Shown: positions 1 through 64,000 of the stretch, piece by piece
Numbering within the stretch: the first letter of the stretch is position 1
Layout: each line of letters starts with the position of its first letter
NCBI GenBank assembly: GCA_963575745.1
Contig: CAUYUJ010000736.1
Location: 478,792-542,791 of the forward strand
Reading direction: 5' to 3'
DNA from: Prorocentrum cordatum
Taxonomy: Eukaryota; Sar; Dinophyceae; Prorocentrales; Prorocentraceae
DNA length: 64,000 bases
Made by a program: the position numbers and the translations under genes
Notes under the pieces: generated by a model
The model's input: the letters and a program-made list of their open reading frames with translations, nothing else
Databases searched by the model: none
Told to the model about the DNA's origin: nothing

Positions 1-356
1 AGCGCGTCGGAAGCGCCTTCTCGGGGCGCAGCTGTCCTTCATGCTGCTCTTCACCACCCCGATGCTCCCGACGCGCGCCTGGACTCCACGTCGGACGTGG
101 CTCGCGCCATGGAGGTGGGCGACGCCTCCTTGCCCAAGCGCACGCCCCTCCGCTTCGACGCGCCCCACCCCTTCGCCCCAAGCCTTGGCGCCGCCACCGC
201 GAACGACGCCGCCGACGGGGAGGCGGAGGAGAGCGGCCCTCGGGCGCTTGCGGGAGATCCCCGTCTCCTTCGGAGCGCGCAGCAGACACCCGAGTGGCGC
301 TGCAGGGGGCGAGGTTGGAGCTCTTCCTCGGCGAATCCTTCGTGCAGCAGCTCTGA
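1..356 (+). other. possible 3' end of a coding region cut by the window edge
   Basis: GC-rich sequence open in more than one frame. One frame ends with residues ARLELFLGESFVQQL before a TGA at 354-356, and another frame through 3-300 is also open and alanine-rich. The mixed composition could be a terminal exon with an upstream intron. No family is recognised and the start lies outside the window or behind a splice site. Confidence 0.2.
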
Positions 357-785
357 GGTAGCAGCAGCCGACGAGCTAGACCCGTCACAGGACGGCCTCG
401 ATTATATGGCTCACGTCAGGGTCGACGGCACTGTGACTGCGCGGGGATTCCCTGCCGATCCGCGCTCCCGCGAGCGCCTCCATCTTCTGCCTGATCGCGG
501 TCAGGCTCGCTCCCGCGGTTGTCGTCGCGCTCCTGGGCGCGCTCTCCGATATGTTCCGATATGCTCCTCCTCCTCCTCCTCCTCGTTTTCCTCGTCTTCC
601 TCCTCCTTTTCCTCCTCCTCCTCCTCCTCCTCCTCCTCCTCCTCCTCCTCCTCCGCCATTCCTTTCCTTATAGAGAATTCCTCCTTGTCGCACTCAGAGG
701 CAGGTCGAACGAGCGGGCAGGGCGCTTCGCTTGGTATTTCTTCACACTGCATGGCCCTGAAGCTTTGTGATGTGCAGCAGATTCA
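357..785. repeat. intergenic stretch with (TCC)n tract
   Basis: Positions 561-657 are an almost pure CTC/TCC run interrupted by TTTTCC and GTCTTCC. The open frames through it, giving poly-Ser, poly-Leu, poly-Glu or poly-Gly, are repeat translations. The flanks hold no recognised gene. Confidence 0.85.
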
Positions 786-1330
786 CATATTGAGGGTGGT
801 CCATCTTCGAAATGTAGTTCTCGTGTTATCACCGCGTACATTCGTTTCTGTAGAGATAGTAAGCGCTTCACGGATGGAGGTAGGTTGGTTTTCAAAATGT
901 GGCTCCCGCCTTAACGCCGCGCACACTCGTTTTCAGAGCTACACGGATGGAGGGTGGCTCCTTTTCCAAAATGCGGTTCTCGCATTAGCGCCGCGCACTC
1001 GCCTTACGAATTTGCATCAGTCCCAAGGGTTCTCATAGTCATCGCCCCAGAATTGGTGTTCCAGCGCGATGTCGGAATGTCAGGGCGCAGCGGTCACGTT
1101 GAATCGCGGTGATGAAGTCCCATGGACATCGTTCTGGCACGATTCAGGATCGTCAAGACGCAATAGTAATGGTGAGTCGCGACGCTGAATTCCCAGAAAT
1201 GGTGACCTGGCACAATTCTATAGTTTCAAACGTTTGCCTTCCAACGAGTCATGTCCTTCCGTGATATTGGATCCGTGGAGGAGCCTATGAAGAGAGAGTT
1301 CGAAGAGATGATTTATTGCAATACTATTGA
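786..1330. repeat. dispersed 75-80-bp satellite unit, locus 1, with shared flank
   Basis: About three degenerate units built on TTCACGGATGGAGG, TTTTCAAAATGTGGCTC and GCGCCGCGCACACTCGTTT lie at 786-1010. The same units recur at 49430-49820 and, inverted, at 19880-20100. The downstream part (1040-1200, with GTCAAGACGCA and GAAGTCCCATGG) also matches the downstream part of the 49-kb copy, so the duplicated block is larger than the satellite itself. Confidence 0.75.
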
Positions 1331-1349
1331 TGGGTAGTGGATTTACAGT

Positions 1350-1442
1350 GGTCCTCCTCCTCCTCCTCCTGCTCCTCCTCCTTCTCCTCCTCCTCTTCCT
1401 CCTCCTCCTCCTCCTCCTCCTCCTCCTCCCCCTCCTCGTCAC
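1350..1442. repeat. (TCC)n trinucleotide tract
   Basis: Polypyrimidine run of CTC/TCC with a few CTTC interruptions. It generates long poly-Glu and poly-Arg frames on the minus strand that should not be called genes. Confidence 0.9.
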
Positions 1443-2545
1443 CTGACAGCCTCCTTCGTCGCCCAGGAGCCTGCCGGAAGTTTTTACGAAAGCGCCGAGG
1501 GATTCCGAGGTGTGGTCTGTCCACGGGGAGTCCGGCGCAGCCCGCCATGCTCCGGAGGGGGGCGTCGACCCTCTTTTATGAGCGCCCCCGCTACATTTAC
1601 GGTAAGTTCATGCCGCGTGGAGCGAATTGCGCGCGCCACTGGAAAGTCGCAATCGCTCAAGGTTGAACAATCCACGCGGTGGCAGAGACCCACACGCAAG
1701 TCGTTATGACACGAAGTTGCCGTACCCTCTATGGACGCCCGCGCTATCGATGCATGCGCAGACTGCCCCCCAGATGGAGGGGCATGAAGAAGCGCCGGTT
1801 GCCAGTACGGCTTGACATGGTTTGGTAGCGATGGCGTCCAGAGCTATCCCCAGACATGCCGCGGACAGCGATTGAATGTTTCCCTGGTAAGGGTTTGGGC
1901 CCAAGGTTCTCTTGATGTTGTCGGGCCTGTGATCTGAGACCGCAGGGGGCGTCGAGCAGGGGGCCTCCGATGTCCAACATGGTGTAGGGGAGGGGGTGGC
2001 GTTTTGCCTGAGACATCTTCACACGGGCTTGGGATGCTGGAGGAGCTGTTTTTACAACGCTGGTTCTACAGATAAGCTGTTGTCTGAGACATCCTCAGGT
2101 CATTGAGATCTTGACTTCTTTCGCGAAGTTGCAAGCGTATTCAAGGATGAGGCTCCCGCATGAGACATCCTCACCGAAATTGCGATGGCCAAACAGGTGG
2201 GTTCCGACGTCATTGAACAATAATGCTGTTTTCGTTGCAGTAATATTCTGAATTTGGACATGTCCAGAAAGCTTGCGACTTCGGCGTGCTTCAAGAACGG
2301 GGCTCTCACCTCAGACATGAAAATAAGGTGTTCAAAGATGTGTACACATACGTCGATGTGTGTGCTATGAGCTCGTATGTAAAAATGCAGTTGTCGCTCC
2401 AGACATGTTCAGAAAGATGAAATGCACAACGAACTTACAGATGTGCGGCTTCCTACAAAAGGAGGTTATCCTAAGAGATATCCTAACACGATGGAAGCGT
2501 CGAAAGAACTGGTGTCCGACGTCTTTGGGGGTTCTCTCGGAGGAG
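1443..2545. other. no recognised gene; degenerate 75-bp periodicity
   Basis: About 1.1 kb with no ORF resembling a known family. A weak repeat motif, TGAGACATCCTCA or variants, recurs near 2010, 2085, 2163, 2310 and 2398, each followed by GCTT/GCGAAG-rich sequence. This suggests an old decayed satellite. Confidence 0.5.
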
Positions 2546-2655
2546 GAGCAGGAGGAGGAGGAGGGAGAAGGAGGATGAGCAGGAAGAGTACGATAAATGA
2601 GGAGGAGGAGGCGGAGGAGGAAGAGGGACTAGGAAGAAGAAGAATTAAAGGAACA
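2546..2655. repeat. GGA-rich tract
   Basis: GGAGGA repeats with AAGAA and ATTAAAGG variants, purine-rich on the plus strand. No gene. Confidence 0.75.
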
Positions 2656-2742
2656 AGAAGAATTAAAGGAATAATTCCCCAATCAGAGCTTGACTCTGTA
2701 GGGGTCCTAGCGGATTTAAGGGTAGGTGAGGTGTGCCGCCGA

Positions 2743-2912
2743 TTCGGTGGCCGGGCCCGGGTGCCCGGGTGCCCGGGTGCCCGGGTTCGCCGCCGATTCA
2801 GTGGCCGGGCCCGGGTGCCCGGATGCCCGGGTGCCCGGGTGCCCGGGTGACGGGTGCCCCGTGCCCAGGTGGGTGCCCGGGTGCCGGATGCCCGGGTGCC
2901 CGGTGCTTTGTA
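2743..2912. repeat. GCCCGGGT minisatellite
   Basis: Tandem GTGCCCGGGT units, themselves palindromic at CCCGGG. They are arranged in two larger units that each start with GCCGCCGATTC(A/G)GTGGCC (about 2738 and 2789). Confidence 0.85.
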
Positions 2913-3052
2913 GCCCTATAGCCTTGCAGCCCTATATCCCTATCGCCCTATAGCCCTATAGCCCGATAACCCATATAGCCATATAGCCATATGGCTCATA
3001 TAGCGCCAAAGAGCCCATATACCCCTGTAGCCCTATAGCCCTACAGCTCTAA
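2913..3052. repeat. TATAGCCC octamer repeat
   Basis: Roughly fifteen copies of TATAGCCC/TATAGCCA with drift, directly downstream of the GCCCGGGT minisatellite. It has no coding potential. Confidence 0.85.
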
Positions 3053-3770
3053 AAAGATTATGATTGGGGTTTTTTCTCTGGTATCATATGATTCAGAAGA
3101 AGAAGAAGAAGAAGAAGAAGAAGAAGAGGAGGAATGGGGATAAGTGAGGGCGAGAAGGAAGAGGAGGAGGCTCCAGATAACCCTAAAAGTCCCCAGGCAC
3201 CAGTCCCAGGAGGCTCAGGAAGCTCCAGGAGGTCCCAGGATGATGACGATCACTGCGAGGAAGTCTGGTGCCGAGGGACCGCGCAAGAGCACGCAGCCCA
3301 GTAAAGCACAGAACATCATGGAGAAAGTATGGCACGCCCTGGTAACGCATGCAGATCATAGCGTTGTTGGACTTTAGTTCCAGGCGGGGAGGAGAACTGG
3401 ACCCAGGGAACGGGCCCAGACCTCGGAGAGTCCACCGTTCGAAAAAGCCACTGCGCCTGATGTCTGGGCCCTCGGAGTCGACCCCCCTGGGCCTTCCCCT
3501 GAGAGCGCTCTGACCAGGATCTCGAGTCGCATCCAGCCGTGGCGACGAGGATGCCCCCCTCTCTCCAGATGGCGCAGTGGAGTAGGAGGCGGAGAAGGCG
3601 GGGGTCGGACAGTGTCCTCTGACAGGTATGGATGAACCTGACCGCCTCTGCGCCTGGCAGACTGTGTGCGGAGCTGTCGGTGTTCGAGAAGACAGCCACG
3701 CGCATGGCCGAGGCTTGCTGCTGCTTTTACCCTCTCATTCCTGATCGCCCTCCCCAGATCAGGGGGGAGG
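3053..3770. other. no recognised gene; short (GAA)n at 3092-3131
   Basis: Contains a (GAA)n run (3092-3131) and otherwise unique GC-rich sequence. The long minus-strand frame over 3374-4639 runs through the adjacent GGA tract and shows no family signature. Confidence 0.5.
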
Positions 3771-4105
3771 CGGCAGAGGAGAAGGAAGAGCGGGAGGAGG
3801 AGGAGGAGGAGGAGGAGGGGGAGAAGGAGGAGGAGGAGGAGGAGGGAGGAGAGCAGCAGCAGAAGAGGGAGAGGAGAGCGAAGGGGAGGAGAGGGGCGAA
3901 CGGGGGATGAGGAGGAGGAGGAGGAGGAGGAGGAGGATGGGGAGGAGGAGGAGGGAGGAGGAGGAGGAGGAGGAGGGAGGAGGAGGGAGGGAGGGAGGAG
4001 GAGGAGGAGGAGGAGGAGGAGGAGGAGGGAGGAGAGAGAAGGGAAGAGAAAGGGGGCATTGAGGGAAGAGGTGGGTGGAGGAGGCGGGAGGAGGAAGGAG
4101 CCGAA
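3771..4105. repeat. long (GGA)n purine tract
   Basis: About 330 nt of almost pure GGA/GAG/GGGA on the plus strand. Poly-Glu, poly-Arg, poly-Gly, poly-Ser and poly-Leu frames on both strands are artefacts. Confidence 0.9.
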
Positions 4106-4290
4106 GGGGTAGGAGCGGAGAGCGAGGCCGGCTTGTTCGGCTTCTCCCCCGTCGACCCGGGCCAGGGCGCGACAGCGCCCGCCTCCCAGTGGGCGATGGA
4201 CAAACTGGGGGAGTGGGTGCTGCCCGAGGACCCTCGCCGGAGCAAGAGGAGGAGGACGGTGGTAGGAGGAAAGGGCCCAGACCCCCTCGA

Positions 4291-4410
4291 GCCGTGAAAA
4301 AACATGACGGGAGGTTTTTTCTATTTGTCGGCCTTCAAACGACTCGGGACGAGAAGCCGGTTCCGGGGAATGGGTCGAGACCGGGACCTTTGAGGTCGAC
4401 GTCATGAAAA
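4291..4410 (-). repeat. MITE-like element, inverted copy (family M)
   Basis: Bounded by CCGTGAAAAAACATGACGGG on the left and GACGTCATGAAAA on the right. The core ACGACTCGGGACGAGAAGCC, followed by GGTTCCGGGG, matches in reverse complement the copies at 28231-28391 and 42461-42620. It has no coding capacity. Confidence 0.7.
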
Positions 4411-5215
4411 GAACCAAAAATGCAGTCAGGGATCTGGGGAGGAGGAAAAGAGGAAGCGGGAGAGGGAAACGGGGAAGAGGAGGAGCAGGATGACCATAGT
4501 AAACTCGGGATGCACCAGTGGTGCTACAGTTCACCCTCCCGTCTCGAGCCCCCTCCTCACAGGTCCCTGCAGGCCCTTCCTGTTCACTACAAGAAGCGCA
4601 CCCATGAGAGACCGGCACCCCACGGGCCTGCCTTGCCACTCAGGCGAGGGCCTCGGTCTGAAGCGGAATTGCCCTGCACCTTGCGCCGTCCGCTCGTCTG
4701 CAGGCCTCGGCGGTGACGCCGAGGAGATCCGGAAGGGCCTGGGGACGCTCCGCAGGTCTCATGCAGGAGCGCCCTGCAGGTCCCGCATGGGCGTCCTCGA
4801 GGCCTGGCGGGACCGAAATCCAGGACCTGCAGCGATGTTTCAGTAAGGATTTGCAGCCAGGCCATCAGCGTGGCGGATGGCACGTGTTGGGCTGTGCAGA
4901 AGCGGGGGGCGGGGGGGGGCGGTGGCGGCGAGGACCAGAGCACCTGACTGACGAAACTACCCCAGTACTCCGCACGCCTCCTCTTCTCCCTCGGTCGCCT
5001 CTCCCCCATATCTCCTTCCCTTTCTCCCTCCTCCTGCATTCCCCCTCCCCCTCTCCCCCATCCCTCCTCATCCTCCTCGGCCTGGTCATCCTCCCCCTCA
5101 TCACCTTCCTCCCCGGCCCTTCCTCATCCCACCCGCACCCTCCCCTCCCACCCCCGTCCTCCCTTCCTCCCCTCCCGCCTCCCCCACCCCTCCACCCCTC
5201 CCCCTCTTCCCGCTG
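4411..5215. repeat. dispersed repeat fragments and C/T-rich stretch
   Basis: At 4500-4640 a segment with GATGCACCAG, CACCCTCCCGTC and CTGCCTTGCCACTCAGGCG resembles 19310-19440 and 51085-51200, each of which also follows a GGA tract. From 4975 to 5215 the plus strand is nearly pure pyrimidine (C and T). No gene. Confidence 0.6.
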
Positions 5216-5565
5216 AAGACCGGGGATCTGCAGCCGGCGTATGTCATCGTGTGTCCCGCTTGCCTCGCAGAGAGGACGTCGTCGATGGCGGAAGCAGAGG
5301 CCCGCTGCTCGGAGGACCCCGACCCGCCAGCCGGAGTTCGACCCAGACCTCCAGCATCGCCAGAAACAATGCGTGCGCTGTCTCAGCAGATTCTGGCGCA
5401 CCGAGAACAGCCCTGGACCCCCGAACATAGGAATAATCGTTTGCGAGGGGGGCAACGAAAAATTACCCTGTGACGTACCCAACCCGTTTGCATCAATGGA
5501 AACGAGGAGTTGGTCGAAACTTGTATGGACAATCAACTTGATGTATAAGCTACTTGGGAGGCGTC
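5216..5565. other. no recognised gene
   Basis: Short overlapping open frames only. None has domain similarity that I recognise. Confidence 0.4.
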
Positions 5566-6800
5566 ACTGTGCTGGGCCCCGCAAGCAGGCCTCGAAAGTG
5601 GCGACAGTTTCACAGATCGCAGCCCCCCAGGGATGGCGAGGTCTAATTTGAATCTGCGTGTGGCGTCACTGTGCTGGGCCCCCCAGCAGGCCTCGAAAGT
5701 GGCGACAGTTTCACAGATCGCAGCCCCCCAGGGATGGCGACAGTTTCACAGATCAGCAGCAGGGATGGCGAAGGAATTGGTGGGTGTACCCACTGTGCTG
5801 GGCCCCCCAGCAGGCCTCGAAAGTGGCGACAGTTTCACAGATCGCAGCCCCCCAGGGATGGCGAGGTCTAATTTGAAACTGTGCTGGGCCCCCCAGCAGG
5901 CCTCGAAAGTGGCGACAGTTTCACAGATCGCAGCCCCCCAGGGATGGCGAGGTCTAATTTGAACCCACTGTGCTGGGCCCCCCAGCAGGCCTCGAAAGTG
6001 GCGACAGTTTCACAGATCCCAGGATGGGTCCCATTTGAGTCCGCCGTGGGTACCCACTGGGCCCCCAGCAGCCTCGAAAGTGGCGACAGTTTCACAGATC
6101 GCAGCCCCCCAGGGATGGCGAGGTCCATTTGAGTCCGCCGTGGTACCCACTGTGCTGGGCCCCCCAGCAGGCCTCGAAAGTGGCGACAGTTTCACAGATC
6201 GCAGCCCCCCAGGGATGGCGAGGTCTAATTTGAGTCCGCCGGGTACCCACTGTGCTGGGCCCCCCAGCAGGCCTCGAAAGTGGCGACAGTTTCACAGATC
6301 GCAGCCCCCCAGGGATGGCGAGGTCCCATTTGAGTCCGCCGTGGGTACCCACTGTGCTGGGCCCCCCAGCAGGCCGCGAAAGTGGCGACAGCTGGCAGCC
6401 CCCCAGGGATGGCGAGGTCCCAGGTACCCACTGTGCTGGGCCCCCCAGCAGCCCTCGAAAGTGGCGACAGTTTCACAGATCGCAGCCCCCCAGGGATGGC
6501 GAGGTCTAATTTAAATCTGCGGTGGGTACCCACTGTGCTGGGCCCCTCAGCAGGCCTCGAAAGTGGCGACAGTTTCACAGATCGCAGCCCCCCAGGGATG
6601 GCGAGGTCACATTTGGGTCCGCCATGGGTACCCACTGTGCTGGGCCCCCCAGCAGGCCTCGAAAGTGGCGACAGTTTCACAGATCGCAGCCCCCCAGGGA
6701 TGGCGAGGTCCCATGTGAGTCCGCCGTGGGTACCCACTGCGCTGGGCCCCCCAGCAGGCCTCGAAAGTGGCGACAGTTTCACAGATCGCAGCCCCCCAGC
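5566..6800. repeat. tandem satellite, about 100-bp unit, about 13 copies
   Basis: Each unit contains GTGCTGGGCCCCCCAGCAGG, then CTCGAAAGTGGCGACAG, TTTCACAGATCGCAGCC and CCCCAGGGATGGCGAGGTC, then a variable AATTTGAGTCCGCCGTGGG linker. Unit starts fall near 5569, 5671, 5795, 5881, 5970, 6055, 6151, 6251, 6352, 6431, 6536, 6638 and 6740, so spacing is mostly about 100 nt with some truncated copies. The Pro/Ser/Arg-rich frames across it are repeat translations. Confidence 0.95.
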
Positions 6801-7260
6801 TGGCACGCAGCGACGAGCGAGGCGAAAGTCAGGGGGGAAGAGAGGGACTGGAGGGGGTGGGAAGGAGACGCGCGAGCAGTGCTCTATTCAAAACGAGAAC
6901 CCAACGCAGGAGGGTTGGGAAAAAAAACAGCACCAAGAACAAAAAGGAACAACTCGAACAATTCAAAACAGGTAGACAGACAAACGTGCTACAACTAAAT
7001 TGCAAAACCGAAGACAAACAATGTTAGCCAGCGTGGAGCACAAACAGTAAGTTATTGCACTGTGGATGTGTAAGCTATGTGCTGCAAGCTATGTGCTGCA
7101 AGCGATGTTGTGCAGTATACGTGTTGCAAGCCAGAGGCGGCCACGAGGCTGCCACGTGCGGCTACGTGGCGAAACCTCGCCAGAGCCACCCAACGCACGA
7201 GGCGGCCACGAGGAGGTTACGGGCGGCAACGTGGCGAAACCTCGCAGGACCCACTGAATT
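6801..7260. repeat. short local repeats
   Basis: Near 7078-7130 there are three copies of a GTGCTGCAAGC-type unit. At 7133-7250 two roughly 70-bp tandem units share GAGGCGGCCACGAGG and GGCGAAACCTCGC. At 6880-6920 a segment (ATTCAAAACGAGAACCCAAC) is repeated in diverged form at 7825-7880. No gene. Confidence 0.6.
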
Positions 7261-7790
7261 CCTTTTTATATTGATAATATAGAGAGAGATAAAGAAAAAC
7301 AACATGTAAGCACTGCTTTGCGAAAAAACAAGCACACACCCAGTAAGCAGGCATCAACACAAGCATGCACACAAACAAACAAACCAACCAACCAACCAGC
7401 AAACAAACAAACAAGCAAACAACAATAACAACATGTGAAGGAGAGGGTGCGCCGAAATGGTGCGGAGAAGGCATGCGGGCGCAAATACTGGGGCCTCAGG
7501 CGGAGCTCACTAGGGGGCCGCGAGACGTGTAAGGGGTGTGCCGACGAATGGGGACGTTGATGATGAGGAGGACGATGAGGACGCGCGGAGGGTTGAGGCA
7601 GGGACGCGGAGGAGGGGGACCTCCCTTGTTCATCCCGTTTCGTCCCCCTCCGCGTGTCTCCCTCGCCTCCCGGGGTAGCCCCCCCTTTCGGCTAGTGGCG
7701 CCACCTTTCAATACCGGACCTGCCTCCCTGTTTGGGGGGGCAGGGCTGGGAACGGCTTCAGGACAACACATAATCAGCCGATAGCAGCAG
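7261..7790. other. no recognised gene; AAAC/CCAA microsatellite
   Basis: 7370-7430 is an (AAAC)n/(CCAA)n patch. The rest is unassigned GC-rich sequence. Confidence 0.5.
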
Positions 7791-8171
7791 CAGGAGGATG
7801 AGGAGAGGAGAAGAAGAACGCGGGGCCCTGCTGATTCAAAGCAAGAACCCAACACCACAGGATGGCTGGGAAACGAGAACTAGAATGGGAAGGTACCCTG
7901 AGCTTCGACGGTGCGAAGAAGAAATGGAACCTCCCAAACCATCCTGGACCCCCATCGGTCTGCGGCACTTCTCGAGCCAGATCGACCTGTGAGGCTCCCC
8001 CGGGGCCTGCAAAACCGTGCGACGGCGCCCGGAACGAAACAGCCGGGGCGGATCCGATTGGCCTTCGACTCCGTGCCGGCGCGGCCCGATGCGCGGCTCA
8101 GTCTCCTGGCTCGATGCTGGCTGATCCTGCTGCACCAGGACAGGTCGGCCACGCGCAGAGGGGGCTAGGGG

Positions 8172-8318
8172 CAGGGGGGAAGGCTTCGTGGAAGCACCCC
8201 TGCTTCGTAGAGGGCGCGGGCCGTCTCTGCAGATGGAATGCCCGCGCCTTCTGAGAAGCAGCCTCCTTCTAGAAAGCCCTCCCCCATCCCCTCTACCCCT
8301 TGTGCGCACCGCCAGACA
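8172..8318. repeat. hairpin dispersed repeat (family H), uninterrupted copy
   Basis: Starts GGGGGGAAGGCTTCGTGG, has inverted halves (GCGCGGGCC and CCCGCGCCTTCTGAGAAGC), and ends CAGCCTCCTTCTAGAAAGCC, then TTGTGCGCACCGCCAGA. The same sequence is present at 24001-24121 plus 27597-27630, where the DNA transposon has split it, so this copy models the empty site. A more diverged copy lies at 36300-36580. Confidence 0.75.
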
Positions 8319-8371
8319 GGATCTGGATCGGGATCAGGACACCGATCCGCCAAGATCGGGGAAACGTTCCT

Positions 8372-8676
8372 GAGGTCTGCACGGCGTGAGCAGCGGGATC
8401 AGCTTCGCGCGCACAGACGGCAGCAGCCTGTTCGTGGAGACGCTGGACGCTTCCATTGTCTCCTGGGGCGGCCCGGACCCCTATCCGACCCCGGTCCACG
8501 AGCAGCCTGACTGGAGTCGGGGTGCGAACTTCGTCTTGTGGGATAACCTCTGGAACACGAACTACATTTTCTGGTGGCCGTACGACACCCCGCCCGACCG
8601 ACCGCACGACGACTTCCGCTTCCGCTTCGTCCTGCACTTCCGCGAGGCCCGCGCGCCGACGGACGCGTTTGTGTGA
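8372..8676 (+). CDS. C-terminal exon of a DUF5054-like (GH38-like) protein
   Basis: About 95-100 codons ending at TGA 8674-8676. The segment reads SWGGPDPYPTP, a linker, then WSRGANFVLWDNLWNTNYIF, then WWPYDTPPDR, then DDFRFRFVLHF. I recognise the NLWxTN...W...FRFxL signature that closes DUF5054 proteins, a family related to family-38 alpha-mannosidases. Function is inferred from the family only; the catalytic region is not in this exon. The in-frame TGA at 8371-8373 and nearby AG dinucleotides (TGAG|GTCT at 8374, GAGCAG near 8392) mean it must begin at a splice acceptor, not at a start codon. I found no upstream exons in the window, so it could be the tail of a gene with very long introns or an orphaned exon. 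Confidence 0.6.
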
Positions 8677-9474
8677 GAGGGCATGGCCGCGAGCGTCGCG
8701 GCGGATCATGCCCGCGGCTTTGCAACCCTCCCCACTCCAGGGGTGCAAGCGTGGCTGTTCTTGCTGGATATGCTCTGAGGGCGGTGGTGTCAGCAATGCT
8801 GCCCTCCAGAGACGTCACACGGTCCGCCGCCCCGAGTCGCGAATCTGCATGGCTGAGAGAAGCGCTGCCACCTCGCGGTGTAGGGGGAGGGGGCCGCTCT
8901 GGTGAGCACGATGCCGACTTGCATGGTGCGCGGGGCAAGCTGGACGACCACCTGAGCTTCCCCGTGGTGTTGCACAGCACCGTGGATGGAATTGCCCAGA
9001 CATCTGGCGTCGTGATTCCTTCACAGCCTGGATCCCCAGAGGTGAGTGGCGGCACTCGCGTTCTGACGCCCCCTGTTGTTTCATTCCGTCCGCTCCTATC
9101 CTACTCCTCCAAGAAAGAGACACAAAAAGGTCTGGACCTCCTGCTGGCAGGAGGGACCGGCGCCTCATCCCGAGGCGTTTCGGACCCCTCGAGTCTTGGG
9201 CGGCGCTGCTGGGTGGCTGCTGTCTGCCCCGGCGGCAGGGGCGGCTTGCGGCTCCTGGGAGGGCCGCGCGCGCGTCGCGGGTCGGCGCCGCCAGCTCGGA
9301 GCCCGCCGGCACGAGACCGCCAGCAGCGTTTGGGGGGGCGCACACGGGAGGGGTGGCGCGAGGGGGGGGGGCGGCCCCGTCAGAAGCGCGTCGGCGTCCC
9401 CCAGGAAGGCTTCTTGGAGGCGTGGCGCGCTGCTGTTGCCCTCTCCGAGGGCCTCCTGCCGTCCTGGAGAGGCC
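8677..9474. other. no recognised gene downstream of the DUF5054-like exon
   Basis: Possible 3' UTR and intergenic DNA. Long overlapping frames in GC-rich sequence continue into the TG array and have no family features. Confidence 0.45.
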
Positions 9475-10235
9475 GCCGGCGTGTGTGCGTGCGTGTGCGT
9501 GTGTGTGTGCGTGTGTGCGTGCGTGCGTGCGTGGGTGCGTGGGTGAGTGGGTGTGTGTGTGTGTGCGCGCGTGTATGTGTCGTGTTGTGTTGTGGTGTGT
9601 TGTCTTGTCCCGTCTCGCCTTGTCTTGTCTTGTCTTGTCTTGTTGTGGCCTGTCCTATCTTGTCCTGTCTTGTCTTGTCTTGTCTTGTCTTGTCTTGTCT
9701 TGTGGTGTGGTGTGGTGTGGTGTGGTGTGGTGTGGTGTGGTGTGTTGTCTGTGTTGTGCTTTGCTGTGCTGTGCTGTGCTGTGTTGTGCTGTGTTGTGTG
9801 TGTGTCTGTGTGTGTCTATGTGTTTGTGTGTGTCTGTGTGTGGCTGTGTGTGTGCGTGTGTCTGTGTCTGTGTCTGTGTCTGTGTGTGTCTGTGTGTGTC
9901 TGTGCCTGTGTCTGCTTGTGTCTGCTTGTGTCTGTTCGGGTGTCTGTTCGGGTGTATGTCCGTGTGTCCGTGTGTCTGTGTGTGTCTGTGTATAGGTGTA
10001 TGTGTGTGTGTGTGTGTCTGAGTGTGTCTGTGTGTGTCGGTGTGGGTCTGTGTGTGTCTCTGTGTCTTTGTGTGTGGGTGTGTGTGCGTGTGCTTACAGT
10101 ATGTGTTTCGTGTGTATGTGTGTCTGTGTGTCCGTGTGTGCGTGTCGGTGCGTTTTGTGTGTGCGTGCGCGCGTGCGTGCGTGCGTGCGTGCGTGTGTGC
10201 GTGTGTGTGTGTGTGGTGTGTGGTCGCTCGTTCGC
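9475..10235. repeat. compound TG-rich microsatellite array
   Basis: About 760 nt of TG-rich repeats in blocks: GCGTGTGTGC (9478-9600), the pentamer TCTTG (about 9610-9705), GTGGT (9705-9745), TGCTG (9755-9795), then GTGTCTGT and GTGCGTGC units. The 200+ residue Cys/Val frames on plus and Thr/His frames on minus are translations of this array. Confidence 0.95.
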
Positions 10236-11510
10236 TCCCCCGCTGTAAGAGGGAACACTGTATCCGCACACCACCCCGACGCACACCTGAACGCACGCTG
10301 CTCTGAAGCCCCATCCGTCAAGGACCAGCCCCTTCCAAGCCCTGGTGGCCCCGACCGTTGCCACAGACGCGCGTCGCATCACACGAGCAAGGACCACCCA
10401 CGACACCGCCGGGCAGGCGTGCGCGCATGCTGCCGTGGTGCGTTGCCCGCTGTGGCGCGGAGGGTGGTCAGGCCATCCTGGGGGACGTGATGCGGGCGCA
10501 CCGCACCGCACGACCTCCGCACAAACGCTCCACAGAGCGTGTGGGAGCGCGGGTGGGCGAGAGAGCGTGTGTTGTTCCATTCGGACTTTTCGTACCATCG
10601 CGCCTGAACGGGGAAGCTGGGATGAGCCGCAGTTCATGGACGTGCCATCGCTCCTAAGCTTAGCTGCCTCGATACGCCCGTTTTGAAACGCAGCACGTGC
10701 CGTGATGAAAACGTCCGTGTTAACACGCTGCGTGTTGGCTCAACGTGTTGGCCCACGTTTTGGCGAACGTATCGCGCCAGACCTGCGTGTTAAGTCTACG
10801 TGTTAAGTCTACGTGTTGAGCTCCGTATCAAAACGATACGTATTTTGTGTGTTGTTTATCGGGGCAGCTAAGCTCCTGAGCGAGGCTCCCGGGACAGCGT
10901 TGACGACCCCGAGCAGGAGGGGCGACGAACGACAACGACAGAGGTGAGGGAAGGAGGAGGGAGGAGAGTGCGAGGAGAGGGGACGCTCGGGACGGTCCCA
11001 TTGACCGAAGTCTCGCTCCGCCGGCACGGCGGGCAGCACCACGACGTGCCCGGCGAGCGAAGCCGCCCACGGCTCCGCCGGCAGCCAGCAGGAGCAACCG
11101 CACGTCCTCCCAGCGCCGAGTCTGCGGTGATCCCGGCGAGCAGCCTGCGCACAGCAAACCCACCATCCAGACACCATGAATCGGCCGACGACGAGGAGGC
11201 GGAAGGAGAAGCCACACACAAGCATCAAGCCAAGCCCAGCATTGGCAACGGGCGACCGCCTCCCAGCAACATAACAGACGGCGAAGTCCCAGGGGGCCCG
11301 CCACAACACCATCGCCGTCTCGCAAGAGCCTCAAACCACGCCACAATGGCGCGGGTCCGCGCCAGGGCAGAGAGAGAAGTGAAAACACTTACCATTACAT
11401 TACCCGGAGAAGACACAACAGCGATCCAGGATGGAAGCGGCTACGTTTCTATCACGAACGGCCGCGGACACACCCGCACAACATTACACATCGCAGCAAG
11501 GTAAAGCAAA
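10236..11510. other. unassigned GC-rich region with open frames
   Basis: An open frame on the plus strand (10944-11504) ends in a Thr/Gly-rich segment but shows no domain I know. Near 10720-10820 there is a small repeat cluster of CGTGTTAAGTCTACGTGTT and related words. No gene is called. Confidence 0.35.
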
Positions 11511-11757
11511 GCTGCGCGTGTGCGTGTGCGCGTGGCCAGCACAGCACATCACAGCACATCACAGCACACCACAGCACAGCACTCCACAACACAACACAAC
11601 ACATCACATCACACCACACGCCCGTTGACGCGTGTGTGTGTGTGTGCGTGTGTTGTGTGCGTGCGTGTGTGTGTGTGTGCGTGTGTGTGGGCGTGTGGGC
11701 GTGTGCGTGTGTGTGTGTGTGCGTGTGTACATGTGTGTACGTGTGCCCGGGAAGGCT
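11511..11757. repeat. CA/CACAGCA then TG microsatellite
   Basis: CACATCACAGCACA repeats (11530-11625) switch abruptly to GTGTGTGCGT repeats (11630-11750). The two halves are roughly complementary and could fold back. Confidence 0.9.
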
Positions 11758-12311
11758 GACAACACCATCGTACACGTCTTGGTTCAACACGCCCGGGCGC
11801 CGCACCACACCGAGGATGGGCCCCGGAGGGCGTGGGCCGACGACCTGCAGAATCAGCAGCCACCCTCCAAACGGGCAGCCCAGAAAAAACCCTAGGGCCT
11901 GGACTGAGGACGATTGCAAAGGTTTCCTCAAGAGCATAACACCTCGATAACATCCCGCACAGCGGGAGCCCGGGCGGCATGCACTAGGAAGGGATGCAGG
12001 CTGCCCTGGCCCACCTAGTCGACCACATGCGCAGGGGAACGACCCAAAATGGCAAAGGGGGGCCAGAGAAAGTGTGGGACCTCTGGAACTCCTATCGCTT
12101 GACCAACCACCCGCAGGCAGTAGACATAAGTAACGAGCCCATCAGGTACAGCTGGGAGTTCCTCCTCGGCTTCCTGGCCTCACTTGGGACGGGCCGCGGG
12201 GGCAAGGTGCGCGTGGAGAAGGGCGCCGGTAAGGCGCGTGTCGAGTTGGTAGATCGACAGTGCCACCAGGGCCCAGACCAGACTTGTCGGGTCTGCGTCT
12301 GCTCCTTGTAA
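11758..12311 (+). other. unassigned coding-like segment
   Basis: The frame 11994-12311 has a balanced composition unlike the repeat frames around it, for example GGPEKVWDLWNSYRL and IRYSWEFLLGFLASLG, with no homology I recognise. A short upstream piece in another frame (RAWTEDDCKGFLKSIT, ending 11950) is similar in character. These could be exons of one gene or a decayed element. Confidence 0.3.
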
Positions 12312-12845
12312 GGCGCGTCGACGCGGTGCATCTCTTCGGGCGGTCGGCGCTGGATGCTTTTGTGCAGCCCCGGTCCTCGCGAACTGCTCCCCCCACACGG
12401 CCACACGACACAGCACCCAGCACAACCGCAACAAAATCAGGATCAGCCCATCCGCCGAGCCGCATCGCACGGGCGCAGCACCCAGCGCTCAAGCCAATAG
12501 CTCCGCTCAGGGGCCTACCCGCGACACCACGGCAAGAGAAGGCACAGGGGCAGCCAGCGGCTCGCCCCAGGGGCCCTCTGACGGGCCGCCAACGCGACCC
12601 TGCATCGGGCAATCCCCTGCCCTCCCCGACCGAAGCCAATACTCCAGCTGGGACCAGCGTCTGCCATCGCCGTCCCCACTGCGCAGCGAAGCCGACTTAA
12701 ACCCCGACGCACTAACCACCACCCCTGCCGACGAGCGAGAGCGCTCACCAGCCGACCAGCCAGCCCCCCCCGACCAGCACCGCAGGAGAAGCAAGCGGCA
12801 CGGGCCCCCATCTAGGCACCCGCACCGAGCTGGTAGCGGAAGGGG
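12312..12845. other. no recognised gene
   Basis: Pro/Ala/Arg-rich frames in high-GC DNA, with no motif or splice structure that I can defend. Confidence 0.35.
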
Positions 12846-13540
12846 ATGAGCCTAAAGAATCGGACGGTGAGCGCGCGCGCGCGCAAGACACTTAGAATTG
12901 AGGAACACCCCACTGGCGGCTCTGACCCTCACGCCGCCTCCAGCGGGGGGGCGGCCCCTGGCGGGCGCGCAGATCACTCTCTCCCGCCTCCTGCGCACTC
13001 AGTCCCATACATCCGCGTCGCGACCCGTACACCCCCCACCCAGACCCCGACAGCTGCCTCTACAACAAGCCCCGCAAGAGCGTACGCTGGCGCTGCGCAT
13101 GGAGCTGCCAAGCCAACCGCGTCGAGACGTCGCCAGGGGTTGTGCACAGTCTGAAGAAGGAATGTTGGCCCATGCTCGTCATTAGCTGGAAAGCTCCCTG
13201 CGACAAACGGGTAGGTCGGCCTGGGGCGATTTACGACCCAGGGGGCCAGGATCGCTTCTGCGAGGAGAACGTTTGCCAGCTGCGCGACGAGAACTTCAAC
13301 ATCCGACGCTTGGGCCGACCGTGGGGAATCCACATAAACTGGCGGAAGGCACGGGACGCGCACGCGCACATAATGGAGCAGCTATCTGGCAAGGGCAAGG
13401 CTAAATGTAAAGGCCCAGACCCGACGGGGCAAGGCAAGCGACTCGCCGACCCTACCTGGCCCAACAACGAGCAGCCCAGGCAGCGCCTCCCCAGCCGCCA
13501 CGCCCACCGCCCGCAGCTGCTCGGCCCCCGTTCCCAGGAG
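12846..13540 (+). other. unassigned coding-like segment
   Basis: In the frame starting at 13142, about 85 codons have a natural composition (ECWPMLVISWKAPCDKR, RFCEENVCQLRDENFNIRRL, GRPWGIHINWRKARDAHAHI). It then degrades into Pro/Arg-rich sequence. No family is recognised. It might be an exon related to the 11.9-12.3 kb segment. Confidence 0.3.
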
Positions 13541-14880
13541 CTGGGCTCGGCCCGCTCCTCGCGCGGACTACCACGCGCGGGAGAGCCCTCCCAGGCCCCG
13601 CAGAAGCGCGACCCCACCCACCCGCCCTTGCCTCCAGTGCCACACCTCCGCGCCGGCATCCATCGGGCGCTCCAAGGGCCCAAGGACACCCCGCCAAGCC
13701 ACCCACGACCACTCGCCGCCCACAGGCGCCCTGCCGACCCCTGGGGTGCCTCGCCAAGCAGCGCCCCGGCACGTCCACTCGGTCCTCTTCTGCGCTACCT
13801 CTTCGCCTAGCGTCCGCCCCCCCACGTGGTCTCGCCCTGCCCGCTGCTCGCCCATACGCGCCGAGCCGGCGGGCCGGGCGCCAGGGGCCCTGCCGCCGTT
13901 TGGCCCTCCTGGCGCGCCCACCGCGGTCCGCTCGGAGGATGGTGGGCCCACGCTCCCCCTCCCGAGTCGCCCCTCTGGGCCCCCCCAGGCGAGGGACGGC
14001 CACTGCTTCCTTTCGCTTCCTGCTGGCCTGCACCAGTCCAGTGCGCTCCGCCATCGGCGGGGGCCTCCTGCCGCTTCCCCCGCGGCGGCTGCTCGCCCTC
14101 CCCTGCGGGCCTCCCCCACCCCGCAGGGGGAGCCCCAGCCCTACCCGCTCGGCTGCACCAGCCCGGTGCCTCGCCACCGCCCACCTGGAAGAGGCCCCCT
14201 GCCGCTCTCCTCGCGGTGGCCGCTCCCCCCCCTTCACCCCGCGGGACTCCCCGTCCCCGCGGGGAGCCCGTACGCGCCTCCTTTCGCCTGCGCCAGTTCG
14301 GTGCCTCGCTTTCGCTGCGCTTCTCAGGTGCTGACGGGCTTACCGCTCGCTCGGCCGGTCTTCTTGGTCGCCCGAGGCCGGCCGGCCACACCGGCCCCTG
14401 GCCTCCCCCGCCCCGCCGCCGCTCAATGCCCGACGTCCTGCCCCCCGCGCTGGCCTTTGCGCCGTGCGCTGGGCGCCGCCAGCGCTGCTGCCCTGGCGCC
14501 CCACCTGTGGGCCCCACAGGTGGGCAGGTGGGGCGTATTCCTCCCTGTTCGCTTTTCCCCCCCATTCGCTTCGCCTACCTCACGCGCCGCCATGGCGCCG
14601 CCGGCTGCTCGCAGCCGCCGCCCCAGGCTGCCTGCAGCCACCACCCGCGGCGGCCCCAGGCTTGATATTGCCGCCCGCCGTTGGCGCCCAGCTTCGGCCG
14701 ACACCACGCCCGCTCCCGCCCTGGGGACGGGCTGCCGCCAGGCTCTGGTACTGCTCGTTTTGCACCCTTACTCCTGGGATGCTCCATCCCCCGCAGTGGG
14801 CCCCACCGCCGGCTGCGCCACACGCTCGGGGCGTGACCCGCCCCCCTGAACGGCTCGCTTCTCCCGCCCCCTCATTCGGT
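13541..14880. other. very GC-rich region, no gene called
   Basis: Several overlapping Pro/Ala/Gly/Arg-rich frames are open on both strands at once, which is expected where stop codons are rare because of base composition. The words CCCCGCGG and GGCTGCACCAG recur locally. Nothing is recognised. Confidence 0.4.
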
Positions 14881-14885
14881 CTCGC

Positions 14886-14964
14886 CCTCCTCCTCCTCCT
14901 CCTCCTCCTCCTTCTCCTCCTCCTCCTCCTCCTCCTCCTCCTCCTCCTTCTCCTCTTGCATGGT
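14886..14964. repeat. (TCC)n tract
   Basis: Nearly pure CTC repeats with two CTT interruptions. Confidence 0.95.
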
Positions 14965-15540
14965 GGCATAATTCGCCATAACGGCATCCCCGTTTAGGCC
15001 TCTCCGCTAGCGCAGCCTTCCCTTGCCTCGCCGCCGACGCAAAAAGTGTATGCGTGTGCGTGTACGTGCGTGCGTGTGTGTGCGTGTGTGTGTGTGAGTG
15101 TGAGTGTGCGTGTGGTGTGTGGTGTGTGTTGTGTGTTGTGTGTGTGTTGTTGTGTGCTGTTGTTGTTGGTGGTGGTGGTGTTGGTGTTGTTGTTGCTGTT
15201 GTGTCTGTTTGTGTGCGTGTGTGTGTGTTTGTGTGCTTGTATGTGGTGTGTGTGCTGTTGTGTGGTGTGTGTTGCATTTCCCTTAACACGCTGGCGCCTC
15301 TGGCGCCAGGAGGCGCTGGAGAAGTCAATGACAGATGGGGGGTCGATGCATCCCCCCCCTGAGCCGATCCCCTCTTAACCTTCCCCTTTCCCTCGAGGTC
15401 GAGGAGCTGGATGCGGCGACTTGGAGCAGTTGTGGAAGGCGTCCTGCTCACGCGCCGTTCGGTGCAGGGCACGCCCGCTCGCTGGCTCAAACGCGCCGCA
15501 GGGAACCCGCGCCATCCGGCCCAGTGGTCGCGGGGGGGGC
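14965..15540. repeat. TG/TTG microsatellite block and unique flank
   Basis: 15045-15280 is made of TGTGCG, TGTTGT and GGTGGT repeats. The remainder (15281-15540) is unassigned. Confidence 0.8.
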
Positions 15541-15640
15541 CTACCTTTCTCCTCCTCCTTCTCCCTCCTCCCTCCTCCCTCCTCCCTCCTCCCTCCTCCC
15601 TCCTCCTCCTCCTCCTCCTCCTCCTCCTCCGCCGCCCGGC
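15541..15640. repeat. (TCC)n tract with a short coiled-coil-like sequence downstream
   Basis: CTCCTTCTCC, then TCCC and TCC repeats ending ...GCCGCCCGGCCCAG. The next 60 nt encode an Arg/Ala-rich stretch in one frame. The layout (pyrimidine tract, AG, Arg/Ala/Glu-rich fragment) recurs at 47075-47400 and 42790. Confidence 0.7.
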
Positions 15641-16850
15641 CCAGCCTCCGCGCGAGCTCCACGGGCCGAGGGGCCGCGGGGCCGCGAGACCCGGGCCCAC
15701 GACTCTCTCTGGAGCGCCCCATGCGGTTCCGGGCCTCCCACGCGGAATCCGAGCAGCCGGGGCCGAAAGATCGCCACGCATCCCCAGTGCATCTGCACTG
15801 CGTCTCGATGTGGGGCCCGACTGTCTCCACGCCGGCGTCGCCGATGCATCGGCGATGCGGTGCGATCCCCCGACCTCCTCTATTCGGACCCCAACTTGGG
15901 AGGCCTCTACTGGCGACGGCCGTTGGCCACGGCGTGTTGATGTCCGGCGAGCACTGGCGTTCGGACCACGCTCGATCGAGGGCGGCCAAGAGGGGGGTGT
16001 GATGATCAGGCTGGATGGGTATCATGGCGGGTGCCATGATACCTTCCAGGTCTCGTGGCCTCATTTTCTTCATCTTCTGGCCCGCTTGGGACATGCCTCG
16101 GGCCGCGATTTGTGACCCCCCCTCGTGGACGCCCCCGACACGAGAATTGCTGGTGGAGTCTTCCAGCTACGCGTGAGAGTGACCTTTCGCTGCCAGAATG
16201 GTTTCTGGTGCGGGCTCACCAAGCCCCCCCCCCCAACACTGACTTGCGCGTTTGGATGTGGCACCCCCGCGACTCACGAAGGCCGCGCATCAGAGATCCC
16301 TCTTCTGCCCGGATTCACTCCCTTCCTGCAGCCGAGCCTGGCTCCGAGGCGGGGCCGGTGACCCGCCGCGGCAGCCCAGCAGCGGGACGTTCCTTGGGGG
16401 ACGGCGTCCCAGGGCACGACTTTGCCTGTGCAGCTCTGCCGGCCGTAGGGCGCAAGCCCCAGCAGCGGTCCTCCCGGCAGCCTGGACTGCACCGCGCTGG
16501 ACGGCTCCAGCGATCTGCCTGCGCGTTTCCGAGCGCGCCGAGGTTCGAATCCGACGCGTCGATTGCGTTGGGAGTTCGCTTGCCCTGTCTGCCCCCCCTC
16601 CTCGGCGACAGGCCGAGCTCCAGGCGACCACCAAGCGCACACAGGATGGTGGCCGCTCTCCTGCACGGTGCCTTGCCCGTCTCCCTTCCCGGGCCCGCCT
16701 CTCCTCTGGCACCGCCCTTGCCTCCCTCGCCCTCCCCATCTCGATGCCCCCCGGTCCTCCATGTTCGCTCGTGGTGTCGTGCCCTCCCTCTCACCTTCCC
16801 CAGGTCCCGATCAACGTCACGTCGACGGTCAAAATCGAAGAACAAAACAC
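15641..16850. other. no recognised gene; copy of GCATCGGCGATGC motif
   Basis: Near 15838-15900, GTCGCCGATGCATCGGCGATGC and GATCCCCCGACCTCC resemble the foldback at 32725-32966. Elsewhere there are only GC-rich overlapping frames. Confidence 0.4.
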
Positions 16851-16859
16851 GGCGAATCA

Positions 16860-16975
16860 ATAATTTGTTGGAGCTCCGCGCGGATTTCTTGGATCGGCGC
16901 TGGACCCCCCTCCCTGGCGCGCGGAGCGCACCAGGAGCAGCGCCGGAGGCGACGCAAGGGGGAGCGGTACAGCGC
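16860..16975. repeat. dispersed repeat family F, copy 1
   Basis: GGAGCTCCGCGCGGATTTCT, TGGATCGGCGCTGGACCC and CCTGGCGCGCGGAGCGC. The same module is at 28880-28925 (diverged), 30955-31085 and 32445-32590. In the latter two it is an inverted pair, so the complete form is a foldback of about 130-140 bp and this copy is partly one-armed. Confidence 0.65.
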
Positions 16976-17284
16976 TAGTCCAAGACGCCCACCCAGACAA
17001 GTCGATTGAGGCAATCTACACGGGTTCATTCGACATTGGCATACGAGTGTGCAAGTGCAGTGCGGTGCAGCGCGCATCCGCGGAGTGCCCCAGCAGTTTT
17101 CGCTAAAAGGGGTTTTGCTAAAGAGGGTTCTATCACTCAAACACGGGGGTATGACATCTGGTCTGGCGCTCTCTCTACCAGGCACTGCCTCATATTCGAG
17201 AGACTCGCCGCCGCCGCATGTAGAATGTGCACATCCATGGATACACATACAGGAATCCCCACAAGCACGTATTTGCCTCATCTA

Positions 17285-17540
17285 TGTTTTTCCCTACCTA
17301 GGCTCTGCCTAGAGGGTTCTTACTCGCTGGGCTTAAAGGGGCCGGGCAGTGTTCCTCGCCCCGGGCGGTTCCCCCAGTATCCGCCCCGCGGTTCCCCCAG
17401 TTGCGCCCCCTTGGCTTAGCTTTGCCTGTTCCCTACCTAGGCTCTGCCTAGAGGGTTCTTACTCTCTTTCTTAAAGGGGCCGGGCAGTGCAACTCGCCCC
17501 GGGCGGTTCCCCCAGTCCCTTGGGAGCGGTTCCCCCAGTC
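17285..17540. repeat. tandem duplication, about 140-bp unit
   Basis: CCCTACCTAGGCTCTGCCTA, AGAGGGTTCTTACTC and TTAAAGGGGCCGGGCAGTG, then CGCCCCGGGCGGTTCCCCCA, occur twice (17291-17400 and 17431-17540). Confidence 0.85.
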
Positions 17541-17832
17541 CCCTGGGAGCTTTAGCTTTAGCTTTAGCTTTAGCTTTAGCTTTAGCTCAGTTTTAGCTTA
17601 GCTTTAGCTTAGCTTTAGCTTAGTTTTAGCTTAGCTTTAGATTAGATTTAGCTTAGCTTTAGCTTAGCTTTACCATAACTTTATCTTAGTTTCAGCTTAG
17701 CTTTAGTTTAGATGTAGCTTAGCTTTAGCATAGCTTTAGCTTGGCGTTAGCTTAGTGTTAGCTTAGCTTTAGCTTAGTTTCAGCTTAGTTTTACCTTAGC
17801 TTTAGCTTAGCTTTAGCTTAGCTTTACTGTTA
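17541..17832. repeat. TTTAGC / TTTAGCTTAGC repeat field
   Basis: Pure TTTAGC hexamers at the start become an 11-12-nt unit, GCTTAGCTTTA, with drift (TTCAGC, GTTAGC) over about 290 nt. No coding potential. Confidence 0.95.
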
Positions 17833-18836
17833 CTACGAATGCTGCTTTCCTAGGGGCTCCAACTCCTAGGTAGGGTCGCACTGGGATAATTCTCTTTCAT
17901 TTCTCAATACTCACTGGCCCTACAGTCACGCGTCACTACACAATGCCCCATACTTCAGAGACTATCGCCACCGCCGCTATCTCTTCGTGTACAGCGGGCA
18001 GTCCCTGTGTAGTTTAGGTACCGCAGATTTGCTCATGCCCTTGCCTTTGGACCCCCATTGCCAAGCATTGGTGGTGAAGCCCCCAGCTGGCCCCATGCCA
18101 CCTTGAGACGCCCTGCGAGTTCAGGATAGGGCTCGAGTTCGGCCGTGTCTACGATGAGGTTTACGAGGTGCCCCCACTGTGCGGACGGGCGTCAGGCTTC
18201 TACATTCGACCTCCATGACGCGAACCTGGTCGGCGCAGTAGTTTTGATCGCAGTCTTCGCGCGTTCTTGCCGTAGTCTCGTGTGACATTTCCGGTGTGTC
18301 CGATGGTTGTCTGGCTCACGCCGTGATGCCATATGGCAACGGTCTTAATGGAGAAACAAAGGATTGCAGCCCTTCTTTGCCTCGAAGACACTTGTACTGT
18401 TTGTTACTTGCGTGATCTCCGTATCTTGGCTCGCTGGACCTTGAAGCGTGCTTATTTGTGCAGGAGCAGTGTAGAGATTGGCCAGCGTTGGCGGGTTAGT
18501 CCTCATGGCGCGCGTGGGGGGATTGCGATACTGCATGTCCCCCCGCCCACGCTGGAGCTCCAGGGTCGCGAAGAAACTCGTCGGGCTCCGCGAGCAGAGC
18601 TCGCAAGCACGGGGATCTTGCAGGGTTCAGGGAGAGCGCTGGCACCGCGCGGCGTCGCGCAGCTAAGCTGCCCAAGTGGGGACTCTGCACTCCGCCGACG
18701 AGGTAACATGGGACCCCAGCATCATGCGAGCGCGAAGCTTCTGCAGGGCCTGCCCGGAGTCGCTGAGGGGCACCACGACCTCCGTACGCGTGCTGATTGA
18801 ATCTTTCAGCCGTTCAGGGGTTAGAACGGCTGCGGC
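17833..18836. other. no recognised gene
   Basis: About 1 kb without a recognisable coding segment. Short frames only, and none continues into a neighbour. Confidence 0.4.
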
Positions 18837-19305
18837 GCATGGAGGAAGGGAGGGAGAGAGGGAGGGAGGGAGGGAGGGAGGAAGGAAGGAAGGAAGGATG
18901 GGGGGTAGAGGGGGATGAGGAGGAGGAGGAGGAGGAGAAAACAGGGAAAGAGGGAGGGGGAGGCGGAGTGGGAGAGGGGCTGAGGCAGAAGTGGAGCTGG
19001 GGAAGGACTGCGACGAGGAGGAGAAACGACGAGGAGGGTGAGGAGTCGGGAGATGAAGAGGGGGATGCGAAAGTGGAGGCGGAGGCGGAGGAGGAAGAGG
19101 ATGAGGAAGGCGGGGTGGAGAACGGAAGAGGAGGAGGACCACGAGGACGGGGACGAGGACGAAGAGGAGGAGGAGGACGACGACGACCGACACGGGAGGA
19201 CGGGAGGAGGAGTAGGAGGAGGACGACGGTTTCGACGACAACGACGAGGGAGGGGGAGAGGTAGGGAGAGGGAAGGAAGAAGGAGGAGGAGGACCAGAGT
19301 ACGGC
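18837..19305. repeat. purine (GGA/GGGA/GACGA) tract
   Basis: GGAGGGAGGGA, then GGA, then GACGAGGAC-type repeats. The low-complexity Glu/Asp/Arg frames on plus and Ser/Pro/Leu frames on minus are artefacts. Confidence 0.9.
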
Positions 19306-19878
19306 CAGGATGACGCATCAACGATGTTGCAATACACCCTCCCGTCCCAGGTTCCCGCATCCTGGGCCCCCCACGAGCGCTCCTGTCCAGGAGCGCCCGC
19401 AGGGCCCGCCACTCTCCAGCGGGATCCCATGTGGGAAGGATCGACCCTCCGGCCTTCGAGCGACAAGAGAAACGCAAAGAGGTACAGGATGAGAAAGTTC
19501 ACGGGAGTGTCCGGCGATTGTCCCGTTCGGAAGAGGATCTGCCTTCCATCCGGCCAGCATCGGAGCACTGCGTCTCCGGAGGCCGTCTTCGCGAGGGCGG
19601 ATGTGGTTCGAAGATTGTATCAATGAGTTTGGCAACGATTATGGCTTGGGCGAATGGCGTGCGTTGGCAGCCGGTGAGCATTGGCGCCAACACCAGCAGG
19701 ATTTTGTCGCTTGGGCTGCGGAGGGGCCAAGTTCGACGACTGAGTTCACCGCCCCCCCAGGTCCTGCCCCTAGCGGGCCAGCTTTGCTGTCAGGACTTGC
19801 TCCTTGTTCCAAAGTTATATGCATAAGTTCTGCGGGAGCACAAGTTGGAGCTTCGGGCCATAGACTGCGACGGAGTCT
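19306..19878. repeat. dispersed repeat D, copy 2, and unassigned sequence
   Basis: 19312-19440 (GCATCAACGATGTTGCAATA, then CACCCTCCCGTCCC and CGCCACTCTCCAGCGGGATC) follows a purine tract exactly as the related copies near 4500 and 51085 do. A short match (GCATCAACGATCCCGTG) is at 37556. No gene is called to 19878. Confidence 0.55.
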
Positions 19879-19879
19879 C

Positions 19880-20100
19880 GCATGATAGCCGCGGTTTGAC
19901 AGCGTGGTGGCCTCCATCCTCGCAACGAATGGGCATCTTCATACGAATCTGCTTGGCGCGAAGTCGAGAGCCGCATGTTGAAAGCCCCCAGTCCTCCATT
20001 CTTGTAGTTGCTGGAAACATTTAGACTTGGATGCGCGGCGCTGAGGCGAGAGTCGCATGTTGGAAACGACCAGCCTTCCATCCTTGTGGCTGCTGTAGGT
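19880..20100 (-). repeat. dispersed 75-80-bp satellite unit, inverted locus
   Basis: Read on the minus strand, it repeats GGATGGAGG..., CAACATGCG(A/G)CTCTCG and GCGCCGCGCA two to three times, matching 786-1010 and 49430-49820. Confidence 0.65.
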
Positions 20101-20169
20101 GTTCTGGTCAGGGTTGCAAGCTGCAGGTAAGTCTCAAGCGAAACGCCTGCCCTGGCCTACGGACTCATC

Positions 20170-20760
20170 AGGAAGAGAGATGGAGGAGGAGGACGAGGAC
20201 GACTTCGATGACGACGACGCCAGCGACGACGACGACGGCGATGGCGACGGCGACGACGACGACGGCGACGGCGACGACGGCGACGGCGACAACGACGGCG
20301 ACGGCGACGGCGACGACGACGGCGGCGACGGCGACGACGACGGAGGGGGAGAAGCGCGAGAGGGATGGGCAGGAGGGAGGGCGCCGGGAGGAGGAGGACG
20401 AGGAGGACGGCGGCGACGACGACGGCGGGGGAGGAGCAGGGAGGGCAGGGGACGAGGGGAGGGCCCTGGCCAGGAGGCCGCCGCCCAGTGCAGCGCCGAG
20501 GCAGCGCCGCTCACGGCCGAGGCGACGGCGGGGCGGCGCGGGTGGGGAGGGGGGCTGCGGCAGGTTCGTGTCGTGTCGAGGCGGCCGCGACCCGGAGGAG
20601 GAGGGGGAGGAGGAGGAGGAGGAGGAGGAGGAGGAGGAGGAGGAGGAGGAGGTAGAGGTAGGAGGAGGAGGAGGTAGGAGGAGGAGGAGGAGGAGGAGGT
20701 AGGGGTAGAGGTAGAGGTAGAGGTAGAGGTAGGGGGAGGGTGGGAGTAGGAGGAGGGGAG
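20170..20760. repeat. GACGGC and GGA compound tract
   Basis: 20185-20345 is GACGACGGCGAC repeats and 20590-20755 is GGA with GGTAGA variants. The word GGGAGGGGGGCTGCGGCAGG, followed by TTCGTGTCGTGTCG, occurs twice (20545-20582 and 20767-20803) and brackets the second tract. Confidence 0.9.
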
Positions 20761-21095
20761 GCAGGTGGGGAGGGGGGCTGCGGCAGGTTCGTGTCGTGTC
20801 GACGCTGCGGCGACCCCGGCGCTGGCGTTCAAGATTGCACGCCGCCAGCGGCCCAGCATCGGCCAGTACAACATCGAACGATCTGCGTTATCGGCAAGCC
20901 GTGATCGTTGAGGGTTGAATGATCCGCGCGGTGTCAGAAACCCACGCCTGGGACGTCGCAGCTCGAACCTGCCATACTCGAGGTTCGAACTTTCCGGGCT
21001 CGACCTTGAGATCTGGGCGCTGCAGTTTTATCACACCGGGCGTTTTCCCCCAGAATTGTGCCCCAGGGCCATCCCAGAGCTATCTGGCCTGAAAA
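20761..21095. other. no recognised gene
   Basis: Unique sequence with short frames only. Confidence 0.4.
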
Positions 21096-21245
21096 AAAGC
21101 CTCCTCCTCCTCCTCCTCCTCCTCCCCTCCTCCTCCTCCTCCTCCCCCTCCTCCTCCTCCTCCTCCTCCTCCTCCTCCTCCTCCTCCTCCTCCGCCTCCT
21201 CCTCCTCCTCCTCCTCCTCCTCCTCCTCCCCCTCCTCCTCCGCGG
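21096..21245. repeat. (TCC)n tract
   Basis: About 145 nt of CTC repeats with single C/G interruptions. It is the source of long Ser, Leu, Pro, Arg and Glu frames. Confidence 0.95.
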
Positions 21246-21384
21246 GGGTCTGTGTTGCCATGTTTGGCACGGTCGGATCTCAGGGGCCTCCGCAAGGCTC
21301 CTCTTCGCCACGGCCAGGTCCACCTCCGAATGCCTGGTCCAGGTGCACCCCAGAAGCGGGTGGTCGACTTTCGACCCCCCAGAC

Positions 21385-21590
21385 CTACAACCCTCGTCGA
21401 AATTGAACGCAAGTTTTTTTCACCCCCGTCGCCCCCGCATTTCAATGTTCATCGACAGGCGCATCGCGGCCGGCGGGGTCCGAAGAGAATCTCGAAGTCG
21501 CCGGCGTCGGCGTGAACATTGAAATTGGGGATCGGGGGGCGCCGCCAGGTCGCGGCTAAAACTTGCGTTCAATTTCGAAGAGGGATGTAG
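21385..21590. repeat. foldback (inverted-repeat) element, 206 bp
   Basis: The left arm starts CTACAACCCTCGTCGAAATT followed by GAACGCAAGTTTT. The right arm ends AAAACTTGCGTTCAATTTCG followed by AAGAGGGATGTAG, its near-perfect reverse complement. Internal arms CATTTCAATGTTCA / TGAACATTGAAATT extend the stem. This fits a small non-autonomous foldback element. Confidence 0.8.
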
Positions 21591-23030
21591 ACTCCCTCAC
21601 GCCGGGAAAAGTCGCGACGGGCCGCTGCTGCCTGTTTTCGGCCTCCGAAGACCTCTCTGGACCCCGAGACCGCCCAGAGCGGCTCGGCAGGGGCCGGTCC
21701 CCAGAAAGAGGTCGAGACCTTTCTGCGGGGAGCGCCAAGTGTGCCGCAATCCGCCTGCCGCATGCGCTCCTGGGCTCCCTTTGATCCCGAAGGCGCGCTG
21801 GCAGTTCCGGCGGGCCCTGCCGCAGAGACCACAGCCAGTAGCATCCAGCAGAGGTCGAGAAAGGCGGGTGGCCGCTCATCGGGGAGGGGGGACCGACGGG
21901 CCGGAAGGGCCCGCCCGCTGCTTGCGCCAGCGTGCGCTCAACCTGCTGGTCCTCGAGGGCACCCGAACGGCAGGGCCGTTGGTTTCCGTTTTCGTGTTGC
22001 CCCTTGCCTCCCGGTTCTGACGCCGTGCTTTTTGCGTTCGGTTTCGTCGCCGGTTCTTTCACGCTCGCGGCTCCAGTTTCAATCCCGGAGCCGTCTTTCC
22101 CGTTTCGGCGAACCGTCGGGGGCCCCCGAAACGGGGTGGTGACCACACCGTGCGGTGAGTCTGTGGGGGTTCGGGGTCACCGCGCGGTTCTGGGACTCGG
22201 GCCGTTCGCCGAGGGCGTCTCGGGCGGCAGGGGCCTCCCGGGCCCCCCAAGGCCGTGCGGCGGCGGGCCGTGCGGTGAGGCCTTGGGGGACTCCGAGGTC
22301 ACCGCCCGGTCCGCCACCGCACCGCTTCGGGACTCCAAAGACCGTCTCGTTCCCAAGATCAAGACCCCCGTCTTCCCACCGTGTCGTTCCCAAGATCAAG
22401 TTCCCCCGTCTTCGAGACCGTCTTCCCACCGCCTCATTCCCAAGACCAAGACCCCCGGACATGGCAACCACGGCGGGCGCGCGCGCCGCGCGGCGCCCGA
22501 CCGGATCTCCCCAGGGTCGCGCCCGACCGCCCAGCGGTCGGAGGGAGGGGCAGCGACGCCACCACCGCCAGCCGGCCACGGCACCTCCGAAGGCATCGGG
22601 CGTCTCGAAGAAAGCGGGGCCGAGGGTCTTCATAATGTTCGGCCTCTGGGAGACCTTCTCTTATCGGGCCTCGGGGCCGTCCAGCAACGACTCGGGATGG
22701 AAAGCCGGTCCCAGGGCAGTGGTCGAGAGGTCGGGGTGCCCGTGCCCCGAGCAAGGCGAGACGCCGGATGCACGGGCCCCCGAGCTGCACACTTGCAGGC
22801 GCCCTCGGGCGCGACGCCGCAGAGCAGGGGTGCCACGCCGCTGGGAGGACCTCCTCTGGCTCCTGTCGACGGCGGCGGTGGCGGTGCCGATTCCTCCCGG
22901 CGAGCACCTGGAGAAAACGGGTCCCCTGGCGCAGACCGGTCCCCAGGGTCCATGTCTGCTGGCTCCTCCTCCCGGGCGACCGATGCCCAGCGACTGCTGG
23001 GGCCAGGAACAGACCCCGTGGGGGCCTAAA
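21591..23030. other. GC-rich region, no gene called; diverged family-M copy at about 22624-22745
   Basis: 22624-22745 holds GACTCGGGATGGAAAGCCGG next to TCCCAGGGCAGTGGTCGAGA, a diverged relative of MITE-like family M. Other open frames overlap on both strands and lack recognisable domains. Confidence 0.45.
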
Positions 23031-23035
23031 TCTGA

Positions 23036-23097
23036 AGGGGCCCTGGGACACACAAATAAATACACACAAATAAAAAGGTTCCCCATATTTTCCCAGG
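23036..23097 (-). repeat. dispersed repeat family G, inverted fragment
   Basis: GGGGCCCTGGGACACACAAA, then TAAATACACACAAATAAA and CCCCATATTTTCCC, is the reverse complement of the right end of the copy at 23277-23437. Confidence 0.75.
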
Positions 23098-23276
23098 CGT
23101 CCGATGTCTGCTGGCTCTTCCTCCCAGGCGACCGATGCCCAAAGCGACTGCTGTGGGGCCAGCAGCAGAGCCCCCGGGGGCCCATAGCTCGCAGACCACC
23201 GGCGCGACGCTCGCCGACCCTCGAGCCGGCAGAGGCCCCTCGCGGCGGCGGTGGCGGTGGCGGCGTGCAAAACAGT

Positions 23277-23437
23277 CAGGAGGAAAAGAAACACACAGAC
23301 ACAATTAATCCTCGATTCCCCAGAAAATATGGGAAAATATGGGAAGTGGGGGGGAAGACAGAAACCCAGAAAATATGGGAAAATATGGGGAATATTTTTA
23401 TTTGTGTGTATTTATATGTGTGTCCTGGGGCCCCTTC
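23277..23437 (+). repeat. dispersed repeat family G, copy 1
   Basis: GGAAAAGAAACACACAGACA, ATCCTCGATTCCCCAGAAAA, a doubled GGGAAAATATGGG and TTTATATGTGTGTCCTGGGG followed by CCCCTTCAA. The same order of motifs is at 28662-28857 and 31200-31347. It is A/T-richer than the surroundings and non-coding. Confidence 0.8.
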
Positions 23438-24000
23438 AAACAGGGCTAGGATCGGGACAAATCGCTCCAGAGCGTTCCGGAGCGCTCTCAGAGCGTTCTG
23501 GAACGCTCTGGAGCGGCCGCGGCGCCCAAGACATCCTCCAAACCCGCCGATGCTCAGAGATTTCGAGGTATCCCGATCCGATTTTGTCCCGATCTTCGCG
23601 TCGTTTTGGCGTGACTCCTGCTCGATCGGGCCTGCGTCGTGGGAAGGCGCGACTGCCGCCGCCGCCCGCGGCCGCCGAGGGCGGCGGCGCCGGAGCGATG
23701 GGGAGCGCCCGCGGCCGCCCGCCGCGCGCGCGCCCCGCAGGAGCGCGAGCAGCGTGCGCACCTCGCCGCCTGGGAGGAGCGCGGGCCAGCCGCGCGCCGA
23801 GGGGGGGGGGGGCGGCGGGGAGAGGGGTAAAACGACGCGAAGATCGGGACAAAATCGGATCGGGAGAACTCGAAATCTCTGAGGATCGGCGGGTTGGGAG
23901 GATGTATTGGGCGCCGCGGCCGCTCCAGAGCGTTCCGGAACGCTCTGAGAGCGCTCCGGAACGCTCTGGAGCGATTTATCCCGATCCTAGCCTTGTTTTA
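23438..24000. repeat. large foldback element with 169-bp arms
   Basis: Left arm 23438-23606, right arm about 23829-24000, spacer about 220 bp of extreme GC. Both arms carry GGCTAGGATCGGGA, TCGCTCCAGAGCGTTCCGGA, GCGGCCGCGGCGCCCAA and ATTTTGTCCCGATCTTCGCG with few mismatches. Each arm also contains its own short palindromes (GAGCGTTCCGGAACGCTC). A single diverged arm is present at 41923-42045. Confidence 0.85.
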
Positions 24001-24121
24001 AGGGGGGAAGGCTTCTTAGGAAACCCCCCGCTTCTCAGAAGGCGCGGGCCTCATCTGTGGGTGCGAGGCCCGCGCCTTCTCAGAAGCAGCCTCCTTCTAA
24101 GGAGCCGCCCCCCCTTCCCCC
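24001..24121. repeat. hairpin dispersed repeat (family H), 5' part, interrupted
   Basis: GGGGGGAAGGCTTCTTAGG, then GCTTCTCAGAAGGCGCGGGC and its inverted partner GCCCGCGCCTTCTCAGAAGC. The continuation of this repeat, by comparison with 8172-8318, is found only after the transposon, at 27597-27630. Confidence 0.75.
24111..24121. repeat. putative target-site duplication, left copy
   Basis: CCCCTTCCCCC, identical to 27597-27607. Low complexity weakens it on its own; the uninterrupted family-H copy at 8172-8318 supports it. Confidence 0.55.
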
Positions 24122-24129
24122 CGTGGATT

Positions 24130-24152
24130 CAAAATATGGTTCTATTTAACGA
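24130..24152 (+). repeat. terminal inverted repeat, left
   Basis: 23 nt beginning CAAAATATGGTTCTATTTAA. Its exact reverse complement is at 27568-27590. Confidence 0.85.
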
Positions 24153-24371
24153 CGCTGGTTTCTTTCGTTTTTATTGCCATGAAACGGGCATGCGATCGGG
24201 TTGAGAAGGGCAACTGTTTTCGGATGCAACGACAACCAGTAAGAATGCACGCGGGCAAGTTGTGAAGGAACAGTGATACCTACATCGCAGATGCTGGGCG
24301 TTTGCGAGTAACCTTTGCGTTTGAGGGCAGCAGGGCCTGGTCTACTGATTCGTTCGCTGTCACAGCATGAT

Positions 24372-26714
24372 TCATACGGGGCACGAAACTAAGAGGTACC
24401 TCTGGTAAAAATGGGAGAACTGAGCCAATATATCGTGCTCTGCAAAAGAATGCGGCTGGTCACGCTGGCACTTCGATAAGAAGCCTACGAACAGCTTTGC
24501 CAACTTCGCCGCAGCAGCAATGCACAGAGCGTGTCGTTGTGTTTGCCACATGACGTTTCTGTAAAAAGCCTTCAGCTGCTTGTGGAACGCTTCGTTGCGA
24601 GTGGTTCCAAATATGACGTCATGGTTTGGGTCGTTGGCGACGTACCTGCAAACAAAAATGAATGTATCCCAGCTCCTGCGCCGTGGTCGCGTATTCCAAA
24701 CTGCTGAGCACCGTAGTATTCTTAGTTGTTTTGCGATGCATCATGTTTGGGTGTGCTGAGCAGATCGCTGCCAGGTCCTGGATGAAGTCGTACATGAGAT
24801 CGTGCGGCTCCTCCACGTAGCTGCTGCTGTTTTGGATGCGGTGGCACAAGCGTTTCGCATCTGATGGCCTCATAGCAGCAATTGCGGCCACCAGTTCGGA
24901 AGGCCCCGCGCGACCATCACTACACTGAAGATAACGAGATCTGCCAAATCCCCGAGGCGAAGTTTAGCAATGCATTTACGAACGCTGGAAGAGAATGCCG
25001 TCGCCCTTGCATTGGATGCTTGCTCGACCTCGAGGGCAATGTGCAGCAGGTCTTTGCTAGCGCATTTCAGGTTAGGCAACGCGGCGCGCAACTGGCTGCA
25101 CTTGTCTAAATACGCAGGAAAGTCGGAGCAAATCATCTGCACCTTCTCCGCATCCACTCTGCGAACAGAATTCCGAAGAGCGCGCGCCTGCTGGACGGGG
25201 TCTTCCGAACTGGAACCGAAAATCTCGAGTATGCTGTCGTTGCACTGGACAGTAATAAGAACGCGCAATGGAACCCGATCTCGCCCTGGAAATGCGTTTT
25301 GCTTCTGTCCGCGCGGAACTTGGCACATTACAGACATCAATGACTTGTAGAACCCATCCACGCCCAAGACGCGGACGTCGCAAGCCGCGCGGCATCTTTC
25401 CACGGCACGCCGGACACTGATGTGATTGGCCATCTTCTCGTTAAAAGAATGGTAGAACGCTTCCCCGGTCGGAGACAAATGCGATTTGTCGCCCGACTGA
25501 GCAACGAAAAAAGAGACCATCCGCTGCGTAGCCCCCTTCGTATTCGGGTGGATCATGGCAGCGAGGCAAGCGTTCAGGAAGACGCCAGTGCAGTAAAACT
25601 TGTCGGACACCTTGCGGTACCTCTTGCAATCTTCCGTCAGCACATACTTTGCGTTCGCTAAGTCCAATAAAATGGTGATTTGTTTGTCCAACCGCATCAC
25701 ATCAAAAGCGAGTTGGCCTTCCCACTGCGACCACGAGGGGCTCTCCTCCAATTGAGATCTGATGCCAACTACGCAGCGGTTCACACTGTTTCCAGCAGAG
25801 ATCTGACCATCGCGTCCGCACAGCTCGTTAAAGCGGGACCGTGATACTATCTGGCCCCATTGCCCACTTACATCGCATTGCACTTTTTCTGGAATAATGT
25901 TGCAGCGAGCTTTAATATGATATCTGCTCATGTGCGTGATCAAATAACGTGTCTCGCTGAAGTCCCTGGCGATGCACATAGGGCATCCCCAGTGATGCGG
26001 AGGACCGAACTCGGCGTAGTCGCCCATGCAACCAGCGAGGCTCCACCAACGAAGAGCCTCCTCTCGCACTGCCGAAGCCAATCCCTCAGGCCACCGATCT
26101 GATTTCACGCCCACTTGACCTGGGGCGGTAGCTGCTGAGCCCCTGCTGGAAGACGCAGGCCGCTTCTTGATGGTTTTCCGGGCCCCCGTGCCACAAAGCG
26201 AGTCGCGCCCCAGGGATCGGCGTTGGCGATCGGGCTGCTCGCTGTGCAAATGAATCACGAAGGTTTTCTTCAACCCGTGCCTGAGATCACAAACTAAGGT
26301 GTTGAAGGCGGCTGCAGAGACCATCTCGGCTGCGCCGCGTTGGAAACTGACCAGCGCGCACTTACCGACGTGGAAAGCGAAGGCGCGGCCCGCCCCGTCG
26401 GCAATGACGTATTTCCCTATCGAGAACAGCGCTTCTGGGGCGCAACCAGCAACTGCGAGCCCGAAAGGGGCGAGCATCCTTGCGCCCCCACTCGCAATCC
26501 ACTCTGGCCCGTAACGGTCGACAACTACAGCGAACCCATGATCGCGCAATGCCTGGACGCGAACTGAGTGGACACTCGCAGACGCGCGGCAGCTCGGCGT
26601 AACTAAGCGAACAACAGTAACGAAACCGCAACACATCCAACACGATACGGCAGTCTTTGGACAAAAGAGCCGTTTGATAAGGGTTCTAAGGTATCGCGAC
26701 GGACGGACGGCCAC
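24372..26714 (-). CDS. C2H2 zinc-finger, DDE-type transposase (frame-broken or spliced)
   Basis: Cut-and-paste transposase of the enclosing element. The main frame (24870-26714, 614 codons) has a C2H2 finger C244-x2-C247-x13-H261-x4-H266. Further on, a first acidic residue D453 in RVLGVDGFYKSL, a second D531 in MICSDFPAYL and KDLLHIALEVEQ (H558) fit a DDE core. The protein continues in a second frame (24619-24891: AAIAAMRPSDAKRL...SLEYATTAQELGYI) and a third (24372-24645: YVANDPNHDVIFGTTRNEAF, then HKQLKAFYRNV), which supplies the likely catalytic E in TTRNEAFH. The last join looks like an intron end, TTTTTGTTTGCAG|G at 24645-24648, with the AG|G usual in dinoflagellates. The first join, near 24880, may be a frameshift or an unrecognised intron. 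The start is not certain; the N-terminal 200 residues are less characteristic. Confidence 0.7.
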
Positions 26715-26734
26715 CTGGGGCCACCCACCTCTCC

Positions 26735-26748
26735 TTTCCTTCTCTCTC

Positions 26749-26800
<52 letters not shown>

Positions 26801-26808
26801 CTCTCTCT

Positions 26809-26878
<70 letters not shown>
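26735..26878. repeat. (CT)n-(TA)n microsatellite inside the transposon
   Basis: Long CTCTCT run followed by about ten TA dinucleotides. It pairs with the GA-rich stretch 27503-27545, extending the adjacent inverted repeat. Confidence 0.95.
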
Positions 26879-27502
26879 CGTTTCCGTTAGGATTCTATCA
26901 TAGGAGGAAGGCGTATTACAAATGGATTCCTTTTGCGGAGGATGACAATCGGATTCCTTGTGTGAAGGCTTACAATAGGATTCCTGGAGCATTACAATAG
27001 GGTTCCTTTTGTGGAGCAGTACAATAGGATTCTTTCGTGGAGGATTACAATAAGATTCCTTTTGTGGAGGATTATAATAGGATTCCTTTTGTGGCGGATT
27101 ACAATAGGATTCCTTTTGCGGAGGATTACAATAGGATTCCTTTTGTGACAGATTACAAATTGATTCTTTTTGTGGCGGATTACAATCGGATTCTTTTGTA
27201 AACGATTGCAATGGAATTCCTTTTGTGGAGGATTACAATAGGAATCCTTTTTGTGGAGGGTTAGATTTGGAATCTTGTTGTGGAGGATTACAATAGGATT
27301 CCTTTTGTGGAGGATTACAATAGGATTCCTTTTATGGCGGTACTTGGGAGACTTGTAATCCTCCACAAAAGGAATCCTATTGTAATCCTCCACAAAAGAA
27401 TTCTATTGTAAGCCTTCACAAAAGGAATCCGATTGTCATCCTCCGCAAAAGGAATCCATTTGTAATACGCCTTCCTCTTATGATAGAATCCTAACGGAAA
27501 CG
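26879..27502. repeat. inverted repeat enclosing a 27-bp minisatellite
   Basis: Left arm about 26879-26986 (CGTTTCCGTTAGGATTCTAT, then GGCGTATTACAAATGGATTC) matches the reverse complement of about 27396-27502 with only a few mismatches. Between them lie about a dozen variants of GGATTACAATAGGATTCC plus TTTTGTGGA (26990-27395). The frames giving repeated KESYCNPPQ-like peptides are artefacts of this array. Confidence 0.9.
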
Positions 27503-27567
27503 AGAGAGAGAGAGAGGAGAGAGAGAAGGAGAGGAGAGGAGAGGTCCGTGTAAGCAAAAACAGCACA

Positions 27568-27590
27568 TCGTTAAATAGAACCATATTTTG
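27568..27590 (-). repeat. terminal inverted repeat, right
   Basis: Exact reverse complement of 24130-24152 over 23 nt. Confidence 0.85.
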
Positions 27591-27596
27591 ACCTTA

Positions 27597-27607
27597 CCCC
27601 TTCCCCC
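27597..27607. repeat. putative target-site duplication, right copy
   Basis: CCCCTTCCCCC, identical to 24111-24121. It is followed by ATACCCCCTTTGCGCGCGCC, the expected continuation of family H (compare 8292-8318). Confidence 0.55.
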
Positions 27608-27630
27608 ATACCCCCTTTGCGCGCGCCGCC

Positions 27631-28230
27631 AATCGGGGGGACTGGCCCAAGGGAGGGGAATACAAAATACTGATTGCTTCCACATCTGGAGCATGCGCCG
27701 GCGCTGTTGCAAGCAAGTTGCCGCTACCTTGCCAGAAATACCACAAGCTAATTCCCGCGACCCGTCCTTGCCGAAAATACCACAGGCCAATTCCCGCTAC
27801 CTGTCAGGAAGGGGAATCGAAGAACTTCTTGCCACCGTGGGGGACGCAGGTCCCTGGGCTTTTCGCGGCCGTCGGTCCTTCGAGGCCCTCCACGGGCCCT
27901 GGGACTGCCAGGACAAGCTTCCGGATGAAGCACTGGCCCTGTCGTGCCCCGGGGTCCAGGCCCGGCTTCCTTTGCGACCCGCTTCCCCCCGTGCTGATTC
28001 TGGATCCGGTTGCGTTGCCGCGCGCTTCCGCCGCCGCGCCCGGGCGGGCGGGGGGGGAAGGGAATGCCTCGGGGAGGAAGTGAGCCTCCTTCTCCCGAGC
28101 TGCTGGCTTTGCATCTGCATTTGGGGCAACTGCCCGACTGGAGGGCCGAAGCCGCGAGGACCCTGGCTGCACAAACAGATGAACACGGCTTGGCCTCGGT
28201 GCGTCGGGGGGCCTTTAATCCCAGACCCCC
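27631..28230. other. no recognised gene
   Basis: Contains three short GCCAATTCCCGC(G/T)ACC-type repeats (27725-27810: CCAGAAATACCACAAGC and CGAAAATACCACAGGCC). Otherwise overlapping GC-rich frames. Confidence 0.4.
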
Positions 28231-28391
28231 GACGTCATGATTTTTTCATGACGCGACCCCCAAAGGTCCCGACCCATTACCTGGGACCGGCTCTTCATCC
28301 TGAGTCGTTTTTTGACGGTCCTGAGGCCCGGTGAGAGCCCCCCAGAGGCCGAAAATTGCGAAAAACCTCCCGTCGTGATTTTTTCATGACC
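28231..28391 (+). repeat. MITE-like element, family M, reference copy
   Basis: Left end GACGTCATGATTTTTTCATG, right end CGTCGTGATTTTTTCATGAC. Core: TCCCGACCCATTACCTGGGA, then TCCTGAGTCGTTTTTTGACG, then CCGAGGCCCGG-like sequence and CCAGAGGCCGAAAATT. At 161 bp with self-complementary AT-rich ends it resembles a miniature inverted-repeat element. Relatives: 42461-42620, 4291-4410 (inverted), 48913-49092 (inverted), 29338-29478 and 22624-22745 (diverged). Confidence 0.75.
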
Positions 28392-28661
28392 CGAGGGGGT
28401 CTGTGATCATTGCTTCGCAGAAAAAGCACAAGGGCCCCACGCACACCAGCCGCCGCCAGGGTGGTGACGGCTCGGCAGCGCCGGCGGTCGCAGGCGCGCC
28501 GGAGCAGGCCGGCGGGCCGCGCCGGGCCCAGGGGCGCGTTGGGGGCGGGCGGGGGAGGCAGAGGGCGGCCGCGGCGGCGGAGGGAGGGGCGGGGCCGTGG
28601 CCGTCGAGAGTCGGCGGAGAGCGGGCGCGCAGGAGTCGCAGAGGAGCGGCATAGGCTCGGG
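28392..28661. other. GC-rich stretch, no gene called
   Basis: Arg/Ala/Gly-rich frames on both strands. It could be a coiled-coil exon fragment on the minus strand but has no defining motif. Confidence 0.35.
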
Positions 28662-28857
28662 AGGGAAAAAACACACACAGAGACACAATGAATCGTCGAT
28701 TCCCCCGAATATGTATATATACACATATATATATATATATATATATATATGGGAAAATAGGGGGGCAGGAGACAAGAAAAAGCCGAAAATGGTGGAAAAT
28801 GTGGGGATTCCTGTTATTTGCGGGTATTTCTTTGTGTGTCCCAGGGCCCCTTCAATA
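28662..28857 (+). repeat. dispersed repeat family G, copy 2
   Basis: AAACACACACAGAGACACAA, TCGTCGATTCCCCCGAATAT, an inserted (TA)n run at 28719-28749, GGGAAAATAGGGGGG and TTTCTTTGTGTGTCCCAGGG followed by CCCCTTCAA. Confidence 0.75.
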
Positions 28858-29337
28858 GACGTAATTTTTCTGGGTTCCGCACGGATTTCGGGGATCGGCG
28901 TAGAGCCCCCCTTGGCGGCGTCTGCGTCGCCGCCGAGAAGTGACGTCCGTGCCCTTTCTTGCTCTTCCGGAGGGGGCAGGGGGCCAAGGTCAGGCGGGGA
29001 GGGCTCAGCGGGGGAGTTTGCAAACGTTCCCGCAAAGTTTCTGGAGCGCTTTGGAGGCCCAAGGGGTAGTTTCATCCGATGCTCCGCGTCGAGTCGTCGA
29101 AAGCGTTCAGGGGTGCCCGAATCGTCCCCGAACGGCCGCCAGAGGACCGAGGTATGGCCCGAAAACTATTGGCCCAGGAGGTTGGAGGCATGGACCCCCA
29201 GTCGCCGATTCATCGCCAATCGGAGCTTGGGCGCCCCACTCCGCCCAGGAACGCGTTCGGTTTCGCTATCGAGGACCTATCGCCGATCTATCGGCGATGC
29301 ATCGCCGATTCCACGTCAACGCTTTCCCAGACCCCCG
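28858..29337. repeat. diverged family-F module and GATTCATCGCC motifs
   Basis: 28880-28925 (CCGCACGGATTTCGGGGATC, GGCGTAGAGCCCCCC) is a diverged family-F half. 29200-29310 has TCGCCGATTCATCGCCAATC and ATCGGCGATGCATCGCCG, the words of the foldback at 32725-32966. Family F directly follows family G here, as it precedes it at 31 kb. Confidence 0.5.
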
Positions 29338-29478
29338 ACGTCGTGATTTCTTCAACGTGGACCCCCAGAGGTCTTAGCCCATTCCCTGGGGCCGGCTTTT
29401 CATTCTTTTGGCGGCCTAGGGTCTGGCGAGGGTCTCCAGAGGCAGGCAATAGCCCAAATCATGCCGTCGTCCTTTGTC
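29338..29478 (+). repeat. MITE-like family M, diverged copy
   Basis: GACGTCGTGATTTCTTCAAC, then CAGAGGTCTTAGCCCATTCC, CTGGGGCCGGCTTTTCATTC and ATGCCGTCGTCC. The order of motifs matches the reference copy. Confidence 0.6.
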
Positions 29479-29549
29479 CCCAGTTATTAGGCGTTGCCTC
29501 AGGGGTTCCCAATCGCGCCAGGCGGGTCCTGGAGGTTCTTCGGCACTGT

Positions 29550-29830
29550 TTCCGTACACGGGGGTTCTTCGGGGTTCTTTGGTCTTGGTTCCTTAACGTG
29601 GCATTTCCCGGTCTCTTTGGTCTGCGTTCTTTGGTTCTTTGGTCTTGGTTCCTCTCCTTGGTCTCGGTTCCTTGGTTTGGGTTCCATGGTCCTGGCTCCT
29701 CGGGTCTTTGGTCCTAGTTCCAAGCCTCCTTGGCATTGGTGTCTCGGTTCCTGGGTCTTGGTTCCATGGTTCCATGGTTCCTTGGTCTTGGCTCCTTGGT
29801 CTTGAATCCTTGGTTCCTTGGGCCTAGCGT
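29550..29830. repeat. GGTTCCTTGGTCTT minisatellite
   Basis: Degenerate units of TTGGTTCTTTGGTCTTGG, GGTTCCATGGT and GGCTCCTTGGTC. Confidence 0.9.
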
Positions 29831-30795
29831 AGACTTCCCTTCGGGCATCGCGTGGTCTTCCTTCGTCCTGGTTTAGTCATTCGTGCTTGCGCATGAAGCC
29901 TTCTCCCAAACCGAGGCAGTGCCCAGTTCATGTCACCACGCGAGGAGGTCTGGGTCTCCCCATGAGCCAGACCCCCCTTATCGTCCCCCCCCCAGCCAGC
30001 GGTCTCAACACACGGACGCCGCCTCCGGAGGCGCCCTTGGGGCGCTCTGTGCCCAAGGGTTGGTTGAGGTGTTGAGACCGGCCTGGACTACTCGGGGGTA
30101 TGTTGAGGCCAGCCGAGACTACTTGGGCGGGCTGCCTGCTCGCAACCCGAAGCCTTACCAGATGCATCATCGATTCAATCTCAACGCTTCCCACCTGAGC
30201 CAGACCCCCCTGACCGTCACCCCCCCCCAGGAGCAGCTCGCCACCATGCGCCAGCAGCTCGCCGCGCGCGAGGCGGCGATGGCCCGCCAGGCCCGCTGGC
30301 CCGCCGCACGCGAGGCGGCGCTCGCAGGGCCCTCGAAGAGGCCTTCGATAGGGCCTTCGGACCCAAACATGCTCGCGTCTCGGAGAAAAGAGAGCGAGAG
30401 AGAGAGAGAGAACAAACAAACAAACAAAAAAGACTGGAGGTTTTTGGCCGTGTTCGGCCCCTGGGGGGGGCCCTCGCTAGGCCCCGTGGCCGTCAAGGAA
30501 CGGATCGGGGTCAGAAGCAGGCCCTGCGGGAAAGGGTCAGGACTTCGGGGAGGCCGCGTGTCGAAACATATAACCAAGACGTCGGGCGTCTGGGGGCGGG
30601 GCCTTCGTGTCAGAGCCAGGCATCTGGGGACCTCCCGGGACCTCCATGAGAGGCCTCTGGCGTTGCCACGCCAGGCGCGCCAGACGCAGACTCCACGACG
30701 GTCGAGGCGGCCAGGGCCGAGGTCGAGGCTCGGGGGCGCTCTTCCGGCCCTGGCTGGGCCTCTGGCAGGCTGCGCTCCCCTCGACGAGCAAAACG
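29831..30795. other. unassigned region with one coiled-coil-like fragment
   Basis: At 30230-30335 one frame reads QLATMRQQLAAREAAMARQA, then RWPAAREAAL, a helical Ala/Arg/Glu pattern. It is preceded by CCCCCCCCCAG, which looks like a splice acceptor. The phrase GAGCCAGACCCCCCT, then CGTC...CCCCCC, occurs at 29960 and 30197. No complete gene. Confidence 0.4.
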
Positions 30796-30796
30796 A

Positions 30797-30933
30797 GGAG
30801 GAGGAGGAGGAGGAGGAGGAGGAGGAGGAGGGGGAGGAGGGGGAGGAGGAGGAGGAGGAGGAGGAGGAGGAGGAGGAGGAGGAGGAGGAGGAGGAGGAGG
30901 ACGAGGAGGACGAGGAGGAGGAGGGGGAGGTCA
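30797..30933. repeat. (GGA)n tract
   Basis: About 137 nt of GGA/GAG with GGGGA and GACGA interruptions. Confidence 0.95.
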
Positions 30934-30952
30934 TTCACGCAAACGCCCGAAC

Positions 30953-31090
30953 TTCCGCGCAGATCTCTTGGATCGGCGCTGGGCCTCCCAAGCAGACCTC
31001 CGGCGCCGGCCTCGGCGGGCTCCGCGCGCCAAGGAGGGGGGTCCAGCGCCGATCCAAGAAGGCCGCGCGGATCTCCGAAGGTTTATGTTT
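30953..31090. repeat. family F foldback, copy 2
   Basis: CCGCGCAGATCTCTTGGATC, GGCGCTGGGCC..., then the inverse GGGGGGTCCAGCGCCGATCC, AAGAAGGCCGCGCGGATCTC. The arms pair across a GC-rich loop containing GGCGCCGGCC. Confidence 0.75.
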
Positions 31091-31504
31091 GTGCAGCTGT
31101 TTCTTCCTCGATCCTCGCCACGGCTGGATCCACCGCAGAGTTTGTTCGCCAGGGCGCACGCCAAGACGGGTCTGGGGGCCCGGACATATAATTTCCGGAA
31201 GGGGAAAAACACAGACGCTATCCATCGTCGATCCCCTGGAAAATAGACAGTGGGGGAGAGACGAAAACCCAGAAGATGTGGGAAAACATGGGAACCCTGG
31301 GATTTGTGTGAGTGTTTATTTGTATGTCCCTGGGCCCCCGTCAATGTAGGCGGCCCGAAGAAATCGAGGCAGCCGCTGCTTCGCCATCCTCGGCCCCCCA
31401 GGGCCGGCTTGTCGGGGCCCGCCGTCGGGAAGCGGTTCGGGACGAGGGACTTGACCTCGGGAAGGCGTCGAGCGTTCTGGCCAGCTGGGGGGCCGAGGTT
31501 CGAA
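31091..31504. repeat. dispersed repeat family G, copy 3, and flanks
   Basis: 31200-31347 carries GGGGAAAAACACAGACGCTA, CATCGTCGATCCCCTGGAAA, GGGAAAACATGGGAACCC and TTTGTATGTCCCTGGGCCCC. The flanks are unassigned. Confidence 0.7.
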
Positions 31505-31507
31505 CAC

Positions 31508-31541
<34 letters not shown>

Positions 31542-31617
31542 ACAACAGCAACAGCAACAGCAACAGCAACAACAGCAACAACAGCAACAGCAACAGCAAC
31601 AACAACAACAACAATGT
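31505..31617. repeat. (CAA)n/(CAG) trinucleotide tract
   Basis: CAACAACAACAGCAACAG repeats. The poly-Gln and poly-Asn frames are artefacts. Confidence 0.95.
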
Positions 31618-32290
31618 TAAGACTGTTCGCCCTTATCTGCTGGCGTGCCGCTCAACAAGTATATCCGGACCCCTCGATACCCGCACTATTCGTCTTCGAC
31701 CGTACCCTTTTGGGGATATATTTTTCTTCCCTGCAACGCCCCTGAGACAGGGGAAGATAGGACGGATGGAAGGAAGGGACAAGGGGGAGGGAGGAGGATG
31801 GAGCACGAGAGAGACTAGGAGAAGGGGGGCTAGGAGCAGAAAACACGTGACAGAACCAGACGGGCAGATCGGGCGGGTAGACCCTACCAGGCGGGTCGGG
31901 AAGGAAGGCCCAGGCGGCCAGGTCGAGCAGGCGGGTTGCTGAACCGTTCGTCTTGCATGAATCGCGAGGAAGTCTCGAGCGACAGCTCGATTCCCAAATC
32001 AATCGTGCGGAAATCCACAGCGAGAGCGTGACTCCTGAATGTCGAGGGCGCGGCGTCTGAATAAATTCCGAGGAAGTCACACGCGAGAGCGCAATTCCTG
32101 AATCAATTGCGAGGAAGTCCTGCGCGAGAGCGCGATTTGGGAATAGTTTGTGAGGAAATATCAGGCGGGAGCCGTTGTTGTTGTAGCTCGAGGGCCAACA
32201 GCGCAGTTTGAGGAGGAAGATGTTCTCTGATAAGAACCACGGTGCGAGTCCCGGGAAGGTTACTTCAATTGAAAAAAAAACAAATACGTT
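31618..32290. repeat. large composite repeat, copy 1 (paralog at 40465-41560)
   Basis: Shared with 40465-41560 in the same order: GCGTGCC(G/A)CTCA...GTATA(T/C)CC; a GGGCGGGT/GGTCGGG patch; then the 60-bp satellite (GAGGAAGTC...GCGAGAGCGCGA...CTGAATCAATT, 31960-32180); then AGGCGGGAGCCGTTGTTGTT and GGGCCAACAGCGCAG. No gene. Confidence 0.75.
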
Positions 32291-32337
32291 ATTGGAGGAG
32301 GGGATCAGCATGAAAAGTAGTCTTCAGTAATGAGGGT

Positions 32338-32345
32338 TCAACAGC

Positions 32346-32393
<48 letters not shown>

Positions 32394-32422
32394 AACGACG
32401 ACGACGACGATAACAAAAACGA
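32338..32422. repeat. (CAA)n and (GAC)n tract
   Basis: CAACAACAA repeats followed by GACGACGAC and ACAAAAACG. Confidence 0.95.
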
Positions 32423-32439
32423 AATGCATAACCATAGTC

Positions 32440-32592
32440 TTCGGGAGCTCCTCGCAGCTTTCTTAGATCCGCGCTGGACCCCCCTCCCTGGCGCGCTCCG
32501 CGCGCCAGGAGCGGCCCTGGAGGCGCCGCCGGGAGCGGCCCAGCGCAGATCCAGGAGTGCCGCGCAGAGCTCCAGAAGTGTCTGTTCGTGCC
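32440..32592. repeat. family F foldback, copy 3
   Basis: GGGAGCTCCTCGCAGCTTTC, TTAGATCCGCGCTGGACCCC, central GGCGCGCTCCGCGCGCCAGG, then inverse GCGCAGATCCAGGAGTGCCG, CGCAGAGCTCC. The centre is a near-perfect palindrome, so the module forms a long hairpin. Confidence 0.8.
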
Positions 32593-32724
32593 TGTGTCCT
32601 GTCCTCCAGGGGTGGCCCAGCGCGGGCTCTGGCCAGCAAGGACAGGGACCCCCTCGTCGCCACGGCTGGACGCGGCTCGAAGAACTGACAGTTTCGACCC
32701 CAGGAGGGGTCCATTTAGGCCCCC
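32593..32724. other. short unassigned spacer
   Basis: Unique GC-rich sequence between two foldbacks. The word CCTCGTCGCCACGGCTGGA recurs near 3530, 48730 and 54150 in similar form. Confidence 0.4.
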
Positions 32725-32966
32725 TAGATGGGGTCGGAGTAGATGGGGTCGGAGGATCGCGCCGCATCGCCGATGCATCGCCGATGCGGCTTGATGTGCA
32801 GCCCGATGTGCTATACCTCGACGTCGACGATGCATCGCCGACGTCGACGATGCATCGCCAGTGCATCGCCAGTGCATCGCCGATGCATCGCCGATGCATC
32901 GCTGATGTATTGGCGATGCGGCGCGATCCTCCGACCCCATCTACTCCGACCCCATCGATGAGGCCT
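32725..32966. repeat. foldback with GATGCATCGCC dodecamer array
   Basis: Left arm GATGGGGTCGGAGTAGATGG, GGTCGGAGGATCGCGCCGCA. Right arm TGCGGCGCGATCCTCCGACC, CCATCTACTCCGACCCCATC is its exact complement over about 45 nt. Between them lie about ten units of GATGCATCGCCGAT, GACGTCGACGATGCATCGCC and CAGTGCATCGCC. Confidence 0.85.
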
Positions 32967-33315
32967 CTCGTCCGGGACAGATTTTGACTGGATTGCATCT
33001 TGTGCATCAGCGACAACAAGGGATTGCATGTTTTGCATCCTCTCAACAAGTATGCGCTTGTCGGCGCCTTCTTTCAACTATAGTGTCTTCCTTCTTTACT
33101 GCTTCGAGGACATCAGACATCCTGTTGCAGTCAGAGCCGGCAGGGACAGATTTTGAATGGATTTGCCCGTGCCCCCGCTCTGGACCGACTGCCTGGGGGC
33201 CACTCCAGCGCAGGCCGCAGACCCCCCCCGAGTCGTTCCCAGGCCGAGATGTCTGGCGGCCGGCGGCTCGGCCAGGCCCCGGCGTGGCCAGGGAGCGCGA
33301 GCGCACGCCAGGGAG
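32967..33315. other. no recognised gene
   Basis: Contains GGGACAGATTTTGA(C/A)TGGATT twice (32967 and 33142). Otherwise unassigned. Confidence 0.4.
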
Positions 33316-33372
33316 CCAGAGAGGAGGAGGAGGAGGAGGAGGAGGAGGAGGAGGAGGAGGAAGAAGAAGAAG
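33316..33372. repeat. (GGA)n tract
   Basis: GAGGAGGAGG ending GAAGAAGAAG. Confidence 0.95.
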
Positions 33373-33896
33373 GGTTGCTTTGGGGGCAGCTCATGGCCGG
33401 CCCCTGAGCGCCCGGCGTCGCATATTTTGTTCGTGCCGGGCAGGTTCGCGCGGACGTCGGCGTCGACGACGGCGGCGACGATAATTCGTTTTCTCGGGAT
33501 GCTTCGAGGATTGCTTCGCGCGATGCAGTCGCTGAACATAGCATCGTGTTTCCACGTGGGCGACCAAGGGGGTGCAGGCAGGATGAGGAGAGGGATAAGA
33601 CAAAGGATAAGCAGGAGGTGTGTGAGGAGGAAGAAGACGACGGCGACGACGATTAGCGCGAGATTGGCTCGACAGCCTTTGGGAAGTCCAGCGCAGGGGT
33701 GCAGAGCAGAGTTGCCCTTCCTGCTGCCGAAACATGATTATGCTGCTCGTGCTCAGGTGTTACAACTTCCCCCCCTCTCATTATCATCCTGATCCTGCTC
33801 TCCGCATCCTCTCTGGCTCGAGCGTGGAGTGCCATCACTCACGCTCCAATGACACTGAAGATTCCAATGATCTGACATAATATACATAACCCCTGG

Positions 33897-33921
33897 AGCT
33901 CCTCCATCCCCTGCCAACAGC
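33897..33921 (+). promoter_or_regulatory. splice-acceptor-like site 5' of the transporter exon
   Basis: GCTCCTCCATCCCCTGCCAA then CAG, ending at 33920, two bases before the ATG at 33922. A pyrimidine-rich tract plus CAG is what cis-splicing or SL trans-splicing would need; which one applies cannot be decided from sequence. Confidence 0.5.
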
Positions 33922-35406
33922 ATGATCCTGGTCCCCGCGGGCCACGCTGCCCTGCTGGATGCCGAGGCGCTGGCGGCGGCCGCAGCCACGCGAACGGCCG
34001 GCCCAGACGTCGACGACATCGACGCGCTGGGCAAGTGGCTCTGCTCCGCAGCCTTGGCCTCGGTGGCGGTCCTCGCGGCGGCGACGGAGCTCACGGCCGC
34101 GAGGCTGCGGAGCCAGGCTGGCGCCCAGGACGACTCCGCCAAGAAGGCGGCCGATTTGGAGGAGCTCGAGGAGAGGGACAGCTCCGGCGACATGAGCGAC
34201 CCGCGCTTGGCGCGTTGGGTGGCCGTGGTGGCCGGCTGGGCCCTCCTCGCCGTGTTCAGCGTCGTGTACTGGGCCACCGGCCAGCTCGCCCCACTGTCCA
34301 TCTGCGCCGTCGGCCTGGGCGTGCTCTTCACCATGCGCCCCGTGGAGTTCGCGGGGGGGGCCGTGCGATTCAACATGGCGACCGTGCCCTGGCTGTGCAT
34401 CTTCTGGCTGCTGGCCACGCGCGCCATGCCCTTTAGCGTGGTGTGGACGGGCATCATGGGGCAACAGGGCGTCGACATCTTGCCGTGGACCATGCTGGTC
34501 ACGTTCGCCAGCTCCGTGTACATGTGCACCTCCCTGGAGGTCACTGGCGGGCTGGACGCCTTCGCGCACCAGATGACGAAGACCTTCGGAGATTCCCCCA
34601 CCCTGCTCTTCTTCGCGCTGGCCTCTCTGGCGGCGGCCTTGACGTGCCTGATCCCAGATGACGTCGTGACCATGACCTTGGCACCCACGGTCTGCGCCTT
34701 GTGCGCGGAGCTTCGGCTGGATGCCAAGCCTTACCTTCACGCGATCTTCTACAACGCCAACATCTGGGCGGTGACCCTCGTCACGGGCAACATCACCAAC
34801 GTGATAGTGGCCGACGTCACGCACAAGGGTTTCCTGAGCTTCGCGGCCAGCATGATCAAGCCGGGCGCGGCCGCGGGGGCGACGTCGATGGTGTTGCTCT
34901 GGGCCACGTTCTCCTCCTCGCTGCAGGCTGCCTCGCAAGAGGCGGTGGCCAGAACCCAGGGCGCCGCAGAGCTGCCCCTGCAGCGTATGAACACCATGGG
35001 CATCGTCCAGTACCGCCTGCGCGCACGCATCTGTGCCGCTCGATTCGGCTTCGTCTTCGTGTGGGCTTCCTTGGACGGCCTGCACCACTGGCCAATATGG
35101 CTCACGATGGGCACGTTCGCTGGGGCATCGCTGGCCATGGACCTGGCCATGGACGCCATGGGGCTCGACGACGCCCGCTCGTTCACGATGCAGGTGCTGC
35201 AGGCCGTGCCTTTCGACATGTTTTTCTTCTACCTGGCCCTCTTCGTGCTGGTGCAGCAGCTACTGCACGCGGGGGTGGTGGACGTGCTCGCGCGGGACCT
35301 CGCGCCTCTGGCGAACAGCCCCTTCCTGGCCGCCGGGGCGATCGGATTCTTGGCGCTTCTCGCGGCGCAAGCCGTGAGCTCGGTGCCCATGACGATATCC
35401 AGCCGC
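33921..35406 (+). CDS. ArsB/NhaD-like ion transporter (IT superfamily), exon 1
   Basis: Polytopic membrane protein, probably an anion or Na+/H+ transporter of the citrate/arsenite/NhaD group; the substrate cannot be told. From ATG 33922: a short first hydrophobic segment (residues 36-60), an acidic linker (70-93), then membrane segments near 98-116, 124-137, 152-175 and 187-203. Family hallmarks: TSLEVTGGLDAFAHQ (203-217), IPDDVVTMTLAPTV (244-257), NIWAVTLVTGNITNVIVADV (280-299, the GNxTN loop), and PFDMFFFYLALFVL...VVDVLA (430-457), ending in SSVPMTI (486-492). The open frame runs to 35583, but the family similarity stops near 35397 and residues after about 495 are low-complexity Arg/Ala, so an intron starts here. 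Donor candidates are GTGAGC at 35374, which would delete the VPMTI motif, or a GC donor near 35407. The C-terminus is at 38372-38644. Confidence 0.75.
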
Positions 35407-35819
35407 GCCGCCGCGCGTGTCCGCGTCCGTGCCCCGGGGAAGTTGTGCAGCAAGGCCGCGTCAAGGCGCGACCGCGGCGTCGCATGGTGCTCGCGCTGCC
35501 TCGTGTGCTGGGCCACCCGCAGGGGGCGCGAAGATCATCGCGCTTCGCGCGTCGCGGCCTGGGCCGAAGCAGATGCCCGTTAACACAGCGGCCGCGCGGG
35601 GGCGCGAGAACGCGAAGGCGATCGCGTGTCGCGAGGCGCGATGCACGAAGTCAGATGGTCCAGATGCGGAGCTGGCCTGCGATCTCTTAAGGGAGTCCGG
35701 GCCACTTGGTGAGGGCTCCTGGAAGTCGAGGGGCCGTCTCTGGACCGTTCTCGGGCGCTTGTCGGTCCGGGGCCTCTGTGGCCGATTGGGGGGCCTGTGT
35801 GTTGGTCGGTGGGTTCCCC

Positions 35820-36032
35820 GGCTGGTTGGTTGGTTGGTTGGGTGATTGGCTGGTTGGTTGGCTGGGTTGGATGTTTGGGCAGCTGATTGGCTGGGTGGTT
35901 GGCTGGGTTGGGTGTTTGGGCGGCTGATTGGCTGGGTGGTTGGTTGGTTGGTTGGTTGATTGGTTGGTTGGTCGGCTGGTTGGTCGTCGGGTCGGTCGGT
36001 TGGTTGCCTGGCTGCCCACTTGGTTAGCTAAT
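35820..36032. repeat. TTGG / GGCTGGTTGG array
   Basis: GGTTGGTTGGTTGG and GGCTGGGTTGG, with GATTGGCTGGGTGG units. The Gly/Trp/Leu/Val frames here are repeat translations. Confidence 0.95.
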
Positions 36033-36299
36033 TGCCTGGTCGGCGCGTCAAGTGAACTGATAGATGCAGGTTGCGCGGGCCGTTGCCAAGAAAGTAAAGT
36101 CGCTCGCAGTCGAGCGGGGGGAGCGCGAAGCCAGCTGCGTCGACCTGGTGCCCGAGTTGACTGCAGGCAGCATCAGTCAGGATGTTCTGGAACCTCTTGG
36201 GGCCCCGTGGAAGCCCCGTGGAGGTTTCTGAATGGCGTCTTGGGGGGTGTGATGCGTGCCTCTTGAGGCTATCTCTCGGCGCTCACGAGAGGGTGGCGC

Positions 36300-36580
36300 A
36301 GAGAGGGGGCGGGCCTTCTAAGAAGGCAGGGGCCTTCGTATAAGGCCCTAGAGGTGTCTAAGGACTTGGCATCGCTGGGACGTGTGCTTTCGTCCTGGAT
36401 CATCTTCCGAAAAATCCATGCACGAAGTCGAAGAATGCACGGGGAAATGGCCGTCCGAGCGATGGCGAGAAGGAGCGTTCTTAGAGGCCTCTGGGCGCTT
36501 CTGAGAACGCCCCCGCCTTGTAAGAAGCCCCGTTTCCTTCTGAGCAGGCAACCCCCCTCGCGCCACCCTCTTGTGCGCGC
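36300..36580. repeat. family-H-like hairpin with nested repeat E
   Basis: The outer parts GGGGGCGGGCCTTCTAAGAA and CGCCCCCGCCTTGTAAGAAG, then CTTGTGCGCGCCGCCAAG, are related to family H (8172-8318). The inner part 36345-36475 (GACTTGGCATCGCTGGGACG, ATGGCCGTCCGAGCGATGGC) is repeat E, also at 48316-48465 and 51778-51865. One repeat appears inserted in another. Confidence 0.6.
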
Positions 36581-37294
36581 CGCCAAGTCTTGGGGGCAGA
36601 GGCACCCAAGGTCAATTATGTTTCCCCAGTTAGGGCCCCTTCGTAGGGCCCTACTTGTGAGCCTCTTGGGCCGTCCACGAGGCCTCTTGGGCAGTCCTGG
36701 AGCCCTATCGGACCGTCCTGGAGCCCTTTGGGTTGCCTCTTGTGCTTGGGGGCTTGTTGGACCGTCCTGGGCGTCCTCAAGCTCGAAAACGCGAGAAGAA
36801 GCTGATATATGCAAGCAAGTACCAAAAAAAACATGTCTATTGTCAATTTGACATAACAGATAGAATCGAGAAATATACGTAGTGTTGCCTCTGGGGGCTC
36901 TCTCGGGGGTCATGTCGGGGCCATCTCTGGGCATCTTGGGGACCTCGCGACACGCTTCGAAAGCATGCTGGGCCGTTTTGGGCTCATGTGGCCGTCGTCG
37001 GGAGAGTACGACGGGGCGTGTGATGCCTTCTGATCCACTGCAGGTCTGCGAGGGGAGGTCAAGGGCCATGGAGCCCCCGTCTGTTTATTTTGAGTTGGGC
37101 TTCGCCGCCCACGACTCGATCTGGGTCGATCGAGCTCGGGAGATCGAACCGCTGCGGCTGCCGTCTCGGCTCCCGGAGCTTCCAGCACGGATCTGACTGC
37201 GATCTCGATGCGGAGGCCAGGCGACTCGAGGATGGCCCGGCCCAAAAGTGGGGGGCGACGGCCCGATGCGATTTCAGACTCGAGTCAGCAGCCT

Positions 37295-37392
37295 CAAACG
37301 GAGGAGGAGGAGGAGCAGGAGGAGGAGCAGGAGCAGCAGCAGGAGTAGCAGAAGGAGGAGGAGGAGGAGGAGGAGGAGGAGGAGGAGGCGCT
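37295..37392. repeat. (GGA)n/(GCA) tract
   Basis: GGAGGAGCAGGAGGAGGAGC then pure GGA. Confidence 0.9.
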
Positions 37393-38371
37393 CTTCGTCC
37401 TGCCCGAGGGGCGTGCCCATAGGGGGGATGCCCGCAGGGGTGGCCCGCGGGGGCAGCGCCCAGGGGGGCAGTGCCCGCGGGGAGTGCCCATGGGGGGAGG
37501 AGGGGCAAGGGCCGGTGGAGGAGGCCCAAGAGGGGCGCCCAGGGGGAGGAGAACAGCATCAACGATCCCGTGCGACACCTCCTGGCAAGTTACTCCGAGA
37601 GGCCCTGGCAAGAGAGGGCCCGAGCCCCAGGAAGGGCGCGCTCGCCTGAGACGCCCCCGCAGTTCAGCACCGCAGTCCTGCCGCGACTTGCGGATGCCAG
37701 AGCGGCCGTCGCGAGGGGGCCCGGGGAGCTGCCCAAGGGAGAGTGGGGGGTCCACGGGGGGCGGGGGGGCCGAAGAGAGACCCCGGGTGAAGGGTGCCCA
37801 GGGGTGGGGGTCTCCCGGAGGGCGGGCGGGGATGTTGTCCCGGAGGGGGGGGGGGAGAGGGTGCCCAGGGGAAGAGTGGGGGGGGCCCCTTTCTGTTCTT
37901 GCTCCTGTTTCTGCCCCTTCCTCCCCTTACCGCTTCCTCCTCCTTCCCGCCTCTTCCTCATCCTTCCGCCTCGTTCGCCCTCGAGTGCCGTCCTCCTGCT
38001 GCTTCGCTTGGACCCGCTCGCGCGATCTGGTCCGCGATGTGGTTTAACCCGCTCCGATCTGGCTCGCGTTTCGATTTGAAACGTTCGCGATATGGTTCCC
38101 GATTCGCTTCACTGGCGAGTCGCAGCGGCTGGGTTCTAGGCGATGCGATTGCGATGTTCCGATTCGATGCAGGATCGATCTGACATTTTCTTTTTTGGGA
38201 AAATTCCCAAAAAAGACGGGCCTTACATACCAAGTTGGAGGCATGTTTGGGCCGATGCTTCGGGGGGGGCCAAGAATGAATTGCGCAAGAAGCGAGAGAA
38301 AATGAGGAAACTAGAACCCATGGCACACACACACACACCGCTGTAAGCGCGTTAGCGGACTCATGCTGCAG

Positions 38372-38644
38372 GTGGTTATGCACGTGCCCGGTTGGCGCCA
38401 GGGGGAGTTGGAAGGCAACGAGCAGGCTCTGCACGCGAAGAATTTGGCCCTCTACGCGCTCGTGCTCGGGTCGAACTTCTGCGGGAACCTTACGCGCATG
38501 GGCACGATGGGCGGGCAGATGTGGGTCCGCATCGCGCGCAACCACGGGGTGGAGCTCCACGACGGGGCAATCGCGCTACGGGGTTTCACCGTGATGATCC
38601 CGGTGATGTGCGCGGGCCTGGCGGTGCTGTGTGCCACGCTCTAG
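38372..38644 (+). CDS. ArsB/NhaD-like ion transporter, C-terminal exon
   Basis: In-frame continuation of the transporter: VVMHVPGWRQGELEGNEQAL, then LYALVLGSNFCGNLTRMGTM, GGQMWVRIARNHGV, a last hydrophobic segment VMIPVMCAGLAVLCATL, and TAG at 38642-38644. The GSN..GNLT.MG signature is the second half-site motif of this superfamily (compare GNITN in exon 1), which is why I join the two despite 3 kb of separation. Acceptor GCTGCAG|GTGG at 38371/38372, phase 0. Joined length is about 580 residues, normal for the family. Confidence 0.75.
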   Translation: MVMHVPGWRQGELEGNEQALHAKNLALYALVLGSNFCGNLTRMGTMGGQMWVRIARNHGVELHDGAIALRGFTVMIPVMCAGLAVLCATL

Positions 38645-39090
38645 TTGGCACCGCCTTGTGCTGCTCGTGCTCCTTGACTCCTTCAGATCGTCCCCACTCT
38701 CCCCAGCCGCCGCGCTGAAAAGGGACGCGCCCCGCGCGCAGAAGCGGGAGTCAGCACTCTTCGTTCCCTCCGTCTACTTGCCCGTCCCCTCCCTTCTCTA
38801 CCTCCAGAGTCGGAAAGCCTCGGGTAGGACTCCACGCGCTATGCATCCAGTCATTCCTTTTATTCTCCTTTCTAAAAACAGAATAGACTCTACCCCCCCC
38901 TTCGGCGTTATCGCCCCCCCTTTCGGGTATGTAAATCATATATGATTATGGCCACATGTCCATCCTAAATATTAATTTACACTATCCCCGGGGGGCCGGG
39001 TTCCCGCCCCTGAGGTTCCCTTGTAAAAAAAACACTATACGGTGCTTTCTTTTGCTCTAACATAACACTTGTTCACGAATCCCTTGCAAA
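38645..39090. other. 3' flank of the transporter gene
   Basis: No recognisable gene. A/T-richer patches near 38940-39060 may mark the end of transcription, but no polyadenylation signal can be defended. Confidence 0.4.
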
Positions 39091-39091
39091 A

Positions 39092-39540
39092 GACGGGACG
39101 AAGTGCACACGCGCGCGTCGTCGCGCGCGCATGCCGAAATCCTTCAAAAACCTTCGGTGCCGGAAGGATTTCGCAATCGATTTTTCAATAAACATACAAA
39201 AACGCAGGGTTTCGCAACATTGATTTGCTCAAAAAGCTTATGCGCGAGCTCTTGCGAAATCTTAAGAAAACCATAGGTTTTTCAAGATTTTCACAAGATG
39301 CTACCAAACGGGCGTCGCGCGCGCGCATGTCCAAATCTGTCGAACGCCCTTGCGCGTGTGCCGTCGCGAGAATCCTCTGCAAAAAATGGGACGAAGTGCA
39401 GACGCGCGCGTCGTCGCGCGTGTATGCCGAAATCCTTCAAAACCCATCGGTTTCGGAAGGATGTCAAAATTTGCGCGTCCAAGAAACCTACAAAAACACA
39501 AGGTTTCGCAACACGGTTTTTCAACAAAAGCGTGCGCGCG
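39092..39540. repeat. dispersed GCGCGCG-GAAATC-ACC repeat (family C), three to four copies
   Basis: CGAAGTGCACACGCGCGCGT, ATGCCGAAATCCTTCAAAAA, CC(T/A)(T/C)CGGT...GGAAGGAT recur at 39098, 39393 and, in weaker form, 39235 and 39305, linked by ACCTACAAAAACACAAGGTT and TTTCGCAACA. Relatives lie at 59757-59830, 60028-60110 and 60890-61020. Confidence 0.75.
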
Positions 39541-40080
39541 CGCTCTTACGTCGTTGTCGTCGTCGTCGTCGCCGTCCTCCTCCTTCCCGCGTCGTCGTCG
39601 TCGTCGTCGCCTACGTCGTCCTGTGTCTTTTCTCGTGTTCGTTGTCGTCGTCCTCTTTGGCGTCGTGGTCGTTTCCGTCGTCGTTGTCGCCGTGGTCGTC
39701 CTTCCTCCTCCTCCCTCGTCGTCGTCGTCGTCCGTCGTTGGCGTCTCGTCGTCGTCCCTCCTATTTCGTCGCCATCGTCGTCGTCGTCGTCGTCGTCTCG
39801 TCGTCGTCTTCCCTCCTCCCTCGTCGTTGTCGTCGTCGGCGTCGCCGTCCTTCCTCCTTCGTCGTTCGCGTCGTCGCCGTCCTCCCTCCTCCCTCGTTGT
39901 CGTCGTTGTCGTCGTTGTCGCCGTCGTCGTCCTTCCTCCTCCCTCGTCGTCGTCTTTGTTGGCGACGTCGTTGTCGTCTTCGTCGTCGTCGTCGGCGTCG
40001 GCGTCGTCGTCTTCGTCGTCGTCGACGTCGGCGTCGTCGTCGTCGCCGCCGTCGTCGTCGTCGTCGTCGTCGGCCGTCTT
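39541..40080. repeat. (GTC)n compound tract
   Basis: About 540 nt of TCGTCG with CCTCCCTCGTCG and GTTGTCGTC interruptions. The Val/Ser/Arg frames on plus and Asp/Thr frames on minus are artefacts. Confidence 0.95.
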
Positions 40081-40464
40081 GCTTCTCCAGCCTTCTTGGG
40101 GCGCTCTTGAGACGCCCCCGTGGGCTCCAAGACGACCCCGGAGCGACATCAGTGCTCGGTCCCGCATGGTTTTGCAAAACCAAGTTGCGGGTGGGTGGGT
40201 GGGATGTTTGCACGAGCAGTGGAGAGGACAGCTTCAAGACGGTCAAAGTGATCTGCCCCCCATAATTTCCCAAAGCTTGCAAACAAGCAAACAAAACTGC
40301 ACATGCACATTCACACGAGAACATGTTCCCATCTGGCGCGCCGATGGGGTGCAATCGAGGGTTGAAGGATTACGTCCAACGGCGGTCACGTTCAAAGTTA
40401 ATTGACCACCTCGTGTGTGGGAGCGTGAGCAAATCTCTGAGCTCCAGTGAGAGCCGACACCTCC
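40081..40464. other. no recognised gene
   Basis: Unassigned sequence between the GTC tract and the composite repeat. Confidence 0.4.
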
Positions 40465-41560
40465 TGCAGCAACAACATCAAGAGCGATCATTTCGAATGT
40501 CGTCGCTCTTCTCGCTGCTCGCGTGCCACTCAGCATGTATACCCGAAACCCTCGACTCCCGCCCCCTTCGTTTGTGAACGTTCCCTCTGGGGGGGGATTC
40601 CTCTCTCCTGCCATCTCCTCGGCAAGCCCCGGCAGGGTGGGACAAGCAGGTCGGGCGGGAGGGCGCTGACGGGCGGGTCGGGCGGGCGGGCCCTGCCGAG
40701 CGGGTCGGGCGGGCGGACCCCAACGGGCAGGACTCGCGGGCGGAGCAGGGGCGGACACTGCGGGGCGGGCCGGGCGGGCGGGGCAGTAGAGCGGACGGGG
40801 CGTAGGCAGGCGGGCAGGCCCTGCTTGGCGGAGCAGGCAGGCGGGCCTTGACAGGAGGGTCAAACGCGATTCTTCCAGAAATCTTGGAGAGGCAGGGGCA
40901 TCGAGCGAAAGCGCGATTCCGAATTGGTTTGAAAGGAAGTCGTGGGGGGTGGGGGGGCATGCTGTATAGAGCAACAACCACGCTGCCCACTCCCTTTCCT
41001 CCTCTTCTTCCTCCTTCTTCCCTTTCGTCCTCCGCACGAGTCCTGTGTGCGATGTCGATGGCTATCCCAGGCCAGGGCTCCGGTCTGCTGCATGAGTTGG
41101 GCTATCGCAGGTCGGTGTATTTAGTTGTCCTGCTTCGACTGGCGACCTTTCGATTCGCATTGCAGCTGCCCCGAATCGTGCGGGGATGGTCGCGGTCCGC
41201 ATTGCTCCTCCTCGAAAAAAATGTTAGGAAGTCTTGGGCGACAGTGAAGTTCCTGAGTGGCGAGAGCACGATTCCTTTTGAAATTGTGAGGAAGTCCAAC
41301 GCGAGAGCATGATTCCTCAGCAGAAAGAGCGCGGCGCTTGAGTAAATTGCGATGAAGTCCCAGGCGAGAGCGCGACTGTTGAGTTAATTACGAGGAAGTG
41401 TCGAGCGAGAGCGCGAGTCCTGAGTACACTGCAACGAAGTATGAGGCGCGAGCCGTTGTTGTTGCAGTCTGGGGGCTAACAACGCAGCTCGAGCCTGAAG
41501 ATTTCCCTGACAGGAAAGTACGAGCGTCGAGGGGGCGCTTCAATTGACACGCGCAATGCC
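40465..41560. repeat. large composite repeat, copy 2
   Basis: Parallel to 31618-32290: GCAACAACATC, GCGTGCCACTCAGCATGTAT, CCCGAAACCCTCGACTCCCG; a GGGCGGGTCGGGCGGG array (40640-40850); the 60-bp satellite (41225-41450, GAGGAAGTCCAACGCGAGAG, ATTACGAGGAAGTGTCGAGC); then AGGCGCGAGCCGTTGTTGTT and GGGGGCTAACAACGCAG. This copy is longer because of unique insertions. Confidence 0.75.
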
Positions 41561-41915
41561 GCCTGGTGGGTGGGGATCAACAATAGTTGCTCTTGCGAGT
41601 TGAGAGCTCATCAACAAGAGCATCAAGTAGTTTAAGATTGGTCGTTCTTCGTTAGGATGCAACTCCTGGGAGATTAAATCCAGCATCGGCGCTGGTAGAT
41701 CCGTGGTTGAAAACAAGCCCAACCTGGCAGAATCCCGCTTGATCCGGCCTAGGCCCGCCCAGTCCAGCCTGAGCCCCGCTTCATCTTGGGCCTAATCTGG
41801 ACGAGTTCTGCCCGATGGCCCCTGAATCGGGCATGATGGGCCTTAGTCGTTCTTGCATCGTCGATTCGATCGTATTCGAATCCATGTCGACTCGAAGCCG
41901 AGTAGGTGCCTCCTA
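41561..41915. other. no recognised gene
   Basis: Short frames only. The GCCC(A/G)GCC(T/C)AG-like words at 41740-41780 are minor. Confidence 0.35.
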
Positions 41916-41917
41916 AT

Positions 41918-42240
41918 CGGACGGGGCTGGGGCGAGGACAAATCCGTTCCGGAGCGTTGCGGAACGCTCTCAGAGAGTTCTGGAACGCTCGGAGCAGGCT
42001 GCGGCGCCCGATACATCCTCCAGAGCCGCCGCATCCCAGAGACCCTCGATTTCTCTTCTTCGCGAGCGATTCACCGAACGTGGTCCGGTAAGACGCACTT
42101 CGACGTCTTCGCCGCATCCGCACGAGCGCGCGCAAACGACCGAACGAGGTCCGAGTAGACGCACCTCCACGCCTACGCCGCATCCGAACGAGGATCGCGA
42201 GCGAACGACCGAGCGTGGTGTAATGGAGGATGACGATTAA
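41918..42240. repeat. single diverged foldback arm and 75-bp tandem pair
   Basis: 41923-42045 (GGGGCGAGGACAAATCCGTT, CGGAGCGTTGCGGAACGCTC, GCGGCGCCCGATACATCCTC) matches one arm of the 23438-24000 foldback. 42065-42220 holds two units of CGAACG(T/A)GGTCCG, GACGCAC(T/C)TC and GCCGCATCCG. Confidence 0.7.
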
Positions 42241-42460
42241 TAAATGACCGGGGGTCGTGTTCACGCGGCGGCGCCCGGGATGACGATAAGAAAAAACCGG
42301 CCGCGGGCTGGAAAACTACTCTTTTTATCGTTCGCCTCCAGTCCGAAAATGATGCAGAGATAGCAGGGAACTGTTTTTGAACCGTTCCCTCCCATGTCTT
42401 AATTAGTCGTCATCCCGCATTACGATTCGATCCTCGCCTGGGCATCGTCCCCAGACATGC

Positions 42461-42620
42461 GACGTCCTGATTTTTTCAGGACGGCGTCCCCGCAAGTCCC
42501 GACCCTTTCCCCGGGACCGGTTTTTCGTCCTGAGTCGTTTTTTGACGGTCCCGAGGCCCGGCGAGGACCTCTAGAGGGCGAAAATATTCAAAAACCGCCC
42601 GTCCTGACTTTTTTACGACG
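42461..42620 (+). repeat. MITE-like family M, copy
   Basis: GACGTCCTGATTTTTTCAGG at the left, CGTCCTGACTTTTTTACGAC at the right. Core CCCCGGGACCGGTTTTTCGT, CCTGAGTCGTTTTTTGACGG, TCCCGAGGCCCGG. The change CATGA to CCTGA is present at both ends, as if the ends co-evolve. Confidence 0.8.
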
Positions 42621-42805
42621 CCATCATGTCTGGGTCCGATCCTCACCTCCACACTCGCTGGTGCCCCCATCGGGGGGGGCCCGGGGCGGCGGCCCCCGCC
42701 CGCGCGCCGAGCCGGCGGGGGCCCGTGGCCCGGCCGGAGCGCGGGCCGAGCGCGAGAGGCCGAGGAGAGCACGCGCCGCTCGCGCGGGCTGCTCCTCGCG
42801 GGTTC
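42621..42805. other. GC-rich stretch before the TCC tract
   Basis: Arg/Ala-rich frame (for example RAERERPRRARAARA) with coiled-coil-like composition but no family motif. Confidence 0.35.
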
Positions 42806-43184
42806 CTCCTCCTCGTCCTCCTCCTCCTCCTCCTCCTCCTCCTCCTCCTCCTCCTCCTCCTCCTCCTCCTCCTCCCCCTCCTCCCCCTACTCCTCCTCCT
42901 ACCTCCTCCTCTCCCCCTCCTCTACTACTACTCATCCTCCTCCTCTCCTTCCTCTCCTCCTCCTCCTCCTCCCTCTCCTCCTCCCCCCCTCCCCCTCCTC
43001 CTCCTACTCCTACTCCTCCTCCTCCTCCTCCTCCTCCTCCTCCTCCTCCTCCTCCTCCTCCTCCTCCTCCTCCTCCTCCTCCTCCTCCTCCTCCTCCTCC
43101 TCCTCCCCCTCCCCCTCCTCCTCCTACTCCTACTCTTCCTCCTCCTCCTCCTCCTCCTCGCCCTCCTCCTCATCGCCACCATCG

Positions 43185-43234
<50 letters not shown>

Positions 43235-43329
43235 TCATCATCAGCATCATCATCATCAGCAGCATCATCAGCATCATCAGCATCATCAGCATCATCAGCA
43301 TCATCAGCAGCAGCATCAGCATCAGTCCT

Positions 43330-43360
<31 letters not shown>

Positions 43361-43590
43361 TCCTCCTCCTCCTCCTCCTCCTCCTCCTCCTCCTCCCCCC
43401 TCCTCCTCCTCCCCCTCCTCCTACTACTACTCATCCTCCTCCTTCTTCCTCCTCTTCCTCTTCCTCCTCTCCTCCTCCTCCTTCTCCCCCTCCTCCTCCC
43501 CCTCCTCCTCCTACTACTACATCATCCTCCTCCTCTCCTCCTTCTCCTCCTCCTCCTCGCCCTCCTCCTCCTCCTCCTCCTCATCGCCAC

Positions 43591-43634
<44 letters not shown>

Positions 43635-43667
43635 GCATCAGCATCAGCATCAGCATCATCAGCATCA

Positions 43668-43701
<34 letters not shown>

Positions 43702-43808
43702 CCTCGTCCTCGTCCTCATGCTCGTCCTCGTCCTCGTCCTCCTCCTCCTCCTCCTCCTCTTCCTCTTCCTCCTCCTCCTCCGCCTCCTCCTCCTCCTCCT
43801 CCTCCTTG
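42806..43808. repeat. 1-kb TCC / CAT / GTCCTC compound tract
   Basis: (TCC)n with CTACTA (42806-43165), (CAT)n with CAG (43172-43325), (TCC)n (43326-43580), (CAT)n (43582-43665), CGTCCT (43668-43738), (TCC)n to 43808. This is the longest simple tract in the window; 470-570-residue frames across it are artefacts. Confidence 0.95.
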
Positions 43809-45060
43809 TCGCCCCCGCGGCACCTGCGGCAGTGCCAAGCCAAGGGGAGCTGCAGGCGGCTCTGGACGCTGCCAGGGCAGAGCTGGGCCAGCGGAAAGCG
43901 AGGGGGCCTTTAACGGCCCCAAGGGGCTGCAGTCGGTGGGCAGGCTGCCGCCCGAAGCGATGCCGCGCCAAGATCCTGACAGGCACAGGCAGCGTTTCCT
44001 ACAGTCAATGGCGAGTTGGAGCACGCGCTGGGTGTGGGACCTAGATCAAGAGGTCTCGCTGGATCAGGAGACCTGGCAGCACTGGTGCGCGCGTGGTATA
44101 TTTGAGCGTGTTTTTTTTTGCGCGAGCCCACCAGCACCAGATTGCGCAAAGCGACCATAGCCAGATACTGTCCCAGCTTTCGCAGGGCAGGCGGGCCCGA
44201 AGACCCAGGGGAGCTGGAGCAGGCTGCCATGGACGCACGCCGCGAGGCCTGGCGGCGCGGCCACCGCAGCAGACAGACTTGCGTCCGCTCACGAGAGCGG
44301 TTTGGAACGCCTTCGCCGAGCACCATTGGGTGGAGTTGGGACGCTTACTGGATTGGTGCACGGACCAGCTGGTTCGCAGAAGGCGAGGCGGCGAGTTTGG
44401 GGGGCTTGCAGCGGTCCTTGGGGAGTCCTGGCAAGGGCAGACCCTGACAGAGGGCAGCGGACCTTGGCGCGAGGCCGCCGACATGCGGGTGGTCGAGGCC
44501 CTCGACCAGGTCCAGCCTCCATTCTGGGCCGCGGGTGCGCGGGTGGCCAATGCCCCAGGGTGGTGTGACTCCTCAGCGACTTCGGGGCGCGTCGACGTCC
44601 TTGAGGAGCCCGCTGCATGGCAGACCTGGAAGGGAGGGGGATACGAGAGCTCTGGAGCAAGGCCGCAGACGCGCGGGTGGCCGATGCCCTTGACCGAGCT
44701 CAGAGCCACGGACGCATGGGTGGTTGAAGCCCCTGGGATGAGAGCCCCCTCCCAGCTGCAGGCGTCGGGGCGCGGTGGCGCCCGTGGGGAGCCCAGTCAG
44801 AGGCAGACCCTGCAGGGAGGGGGATGCGAGTTCAGGCGCGAGGCCGCAGACGCGCGGGCGGGCGTTTCCCTCGACCGAACTCAGCCTCCGCTCAGGGCCA
44901 CGGACGCGCGGGTGGTCGAAGCCGTTGAGCCGAGCGCCCCCATCCCAGGCGACGGGGCGCAGAGGCGCCCGTGCGGGGCCCCGCGCAGGGCAGACCGTAA
45001 AGGAGGAAGGAGCAGGATGCGGGCTCCTGGTGAGGCGTCAGAGGTTGTATGTGTGGCAGG
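43809..45060 (+). repeat. degenerate Ala/Arg-rich tandem repeat, possible decayed coding DNA
   Basis: From 44440 to 44990, units of roughly 110-200 bp share GGCGCGAGGCCGC(A/C)GAC, GCGCGGGTGG(T/C)CGA and CAGCCTCC. One frame gives REAADARVVEALD-like words, another frame carries the next unit, so no single intact protein. 43820-43900 (EALDAARAELGQRKA type) looks like a coiled-coil exon start after GGCAGTGCCAAG. Confidence 0.4.
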
Positions 45061-45063
45061 ACC

Positions 45064-46980
45064 TCAAATCGTTTTCCGTCCTGCGGTATATCTGTATTGT
45101 TGGAATGTATAATGTTGCTCTGGTGTGCCCATTTTAGCCGCGAGTTGTACGTGTCCCTCCGCCTGTAGCGCCTTGCAATGCGCCTGCTGCTCGCGTGCGT
45201 TCATGTCGGTCGGCACCTTCCGTAGATAATTATTTTGTTGTTGTGTTGTTTTCTGCATCTCTGCTCCTGACCTGGCGCTCGATGTCGTAGACATCATGCT
45301 GCCATTCCCCACGTACACCACATATTGCCGGTTACATTGTATCTGTTTCGCGCGTAGCCTCTCATGTGCCGTATGTCTCTCGTGTTCCTTCTTAGCCCAC
45401 TAATTGTGGACGGACATGTTGTTTTGTTCCTTGATGTTGTGTTGTGCTGCCTTTTTCGAGTTTCCAGAAAGTGTTGCTCCATTAAGGTGCAGTCCTTTTT
45501 GTTGTGGATGAGTCTGCGGTGCGCCTCTCTTAGCTCTGTCTGCAGCTGGACAATAAATTCATGGCCGTGGTCGGTCTTGGAGTCGGCATTGACGGCCGCA
45601 AGCTCCTCTAATTTGGTGAGGGTTGCGGTGTTGTTTCTCTCTTGCTGACTTTCGCGGTGAGCAGCCATACTCTCGGTGGTGAGCTTGGAGCTGTGCATCT
45701 CGTTCATGCACTCCTTGTAGTTTGTTGGGCTATTGTTGCTTCGGTATCTCGCTTCTCGCCATGTTCATGAGCCGATTCCTCCGCTTCGCGCAAATGCTTC
45801 TTGAGGCGCACATATCGTTGGAAATTTCTGCCTTGATTGTTTGATGTAGGTTGCCATGCGCTGGTTGTCTTCCTTCAGCGTCCTGCGCATGGTGCCGATG
45901 TCTTGTCCTTCGATAGATTCCCCAGCCCTCGTCTGTCCTTGCGATGCATTCTTCGCGGTGTGGGCTTTCTCATTCGCGGTGTATTTTTTGTGGTTAATCG
46001 GTGTCGTCGTCGGCAGCTCCTGTTTCGCTGTAGTTGTCGTTCCTGGTGTTGCCAAGGTCACGCTGCAAAATGTTGAGCTCCTCATTTTTCTCGGGTTTGC
46101 TCGTAGGAGTCCTCCATGGTCCTCCTGGTGTTGTCGATATCCCTTGCCTGCTGGGCTTGGGGCATTAGTTTAAGGATCATGGCTTTTTTGATGGCGATCT
46201 GCGTGACTGCATCGGTCGTGGGCAAGCTTGCTGATTTTTTTGTTGCGAGATCTGTTGCAGCACTCCTCTGCTCCAGTTATGTGATTTTGTTCCAAAGCTG
46301 TCTCAACATGGGGTCGTTTAGTGGCATCTCCCAGTCGTGTCTCCTGGTGGCGTAGATCTTCCTCATCGGCATGACTTTGTTGATGGTCTTGGTGATGTAA
46401 TCGTTGTAGTCCTGGTTCGTGTCCTTTTTTTTTTCCGGATCGGGTTGTGCCTTTGCTTTGCCCTTTCCCTGATTGGTCTTGTTCTTGCCCTTATGGCTCT
46501 GCTTGTCGGCCTCGTAGTCGTTATTGGTGGCGTTTCCCTTGCCAGTGAGGTTGTTGCCCTCCCCGCCGTAAGTCTGGTTCCAGTACTTGTCGGGGTGGTC
46601 CTTCGCCCGTCCGTCCAGTTGTAGCGCCTCCAGCGCTCGAGGCCTGCTCCACTTGCCAGTGTAGTTGTACGTGATGTCTGTCCTTTGCTTGGAGTGCGGC
46701 TCGATGTCGATCTCCAGGGTGATGGCGCAGTTCCCGAACCACTCGCGGTTGATCCTCGTGGTGCAGACATGGTTGGAGCCTGAGGTGGGTGTCGCGGTGG
46801 CTGTTGTGCAATATGAATTTGGAGTGGTTCACGTGCTCTGTGAAGCCGTAGAAAATCGTGCGTCAGCGCGTTGCCGACGTAGTCGCCTGTGCCAGGCGGG
46901 GTTGCGTGATCTTGATGTCGTTGTCGGCGTGGCCCCAAGCATGGGACGAGAGCAACGGTCCTTGTGGTCAAAGGTGTCGT
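45064..46980 (-). pseudogene. decayed gene with coiled-coil and unknown N-terminal region
   Basis: On the minus strand natural-looking protein sequence is kept but hops frames. Upstream pieces near 46860-46980 and 46815-46860 (VNHSKFILHNSHRDTH) are in different frames. The longest piece, about 46280-46815 (TRINREWFGNCAITLEIDIE, NYTGKWSRPRALEAL, KDHPDKYWNQTYGG, a Lys-rich linker, YNDYITKTINKVMPMRKIYA), ends at TAA 46277-46279. The same frame then continues as helical sequence (QIAIKKAMILKLMPQAQQAR, DIDNTRRTMEDSYEQ). Later pieces are 45765-46085 and 45294-45707 (REAHRRLIHNKKDCTLMEQH), then 45064-45321. The whole would encode a coiled-coil protein of perhaps 600 residues. I do not recognise the family. 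Introns could explain some breaks, but the in-frame stop and +1 shifts without splice sites argue for decay. Confidence 0.55.
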
Positions 46981-47073
46981 CTATCGCGGGCCGAATGGGC
47001 CTGTGATGGCTGCGCTGGCCGCCACCTCGGCCCACCCTGCGGGGCAAACGGGGGCGGGATCGAGCGATCGCGG

Positions 47074-47400
47074 CTCCTCCTCCTCCTCCTCCGCCTCCTC
47101 CTCCTCCTCCTCCTCCTCCCTCCTCCTCCTTCTCCTCCTCCTTCCTCCTCCTCCTCTCCTCCTCCTCCTGCTCCTCCTCCTCCTCCTCCTCCTCCTCCTC
47201 CTCCTCCTCCTCCTCATCCTCCTCCTCCTCCTCCTCCTCCTCCTCCTCCTCCTCCTCCTCCTCCTCTGCCTCCTCCCAGGTCGAGGAGAGCACCCGCCGC
47301 GCGTGCGAGCTGCAGGACCGGGAGGCCCGCACCGCACAGCTCGAGGCCGGCGGCGGCCAGTCGCCCCCGCCCGAATTGGCCATCGGATGCCAGAGCTTTT
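47074..47400 (+). repeat. (TCC)n tract followed by coiled-coil fragment
   Basis: CTC/TCC run 47074-47277 ending CTCCTCCCAG, then a frame reading VEESTRRACELQDREARTAQ, LEAGGG. A pyrimidine tract plus AG directly before helical coding sequence looks like a splice acceptor of unusual length. Only about 30 codons are convincing. Confidence 0.55.
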
Positions 47401-47409
47401 CTGGTCGCG

Positions 47410-47622
47410 GCCGGTCAGAGCCCCGAATCATCAGGGGTAACTCGGGTCCGTTTTTCGGGATTCCGAACCCGACTTACCCCGGACCCGACTTACCCCGGAT
47501 AATTCGGGCGTCCAGAGCCCCACATCATCAGGGGTAACTCGGGTCAGGGCCAACTCGGGTTCCTTCTTCGGGAATCCAAACCCGAGTTACCCCGGACCCG
47601 AGTTACCCCGGATAACTCGGGC
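47410..47622. repeat. two-copy tandem repeat rich in GGGTAACTCGGG / ACCCGAGTTACCCC
   Basis: Each roughly 105-bp unit begins AGAGCCCC(G/A)(A/C)ATCATCAGG and ends TACCCCGGATAA(T/C)TCGGGCG. Inside, GGTAACTCGGGT and its complement ACCCGA(C/G)TTACC form hairpins. Confidence 0.85.
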
Positions 47623-48315
47623 GCCCAAGCCGGCGAGATTGGTCGCTACCGTTGCCGAGCTAGCAGAGACGAGGGCTGGAGCGCCGGAGTTTGCAGGATC
47701 TTGCAAAGCCAGGCTTGCACTGGACCAGCCGCACACGCAAAGTATTCCGGGATGGCGCAGTATTCTGCAAAGCTTGATTGGCCCAGGGCTACACTGACCC
47801 GGGCCAGTAGAAGCCCGTCAATTCTGCTTCATAATCCGCCGCAAGTTCTGGTATCGGTCGCGACCGATTGGCTTCAAAATCGATCACGATTGCAGCTCGC
47901 CGAGGGACAGCGATCTGTGTCTATGTGGCGAAGGAGGAGGGGGTAATGCTTGCAGGTTAAGAGCAACTGAGCAGCACGATCGTCGGTAAGAGCAAACATA
48001 AGATCCGAACTTCTTGCGAATGGGGGTCGTACGGACTGCCTTTCACGGATCAAGCGCTCTGGCCGAGCGTATCGGGATCTGGCCCTAGAGACAAAGCTGC
48101 ACCCCCCGAGACCTCCAAGGTCGCGACCGATTCGGAGTGCCGATCGATCGCTACCGATCGCGAACGAAAACATCGGGCATCCAATGATCTGATCTGGGTC
48201 CGGGCATCCTCGCGGTCGTCGTGCTCCACCAGGACGCGACGTTGGAACGTTTGTGGCCCGTCGCTGGACCCCGGGGGCGTCCGAAAATGGCTCGGCATGA
48301 AGCAGTGGCCCTGGG
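47623..48315. other. no recognised gene
   Basis: Unassigned. GATCG-rich words (GGTCGCGACCGATTGG, GGTCGCGACCGATTCG) appear at 47856 and 48119. Confidence 0.4.
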
Positions 48316-48465
48316 GAACTTGGCATCGCTCGGACGTGTGCATTTTTCCTTCGGCGAGGACCATCGAGGAGCATCCTTGACCATTTGGCGAGAAAACCAC
48401 GCACGAAACCGAAAAAAACACAGGGAATGGACGTCCGAGCGATGGCCAGAGAAAGGGCCGGGATT
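48316..48465. repeat. dispersed repeat E
   Basis: GGGGAACTTGGCATCGCTCG, GACGTGTGCATTTTTCCTTC, GAGGACCATCGAGGAGC and TGGACGTCCGAGCGATGGCC. Related: 36345-36475 and 51778-51865. Confidence 0.7.
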
Positions 48466-48912
48466 CCCGGGGACCCCGTCTTGAAAACATGAGGGCGTCG
48501 GATGTCTGGGCTTAGCGTTCCCAGGGGTGCCCGAGTCGTCCCGTGCGGCCGCCGGAGACCCGAGCTGCGGCGCGAAGGCCAGACCTTCTCGCGTCTTGGT
48601 ACATCGTCGTCGTCGTCTTCCTACTCCTCCTCCTCCTCCCTCCTCCTCTTCGAACTCCGCGAAGAGGAGGATCGAGATTCGAGATATCTGGACGTGTTTC
48701 GTCCTTCTGGGGGACTCTAAGAGGCTTCTAGTCGCCACGGCTGGACTCCCTTCGAAATCTTGTTCAAAACGCACCGAAGAGAGGTCTCGGGGTGGATGGA
48801 TTGTTGAGGGGCGTGTCGTAGTCGTCGTCCGCCTCCTCAAGGAAGAGGAAGAGGAGGAAGACGAGAGTGAGGACGAGGACGAGGACGTCGTAATTTCTGT
48901 GCTCCCCAGACC
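48466..48912. other. no recognised gene
   Basis: Mixed sequence with a short TCC patch (48618-48650) and GAGGACGAGG words (48840-48890). Confidence 0.4.
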
Positions 48913-49092
48913 GCGCGCTGTCAAACAAGACGACGGCGGGCTTTGGGCCATTTTCGGCCTCCGAGGGGGCCTTTCTTATGGGGCCCCCTCGGAGAAAGCA
49001 CCGGAAAGAAAAACGGCTCGGGATGGAAAGCAGCTCCCCAGGAAGAGGCGCTCAGACCTCGGAGGCGCCGCGTTGCCAGGAGTTCACGACGT
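48913..49092 (-). repeat. MITE-like family M, inverted copy
   Basis: GCTGTCAAACAAGACGACGG at left and CACGACGTCGGATGTC at right, with GGCCATTTTCGGCCTCCGAG and CGGCTCGGGATGGAAAGC inside. A GGGGGCC...GGCCCCC hairpin (48965-48990) is an insertion relative to the reference. Confidence 0.65.
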
Positions 49093-49133
49093 CGGATGTC
49101 TGTGTCGTCGTCGCTTTCACACTCCTCTTCGAG

Positions 49134-49350
49134 GAGGAGTAGGAGGAGGAGGAGGAGGAGGAGGAGGAGGAGGAGGAGGAGGAGTAGGAGGAGGGGAGGA
49201 GGAGGAGGAGGAGGAGGGGAGGAGGGAGGAGGAGGAGAGGAGGAGGGGAGGGAGGGAGGGAGGAGGAGGAGGAGGAGGGAGGAGGAGGAGGAGGAGGGAG
49301 GAGGAGGGAGGGAGGAGGAGGAGGAGGGGAGGAGGAGGAGGAGGAGGCGT
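49134..49350. repeat. (GGA)n tract
   Basis: About 215 nt of GGA, GGGA and GTA-interrupted repeats. Confidence 0.95.
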
Positions 49351-49424
49351 GAGAAGTGTGCCGAAGTGGGCGCGGGGACGCCATGCGAGCACGCCCACCA
49401 TTTCTGATCTTGAAGTGTGAAATT

Positions 49425-50070
49425 TGCAACAGCTCCCAGGATAGAGGGCGGATGGTTTTCAAAATGTGGCTCTCGCTTCAGCGCCGCGCAACCGCTTCAC
49501 GGATGGAGGGCGGTCCGTTTTCGACATGAGGTTCTCACCTTAGCGTCGCACACATTCGTTTTAAGTGTGGCAACAGCTTCAAAGATGGATGGCGGCCCTT
49601 TTTAAAGTGTGGATCTCGCTTCGGCGCCGCGCGCATTACTTTTTACGTGCTGCGGTAGCTTCACAGATGTAGGGCGGTCCGTGTGTTAAACTGTGGCTGG
49701 CTCTCGCTTCTGCGCCGAGCACATTCGTTTCTTATTTTGCGACAGCTTCAAGAAAGGAGGGCGGCTTCAAAATGTGACTCTCGCAGTATCTCCGCGCACA
49801 TGTGTCTCAAAAGCTTGCGGCGGTTTAAGGGCTCGTATGGCTGAAGTACGTCCTGGATCGATTTAGGATGGTCCGGACGCAATCGTCACGCTGATTCGCG
49901 GTATGGAGTCCCAGGACGGGTGTTGAGGCACGATTTCGGGTTGTCAGGACGCAGCAGTCATTGTGGTGCGCGGCGTTGAAGTCCCATGATTGGTATTTGG
50001 CAACACTGAGGGTTCTGAGACGGTTGTCTTCCCATGGGGCATTTCCCGCAACGACAATCTATCTTTTATG
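49425..50070. repeat. dispersed 75-80-bp satellite unit, locus 2, with shared flank
   Basis: Five to six units of GATGGAGGGCGG, TTTTCAAAATGTGGCTCTCG and GCGCCGCGCACATTCGTTT (49430-49820), then GTCAGGACGCAGCAGTCA and GCGTTGAAGTCCCATG (49880-49990), matching 1100-1180. Best preserved of the three loci. Confidence 0.8.
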
Positions 50071-50855
50071 GGGACCTTTGAAGAGGTATCCTCTCCCTCG
50101 CTCCTCCTCCTCCTCCGCCTCGCTCTTCCTCCGCACAGCTCGAGGCGGCGACGGCGACGAAAGATGGGTCGAGGATCGAGGATCGTCAGCTTCGCCGTTT
50201 CGGAGGTGCCTGTGCGCCCCTGGACGCTCTCGTCGCCACCGGTGGCCGCAGGTCGAAACAATCGGCCAGCATGGACCCTGGGACCCTCCAGCCTTCGCGT
50301 GGTGGAATAATCACGGCAAAACAAATTTGGCAGTTGCCGTTTTCTCGAGGGCCTTCTTGGGTCTGGGGGTCGTTTTAAAAGTATTAACAATAACAAGAGT
50401 AATGGTAGTAATAATAAGAATGATATCAGTCACCGAAAGAAGAAGGAATAAACAAACAACAACCAAAACATCAACAACAACAATAACAACAATAATAACA
50501 ACAACCACAACCACAACAATAGCAACAAAACGGCTCGGGATGAGAAGCCAGTCCTTGGGAAGATGTCAAAGTCATGGGGAGCCACGCTGCTTTACAAAAA
50601 CAAAGAACACAACAAAAACAAAAACAAAAAAACGGGAAGGGATCCAAGCATAGATTGCGAGCGGATCTTAGAGGAGGGAACGAGGAGCTCCCAGGATCGA
50701 GGAACGGGTCTTCTGGGCGCCCGAGGGCCCCCTCTCGGGGCTCCGGGGGAGAGCGGGGACTTCGGGAGATCTCCTCTTGAGACCTCTGGGAGGCCCCAGA
50801 GAACTCTAGAGAAGAGAGGGGAGGAGAAGGGCAGTGGCGTAAGGGAGGAGGAAGA
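50071..50855. other. no recognised gene; CAA/AAT patch
   Basis: 50370-50530 is AT-rich with AATAATAAG and ACAACAACC repeats; 50590-50640 has AAACAAAAAC words. The rest is unassigned. Confidence 0.45.
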
Positions 50856-51205
50856 AGAGGAGGAGGAGGAGGAGGAGGAGAAGGAGGAGCAGGAGAACGG
50901 AGGAGGGGAAGAATGAGGATGATCGAAGTCCGAGGATGGACGTCCCAGAATGTGTTTTGGCCTACGAAAGGCCTCTCGTGGCCGCGACCAGTGCCCCCTC
51001 GAGATTCCAGTCGGAGCGCGCCCCAAGAGAGAGGCCCAGGAGTCGACTCGGCAGGGTGAGGGGGAGCAGGACCAGAGCAAGCCCAGTATGCATCAACGAT
51101 GCTGTGAGACACCCTCCCTTCCGAAGGTCCCCATCCACCCACCGCCATGAGGGCATTCCCGCTCACTAGGACGAGCCCCCCACAGGCCTGCCACTCAGGC
51201 GCCTG
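50856..51205. repeat. GGA tract and dispersed repeat D, copy 3
   Basis: GGA run 50856-50915. 51085-51200 carries ATGCATCAACGATGCTGTGA, GACACCCTCCCTTCC and GGCCTGCCACTCAGGCG, as at 4500-4640 and 19312-19440. Confidence 0.6.
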
Positions 51206-51777
51206 CTCCGTCTGGAAGAGCAGCACCGGCCCCCCCGGCACAGCGCGAAGAGGCAGGAGTTTGGCTGCCTCGGTGCGCCCGCCCATAGAGACGCAGCACG
51301 CATCGTGCGCAAAGCGTCCGTGTCAGCACGTTGCGTTTTTTGGCTCCACTTTTTTTGTCGCGGCCGCAAGCGGAAGCGCAGGCGGCGTCCGAAGAGGTCG
51401 GGCGGGCTACGCGCGAGCCTAATTATACAGCGACCAGCAAGCAAAGGCGCGATACCGGAAACGTCTTGGCTCCTCGCGGTGGCCCACGCTCTGGCGAAGG
51501 TGCCGCGCCAGGAGTGCGCCTTCAGTCTGCGTGTGGAGTTCCGAGGGGGAGGAGGGGGAGGAGGGGGAGGAGGGGGAGGAGGGGGAGGAGGGCTGCAGGT
51601 TGCGTATGGGGGCGACCAGGGGGAAGGGCTGGAGAGAGCAGGGAGTTGTCCCGCGAGGGCCCCGCTTGGAAAAAAGGAGATGCTCTCCAAATCAATGGCT
51701 CACGGCGCTGCGCGTCCTGCCGCACGAGCTGGGGAGGTCTCGGGGGGCGAGGGCCCCCCCTGTCTTGCAGAGGAGCT
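51206..51777. other. no recognised gene; GGGGGAGGA pentad
   Basis: 51545-51592 is five tandem GGGGGAGGA units. Otherwise unassigned. Confidence 0.45.
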
Positions 51778-51865
51778 GCCTTCCGTCAGGCTTGGCATGG
51801 CTCGGACGTGTGCATTTTTCTTTGCGGCGAGCACCATCGAGGAGCCTCCGGGATCATCGATCAGA
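51778..51865. repeat. dispersed repeat E, short copy
   Basis: CTTGGCATGGCTCGGACGTG, TGCATTTTTCTTTGCGGCGA, GCACCATCGAGGAGCCTCC. Confidence 0.65.
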
Positions 51866-51914
51866 TGGGCTGTTGGAAGCATTCAGGGCGAAGGCGCGCA
51901 GTTTTGCGGCGAGG

Positions 51915-53250
51915 ACATGTTGGGCTGCCTTGGGGCCCTCTTGGGCCGTCTTGCGGGCCTCCTGGGGGCCTCCTGGGGCGATCTCGGGGGCCTATGGGCC
52001 CGAGCGTCGGAAGCCCGAAAAGGCGAGAACGCTAAAATCGTCGAAAAACCCTACGATCATCAATGACTTTGGCTTCTTGGAGGTCCTCTTGGAGCCCTCT
52101 TGGGTCGTCTGGGGGATCTCCTGGGCCGTCTGGAGGACATCTTGGCACGTCTTGGGGCCATCTTGACCATCTTGGAGGCCATCTTGGGCCCTTCATCGTC
52201 TTAGGCCGTCTTGGCCGCCTTGGGAGGCCATCTGGGCTAGAAAGACCTACGAACCGGAGGTTTTCCGGGTGCCCAGCTGGCTGGGCCGAGACCCTGCTGG
52301 GAGTTCCTCAGAAAAGAACCAAGACTTGCCAGAAGCCTGGCACGCCGGGCACCCCTGCAATGAATCGCCCGGGGGCGGCGGATCGAAGACGCCTACGGCG
52401 AATCACCGCCGCCCCCTGCCTTTTTGGAGACGCCGAGGTGGCCGAAAGTTGGATTAGAGCTTGGCCAAGCTATCGGACCATGAGTTCCCCGAGTCGGTTT
52501 GGAAAGCTTTCGGGGAACACATGGGAGAGAATGATTATGAACAGGAAGAGGAAGAGGAAGAAATAGAGTAGGAGGATGAGGGTTGTTAGGAGTCTCTTGG
52601 GGCACCCTTGGGGTCTGTTGGGGGCTTCTTGGGGGCCTCTTCGAGGCCTCTTGGAGGCATCTTGGGGGCCTCCTTGGGCCTCTTGGGGGCCTTTGGGGGC
52701 TTCCTGGGGGTCTCTTTGGCCGTCTTAGGGCGTTCCTGGTCCGTCTGACGCCGTCTGGAGCCGTCTTGGGGGCCTCTCTGGGCCGTCTTGGGGCCCTCTT
52801 GGGGCGCTTCAGGGCCGTCTTGGAGGCCATGTTGGGCGTCTTGGAGGCCTCTTGGGCCGTCTTGGGGCGCTCTTGGGGCCGTCTTGGGGGGCCCTTGGGC
52901 CGTCATAGGGCCTTCTTGGAGGCCTCTTGGGCGATCTTGGGGGCCTCTTGGGCCGTCGGAAGGCCGAAAAGAAGAAAACGCAAAAAACCTTGAAAAACCT
53001 AAGGAAAACCAATGATTTTGGCCTCTTCGGGCTCTCCTGGAGAACGTCTTGGAGGCCTCTTGGGCCATCTTGGAGGCATCTTGGGGCCATCTTGGCCGTC
53101 TTGGAGGGCATCTTGGGCCGTCTTGGAGGCATCTTGGAGCCATCTTACCCGTCTTGGAGGCCATCTTGGCCGTCTTGGAGGCATCTTGGAGGCCATCTTG
53201 GGCCATCTTGGCCGTCTTGGAGGCCATCTTGGGCCAAGTTGGGGCAACAA
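51915..53250. repeat. GGCC-TCTTGG minisatellite field, two main blocks
   Basis: Units of CTTGGGGGCCTCTTGGGCCG and TCTTGGAGGCCATCTTGGCC, with drift (15-27 nt), fill 51915-52240 and 52590-53250. Between them, 52245-52400 and 53270-53420 are two copies of a roughly 150-bp segment (GGCTGGGCCGA...GGGAGTTC, AGAAC CAA, GCACGCCGGGCACCCCTG) that flank the second block like bookends. Gly/Leu/Trp frames on plus and Pro/Arg/Lys frames on minus are repeat translations. Confidence 0.85.
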
Positions 53251-53420
53251 AGGCATTGACAGATGGATTTTCGGAAACTTACGGGTGGCCGGCGGGACGG
53301 GCCGAAGCCCATTGGGGAGTTCTTTTAGAAAAAGAACCAAAACCAAAACCTGAATCGTCCAGCACGCCGGGCACCCCTGTGGCAAGACCACAGGGGGCGG
53401 CGGATCCAGTTGCCTTCGGC

Positions 53421-54355
53421 CCGTCCCGCCACCGTGCCTGGATGGTCGGTGGCCGCCGACTGCCGCCGATGGCCATCGGCGCCCCTGGCGGCCTTCGGGG
53501 AGTCAGGCCACCGAAGGCCTCCAGAGGCTCGCAGAGGGCCGCCGGACGCCACCCGGGTTCGGCCGCGCGTCGCGGGGGCGCGGCCGCCGCCAGGCCGCGC
53601 TGGCGGAGCGCCAGCAATCGCAGGCTGCCCGCCGCACTGCCCCCTCGCGCGCGTGCGTGCGCGCCCGCTTCCTGGCGGCCACCGCGGCCGCGGCAGCTGC
53701 GTGTGGCCCGTCCCCCTCGTCGTCGTCGTCGACGCCGCCGCCGCTGTCGTCGTCGTCGTCAAGCCGTCGACAGCTTTGGCCTCCGAGGGCCTTCGGGGGG
53801 CCTTCTCAGGCCTGTAGGGGACTTCTGGAGGGCCTCCAGGGACCTCCTGTCGCCGTCGTCGTCGTCACCATGAAGAAAGGCGTTCTGGAGTAAAGGCTTC
53901 ACGCAAGTGTTTCTCAAGTGTCGGCATCCCTGGGCACTCCCAGGGCCATTGGGCGTCAAGAACTTGAAGATAAAATTATATCCTGGAAAACCATGGGACC
54001 AGGGCCTGTTTCCATTGGAACCACTATCCTTCAGAACAAGCTGTCGTCGCCGTCGTCGCCGTCGTCGATGCCGATCGTTCGAGATGTGAGGATCGATGGT
54101 CGAGGTCTCTGGATGTGCTTCGCCCTTTTGCGGCCTCTGGGAGACTTCTCGTCGCCACGGTTTCCCAAACAGTGCTCGCATTCAGTGGGCCTTGCTGAGT
54201 TCCTGAATACGTGGCTTGCGATTCTGGGTTGTCTGCTTGGTGGCCCCCCGTGGGCGTCATGTGGGTGTTTCATGCGTCTTCTGCGCGACCGGTCATCCTT
54301 TCAGCAGCAAATGCTGTAAGGGATCCAATTATGTTTCAAGAAGACGATCTTGCAA
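53421..54355. other. unassigned region with GTC patches
   Basis: GTCGTCGTC runs at 53715-53762, 53850-53865 and 54040-54070. The long frame 53410-53817 has only Arg/Pro/Ala-rich sequence. The segment 54085-54160 (GATGTGAGGATCGATGG, TCTCGTCGCCACGGTTTCC) resembles 48660-48750. Confidence 0.4.
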
Positions 54356-55445
54356 AATCGGTGCCGCCAGCGTGCCGTGCTGTACCCGCGTGCCGTGCTG
54401 TGCTTTGTTTCGAGAGTGCGAAGAAAATGTTGCCGTACCGTGCCATGCCCGCGTGCCGTTCTTTGCCAGGCCGTGCTTGGTTTCGAGAATGCGATGGGAT
54501 TGTCGTGCCGTGACCGCGTGTCGTGCCGTGCTCGGTTACGAGATTGCGGAAACATCGCAGTGCCGTGCACGCGTGCCCGCTTGCGGTGCCGTCCCGTGTT
54601 TGATTTCGAGAATGCGACAAAATTGCCGTGTTGTGCCCGCGTGCCGTGCCGTGTTCGGTCTCGAGAATACGATAAAGATGCCGTGCCATGCCGTGTTTGA
54701 CTTCGAGAATACCAAAAGATGCCGTGCAGTCATGTGCTTGCATGCCGTGCTGTGCCGTCTTTTGTGTCGAGATTGCGGAAGAGTTGGAGTGTCCGCGTGT
54801 CGTGCCGTGCCGCGTTTGCGTGCCATGCCGTGCCGTGCGCATGGTTTCAGGAATGCAAAGGCATACGCCGCGCCGCGCCGCGCCCGCGTGCCATGCCGCG
54901 TCGTGCTTCGTGCTGTGATTGTGGACAGGTTGCCGTGCCCGCGTGCCGCACCGTGCCGTGCGACGCGTGGTTGCGAGAATGCGAAAACACATGTACCGTG
55001 CCGAGCCTTGCCCGCGTGCCGCGCGGAGCCGTGTTTCGTTTCGAGGTTGCGGAAAGGGTGCCGTGCCCGCGTGCCGTGCCGCGCTTGGCTTCGAGAATGC
55101 GACAGACTTGCCGTGCCTCGCCCGCGTGCCATGCCGTGTCGTGCTCGGTGTCGAGGGCAACGCGGGAAAGTTGTCGTGCCGTGACGTGTTTGCCGCCGTC
55201 CCGTGCTTGGTTTCGAGATTGCGAAACCGCGCGGGGCCGTGCCAGCGTGTCGTGCCGTCTCGTGCCTGGAATGCGGAAAAGTTGCCATGCCGTGCCCGCG
55301 TACCATTCCGTCCCGTTTTTGGGGCACGACAATGCGAAAAAGTACAGAGGTGTGGCAGATTCTCAAATTTCAAACAAAAGTGCCGTGCGGTGCCGTGTTT
55401 GGTTGACAGAATGCTCAAGGGCTGCCGTGCCACACCTTGCGCGGA
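54356..55445. repeat. satellite S, GCCGTGCC orientation
   Basis: About 17 degenerate units of roughly 60 bp: GTGCCGTGCCCGCGTGCCGT, GCCGTGTTTGGTTTCGAGAA, TGCGACAAAATT. Open frames on both strands (for example the 322- and 512-residue ones) arise from a unit length near a multiple of three and are not genes. Confidence 0.9.
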
Positions 55446-55585
55446 ATTTTCACGGCCCACAGGCCCGCGTAATTTCAACCATGAACTAGTAACATGCGCC
55501 GCCGTCCGGTAAGTATTGTCACCCCCCACCACCCCTGCCAGACTACATTTGCATGGGACCCTAGACGCCACCGATGCATGATAAG
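55446..55585. other. centre between opposite satellite arrays
   Basis: Unique sequence where the orientation of satellite S flips. Confidence 0.5.
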
Positions 55586-55815
55586 ACACCACATCGGCAC
55601 GGCACGTTGCGGCAATTGTGCTGCATTCGTAAAGCCAGGCATTGCATGGCACGGCACCTTTTCTCGCATCTTGAGAATCGGGCACGGCATGGCAATTTGT
55701 TCGCAGTTTGTCAACCAGGCATGGCACGGCACAGCAATTGTTTCGTATGTTGAATGCACGGCATGGCACGCCACGGCACGGCACGGCAATGTCTTGGCAT
55801 TCTGCCAAGCATGGT
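55586..55815. repeat. satellite S, GGCACGGC orientation, block 1
   Basis: GGCATGGCACGGCACAGCAA, TTGTTTCG... with AAGCCAGGCAT and GAATCGGGCAC joints: the reverse complement of the 54356-55445 unit. Confidence 0.85.
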
Positions 55816-55894
55816 ATTGCGCTTTTTGAAAGAACGTGTTCTACCGCTGCTGGCAGAAAACCGGCGGGGGTCACTGGGAGTTCCCAACCCGTCC

Positions 55895-56055
55895 CCCCCC
55901 CCCTCGAAAACAGGGGGGGTCACTACCGGTTCGAGACCCCCCCCACCAGTCCATCATGGAAGGGGGGGGGTCATTACCAGTTCGAACCCCCCCCCCTCGA
56001 AAACCCAGGGGTGGTCACTACCGACCAGTTCGACCCCCCCCCCCCCCTTCGCCGC
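55895..56055. repeat. repeat B (GGTTCGAACC with poly-C), forward
   Basis: Three units of CCCCCCTCGAAAACAGGGGG, GGTCACTACCGGTTCGAGAC. The inverse array is 57395-57790. Confidence 0.85.
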
Positions 56056-56094
56056 CGGCGAACGATTCCCGCACCTCGGGACAGATGGACACTG

Positions 56095-57360
56095 GTGGGG
56101 ATACTAAGAAAGTGGTGGGGACGGTAATGGTGGGGACAGTGGTGGGGAAAGTGGGACAGTGGTGCGGACAGTGGTGGGGACGGTGGTGGTGGGACAGTGG
56201 CTAGGGGACAGCGGGACAGTGGTGGGGACAGGTGGTGGGGACAGTGGTGAAGGCGGTGGTGAGGACGGTGGTGGGACAGTAGCACCGTGGGGAGAGTGGT
56301 GGGGACAGTGGGACAGTGGTGGGGATAGTGGGGACAGTGGGACATCACAGCAGGACAGCGGCGGGGACAGTGGGGAGTGGGACAGTGGTGGAAACACTGT
56401 GGGACAGTGGTGGGGACCGTGGGGAAAGTGGGGAGAGTGGGACCGTGGTAAGACAATGGTGGCGAGAGTGGGGACAGTGAGACACTGGTGGGGGCACTGG
56501 TGGGGACAGCGGGAACAATGGTGGGAACAGTGGGGACAGCGGGACAGTGGTGGGGACAGTGGGACAGCGGTGGGGACGGTGGTGGTGGGGACAGTGGTGA
56601 AGGCGGTGGTGAGGACGGTGGTGGGACAGTAGCACCGTGGGAAGAGTGGTGGGGACAGTGGGACAGAGGCGGGAACAGTGGGGACAGTGGGACAGCACAG
56701 TGGGACAGCGGCGGGGACAGTGGGGACAGTGGGGCAGTGGTGGAAACACTGGGGACAGTTAGACAGTGGTGGGGACCGTGGGGAAAGTGGGGAGAGTGGG
56801 ACCGTGGTGGGACAATGGTGGCGAGAGTGGGGACACTGAGACACTGGTGGGGGCAATTGTGGGGACAGCGGGAACAAGGGTGGGAACAGTGGGGACTGTG
56901 GGACAGTGGTGTGGATACTGGGACAGTGGCGGGGACGGTGGTGGTGGTGGGGACAGTGGTGTGGGGACAGTGGGACAGTGGTGGGGACAGTGGTGGTGGG
57001 GACAGTGGTGAGGGCGGTGGCGAGGACGGTGGTGGGACAGTGGGACAGAGGCACAGTGGGGACAGTGGTGGGGACAGTGGGGACAGTGGTGGGAACAGTA
57101 GGACAGCTCAGTGGGACAGCGACGGGGACAGTGGGACAGTGGGGACATCGGCGACAGTGGGGCAGTGGTGGGGGCAGTGGGGAAAGTGGGGAGAGTGGGA
57201 CCGTGGTGGGAACAGTGGTGAGGACAGTGGGGACAGTGCGACAGTGGTGGGGGCACTGATGGAGACAGTGGGGACGGTGGTGGGAACAGTGGGGACAGTG
57301 GTGGTGGGGACTGGTGTTGGGGACAGCAGTGGGGGATGTGGTGCGGACGGTGGTGGGGAC
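56095..57360. repeat. GGGGACAGTGG minisatellite array, 1.3 kb
   Basis: Units of GGTGGGGACAGTGGGACAGT with higher-order repeats of roughly 300 bp (56275-56560, 56590-56890 and 56975-57250 share GGAGAGTGGGACCGTGGT, GGGAAAGTGGGGAGAGTGGG). Gly/Thr/Val frames on plus and Pro/Cys/His frames on minus are artefacts. Confidence 0.95.
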
Positions 57361-57394
57361 CCGGGAGTTGTTTGCCGGCGGTGAGTGGGGTGGG

Positions 57395-57845
57395 GGGGGG
57401 GTCGAACTGGTAGTGACCCCCCCCGTTTTCTGGAGGGGGGTGGGGGTTCGAACCGGTAGTGACCCCCTCCTGTTTTCCAGAAGGAAAGGGGTGGGAAGGT
57501 TCGAACCTGTAGTGACCCCCCTTCTGGTTTTCTGGAGGGGGGTGGGTCGAACCGGTAGTGACCCCCCCAGTTTTCCTCCGGAGGGGGGGGGGTTCGAACC
57601 GGTAGTGACCCCCCCGCCCCGGTTTTCCGGAGAGGGGGGGGGGTTCGAACCGGTATTGACCCCCCGGGTTTTCTGGAGGAGGGGTGGGGGGTTCGAACCG
57701 GTAGTGACCCCCCCCCCGGTTTTCCAGAGGGGGGGGGGGGGCTCGAACCGTTAGTGACCCCCCCCCCGGTTTTCTGGAGAGGGGGGGGAGAGGTTAGGGG
57801 GGGGGGGGGCCGGGGGAAGGGGGGGGGGGGGGGGGGGCCCGGGTT
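57395..57845. repeat. repeat B array, inverted, ending in a poly-G/C jumble
   Basis: Eight units of GGGGGTTCGAACCGGTAGTG, ACCCCCCC...GTTTTC(T/C)(G/A)GAGGGGGG. This is the reverse complement of 55895-56055. G-runs of up to 18 nt near 57800-57835 could form quadruplexes. Confidence 0.9.
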
Positions 57846-57909
57846 CCGGAGGAAGAGGAGGGGGAATTTTTCACAGTAAAGCGGCGGCGGATCACGCTCT
57901 CTCCGTTTT

Positions 57910-58100
57910 TTCCAGCCTGCAAAACAAGGCATGGCACGGCAACTTCCTCGCATTGTGAAAAACCAGGCACGGCACGGCACGGCACGGCAAGTATTTCGCA
58001 TTTTGAAAATCAGGCATGGCACGGCACCGCACACTTTTCACATGTTCAAAACCAATCACGGCACGCGGACACTGCACGGCACAGCACGCGAGCTGCACAT
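57910..58100. repeat. satellite S, GGCACGGC orientation, block 2
   Basis: AGGCATGGCACGGCAACTTC, CTCGCATTGTGAAAAACCAG, GGCACGGCACGGCACGGC. Ends just before the retrocopy target site. Confidence 0.85.
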
Positions 58101-58128
58101 TCTGCATTGTAGAGACAGGAACTGCATT

Positions 58129-58149
58129 CTGAAAGTCGGAAAAGACCAT
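58129..58149. repeat. target-site duplication of the retrocopy, 5' copy
   Basis: CTGAAAGTCGGAAAAGACCA plus T. The 3' copy at 59681-59702 differs by one substitution and one extra A. Confidence 0.8.
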
Positions 58150-58170
58150 CCGTAGCCATTTTGGCTCAAG
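58149..58170 (+). other. complete dinoflagellate spliced-leader sequence in the genome
   Basis: Starts TCCGTAG and ends CCATTTTGGCTCAAG, the whole conserved 22-nt leader that dinoflagellates trans-splice to mRNAs. The first base (the D position of the consensus) could also belong to the target duplication. Here it is not a leader RNA gene: no donor GT follows, and it is joined to mRNA-like sequence. Confidence 0.9.
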
Positions 58171-58215
58171 CCATTTTGGCTCAAGCCAGATTGGCCTAAG
58201 CCACCTTGGGCCGAG
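58171..58215 (+). repeat. tandem spliced-leader relics, 15-nt units
   Basis: 58171-58185 is CCATTTTGGCTCAAG, exactly SL positions 8-22. 58186-58200 (CCAGATTGGCCTAAG) and 58201-58215 (CCACCTTGGGCCGAG) are progressively more diverged copies. A 15-nt relic is what remains when a new leader is spliced to the AG inside CCGTAG of an older, genome-encoded leader. Confidence 0.85.
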
Positions 58216-58273
58216 GAGCTTGCTGAAGTGCTACGCGTTGCTTCCATGATATCCGGGACCAAGGCTGCGCTGT

Positions 58274-59458
58274 ATGCTCCTGCCCTGTGTGAGAGCACGC
58301 CTTGGTTATGGTTTTGCCTGCTCGGGTGCCTGCTCATTTCTCCCCAGGCGTTTCTCTATATCGTCAATGGGGGCGGCTGCGGTCAGTTCCCACGGTCGCA
58401 TTCGAAGCAAGTTTGGAATCATCACTTGGGGTTGTGTGAACGACGCAGGATACTACATTACTGGTGTTGGTGGAAGCCTTAATTATGTGCATCGATTGGT
58501 GGCCCATGCTTTCTTGGGGCCACCGCCTTCGACGCAGCATTGCGATGTGAATCACAAGGACCGTGATCGTGGTAACAACCATGTTGATAATTTGGAGTTC
58601 GTCACACGTTCCGAGAACATCCTCCATTCGTATGCAGCGAACAGTACTCGCAGAACTTCCGCAGATGCACTCTCCAAACCGGTCCTCAGCAGATGGGCTG
58701 GACAAGGCCGCTGGACCGATCACTCCTCTGTGCGCCTAGCGTCCCGCGAAACGGGCGTTCACCCCAGACAAATCTTCATGTGTTGCAAGGGCAGGGTATC
58801 CTCAGCAAAGGGATACGAGTTTAGATATGGAGCATCCATCGTTCCGCAATGTTTGCCCGGCGAGGAGTGGCGGCCTGCCCTACACCCATGCACAGGCACA
58901 GAGCTATCAACCTGGAAGGTCAGCTCCCACGGACGAATGAAATCTACTCGCGGATTGGTCTCGTACGGCTCACAGGGTTTAGATGGCTATCGTGTTTCAG
59001 GAATTACAGTCGACGGCCGGCGAAGAAATCATGACGTACATAGACTCGTCGCCCGAGCTTTTTTATGGCAACCATTTTATTCAGAACATCTTGTGGTCAA
59101 TCACATCGATAGCAATAAAGGAAATAATTCCAAAAGTAATTTAGAGTACGTGACTCGGTCGCAGAACTCACTCCTTTCCAAGAAATGGTGGCTTGGACGC
59201 TCAAGTGCCGGAATAACGAACTCGAAACCTGTATGGGGACGGATAGTTGGATCGCAGTCATGGAGGCGGTACGGATCGATGGCCGAAGCCGCGCGCCTTT
59301 TGGGCTTGTCGGTTGGTCATATATCGTCTTGTTGCCGTGGGATCACACAACGCGCCGGTAGTCACGAGTTCAAGCTTGCAGATTCGGCAGTCCCCAGTGT
59401 GTTGCCAGGAGAGGTGTGGCACGAGATCCCGCAGTGCCTGTTTACGAAAAAGCCGTGA
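58274..59458 (+). CDS. tandem HNH homing-endonuclease-like protein with NUMOD motifs
   Basis: 394 codons, intronless. Two repeated modules. Module 1: VSSHGRIRS (37-45), YVHRLVAHAFLG (71-82), VNHKDRDRGNN (92-102), DNLEFVTRSEN (105-115), then a NUMOD1-like tail (KPVL, ETGVHPRQIFMCCKG, GYEFRYG, 135-186). Module 2: NUMOD4-like PGEEWRPAL and STWKVSSHGRMKS (195-224), VHRLVARAFL (255-264), VNHIDSNKGNN (275-285), SNLEYVTRSQN (288-298), then SMAEAARLLGLSVGHISSCC and GSHEFKL (335-368). A third module starts at LPGEVWHEI (377) and is cut by the stop. HNH histidines are H73/H94 and H256/H277. These domains make free-standing DNA endonucleases in phages and large DNA viruses; cleavage activity here is inference. 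Start may be M32 (58367), since residues 1-31 match nothing. The second half is visibly more A/T-rich than the surroundings, which suggests foreign origin. Confidence 0.75.
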   Translation: MLLPCVRARLGYGFACSGACSFLPRRFSISSMGAAAVSSHGRIRSKFGIITWGCVNDAGYYITGVGGSLNYVHRLVAHAFLGPPPSTQHCDVNHKDRDRGNNHVDNLEFVTRSENILHSYAANSTRRTSADALSKPVLSRWAGQGRWTDHSSVRLASRETGVHPRQIFMCCKGRVSSAKGYEFRYGASIVPQCLPGEEWRPALHPCTGTELSTWKVSSHGRMKSTRGLVSYGSQGLDGYRVSGITVDGRRRNHDVHRLVARAFLWQPFYSEHLVVNHIDSNKGNNSKSNLEYVTRSQNSLLSKKWWLGRSSAGITNSKPVWGRIVGSQSWRRYGSMAEAARLLGLSVGHISSCCRGITQRAGSHEFKLADSAVPSVLPGEVWHEIPQCLFTKKP

Positions 59459-59640
59459 GTACCCTTTGCCCTCGCTGCTTCGCACATTGAGATTGCTACA
59501 GTGCTCCTCGTTGCTCGGCACTCTGTGCGCGCATGCGACACGATGGATGGCGCATCGCCGCATCTTAAACATTGCGTTCCGCATCTGTTCTCCTGTGGGT
59601 ATGACGGTGTTCGACACTGGTGCTTGCACCTTGCCCCGGG
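59459..59640 (+). other. 3' UTR of the retrocopy
   Basis: Sequence between the stop codon (59456-59458) and the A-rich tail at 59641. No second gene is seen. Confidence 0.6.
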
Positions 59641-59680
59641 AACAACAACAACAACAACAACAAAACAAAACAAAGAAAAA

Positions 59681-59702
59681 CTGAAAATCGGAAAAAGACC
59701 AT
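59681..59702. repeat. target-site duplication of the retrocopy, 3' copy
   Basis: CTGAAAATCGGAAAAAGACC plus AT. Pairs with 58129-58149. Confidence 0.8.
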
Positions 59703-59749
59703 GGTCTTAAAATAGTTCGGACCGTTTTACAGCAGTCGCCATTAATGGA

Positions 59750-61080
59750 AAAGTGGCGTGCGGGGCACGCGCGCGCACGTGCTGAAATCCGTACAGAGCC
59801 ATTGGTGTTCCAAGAACTCACGAATTGACAAGACATCAAACAACAATATGTTTTGTGGTTCCAGTAAGAGTGCAAATTTATGTGTGCGCGCGCTCGCTGA
59901 ATCGAAAGAGCCGTACATGGATTCGCCACTCCGTCACATGAGAGTTTGCGGGCCAAGCGCGGGCGCTCCTGTCGAGAGCATGCAACACACCATCGCGCGC
60001 CCGCCATCTCTGCACACGAAATACCATGTGGGCCACACTCGCGCGAGTCTCCGCGCGTGCGTGTCGAAATCATTCGCAGACCACTGGTTTTCTAGCCGTG
60101 CCATCACAGAGGTATTCGCACGCGTGAGCGTCGGCCAAAGTTTCGGTCATGAAATCAAATCGGGGATGCCGCGGCCGGCGTTTTGAAGGACACGCTCCGA
60201 TTCTGGCCAGATCTGGGGCTCCAGAAGGACCCCAAACCGTCGCGTTCCCCGCTCTCGCCCCTGCGAACGGCGCCGACACCGAGAATTTAGGACCGCGCGC
60301 ATATGAAAACCAATGGATCTTCAGTGAAAAGTGTGTCTGAATTTCTGCGCGCCGCCGTCTCCGAATTCGCCGTCACCATCATGACTCGCCTGCCCGAGTT
60401 ATGGATTTGCCTCAAGGGTATTTGCGTCATTGTTCCACTTGCGTGTTGCTACGAATTTGCGGGTGGCTGGGTGGATCTTTGTTCCAGCATTGGGGTCGAT
60501 GTCGTAAATATCTTCAAATTGCATCGCGGCCCATAAGCTCTACCACCCTCGCGAGCCCGAACTGAATGGCGCATGTTTTGGAATCGCAATGCACATGCGT
60601 TTCTGCTTCATCGTGCATTTTGCACATGATGTCATACCATCCCAGTCAGCCTGGTATTGACACCCCCTCACCCCTGTCAAACAAGACCATGCGCGAATTC
60701 CGAATTCCATGCAACAGAAAAACGAAGCCCACATGTGGCTGCACATGTCGAAACCACATCATGCACGGCATGTAAGAATTAACGGTACGATTTTAGCAAT
60801 CTCGTCTAGAAACCGCATAATCATCTCACCACGCGGTGCATCCGCGTTGCCCTAGCGTGCGCCCAGCGCACGACTCCCTATCAATATCACCATGCGGGCC
60901 ATTTGCGTGCGTCGCCGCGCGCGCGTGTCCAAATCCGTCCAAAACCATTGGTTTTCGAAACGTCTCAAGGTAGATCTCTTCCAAAACATGCGGACAACGA
61001 AGACAAAGTTGTTCAGCCAAATGTCTGCCAGATCTCGCGAATTGTTGCACGCGCGCACTTCCTCAATACCTTCAGCGAAT
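59750..61080. repeat. family C dispersed repeats, second cluster, and unassigned sequence
   Basis: GGCACGCGCGCGCACGTGCT, GAAATCCGTACAGAGCCATT (59764), GCGTGCGTGTCGAAATCATT, CGCAGACCACTGGTTTTC (60056) and CGCGCGCGTGTCCAAATCCG, TCCAAAACCATTGGTTTTCG (60918) are family C. Between them (60110-60880) there is no recognised gene. Confidence 0.6.
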
Positions 61081-62157
61081 CGCATCACCGCCGTTATCGT
61101 CATCGCCACTTGCCGTCACTGCCGCCATCATCAGCACAATATGTTTCATCACCAACGCATGGACATCTCACTGTCATCGTCGTCACCAGCATCGGCGCCG
61201 TCTTTGGCCTTGCCGTCGTCACCACCATCATCGCCACCACCATCACTATCATCATCGTCGTTGCCGCCTGTGTCGACGTCATCATGTTATCGCGCCCGCA
61301 TAGGCCACCGACCTGCACTGGAGTGCCCACGCGCCAGCGCAGTCTTTGAGACGAATTGGGAAGTTCCCATCGGTAAGCGCCATCGTGGCCTCATTAGTTG
61401 CAATTGATCATTTTGCGCGCGAGCGTGCGCGCGCCTGCACGGCCACAGATATGCGCTAGCAAGTGCCGATCAGCAATCGCAAACGTGGCCGAATGTGTGT
61501 TGCCAAACACGTCGCGTGTGGAAGGGCGCGATTAGCAGTGGAGTTGGCGACATCAAGCTCATATTCGGTTGCACGACGTAGCCTGCACCAAACAGCTTGC
61601 ACTCCATAGAGTGCACCGCATATATGGCTCCGCATAGCTTGCGCCTAATGGCTGCCACATCCAGACTGGACAAACTCATTGGTCGGCGTCCGTGCTGGCA
61701 AACATCGGACTCCTTTGACTTGCTGGTCGAAACGCACTTCGGAGAGGTCCAGGAGCCGATTTTAGTTAGGGTCGTCGTCCTGCTCCTTCTCCTCTTCCTT
61801 CTCCTCTTTTCTTTCCGTAAACAGCAACGTTGTTTGAAGCCGTTGTTGTTCAAGGCACAGCGCCGTTGTTACAGTTTCCTTCCAGCATCGCCCAGTCGAC
61901 GAACCCACAGCATGGTTCTTCAGACAGCCGAAGCGGGTAAGACAAGCGTCGCCGGCGTGGTTCCGATAACATGTTAGGCAGATAAACAAATTGGCTTGTC
62001 GACAGGTGCTCCACAAGAGCGTTTTATCTCCCGACGGGCTCGCTGCTCCGAATCGACAACGGATGTCCCATACATCGGCGCTACGAAAGTTTTGACCCGT
62101 TTTGTGTCTTCAGCTAAACAACGCTTGAGCATCACATTGGTTCTGATCGTAGTCTTG
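61081..62157. other. no recognised gene; ATC/GTC patches
   Basis: 61090-61290 is rich in CATC, CCATCATC and GTCGTC words. Beyond it, only short frames without motifs. Confidence 0.4.
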
Positions 62158-62495
62158 ATTGAGGAAGTCCTGGGCGGAAGCGCCATTTCGAAATCAAACC
62201 CGAAGGTTTCGAATTCTGTTTGGGAGGAAGTCCTGGGCGGGAGCGCCATTTCGAGTTCGAACGGAGCAAATGCCGAACCTCATGTTGCAGGAAGTCCTGT
62301 GCGGGAGCGCCATTTCGAAATCGTAGCAGAAAGGTTTCGACTTCTATTTTTGGGGAAGTCCTGTGCGGGAGCGCCATTTCGAAATCGAAGCAGAAAGGTT
62401 TCGAATTCGATGTTTGCGGAAGTCCTAAGCGGGAGCGCCGTTTCGAAATCGAACCCGAAAGTTTCGAAATCGTTTTTTTTTCGAGGAAGTATCAA
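62158..62495 (+). repeat. 60-bp satellite, forward array
   Basis: Six units of GAGGAAGTCCTGGGCGGGAG, CGCCATTTCGAAATCGAACC, CGAAAGGTTTCGAATT. Related to the satellite inside 31960-32180 and 41225-41450 (GAGGAAGTCC..GCGAGAGCGCGA). Confidence 0.9.
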
Positions 62496-62574
62496 ACGAA
62501 AACGCCGTTTCGAAATGGCCACACCGTTTGGCATTTAAAATTTTAAAAGCCCTGACCCGAAAACTCGAAAATGC

Positions 62575-62665
62575 AGCTTTCGCTTAGGACTTCCTCCCCA
62601 AAACGAGCTCGACTGGATTTCGAAACCCGCGGGCTCGATTTCGAAAGGGCCGTGCCGCCCGGGAC
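62575..62665 (-). repeat. 60-bp satellite, inverted unit
   Basis: TTAGGACTTCCTCCCCAAAA, CTGGATTTCGAAACCCG, then GATTTCGAAAGGGCCGTGCC. It reads as one to two units of the upstream satellite on the opposite strand. Confidence 0.7.
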
Positions 62666-63340
62666 TGGAGCGAAAAATGCTTCAACCGAACATTGTACTG
62701 GGGCCCCGTCGCCGAAGGGGAGGCGTTGAATTTTGGCCGAACTTTCGTAGCGGCGAAGTAAGACTTTGCCTGGCAAGGTTTCTCACCGCATGCACCTGGT
62801 GCGGCGGAGCCCTGGCGCTCTTGGGACAAGGTGGCGAACGCCTTTGCAGGGGTCCTGCCTGCCACGATCGTGGGCCTTGGGACTGACAGCCTCAGAAGGT
62901 TGAGCAGGCAGCTACGAGTGCAGGCACCTAGCCAGGTCGCCATGCCCCTGCTCAGCACTCGCCAACTCGCTGCGAAGGGAAGCCGCCTGAGACCGCTGCA
63001 CTTTGAGTTGCTGCCGAGTCGGCTCGCACTTGCCACACGTCGCATCAGCCTTCTTCTCCGCCGTCCTTGATTTGTTGCGTGCCTTCGACACCTTGACCTG
63101 CCAGGACTCGGGCACGGGAAGTTGAAGTGAGAGCACTTGCGGCAGCTCGATGCTGAGCTGCAGTTGCATTGCCACCCATCTTGCCACAGAGAGAAGCCAA
63201 TTAATGATATCCTGAAGCAGGCCGGGGCGCCTGGCTGTCTAAGGACGACTGGGTGCCACCTTTGCCAGCCAGCCGCGCGTTCCACGTGTCCGGCGAGGGA
63301 GGGCGCGATCGGCGCCGCCGTGCCGAGGATGCGGAACGCC
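62666..63340 (-). other. possible decayed coding DNA, coiled-coil-like
   Basis: The minus frame 62912-63187 has SKARNKSRTAEKKADATCGK, CEPTRQQLKVQRSQAASLRS, ELASAEQGHGDLA, which looks helical and protein-like. Sequence on either side moves to other frames. No family recognised. Confidence 0.3.
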
Positions 63341-63342
63341 AG

Positions 63343-63412
63343 AGACCCTCCTCCTCCTCCTCCTCCTCCTCCTCCTCCTCCTCCTCCTCCTCCTCCTCCT
63401 CCTCCTCCACCG
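63343..63412. repeat. (TCC)n tract
   Basis: Pure TCC run followed by ACCGCTGCCGCCGCTGCACC. Confidence 0.95.
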
Positions 63413-64000
63413 CTGCCGCCGCTGCACCACGACGCCCTTTGCGCCCACGACCTGTGGGACGTGCGCCGCCTGCCACAGCGGCGGGAGGATCGCAGTCAGG
63501 ATCGCACGCTTGCCGCAGCAGCGCAAACGAAGGGCGCTGCTCCGCCAGGAGCTCACTGAAAGACGGCGAGACTGCCGCGGACCGCCGCGGACCAGGGACA
63601 TCCAGTTCGCCTTGGGGGCAAACGTCCCACTAAGCATAAGCTTCGATACAGCACGTTTACGAAAGAAGAGGCAGAGGAGGGAGAGGGGGAACATGAAGAA
63701 GGAGGAGGACATGACAAGACAAGAACCGTTGCGAGCCATAGTCTGTCTCAGCTGAGGCTAATGCTTGTGAGGCGCCTGCTTACTGAAACCAACAATGTGG
63801 GATTCACGAGGGGCCACCGACGAAGCGAGAGCGGCGAGCGGGCCAGGGGACCCCAGGCAGGACCGAGGAGGAGGAGCTCAAGAGGCAAGGAGAAAGTGGT
63901 CGGGAAGGGGGAGGATGTAGAGGAGTTCGATCCCGCTCGGCTGCAGCTGCCACGACGTGGGAGGTGTGGGCAAGGCGTGCTTCCAGTCCCAGTCCAGGCA
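63413..64000. other. no recognised gene to the window end
   Basis: Open frames on both strands in mixed sequence, some Arg/Ala-rich. 63660-63715 and 63860-63890 are purine-rich. Nothing can be assigned. Confidence 0.35.

What the first reader, a model, noticed from the sequence alone, without database searches (positions are those of the whole stretch)
58129..59702. Textbook SL-marked retrogene with target-site duplication
Sequence shows a full 22-nt dinoflagellate leader, 15-nt leader relics, an intronless gene, an A-rich tail and a 21/22-nt direct repeat exactly at both boundaries. Established: leader relics mark mRNAs that were reverse-transcribed and reinserted. Finding the leader, the tail and the target duplication together fixes the mechanism as LINE-type retroposition and is rarely so complete.
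Basis: partly seen in the sequence, partly recalled or inferred. Interest (0 to 1): 0.92.

Follow-up and report, generated by a model that had tools for sequence, protein, structure and literature searches.

The report
Leader-tagged retrogene with target-site duplication
In a genome that is very likely that of the red-tide alga Prorocentrum cordatum, this gene copy carries a spliced leader, an A-rich tail and a duplicated landing site, so it was likely pasted into the chromosome from its own messenger RNA, and thousands of other leader-tagged sites there sit directly against short triplet repeats, which suggests a preferred landing place.

Summary
A 21-nt dinoflagellate leader (58150-58170) is followed by three 15-nt relics, an intact 394-codon HNH-nuclease-like ORF, a 40-nt A-rich tail and a 21/22-nt direct repeat abutting both ends. 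The closest paralogues, a tandem array on another contig, have one leader fewer and other flanks, and the two read through have no tail, so the copy is RNA-mediated. The array is itself intronless, so "intronless" proves nothing here.

"Rarely so complete" is wrong for this genome. Of 46 leader loci, 14 have non-repetitive upstream flanks and 9 of those an A-rich site in reach; 5 of 9, the window included, show such a duplication, against 0 of 299 swapped-flank controls. LINE-type target-primed insertion is therefore likely a general route; the enzyme is not identified.

A larger pattern lies outside the given coordinates. For 14,218 exact leaders in the genome, 2,929 matches have (TCC)3 and 939 have (GGA)3 within 3 nt upstream, against 1.1% of background positions each, or about 2% in the leaders' own upstream surroundings. 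Leader-tagged copies thus seem to insert preferentially into triplet microsatellites. The window copy is not one of these.

The parts
58129..58149 (+). left copy of the target-site duplication, CTGAAAGTCGGAAAAGACCAT (the last T may be the leader's first base)
   Evidence: alignment to 59681-59702
58150..58170 (+). exact dinoflagellate spliced leader (positions 2-22 of DCCGTAGCCATTTTGGCTCAAG); holds the potential 3' splice acceptor CCGTAG|CC
   Evidence: leader definition from PMC6050394
58171..58185 (+). leader relic 1, 15/15
58186..58200 (+). leader relic 2, 11/15; a counterpart stands in the array paralogues
58201..58215 (+). leader relic 3, 10/15; a counterpart stands in the array paralogues
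58274..59458 (+). intact ORF, 394 aa, two HNH_3 and two I-HmuI NUMOD-like stretches
   Evidence: dN/dS 0.39-0.58 to six array members with long ORFs
59459..59640 (+). 3' untranslated region; homology to array copies L085 and L087 ends at about 59632
59641..59680 (+). A-rich tail (AAC)7 AAAAC AAAAC AAAG AAAAA, absent from array copies L085 and L087
59681..59702 (+). right copy of the target-site duplication, CTGAAAATCGGAAAAAGACCAT

Best explanation
The 1,531-bp segment 58150-59680 carries a full spliced leader at one end, an A-rich tail that the two array paralogues compared lack at the other, and a 21/22-nt repeat of the site around it, and was most likely made when a LINE-type reverse transcriptase copied a trans-spliced, polyadenylated mRNA into a staggered cut. 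Shown: the window copy has one leader more than the array paralogues, which share their own common flanks; its flanks differ from theirs; the ORF is intact. Inferred: an array gene (or a lost relative) was transcribed, the leader was trans-spliced at the AG inside its older leader (CCGTAG|CC), the mRNA was polyadenylated near CCCCGGG, an endonuclease nicked the bottom strand at 58128/58129, the 3' end primed first-strand synthesis on the tail, synthesis ran to the leader's first or second base, and repair of the staggered cut duplicated the site. Three relics mean at least four rounds of leader addition in the line of descent. The new copy keeps the CCGTAG acceptor, so it would be ready for trans-splicing again.
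For: Boundaries and chance. Paralogues: array on C18525, 85-88% identical, matching from query position 20-25, i.e. without the outer leader; two of the eight long array matches (L085, L087) reach query position 1484, before the tail, the other six stop at 1351-1357 in the 3' UTR. Seven array copies read and C12962 share one upstream flank that the window lacks. The same anatomy at other loci: L092 (17/17, up to 3 of these bases may belong to the A tail), L133 (18/18, A11), L098 and L109 (diverged); swapped-flank control 0 of 299 at score 9 or more. Reverse transcriptases are abundant: 25,237 first-look RVT_1 candidates, 150 scored, 150 over the cut-off; one uninterrupted 783-codon frame at C5541 holds Exo_endo_phos (7249-7866) and RVT_1 (8599-9336) in the order of a LINE.
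Against: No empty site: the first 440 bp to the right have no second copy among the 40 of 472 candidates scored, and the last 41 nt to the left none among 10 of 10. The tail is not pure A, and its exact parent gene is unknown, so that the (AAC)n part is non-templated is inferred from two array copies only. The bottom-strand nick site (CATT|CTGAAAG) does not match the L1 target TTTT/AA (recalled). No LINE family was tied to the insertions. 4 of 9 testable unique-flank loci (L122, L129, L132, L138) gave no duplication next to an A-rich site. A looser first control reached 9 in 1 of 85 swaps.
Confidence: 0.88

Rival explanations
1. An LTR retrotransposon or retroviral integrase inserted a leader-tagged cDNA.
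For: LTR elements are reported as abundant in dinoflagellates, and PMC12014239 leaves the agent open (passages). PMC8045281 (passages) calls the LINEs of Suessiales ancient, diverged remnants and the LTR elements conserved.
Against: Integrase leaves short fixed duplications of about 4-6 bp (recalled); here roughly 14 to 22 nt, variable, with A-tails. No LTR pair showed in the 3 kb searched, 57500-60500.
Confidence: 0.04
2. A cDNA made by any reverse transcriptase was captured at a double-strand break by end joining; microsatellites are hit often because they break often.
For: Triplet tracts are a preferred site. The leader starts TCCG, so (TCC)n offers microhomology at the 5' junction.
Against: End joining does not usually give such duplications at both ends (general knowledge); 5 of 9 testable unique-flank loci have them.
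Confidence: 0.07
3. The window copy is a DNA duplicate of an array gene, not a retrocopy.
For: 85-88% identity to the array; both are intronless.
Against: One leader more than any of the seven array copies read, unrelated flanks on both sides, tail and duplication at the ends of homology.
Confidence: 0.02
4. The triplet repeats upstream of leaders reflect selection for a pyrimidine tract needed for trans-splicing, not choice of insertion site.
For: TCC on the sense strand is about three times as common as GGA (2,929 against 939). In the unselected sample strict (GGA)3 is found in only 2 of 30. The leaders' own upstream surroundings are rich in both motifs, about 2% of positions, which lowers the GGA excess to about threefold.
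Against: GGA tracts offer no pyrimidines yet exceed background (6.6% against 1.1% overall). Five loci have a tract of the same kind on the far side of the insert as well. PMC2488372 reports no simple sequence feature at dinoflagellate trans-splice acceptors besides AG (passages).
Confidence: 0.28

Closest known systems
DinoSL retrogenes ('mRNA recycling' of dinoflagellates; Slamovits and Keeling 2008, recalled; PMC6050394, PMC12014239, PMC3229502 seen in part)
   Same: Genomic leader, 15-nt relics cut at the AG, several rounds of recycling.
   Different: Here the A-tail and the target-site duplication are shown as well, at several loci. 'Target site' occurs 0 times in the main texts of PMC6050394 and PMC12014239.
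LINE-mobilised processed retrocopies (mammalian L1 type)
   Same: Full-length processed mRNA, A-rich tail, variable duplication of similar size (general knowledge).
   Different: Nick site is not TTTT/AA (recalled L1 target); 5' ends carry a trans-spliced leader; many other leader copies abut triplet microsatellites.
DinoRNAV endogenous viral elements beside leader relics (PMC10235124, passages)
   Same: That paper already proposes host retroelements such as LINEs as the agent, with leaders near 6 of 26 elements.
   Different: It argues from neighbourhood; 'target site' occurs 0 times in its main text.
Target-specific non-LTR retrotransposons of microsatellites and RNA genes (PMC4640811, start of abstract in a search listing)
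   Same: Integration into repetitive targets such as microsatellites is known for non-LTR elements.
   Different: Those are the elements themselves; here leader-tagged sequences show the preference, and the element behind it is not identified. The window copy does not lie in a microsatellite.

Membership tests
DinoSL retrogene | complete or truncated leader encoded in the genome just upstream of the gene | tested here: met
   58150-58170 exact; three relics
DinoSL retrogene | parent copy with fewer leaders | tested here: met
   the seven array copies read have one leader fewer
DinoSL retrogene | lacks introns that the parent has | tested here: inconclusive
   window copy intronless, but so are the array paralogues
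LINE-mobilised retrocopy | A-rich tail not encoded in the parent | tested here: met
   absent from L085 and L087; the exact parent is unknown
LINE-mobilised retrocopy | target-site duplication of variable length at both ends | tested here: met
   21/22 nt here; about 14-18 nt at L092, L098, L109, L133
LINE-mobilised retrocopy | L1-type nick site TTTT/AA | tested here: not met
   CATT|CTGAAAG at 58128/58129; the consensus is recalled and belongs to L1, not to LINEs in general
LINE-mobilised retrocopy | identified LINE with matching 3' end or target | not testable with these tools
LTR or retroviral insertion | LTRs and a fixed 4-6-bp duplication | tested here: not met
   21/22-nt duplication; no long flanking repeats within the 3 kb searched
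Microsatellite-targeted insertion | insert lies in a triplet tract | tested here: not met
   window flank period-3 identity 0.22; 20 of 30 unselected leader+relic loci have such a flank upstream

The most novel reading that the evidence does not exclude
Dinoflagellate mRNA recycling runs on a LINE machinery that prefers triplet microsatellites, above all (TCC)n. Such a target hands each new copy a ready pyrimidine tract in front of the leader's own CCGTAG acceptor, so retrocopies are born ready for trans-splicing. This would explain why so many survive and are recycled again.
Probability: 0.36. Interest if true: 0.85.

Novelty: new variant of a known kind. Interest (0 to 1): 0.63.

Why it matters
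Leader relics have long marked recycled mRNAs in dinoflagellates, but the papers seen leave the agent open: PMC12014239 says retrotransposons may mediate it and retroviruses cannot be ruled out (passages). Tails and duplications at both ends make the agent testable, since nick sites, duplication lengths and tails can be read from thousands of copies. The link to (TCC)n and (GGA)n tracts gives a concrete hypothesis for why retrogenes survive so well in these algae.

Tried and rejected
Empty-site search with both flanks: no second copy among the candidates scored. Intron-containing parent: not found; the closest relatives are an intronless array. Unanchored chance test: misleading because of window minisatellites; replaced by anchored tests. 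A lax search for A-run plus triplet tract downstream of the 46 loci found only L103, an earlier one L103, L105 and, with the opposite motif, L096; the anchored scan found more. Rfam scan of the window: no match at gathering scores. Relatives of the HNH protein in viral contigs (80 of 195 kept): distant HNH proteins, not informative for the retroposition question. Viral and MAG contigs with an exact leader: 1 and 2. Ten other long window ORFs against Pfam: one with a match, a CitMHS transporter. Paper PMC5585692 is not held.

Full report
WHAT IS THERE. The window lies in G000:C736 of a 4.128-Gb genome in 21,875 contigs. It is very likely Prorocentrum cordatum: five proteins 79-82% identical to the window gene's are labelled P. 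cordatum on a 181,385-bp contig, and the paralogues lie on a contig of that length, C18525. At 58150-58170 stands an exact 21-nt dinoflagellate leader, then three 15-nt relics with 15, 11 and 10 of 15 matches, so the most decayed copy is innermost, as recycling predicts. An uninterrupted 394-codon ORF (58274-59458) encodes two HNH_3 and two I-HmuI NUMOD-like stretches. A tail with 30 A of 40 follows at 59641-59680. A 21/22-nt repeat abuts the leader and the tail; it differs by one base and one 1-nt indel. None of 100,000 local resamplings and none of 9,107 window 60-mers reach its score.

PARENT AND CHILD. A tandem array on C18525 holds relatives at 85-88%. The seven array copies read have a common upstream flank (CACATCTAGTGATTGCCAC and close variants), then a degenerate leader (..GCGTAGCCTTTTTGGCTCAAG in L085 and L087; the GTAG is lost in the other five read), then two relics. 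The window copy has exactly one leader more and none of that flank. On the 3' side its homology to L085 and L087 ends at about 59632, just before its tail; these two continue with a TCC-rich sequence instead. The other six long array matches stop earlier, at query 1351-1357. So a trans-spliced mRNA of an array-type gene is the likely parent. The array shares its flanks, hence likely expanded by DNA duplication, and is intronless too, so the absence of introns is not diagnostic. dN/dS between the window ORF and six array members with long ORFs is 0.39-0.58 (a seventh, L091, aligned over 173 codons only, gives 0.50); the ORF is still open, which suggests some constraint.

IS IT RARE? I took 46 loci with a leader of at most one mismatch: the window copy, 15 of 20 stretches fetched because they match the window's 5' part (L097, L106, L108, L110 and L111 had no such leader), and the first 30 of 1,202 exact leader+relic places in contig order. 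L085-L091 were left out for lack of such a leader. Fourteen of 46 have a non-repetitive upstream flank, and 9 of 14 have an A-rich site in the sequence held. In 5 of 9 (window, L092, L098, L109, L133) the flank is repeated right after the tail with score 12 or more; 0 of 299 swapped-flank pairs reach 9. A first version of this control with a looser definition of unique gave 1 of 85 at 9 or more. Four of 9 (L122, L129, L132, L138) show none. L133 (18/18, A11) and L092 (17/17, up to 3 bases of which may be tail) look young; L098 and L109 have diverged. Only one of the five, L133, comes from the unselected set. So leader, tail and duplication together are common here, not rare.

THE LARGER PATTERN. 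In the 30 unselected loci, 20 upstream flanks are triplet microsatellites (14 CCT, 4 AGG, 2 ATC by period-3 identity of 0.7 or more), against 5.3% of window positions (3,394 of 63,960) and 10.3% of positions farther upstream of the same loci (3,578 of 34,800); P = 1.9e-13 with the higher rate. Genome-wide there are 14,218 exact leaders. (TCC)3 within 0-3 nt upstream gives 2,929 matches (20.6%) and (GGA)3 939 (6.6%), a few counted twice; reversed control patterns give 0. Background is 1.1% of positions per strand for each motif, but 2.0% (TCC, 709 of 36,000) and 2.2% (GGA, 784 of 36,000) in the sense strand farther upstream of the 30 loci. The excess is thus about 19- and 6-fold over the general, about 10- and 3-fold over the local background. 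In the 30 loci the strict motifs are found in 10 (TCC) and 2 (GGA). Some of the 14,218 may be leader-RNA genes or DNA duplicates; these were not separated.

INSERTION OR SELECTION? If the tracts were kept only as pyrimidine tracts for splicing, GGA should not be enriched; it is, though three times less than TCC. At L105 the interrupted tract TCCTTCTCTTCCTCCT stands on both sides of a 6.6-kb insert with a tail of ten A. This rests on the matching interruptions, because swapped microsatellite flanks also score high (9 of 181 at 9 or more, 5 of 181 at 14 or more). L102 has the junction from TCC to TCA on both sides; L093, L094 and L103 have TCC-rich tracts on both sides. These last four belong to one gene family, with different leader counts, so they are not fully independent. 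Six of 11 microsatellite loci have no matching 3' tract found; in L096 an A-rich stretch is followed by the opposite motif. None of the 20 unselected microsatellite loci shows a 3' tract in the 1.5 kb held; L117, L118 and L119 have A-rich sites there without one. In GGA-flanked copies a T stands before CCG in 75 of 98 distinct listed rows (my hand count; 2 of 100 rows are repeats).

MACHINERY. RVT_1: 25,237 first-look candidates, 150 scored, all 150 over the cut-off, about 43 with open frames of 1,000 codons or more by my hand count. Exo_endo_phos: 16,415 candidates, 150 scored. At C5541 both lie in one uninterrupted 783-codon frame in LINE order. Which family acts on mRNAs is unknown; I could not read any of these elements.

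LITERATURE. PMC6050394 (first third and passages), PMC12014239, PMC11453091, PMC10666404, PMC8045281, PMC10235124, PMC2488372 and PMC3229502 (passages only) were seen. PMC10235124 already suggests LINEs as agents for viral elements beside leaders; PMC8045281 calls the LINEs of Suessiales ancient remnants; PMC2488372 reports AAAAG/C at genomic polyadenylation sites and no simple feature at trans-splice acceptors besides AG, which speaks against a strict need for a pyrimidine tract. Searches for dinoflagellate + spliced leader + retroposition + target site duplication and dinoflagellate + retrogene + target site duplication gave 0 papers in this library. Searches (20 of 107 listed; 12 of 36; 2 of 2) listed none whose title or abstract start reports triplet-tract insertion. 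Most subscription papers are not held, so this is no proof of absence.

VERDICT. The given feature is real and correctly read as a retrogene; it is one member of a general class. The new and testable part is the class-wide duplication and the microsatellite preference. The window copy itself does not lie in a microsatellite, so it supports the first but not the second.

Noticed in passing
L081 (IMGVR_UViG_3300045993_001077), 2746-2766 and 2893-2913, - strand; ORF 1936-2700: An AT-rich environmental contig from a viral collection, giant-virus-like by eye, carries two exact dinoflagellate leaders; the second is followed by a GC-richer 254-codon ORF without Pfam match. It looks like a leader-tagged host cDNA inside a viral contig, or an assembly chimera.
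   Followed up: partly
L132 (G000:C322), around the leader at 49891: Leader plus relic, about 40 nt, with almost no gene body, between two copies of CAAGAAAAGAGCTCTACGAG; maybe a very short retro-insertion or a tandem duplication.
   Followed up: no
L082 1-52 (MAG contig CAJXDJ010000191.1): A leader with a relic-like stretch directly after a (TCA)n tract, in a contig binned as a bacterium; a possible second case of the triplet-tract pattern outside this genome.
   Followed up: no
L083 (JAKUNN010000063.1): Leader followed by GTAC beside what looks like eukaryotic rDNA, in a contig binned as a bacterium; perhaps a leader-RNA gene in a dinoflagellate rDNA spacer.
   Followed up: no
G000, e.g. C4597:21788-22495 and C14047:33823-34530: Dozens of Exo_endo_phos matches with the same score, many of them in open frames of thousands of codons, up to 8,290.
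   Followed up: no
window 60123-60312: Interspersed repeat with many diverged copies in the genome (39 of 40 scored matches besides the window itself, 73-82% identity).
   Followed up: no
window 57500-57763: Six copies of a 22-nt unit like TTCGAACCGGTAGTGACCCCCC at 46-51-nt spacing between G and C runs.
   Followed up: no
window 33871-35580: Open frame with a CitMHS (citrate transporter/ArsB-like) domain.
   Followed up: no
L102, +3986 from the leader: A run AAAACAAAGA(CAA)n resembles the window's tail (AAC)nAAAACAAAG; perhaps a shared LINE 3' tail.
   Followed up: no
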